Assembly (NCBI GenBank): GCA_026991065.1
Contig: JALXCG010000190.1
Coordinates: forward strand, 1 to 7,489
DNA from: JALXCG01 sp026991065 [NCBI: Gemmatimonadota bacterium]
GTDB taxonomy: Bacteria > GCA-2686955
Length of the DNA stretch: 7,489 bases
Direction of reading: 5' to 3'
In this document: in pieces, positions 1 through 7,489 of the stretch
How positions within the stretch are numbered: position 1 is the stretch's first letter
Layout: each line of letters starts with the position of its first letter
The notes under the pieces: generated by a model
Seen by the model: the letters and a program-made list of their open reading frames with translations, nothing else
The model's database searches: none
What the model was told of the DNA's origin: nothing
Program-made: the position numbers and the translations under genes

Positions 1-1473
1 GTCATTGGCCCACTCCCAAACATTGCCCGCGAGATCGTAGATTGGTTCGGACAGGTTGGGCTGGACGCCGGCCGGGTAGCTGCCGACCGGCGAGGTCCAA
101 CCGACGCACCGCTGGTAGTTCGCCTGCACGCACGCTTGCGGCCCCTCATCGCCCCAAGGAAAGAGCCGCTCATCGTTCCACTGCGCCGCATACTCCCACT
201 CCGCGTCCGTCGGCAGCCGGTAACCGGTGGCTGCGTAGGGATCGCCCTCCGGACCGCACGCCCAGGTCGCGTGGTCGTAGGCACGGGGAAGCCCCTCCGA
301 GAGCGAACGCCAGTCGCAGTAGGCCGCCGCTCCGTACCACGTCACCTGCTTCATGGGGTGATCGGCGTTGAGCCCATAGCCGGCGTCGCGAAGAGAGAAG
401 ACGCCATCGGCAAAGGCAAGCTCGCAGTCGGGGCTGTCCAGGTCCACCAGCTCCTCGCTGCTCCCATCGAGGTTGTCCCGAACCGACGCGGAGGTCGCCG
501 TCACGTAGCCCCGGTCGTAGGCCCACTGCACCAGTTCCAGATACTCCTGGTTCGTCACCTCATACTGGCCGATCCAGAAATCGTGGGTCAGGGTTACCCG
601 GCGCTCGGTCCAGGCACACATCGATCGCCCGTCCCCCATGATGAAAGCACCGGAAGGAACCAACACGAAGGAGCCGGGGGGCGGCGGAGGCTGCACATCC
701 TCACACTCTGCAGCGCATGCATCGCAGTCGATGAGGCGGCAACTGATCGACTGGGCGATCGCCACAAAACAGTCGGCGCATTCGACCCCGGTCCAGCAGT
801 CCCAGCAGTTCACCACCAGGGTCATCGCCCACGAGCACCAGTCGCCGTCCAGAAGGCACTCATTGACGACGCACCAAGTACACCCTGGAGAAGCTTGCGG
901 GTGATCCCCGAGCAAAGACGCGAAGCGCCCCTCCGCAACAGAGCCGTCGTGCGGGTGCAGCGTCTTGACCCGACCGTCGAGCGAGCCAAGCGACACGCGG
1001 GCGACCCGGTTCCGACCCAGATCCACGCCGGTTTCCAGCAGGAAGGGCGCGCGGGGCTTGGTCAGGCGCAGCACCAGAAAGGAGTGGGCTTCCTCCCCCG
1101 CCTCGAGCGCAGCGCCAAAGAGCGAAGCCGGTTTCTCTGACTCGATCGGCACGACCGCCACCCGGTCGGCACCGACCCGCACCACCACGGCGGCACCGAC
1201 CCCGAGGGAGAAGCCGCGCGCCTGAAGGCGCTGATCCAGACCGGCCAGGGGCGGCGCACCGAGGAGACGTTCCACCGCGCCCTTTTGAATCTGGAAGCGC
1301 CCGGCATCCAGGGACTCGGAAAAGACCTCGATCCGGCTCTTTTCAAGACAGCCGGGGGAGAAGGCCAGGCTCCGGACCGGCAGGGATAGCAACACGCAAA
1401 GGGCGGTAAGAACACCCATTCCGGTGCTTCTAAGCGGCTTCAGAAAGGGCAAGGTAGATGGGCGGCGAAACAT
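1..1473 (-). CDS. Exported Cys-rich FGE-sulfatase (SUMF1-like) domain protein, copy 1, 3' end cut by window edge
   Basis: The minus frame is open from ATG at 1473 to the window edge, 491 codons, ending inside the motif GNVWEWAND. About 62 codons plus the stop should lie outside, judging from copy 2, with which it aligns without a single indel (offset 1780 bp). Residues 1-37 are a signal peptide: MFRR start, hydrophobic core VLTALCVLLSLP, and a likely signal peptidase I cut after SLA. Residues ~38-197 form an unrecognised beta-rich domain. C198-C257 is the 12-cysteine module. From ~268 the FGE-sulfatase domain shows VPSG, YEVTNQEY, VTWYGAAAYCDW, GYRLPTDAEWEYAAQW and FPWGDE. The extension starting ten codons upstream (MTGDRRGGC) is rejected because copy 2 has a stop in it. 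The variable tail is not visible. Family assignment is firm; the biological role is unknown, and an extracytoplasmic binding protein is my inference. Confidence 0.9.
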   Translation of the reverse strand, partial: MFRRPSTLPFLKPLRSTGMGVLTALCVLLSLPVRSLAFSPGCLEKSRIEVFSESLDAGRFQIQKGAVERLLGAPPLAGLDQRLQARGFSLGVGAAVVVRVGADRVAVVPIESEKPASLFGAALEAGEEAHSFLVLRLTKPRAPFLLETGVDLGRNRVARVSLGSLDGRVKTLHPHDGSVAEGRFASLLGDHPQASPGCTWCVVNECLLDGDWCSWAMTLVVNCWDCWTGVECADCFVAIAQSISCRLIDCDACAAECEDVQPPPPPGSFVLVPSGAFIMGDGRSMCAWTERRVTLTHDFWIGQYEVTNQEYLELVQWAYDRGYVTATSASVRDNLDGSSEELVDLDSPDCELAFADGVFSLRDAGYGLNADHPMKQVTWYGAAAYCDWRSLSEGLPRAYDHATWACGPEGDPYAATGYRLPTDAEWEYAAQWNDERLFPWGDEGPQACVQANYQRCVGWTSPVGSYPAGVQPNLSEPIYDLAGNVWEWAND

Positions 1474-1477
1474 ACAT

Positions 1478-1483
1478 CCTCCT
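1478..1483 (-). promoter_or_regulatory. Ribosome binding site of copy 1
   Basis: Sense AGGAGG followed by ATGT and the ATG at 1473. The short 4-nt spacing is the same in copies 3 and 4. An overlapping out-of-frame ATG (GGATGT) lies within the site. Confidence 0.7.
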
Positions 1484-1530
1484 CTTCGATCACCTGTCAT
1501 GGTGCGTTGGCCGGACTGCGAAAAGACTAA

Positions 1531-1548
1531 CACCGCAATGGGGCGGCC
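1531..1548 (-). promoter_or_regulatory. Conserved upstream box of copy 1
   Basis: In sense orientation it reads GGCCGCCCCATTGCGGTG, ending exactly 57 nt before the ATG. It contains the dyad CCGC-N6-GCGG. It also has the GG-N10-GC spacing with TTGC of a sigma-54 -24/-12 promoter. Either a promoter or an operator is possible; the conservation is seen, the role is inferred. Confidence 0.45.
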
Positions 1549-1591
1549 TCGGCCTCAATCCCCGCATCCGAGCCCGCTTCGAGATGAACTC

Positions 1592-3253
1592 TCAGTCCAG
1601 CCTGGCCAGTCGGAAGCCGACGCTGGAGGCGTTGAAGTCGGGAACAAAAAAACGGCGGTAGGAGATGTAGAGGACGGAAGCTTGGCTCACCCAATCGCCG
1701 CCCCGCAGGACCCGGGAGAAGCCGTCTGCAGGTCCCCGCGGATCGGTCTCCGGCAAGATCCCCAAGTTGCACCTGGACCAGTCATTGACCCACTCCCAAA
1801 CGTTGCCCGCGAGATCGTAGATTGGTTCGGACAGGTTGGGCTGGACGCCGGCGGGGTAGCTGCCGACCGCAGAGGTCCAGTCGACGCACCGGAGGTAGTT
1901 CGCCTGCACACACTCCTGCGGCCACTCATCCCCCCAAGGATAACGCCGCTCATCGTCCCACTGCGCCGCATACTCCCACTCGGCGTCGGTCGGCAGCCGG
2001 TAACCGGTGGCTGCGTAGGGATCGCCCTCCGGACCGCAGGTCCAGGTCGCGTGGTCGTAGGCACGGGGAAGCTCCTCCGAAAGCGAACGCCAGTCGCAGT
2101 AGGCGGCCGCTCCGTACCACGTCACCTCCTTCATTGGGTGCTTGCCGTTGAGCCCATGTCCAGCGTCGCGAAGAGAGAAGACGCCATCGGCAAAGGCAAG
2201 CTCGCAGTCAGGACTATCCAGGTCCACCAGCTCCTCGGTGCTCCCATCGAGGTTGTCCTGAACCGACGCGGAGGTCGCCGTCACGTAGCCCCGGTCGTAG
2301 GCCCACTGCACCAGTTCCAGATACTCCTGGTTCGTCACCTCATACTGGCCGATCCAGAAATCGTGGGTCAGCGTCACTTGGCGTTCGGTCTTGGCGCACG
2401 CCGATTGCCCATCCCCCATGATGAAGGTGCCGGAAGGAACAAACACAAAAGAACCAGGGGGCGTCGGAGGCAGCACATCCGCACACTCTGCGTTGCAGGC
2501 AGCGCACTCGATGAGGCGGCAACTGATCGACTGGGCGATCGCCACAAAACAATCGGTGCACTCGGCCCCGGTCCAGCAGTCCCAGCAGTTCACCACCAGG
2601 GTCATCGCCCAGGAGCACCAGTCCCCGTCCAGAAGACACTCGTTGACGACGCACCAAGCGCACCCTGGAGAAGCTTGCGGGTGATCCCCGATCAAGGACG
2701 CGAAGCGCCCCTCCGAAATGGATCCGTCCCGCTGGTGCAGCGTCTTGGCCCAACCGTCGAGCGAGCCCAGCGAAACACGGGCGACCCGGCTCCGGCCCAG
2801 ATCCACGCGGGCCTCCAGCAGGAAGGGTGCGCGGCGCCTGGTCAGAGAGAGTACCAGAAAGGTATGGGCGTCCTCCCCCGCCTCAAGCGCGCCGCCAAAG
2901 AGCGAAACCCGCTTCTCGGACTCGATCGGCACGAAGGCCATCCGGTCAGCGCCGACCCTCACCACTACGGCGGCGGCGACCCCGAGGGAGAACCCGCGAG
3001 CCTGAAGACGTTGATCCAAACCGGCCAGAGGCGGCGCACCGAGGAAACGTTCCACCGCGCCCTTGTGACTCTGGAAGCGCCCGGCATCCAGAGACTCGGC
3101 AAAGACCTCGACCTGCCTCTTGTCGAAACAGCTGCCGGAGAGGGCCGGGCTCTGGATCGGCAGCAGGAGCAACACGCAAAGGGCGGCAAGAATGCCGATT
3201 CTGGTGGTTCTGAGCTGCTCGAGAAAGGTCAAAGCAGATGGGCGGCTAAACAT
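1592..3253 (-). CDS. Exported Cys-rich FGE-sulfatase (SUMF1-like) domain protein, copy 2
   Basis: A 553-residue protein with the shared plan. Signal peptide 1-37: MFSRPSALTF, hydrophobic ILAALCVLLLLP, cut after SPA. Residues 38-197 are an unassigned beta-rich domain. Twelve Cys lie between C198 and C257. The FGE-sulfatase fold runs from ~268 to the end with YEVTNQEY, an Asp-rich insert (~325-360), GYRLPTDAEWEYAAQW, YPWGDE, GNVWEW, RVLRGG and GFRLARLD. No C-x4-C pair follows RGG, so the copper-dependent oxidation of sulfatase cysteines by genuine FGE is unlikely. There is no DinB-like domain of the EgtB type either. The start is certain: the codon two before ATG is an in-frame TGA, created by one base that differs from the other leaders. 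Copy 1 is its closest relative. It follows copy 3 after 288 nt and has its own leader, so independent transcription is plausible. Molecular function is not known. Confidence 0.93.
   Translation of the reverse strand: MFSRPSALTFLEQLRTTRIGILAALCVLLLLPIQSPALSGSCFDKRQVEVFAESLDAGRFQSHKGAVERFLGAPPLAGLDQRLQARGFSLGVAAAVVVRVGADRMAFVPIESEKRVSLFGGALEAGEDAHTFLVLSLTRRRAPFLLEARVDLGRSRVARVSLGSLDGWAKTLHQRDGSISEGRFASLIGDHPQASPGCAWCVVNECLLDGDWCSWAMTLVVNCWDCWTGAECTDCFVAIAQSISCRLIECAACNAECADVLPPTPPGSFVFVPSGTFIMGDGQSACAKTERQVTLTHDFWIGQYEVTNQEYLELVQWAYDRGYVTATSASVQDNLDGSTEELVDLDSPDCELAFADGVFSLRDAGHGLNGKHPMKEVTWYGAAAYCDWRSLSEELPRAYDHATWTCGPEGDPYAATGYRLPTDAEWEYAAQWDDERRYPWGDEWPQECVQANYLRCVDWTSAVGSYPAGVQPNLSEPIYDLAGNVWEWVNDWSRCNLGILPETDPRGPADGFSRVLRGGDWVSQASVLYISYRRFFVPDFNASSVGFRLARLD
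1619..1696 (-). other. Hypervariable C-terminal segment of copy 2 (residues 520-545)
   Basis: Twenty-six codons between RVLRGG and GFRLA. Residues include DWVSQ at the start and VPDFNASSV at the end; no Cys. 23 of 26 codons end in C or T. It matches copy 3 at 4/26 and copy 4 at 5/26, although the flanks are nearly identical. Position 14 (Arg) and position 19 (Pro) are the usual fold positions of FGE-sulfatase domains. Confidence 0.75.
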
Positions 3254-3258
3254 ACATC

Positions 3259-3264
3259 ATCCTC
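3259..3264 (-). promoter_or_regulatory. Altered ribosome binding site of copy 2
   Basis: Sense GAGGAT in place of GAGGAGG: a single G-to-T change at 3259 shortens the Shine-Dalgarno match. The same change makes an in-frame TGA two codons before the ATG, which excludes any N-terminal extension and fixes the start at 3253 for the family. Confidence 0.65.
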
Positions 3265-3310
3265 TTCGGTGACCTGTCATGGTGTGTTGGCTGGACTGCA
3301 GAGAGCATAA

Positions 3311-3328
3311 CACCACAATGGGGCGGCC
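3311..3328 (-). promoter_or_regulatory. Conserved upstream box of copy 2
   Basis: Sense GGCCGCCCCATTGTGGTG, 57 nt before the ATG. It differs from the copy 1 box by one base, which breaks the dyad (GTGG for GCGG) and the GC of the sigma-54-like -12 element. If this is a promoter, copy 2 may be weaker than its neighbours. It is followed in sense by TTATG, as in copy 4. Confidence 0.42.
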
Positions 3329-3541
3329 CGGGTGTTTCTCGCGCCTTGCCTTCCGAGTCCCATGTTCGGGCCGGCTTCGAGATCAAGGCACGGAGTCCGC
3401 AGGAAGGCTGTGGTTGCCTTTCAAGGACTCAGCAACGCAGAAGCCGGAGCAGGGGCAAGCGCGGGGCGACGCAAAGACAATGCGCGACGGGCTCCCGGCA
3501 GGGCCATGCGGAGAAGAGAGGAACAGAAGACCAGGGGAATC

Positions 3542-5212
3542 TCAGTCCGACCTGACAGCACGGAATCCGGCGCCGGCAGCGCTGATGTTGGGGTACTGCT
3601 TGCTGCGGAGGCAGTTGCGCGTCGAGGAAACGTAAGCTGCATAACTGCCGCCCCGAACGACCCGGTAGTAGCTGCTTTCAGGTCCCTGCGGATCGGTCTC
3701 TGGTGAATAGCCCAAACTGCAAATCCACCAGTCATTGCACCACTCGCTCACGTTCCCGGCCAAGTCGTAGATCGGCGCGGCGAAGTTGGGCTGAACACCA
3801 CTGGGGTAGCTACCGGCCGGAGCGGTCCAGCCGACGCAGAAGCCATCTTCCCAGAAGTAGTTGGCCAGCGAGCACGCCGGGTTCTCGTTCCCCCAGGGAT
3901 AGATCCGCTCGTCGTCCCATCGCGCCGCATACTCCCACTCCGCGTCCGTGGGCAGCCGGTAGCCGGTGGCCGCGTAGGGGTTTCCCCCGGGACCGCACAC
4001 CCAGTTCGAATGGTCGTAGGCGCGAGGAAGCCCCTCCGCGAGCGAAAGCCAGTCGCAATAGGCCGCCGCGCCGTACCACGTCACTTCCTTCACCGGATGG
4101 CCGGGATTGGTCCCCCCGCGCCCTGCGTCCCGCGACGTGAAGACCCCATCCGCAAACGCGATCTCGCAGTCAGGACTATCCAGGTCCACCAGCGCCTCGG
4201 TGCTCCCATCAAGGTTGTCCTGAACCGATGCGGAGGTCGCCGTCACGTAGCCCCGGTCGTAGGCCCACTGCAACAGATCCAGATACTCCTGATTCGTTAC
4301 CTCGTACTGACCGATCCAGAAATCGTGGGTCAGCGTCACCTGGCGTTCATTGATGCCGCAAGTCGATTTGCCGTCCCCCATGGTGAAGGTGCCGGAAGGA
4401 ACGAACACAAAGGAAAAGGGCGGAGGCAGCAAATCCCTGCACTCTTCATAACAAGCATCGCAGTCGATGAGATAGCAACTGACCGACTGGGCGATGGCGA
4501 CAAAGCAATCGGTGCACTCGGCCCCGGTCCAGCAGTCCCAGCAGTTCACCACCAGGGTCATCGCCCACGAGCACCAATCACCATCCAGAAGGCACTCGTT
4601 GACAACACACCAAGTACACTCCGGCGCTGCCTGCGGGTAGTCCTCGGCGACCAACGATTCGAAGCGTCCCTCGGCAATGGAACCGTCCCGCGAGTGCAGC
4701 GTCTTAACCCGACCGTCGAGCGAGCCCAGCGAGACGCGCGCGACCCGACTCCGGCCCAGATCGACGCCGGCTTCCAGCAGGAAAGGTGCGCGGCGCTTGG
4801 TCATCGGCAGCACCAAAAAGGCGTGGACCTCCTCTCCCGCATCGAGCGCAGCGCCGAAGAGCGAAGCCCGCTTCTCCGACTCGATCGGCAAGAGACCAAC
4901 CTTTTCGGCGCCGGCCCGCACCACCACGGCGGCGCCGATCCCGAGGGAGAACCCGCGCGCCTGAAGACGTTGATCCAAACCGGCCAGAGGCGGCGCACCG
5001 AGAAGTCGCTCCAGCGCCCATTTGTGAACCTGGAAGGCCCCGGCATCGAGAGACTCGGCAGAGACCTCGATCTGGCTCTTGCCGAAACAACCACCGGAGA
5101 GGGCCGTGGCCCGAATCGGCAGCGAGAACAGCATGCAAAGGGCGGCGAGAACACCAGATCGGGTGGTTCTGATCCGTTCAAGCAAGGGCAAAGCGGATAG
5201 GCGGCGAAACAT
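3542..5212 (-). CDS. Exported Cys-rich FGE-sulfatase (SUMF1-like) domain protein, copy 3
   Basis: A 556-residue protein. I use ATG 5212 rather than the upstream in-frame ATG at 5272, because 5212 has AGGAGG 4 nt before it, matches the other copies, and gives a clean signal peptide: MFRRLSALPL, VLAALCMLFSLP, ideal ATA cut after A37. Residues 38-198 are an unassigned beta-rich domain; 199-258 is the 12-Cys module. The FGE-sulfatase domain runs from ~267 to 554, with YEVTNQEY (303-310), GYRLPTDAEWEYAA (417-430), YPWG (438-441), AGNVSEW (485-491), RGG (520-522) and GFR (549-551). Residues 523-548 are hypervariable against copies 2 and 4; they hold one Cys and no C-x4-C catalytic pair. Compared with copy 2 there is a 3-residue longer loop after YPWG and a slightly shorter linker after the Cys module. 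Export and fold are well supported; ligand and partner are unknown. Confidence 0.93.
   Translation of the reverse strand: MFRRLSALPLLERIRTTRSGVLAALCMLFSLPIRATALSGGCFGKSQIEVSAESLDAGAFQVHKWALERLLGAPPLAGLDQRLQARGFSLGIGAAVVVRAGAEKVGLLPIESEKRASLFGAALDAGEEVHAFLVLPMTKRRAPFLLEAGVDLGRSRVARVSLGSLDGRVKTLHSRDGSIAEGRFESLVAEDYPQAAPECTWCVVNECLLDGDWCSWAMTLVVNCWDCWTGAECTDCFVAIAQSVSCYLIDCDACYEECRDLLPPPFSFVFVPSGTFTMGDGKSTCGINERQVTLTHDFWIGQYEVTNQEYLDLLQWAYDRGYVTATSASVQDNLDGSTEALVDLDSPDCEIAFADGVFTSRDAGRGGTNPGHPVKEVTWYGAAAYCDWLSLAEGLPRAYDHSNWVCGPGGNPYAATGYRLPTDAEWEYAARWDDERIYPWGNENPACSLANYFWEDGFCVGWTAPAGSYPSGVQPNFAAPIYDLAGNVSEWCNDWWICSLGYSPETDPQGPESSYYRVVRGGSYAAYVSSTRNCLRSKQYPNISAAGAGFRAVRSD
3569..3646 (-). other. 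Hypervariable C-terminal segment of copy 3 (residues 523-548)
   Basis: Twenty-six codons between RVVRGG and GFRAV, beginning SYAAYV and ending NISAAGA. 21 of 26 codons end in C or T. It matches copy 4 at 6/26. It contains one Cys (position 12), not the paired cysteines of catalytic FGEs. Confidence 0.75.
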
Positions 5213-5216
5213 ACAT

Positions 5217-5222
5217 CCTCCT
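5217..5222 (-). promoter_or_regulatory. Ribosome binding site of copy 3
   Basis: Sense AGGAGG with a 4-nt gap to the ATG at 5212. It decides this start over the in-frame ATG 60 nt upstream, which lies within the conserved upstream box and so probably too close to the promoter to be translated. Confidence 0.7.
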
Positions 5223-5269
5223 CTTTCGTGACCAGTCATGGTGTGTTGGCTCGACTGCGGCGAATGTGA

Positions 5270-5287
5270 CACCGCGGTGGGGCGGCC
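5270..5287 (-). promoter_or_regulatory. Conserved upstream box of copy 3
   Basis: Sense GGCCGCCCCACCGCGGTG, 57 nt before the ATG. The dyad CCGC-N6-GCGG is intact. The GG-N10-GC spacing is kept but TTGC is replaced by CCGC, which argues somewhat against sigma-54 and in favour of a dyad-binding factor. Upstream of the box the sequence has no visible similarity to the other leaders. Confidence 0.42.
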
Positions 5288-5378
5288 AAAGATTCAGGCT
5301 GCGGCCGGGGAAAAGGAGCAAAGCGCGCATCCTCGGCAACGCTCGAAAGCGGCGCCCCACCCTCCGCTCCACTGGTGA

Positions 5379-5413
5379 GGGGGCTTGCCACGCTCCGCTC
5401 GCTTGCAGCCCCC
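5379..5413 (-). other. Second GC-rich inverted repeat between copies 4 and 3
   Basis: Sense arms GGGGGCT and AGCCCCC pair over 7 bp around a 21-nt loop that itself contains GAGCGGAGCG. Together with the neighbouring CCCGGGCCCG-rich sequence it makes 5379-5463 a strongly structured spacer. It could halt or stabilise the copy 4 transcript. No similar structure was seen in the other spacers. Confidence 0.35.
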
Positions 5414-5445
5414 GGGCCCGCGCCGCTCCGGGAGGGGCGCCGGGG

Positions 5446-5463
5446 AGGCCGCTGACGCGGCCT
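5446..5463 (-). terminator. GC hairpin after copy 4 (terminator or other structure)
   Basis: Sense AGGCCGC, loop GTCA, GCGGCCT: a perfect 7-bp stem with a 4-nt loop, 24 nt after the stop of copy 4. No U-run follows, so it is not a canonical intrinsic terminator. A stem of this size with a 4-nt loop just past a variable 3' end also resembles the hairpins that follow DGR variable regions. The structure is clear, the role is not. Confidence 0.45.
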
Positions 5464-5487
5464 TTCAGGAGAAACAGAGAACAAACT

Positions 5488-7158
5488 TCAGTCCGACCTG
5501 GCAAGGCGGAAGCCGACGATACTGTCACCGGAGCCGCCGAGGCGTCTACTACGGGAGGAGACGCGCATGTAGGAGGGATAGACACTGTAAGCGCCACCCC
5601 GCGTAACCCGGTAGAAACCGTCTCCGGCTCCTGTTGGATCGGTTTCCGGTGAAGTGCCTAGATCACACTCGTACAGGTCATTGCACCACTCCTCCACATT
5701 CCCGCCCAGGTCGTAGATCGGGGCGGCGAGGTTGGGCTGAACACCGGCGGGGTAGCTGCCGACCGGAGTGGTCCAGCCGACGCAAAGACCGTCGTAAGAA
5801 TAGTTGGCCAGCGAGCATGTGGGGCTCTCGTTGCCCCACGGGTAGATCCTCTCGTCGTCCCACTGCGCCGCATACTCCCATTCGGCATCTGTCGGCAGCC
5901 GGTAACCGTTGGCCTTGTAGGGGTTGCCATCCAGGCCGCACTGCCAGTCGGAGTGGTCGTAGGCACGGCGAAGCCCTTCCGAGACCGAAAGCCAGTCGCA
6001 GTAGGCCACCGCGCCGAACCATGTCACTTCCGTCACCGGATGGTCTGGGTTGATCCCGTGTCCCGCGTCGCGCAGGGTGAACACCCCTCCGGAGAATGCG
6101 AGTTCGCAGTAAGGACTGTCCAGGTCCACCAGCTCCTTCTTGCTACCATCGACGTGATCCTGAACCGAAGAGGAGGTCGCTGTCACGTAGCCCTGGTCGT
6201 AGGCCCACTGCACCAGGTCCAGATACTCCTGGTTGGTCACCTCATACTGGCCGATCCAGAAGTCATGGGTCAGCGTCACCAGGCGCTCATCGACACCGCA
6301 ACGCGCCATACCGTCCCCCATACTGAAGGTGCCGGAAGGAACGAACACAAAGGAGCCAGAGGGCGGCGGGGGCAACACATTTTCACACTCTGCATCGCAT
6401 GCATCGCACTCGACGAGACGGCAACTGACAGACTGGGCGATCGCTACGAAACAGTCGATGCAACCACCCCCGGTCCAGCAGTCCCAGCAGTTCACCACCA
6501 GAGTCATCGCCCACGAGCACCAATCGCCGCTCAGAAGGCATTCGTTGACAACGCACCAACTACACTCCGGAGAAGCTTTCGGGTAATTCCCCGCGACCAA
6601 GGACTCGAAGCGCCCCGCCGAAATGGAGCCGTCCTGCGGGAGCAGTGTCTTGACCCGACCGTCGAGCGAGCCAAGCGACACGCGGGCGACCCGGCTCTGG
6701 CCCAGATCCACGCCGGATTCCAGCAAGAAGGGGACGCGGCGCTTGGTCAGGGGCAGCACCAGAAAGGCGTGGGGGTCCTCTCCCGCCTCGAGCGCAGCGC
6801 CAAAGAGCGAAACCCGCTTCTCCGACTCGATCGGTACGAAAGCGATCCGGTCGGCGCCGACCCGCACCACCACTGCGGCGCCGATCCCGAGGGAGAAGCC
6901 GCGCGCCTGAAGTCGTTGATCCAAACCGGCCAGAGGCGGCGCACCGAGGAGGCGTTCCACCGCGCCCTTTTGAATCTGGAAGTGCCCGGCATCCAGCGAC
7001 TCGGCAAAGACCTCGATCCGGCTTTTGTCAAAACAGCCAGGGGAGAAGGCGAAACTCCGGATCGGCAGCGAGAGCAAAACACATAGGGCGGCGAGAACAC
7101 CCACTCCGGTGGTTCTGAACCGCGCAGGAAAAGGCAAAACAGATGGGCGGCGAAACAT
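5488..7158 (-). CDS. Exported Cys-rich FGE-sulfatase (SUMF1-like) domain protein, copy 4 (first in transcription order)
   Basis: A 556-residue protein. The frame stays open upstream to the right edge of the window. I choose ATG 7158 because it has AGGAGG 4 nt upstream, matches the other starts and gives a signal peptide (MFRRPSVLPF, VLAALCVLLSLP, cut after SFA at 37). The upstream extension is an Arg-rich, low-complexity translation with no paralog counterpart. Layout: unassigned beta-rich domain 38-198, 12-Cys module 199-258, FGE-sulfatase domain ~269-554 with YEVTNQEY, GYRLPTDAEWEYAAQW, YPWGNE, GNVEEW, RVTRGG and GFRLARSD. There is no Cys in the 26-residue tail 523-548, so it cannot act as a classical FGE. 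Its Cys module differs slightly (GGGC for GAEC). A strong GC hairpin follows the stop by 24 nt. It is the most diverged leader of the four but keeps the same box-to-start distance. Function unknown; a secreted recognition or structural role is inferred. Confidence 0.92.
   Translation of the reverse strand: MFRRPSVLPFPARFRTTGVGVLAALCVLLSLPIRSFAFSPGCFDKSRIEVFAESLDAGHFQIQKGAVERLLGAPPLAGLDQRLQARGFSLGIGAAVVVRVGADRIAFVPIESEKRVSLFGAALEAGEDPHAFLVLPLTKRRVPFLLESGVDLGQSRVARVSLGSLDGRVKTLLPQDGSISAGRFESLVAGNYPKASPECSWCVVNECLLSGDWCSWAMTLVVNCWDCWTGGGCIDCFVAIAQSVSCRLVECDACDAECENVLPPPPSGSFVFVPSGTFSMGDGMARCGVDERLVTLTHDFWIGQYEVTNQEYLDLVQWAYDQGYVTATSSSVQDHVDGSKKELVDLDSPYCELAFSGGVFTLRDAGHGINPDHPVTEVTWFGAVAYCDWLSVSEGLRRAYDHSDWQCGLDGNPYKANGYRLPTDAEWEYAAQWDDERIYPWGNESPTCSLANYSYDGLCVGWTTPVGSYPAGVQPNLAAPIYDLGGNVEEWCNDLYECDLGTSPETDPTGAGDGFYRVTRGGAYSVYPSYMRVSSRSRRLGGSGDSIVGFRLARSD
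5515..5592 (-). other. Hypervariable C-terminal segment of copy 4 (residues 523-548)
   Basis: Twenty-six codons between RVTRGG and GFRLA, beginning AYSVYP and ending GSGDSIV, with a basic stretch RSRR in the middle. 24 of 26 codons end in C or T. No Cys. Length is identical to the other two tails. Confidence 0.75.
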
Positions 7159-7162
7159 ACAT

Positions 7163-7168
7163 CCTCCT
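7163..7168 (-). promoter_or_regulatory. Ribosome binding site of copy 4
   Basis: Sense AGGAGG with a 4-nt gap to the ATG at 7158. The immediate 15 nt (CGAAGAGGAGGATGT) are identical to copy 1 although the rest of the leader differs. This marks the start against the long open extension upstream. Confidence 0.7.
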
Positions 7169-7215
7169 CTTCGGTTGTCTTCCGCGTGCGCCGACGCGAT
7201 CTGGGGGAAACATAA

Positions 7216-7233
7216 CAGCGCAATGGGGCGACC
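7216..7233 (-). promoter_or_regulatory. Conserved upstream box of copy 4
   Basis: Sense GGTCGCCCCATTGCGCTG, again 57 nt before the ATG, although much of the intervening leader differs from the other copies. It keeps GG-N10-GC with TTGC and a shorter dyad CGC-N6-GCG. It is preceded in sense by a run of eight T. This is the best evidence that the box and its spacing, not just recent duplication, are under constraint. Confidence 0.45.
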
Positions 7234-7489
7234 GAAAAAAAAGTTGGTCTCGCGTCGGCTTCGCCAGGCCTCGCGCCCATCCCGGTTGCGACGTCGCATG
7301 CGGCTGCGCCACCGCCACTTGCTACGGAACCTCGATCTGTGACGCAGCACCACTGCGCCACGGCCGGGGCCGAGCAGCCGGTTTATCGGCCCGATGGTTG
7401 CCACACTGCGGACTGGTGGGGAGGGCTTGGAGGAGCTGAACGCGGGGGCTCTGGGCGGCGACGCGGTTTCGGAGAGAGTAGGGTGAAGC

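What the first reader, a model, noticed from the sequence alone, without database searches (positions are those of the whole stretch)
1619..5592. Hypervariable 26-residue C-terminal patch in otherwise near-identical paralogs: possible DGR-type or other targeted diversification
Seen: between invariant RGG and GFR, copies 2, 3 and 4 have exactly 26 residues but only 4-6 matches per pair and 2 invariant positions (7 Ser, 14 Arg). Of 26 codons, position 1 is invariant in 6, position 2 in 4 and position 3 in 11, the reverse of purifying selection. 68 of 78 codons are NNY. Known: DGR target proteins often end in a C-type-lectin/FGE-sulfatase fold whose variable residues lie here and derive from AAY codons. 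Inference: a diversified ligand-binding surface. Against a DGR: no RT or template repeat in the window, and columns such as CAA/TAC/TAT and TTT/AAG/AGA cannot all come from one template. High GC also favours C-ending codons.
Basis: partly seen in the sequence, partly recalled or inferred. Interest (0 to 1): 0.85.

Follow-up and report, generated by a model that had tools for sequence, protein, structure and literature searches.

The report
Protein patches rewritten by a retroelement
A family of at least a dozen probably secreted bacterial proteins differs most in one 26-residue surface patch whose DNA bears the marks of a diversity-generating retroelement, a known system that deliberately scrambles binding sites, although the scrambling machinery itself was not found in this incomplete genome.

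Summary
The observation's numbers are reproduced. The window is one whole contig of an 83.8% complete genome, G000, with four tandem FGE-sulfatase (PF03781) paralogs. Twelve close family genes in G000 keep a complete 26-residue loop. Loop length and the places of its variable columns are ordinary for FGE proteins and prove little. The third codon base discriminates: given the amino acid, fourfold codons end in C/T 138 of 161 times against 90 expected; 0 of 2000 draws of 12 control loops score as high. Codons for different residues share their third base more often than in the gene body: in the best of 66 pairs 0 of 16 differ, against 33 of 64. A genome with a DGR shows the same. Complete DGRs with FGE targets occur in Eisenbacteria, one target 54% identical to window copy 2. 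No RT, bAvd or template was found in G000. Best reading: DGR variable repeats whose cassette is unassembled or lost. The window's own three copies lack the shared-third-base pattern.

The parts
1..1473 (-). Copy 1, FGE-domain target-type protein, cut by the contig end at residue 491, before its variable patch
1592..3253 (-). Copy 2, 553 aa: N-terminal part with a signal-like start (by eye), Cys-rich middle, C-terminal FGE-sulfatase domain (residues 268-551)
1619..1696 (-). Variable patch (putative variable repeat) of copy 2, 26 codons, 23 NNY
3542..5212 (-). Copy 3, 556 aa, same architecture
3569..3646 (-). Variable patch of copy 3, 26 codons, 21 NNY
5488..7158 (-). Copy 4, 556 aa, same architecture
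5515..5592 (-). Variable patch of copy 4, 26 codons, 24 NNY

Best explanation
The 26-residue patches are variable repeats of FGE-type (C-type-lectin fold) target proteins that were written by a diversity-generating retroelement. A DGR reverse transcriptase copies a template repeat, misreads its adenines, and the cDNA replaces the matching end of a target gene; AAC/AAT (Asn) template codons thus become NNC/NNT while the third base and the non-A scaffold are copied faithfully. In this genome at least 12 dispersed and tandem target genes were served, most of them necessarily in trans. Shown: the fold, the family, the third-base signature, and DGRs with homologous targets in other genomes. Inferred: that the cassette exists or existed in this organism (missing from the 84% complete assembly, or lost), that the patch binds a ligand, and that the proteins are secreted. 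The window's own three copies look like older writings, or writings from more than one template; the C612 and C174 copies look more recent.
For: (a) Fourfold codons in the 12 loops end in C/T 138 of 161 times; 90.0 expected after stratifying by locus and codon box, odds ratio 5.5, z 8.2; the three window loops alone 39 of 43, expected 23.9, z 5.0. (b) At columns where at least one of four known templates has Asn: odds ratio 6.4 in G000 (12 loops), 5.7 in DGR-bearing genomes (9 loops), 1.7 in 55 control loops; 0 of 2000 draws of 12 control loops reach the G000 whole-loop z. (c) Where two genes code different residues, third bases differ 532/1271 (0.42) in the loop and 3184/5346 (0.60) in the body, 56 of 66 pairs in this direction; G043, which has a DGR, 0.36 and 0.63; far controls 0.71 and 0.74; a Krumholzibacteria set 0.72 and 0.70. 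(d) C612 against C174: 0 of 16 such codons differ in the loop, 33 of 64 in the body, p 5.6e-5, best of 66 pairs. (e) Of 288 overlapping 26-codon body blocks none is as low as the loop (lowest 0.47). (f) Loop distance hardly follows gene distance: rho 0.10 for the whole loop, 0.26 for its 22 variable columns, against 0.76 for the 74 other variable columns and 0.54 on average for random sets of 22 of them, 15 of 500 sets being as low. (g) L073: FGE target 54% identical to copy 2 over residues 262-551, bAvd, template and RT; template against its own variable repeat 0 non-A and 5 A mismatches in 60 nt; against one on another contig 0 and 16.
Against: No RVT_1 match in G000 at E up to 10, none with a DGR RT query, no bAvd at E up to 1. 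Template patterns found only known loops and one further tail on C458, nothing or one 3-mismatch site where the reversed pattern gives two. An inferred-template query that did find the templates of G041 and G056 gave 22 matches in G000: the best are loops, and six weak sites that I checked (one of them) have at most 8 Asn codons in 32, against 12-17 in four known templates. Among the three window copies alone third bases differ as often in the loop (28/63) as in the body (83/186); without C612 and C174 the contrast falls to 0.50 against 0.60; over all 12 genes loop third bases still differ at 40% of codons. Controls carry a mild version of the bias (odds ratio 1.3 whole loop, 1.7-2.0 at Asn columns), and single loops of some genomes without an RT of E below 1e-50 are strongly biased (G048, G053, G086). 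At the strictest columns G000 (3.3) is nearer the controls (2.0) than the DGR genomes (11.8). The loops are paralogs, so their codons are not independent.
Confidence: 0.74

Rival explanations
1. Ordinary diversifying selection by point mutation on a ligand-binding loop that is variable in FGE proteins generally; no retroelement ever involved.
For: The loop length and the variable columns are generic: sets of 12 control loops give a mean rho of 0.68 with known template Asn columns, and 81 of 1000 sets reach the G000 value of 0.80. Other columns of the same domain vary as well. No cassette found. The window's own copies lack third-base sharing.
Against: Point mutation under selection gives no reason for C/T third bases given the amino acid, nor for third bases more alike in the loop than in the body of the same pairs; variable body columns do not show the bias.
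Confidence: 0.14
2. Fossil: the loops were written by a DGR that this lineage has since lost; they now evolve by ordinary mutation. This is a sub-case of the best explanation, whose 0.74 covers it and the live case.
For: No RT, bAvd or template found. In the family relative G001, which has four RVT_1 matches, the one classified is of the group II intron type. Window copies lack a fresh template pattern. Precedent: T. denticola isolates with target genes but neither RT nor TR (PMC4891356, passages).
Against: C612/C174 loops share the third base at all 16 replaced codons although their bodies differ at 39% of third positions, so writing went on after these genes diverged.
Confidence: 0.35
3. Gene conversion homogenises the bodies while the tails escape, or tails are shuffled between paralogs as cassettes.
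For: Tandem copies with blocks of up to 92% DNA identity in the window.
Against: Escaping tails should be more, not less, diverged at third positions (0.40 in the loop, 0.47 in the body). The two most similar loops of the 12 still differ at 62% of residues. A search for mosaic tracts was not made.
Confidence: 0.04

Closest known systems
DGR of Candidatus Eisenbacteria Dive96_bin2.117 (L073, JAJRWB010000054.1)
   Same: FGE target 54% identical to window copy 2 over residues 262-551, same loop register, a second variable repeat on another contig.
   Different: Has bAvd, template and RT beside the target; its two variable repeats match the template with no non-A mismatch in 60 nt, whereas the window loops differ from one another at many third bases.
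Treponema denticola variable protein (TvpA, PDB 2y3c)
   Same: Same FGE/C-type-lectin fold by sequence profile (E 1.5e-23) and by structure (Foldseek E 2.7e-17); a DGR target (PMC10907252, passage).
   Different: Parts outside the domain were not compared.
T. denticola isolates with target genes but no core DGR (PMC4891356, passages read)
   Same: Variable repeats without RT or template in the genome.
   Different: Their DGR is known from sister isolates; copy numbers per isolate were not seen in the passages.
Thiohalocapsa PB-PSB1 (PMC10907252, passages read)
   Same: Many targets in one genome (15), some possibly served in trans.
   Different: Nine DGR loci found; targets are associated with conflict systems, some with NTPase domains.
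Formylglycine-generating enzyme SUMF1 (1y1g, 2aft)
   Same: Fold.
   Different: The sites of Cys336/Cys341 (numbers from PDB titles, catalytic role recalled) fall inside the patch (alignment) and are not kept in the 12 loops; enzyme activity is unlikely (inference).

Membership tests
FGE-sulfatase domain family (PF03781) | Profile match above the gathering score | tested here: met
   109.6-151.6 bits against a cut-off of 23.3 in 4 of 4 copies
FGE-sulfatase domain family (PF03781) | FGE fold | tested here: met
   AlphaFold2 model of the copy 2 domain, mean pLDDT 93.3; top PDB matches are FGE structures. A first model from 12 paralogs failed, pLDDT 38.9
Diversity-generating retroelement | DGR reverse transcriptase in the genome | tested here: not met
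   No match in the 83.8% complete assembly; the same RT query matches at E below 1e-50 in 5 of 46 other genomes, its own included
Diversity-generating retroelement | Template repeat, near copy of the variable repeat | tested here: not met
   the queries do find the templates of G041 and G056
Diversity-generating retroelement | Accessory gene (bAvd; not universal) | tested here: not met
   PF22296 absent in G000, over the cut-off in G041, G056 and G043; absent also in G026, which has a DGR
Diversity-generating retroelement | Variation confined to template adenines | tested here: inconclusive
   No template to compare; indirect third-base tests positive, window-only sharing test negative
Diversity-generating retroelement | Target with C-type-lectin fold, variable repeat at its C-terminus | tested here: met
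Diversity-generating retroelement | Variable repeat differs within a population | not testable with these tools
   No reads or second strain of the species at hand

The most novel reading that the evidence does not exclude
One trans-acting DGR serves a dozen or more secreted, partly tandem FGE-type targets in a single cell of a poorly sampled phylum, so that duplication of target genes and repeated rewriting of their tails together build a large, private repertoire of surface binders.
Probability: 0.4. Interest if true: 0.65.

Novelty: new member of a known kind. Interest (0 to 1): 0.52.

Why it matters
[quoted passage not shown] The third-base tests used here look for written tails from paralogs alone, without RT or template, and could be run on fragmented genomes. 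If right, this lineage keeps an unusually large set of targets for one diversification system. Searches of the held papers for 'diversity-generating retroelement(s)' together with Eisenbacteria or Krumholzibacteri returned 0 papers.

Tried and rejected
Register of variable columns as proof of DGR origin: rejected, because control loops show nearly the same register (that control set of 56 was not cleaned of all loci from DGR genomes; the cleaned set of 55 is). Raw NNY fraction as proof: weak, since controls have 729/935 at the same columns against 180/204. Exact length 26 as proof: rejected, common in FGE proteins of other genomes. AlphaFold2 with the 12 paralogs only failed; a domain alignment of 41 worked. 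A scan of viral contigs gave one distant hit. RTs of G001 as the missing RT: the one classified, L054, is group_II_RT_mat over NCBIfam's cut-off and has a GIIM domain; the others were not classified.

Assembly edges: in 7 of the 9 contigs that bear close members of this family (C190, C593, C174, C831, C652, C372, C458; not C550, C612) a family gene is cut by a contig end; the fragments on C394 and C182 and the distant FGE genes of C572, C466 and C547 were left out of this count. A cassette next to such a gene could easily be missing; this is an argument, not a test. Among the fetched G000 contigs only C372's first 99 bases recur elsewhere (in C652).
Full report
What is there. The window is the whole contig C190 (7489 bases) of a genome of 4.14 Mb in 902 contigs, 83.8% complete. 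It carries four tandem minus-strand genes of about 555 codons, the first cut by the contig end. All four match FGE-sulfatase (PF03781) over the C-terminal half. The N-terminal half begins with what looks by eye like a Sec signal and holds a Cys-rich stretch without a Pfam match. Copies 3, 4 and 1 are 74, 73 and 84% identical to copy 2.

The observation. The paralogs are less alike than stated, and the argument that some codon columns exclude one template is wrong, since AAA in a template may become any codon; lysine codons are reported as hypervariable in T. denticola DGRs (PMC4891356, passages).

The family in this genome. A protein search found 26 matches in G000. Twelve close family genes have a complete 26-residue loop: three in the window, and others on C550, C612, C831, C652 (2), C593 and C174 (3). 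A further loop of 32 residues sits at the end of C458. C182 holds a remnant whose tail reads on only across a change of frame. Rows dropped from the 12-gene counts: the more distant FGE genes of C572, C466 and C547, and C458; three loops of this dropped set were counted apart (27 of 36, odds ratio 1.6).

What does not discriminate. FGE proteins of other genomes have loops of 24-31 residues, most often 26-27. Their variable columns fall in nearly the same places: 1000 random sets of 12 out of 56 control loops gave a mean rho of 0.68 with the Asn columns of four known templates, against 0.80 here; 81 sets reached 0.80.

What does. First, the third base. Stratified by locus and codon box, the loops' fourfold codons end in C or T 138 of 161 times where 90.0 are expected (odds ratio 5.5, z 8.2). 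Controls: 644 of 1086 where 590.5 are expected, in 83 loops (1.3). At template-Asn columns, loops of DGR genomes have 44 of 54 where 27.6 are expected (5.3), G000 72 of 83 where 46.3 are expected (5.9), controls 263 of 391 where 220.4 are expected (1.7). A cleaned repeat gave the same picture, and 0 of 2000 draws of 12 control loops reached the G000 whole-loop value. At the strictest columns, however, G000 (3.3) stands between controls (2.0) and DGR genomes (11.8), nearer the controls. Second, template-like sharing. Codons that differ in meaning between two paralogs differ at the third base in 42% of cases in the loop and 60% in the body; 56 of 66 pairs point the same way. Genome G043, which has a DGR, gives 36% and 63%; control sets G066, G057, far and Krumholzibacteria give 61/65, 57/63, 71/74 and 72/70%; G060, without an RT of E below 1e-50, is intermediate at 51/64%. 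The best single pair is C612 with C174: their bodies differ at 39% of third positions, their loops at 2 of 26, although 16 residues differ. Without C612 and C174 the effect is smaller, 50 and 60%. For the three window copies alone it is absent, 44 and 45%, although their C/T bias is strong, 39 of 43. Third, loss of pedigree: loop distances correlate weakly with gene distance (rho 0.10; 0.26 for its variable columns), the other variable columns strongly (0.76; 0.54 on average for sets of equal size, 15 of 500 being as low as the loop).

Relatives. A scan of named genomes kept the best 80 of 326 matches, 78 loci, with many Candidatus Eisenbacteria among the nearest. One of them, L073, is a complete DGR: FGE target, bAvd (PF22296), template, RT. 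Its template reads SWNNNENNLRSANRNNNNPNNTNNNN between GG and GFR. Two further Eisenbacteria genomes, G043 and G056, and G026 have DGRs with FGE targets and templates of the same register. A DGR-type RT (E below 1e-50) was found in 5 of 46 genomes searched through these loci, that of the query included; G082 has a fragmented match (1.6e-37).

The missing cassette. RVT_1, a DGR RT query and bAvd all failed in G000. Template queries gave loops, nothing, or weak sites; six weak sites were checked and have at most 8 Asn codons in 32, against 12-17 in the known templates; the remaining weak matches were not examined. The inferred-template query found the templates of G041 and G056 at E near 1e-14. 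G001, the only other genome held of this phylum, has four RVT_1 matches; the one classified is of the group II intron type. With 16% of the genome absent and contigs breaking inside this gene family, absence is weak evidence.

Fold and function. The domain model (pLDDT 93.3) matches FGE enzymes and the DGR target TvpA. The sites of the two FGE cysteines 336 and 341 fall in the patch and are not kept (their catalytic role is recalled). A binding rather than catalytic role is inferred.

Verdict. The tails are most likely DGR variable repeats. I file the genes as FGE-family proteins that behave like DGR targets and not as a DGR, because the RT and template were sought and not found in this assembly.

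Noticed in passing
L073 (JAJRWB010000054.1) 2-3004; L131: Complete DGR in Candidatus Eisenbacteria with a second variable repeat on another contig that fits the same template over 60 nt without a non-A mismatch.
   Followed up: partly
L184 (G043:C131), L185 (G056:C213), L053 (G026:C252): Three more DGRs with FGE targets; in G043 eleven FGE loops taken together carry the third-base signature, several with an LRCA scaffold that differs from the one template found.
   Followed up: partly
window 3339-3500: Intergenic stretch between copies 2 and 3 is a dispersed repeat, 77-85% identical to stretches on C174, C372, C572 and on a contig of the other genus G001.
   Followed up: partly
L146 (G000:C458), contig end, minus strand: Tail of a further copy whose loop has 32 residues, perhaps through a short internal duplication; 29 of 32 codons NNY.
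   Followed up: no
L042 (G000:C182) about 4564-4734, minus strand: Remnant of another family tail, readable only across a change of frame.
   Followed up: partly
copies 2-4, FGE domain outside the patch: 74 further columns of the 12-gene alignment are amino-acid-variable without the C/T-ending bias: ordinary variation in the same domain.
   Followed up: partly
L034 (C652) and L037 (C372): The first 99 bases of C372 recur near the end of C652, both inside an FGE gene; the contigs are probably neighbours.
   Followed up: no
L059 (IMG/VR contig) 5001-5687: A viral contig encodes an FGE protein with the tail SWGSDAQNLRSAYRNYNSPGNRFSTL, which resembles a DGR target.
   Followed up: no
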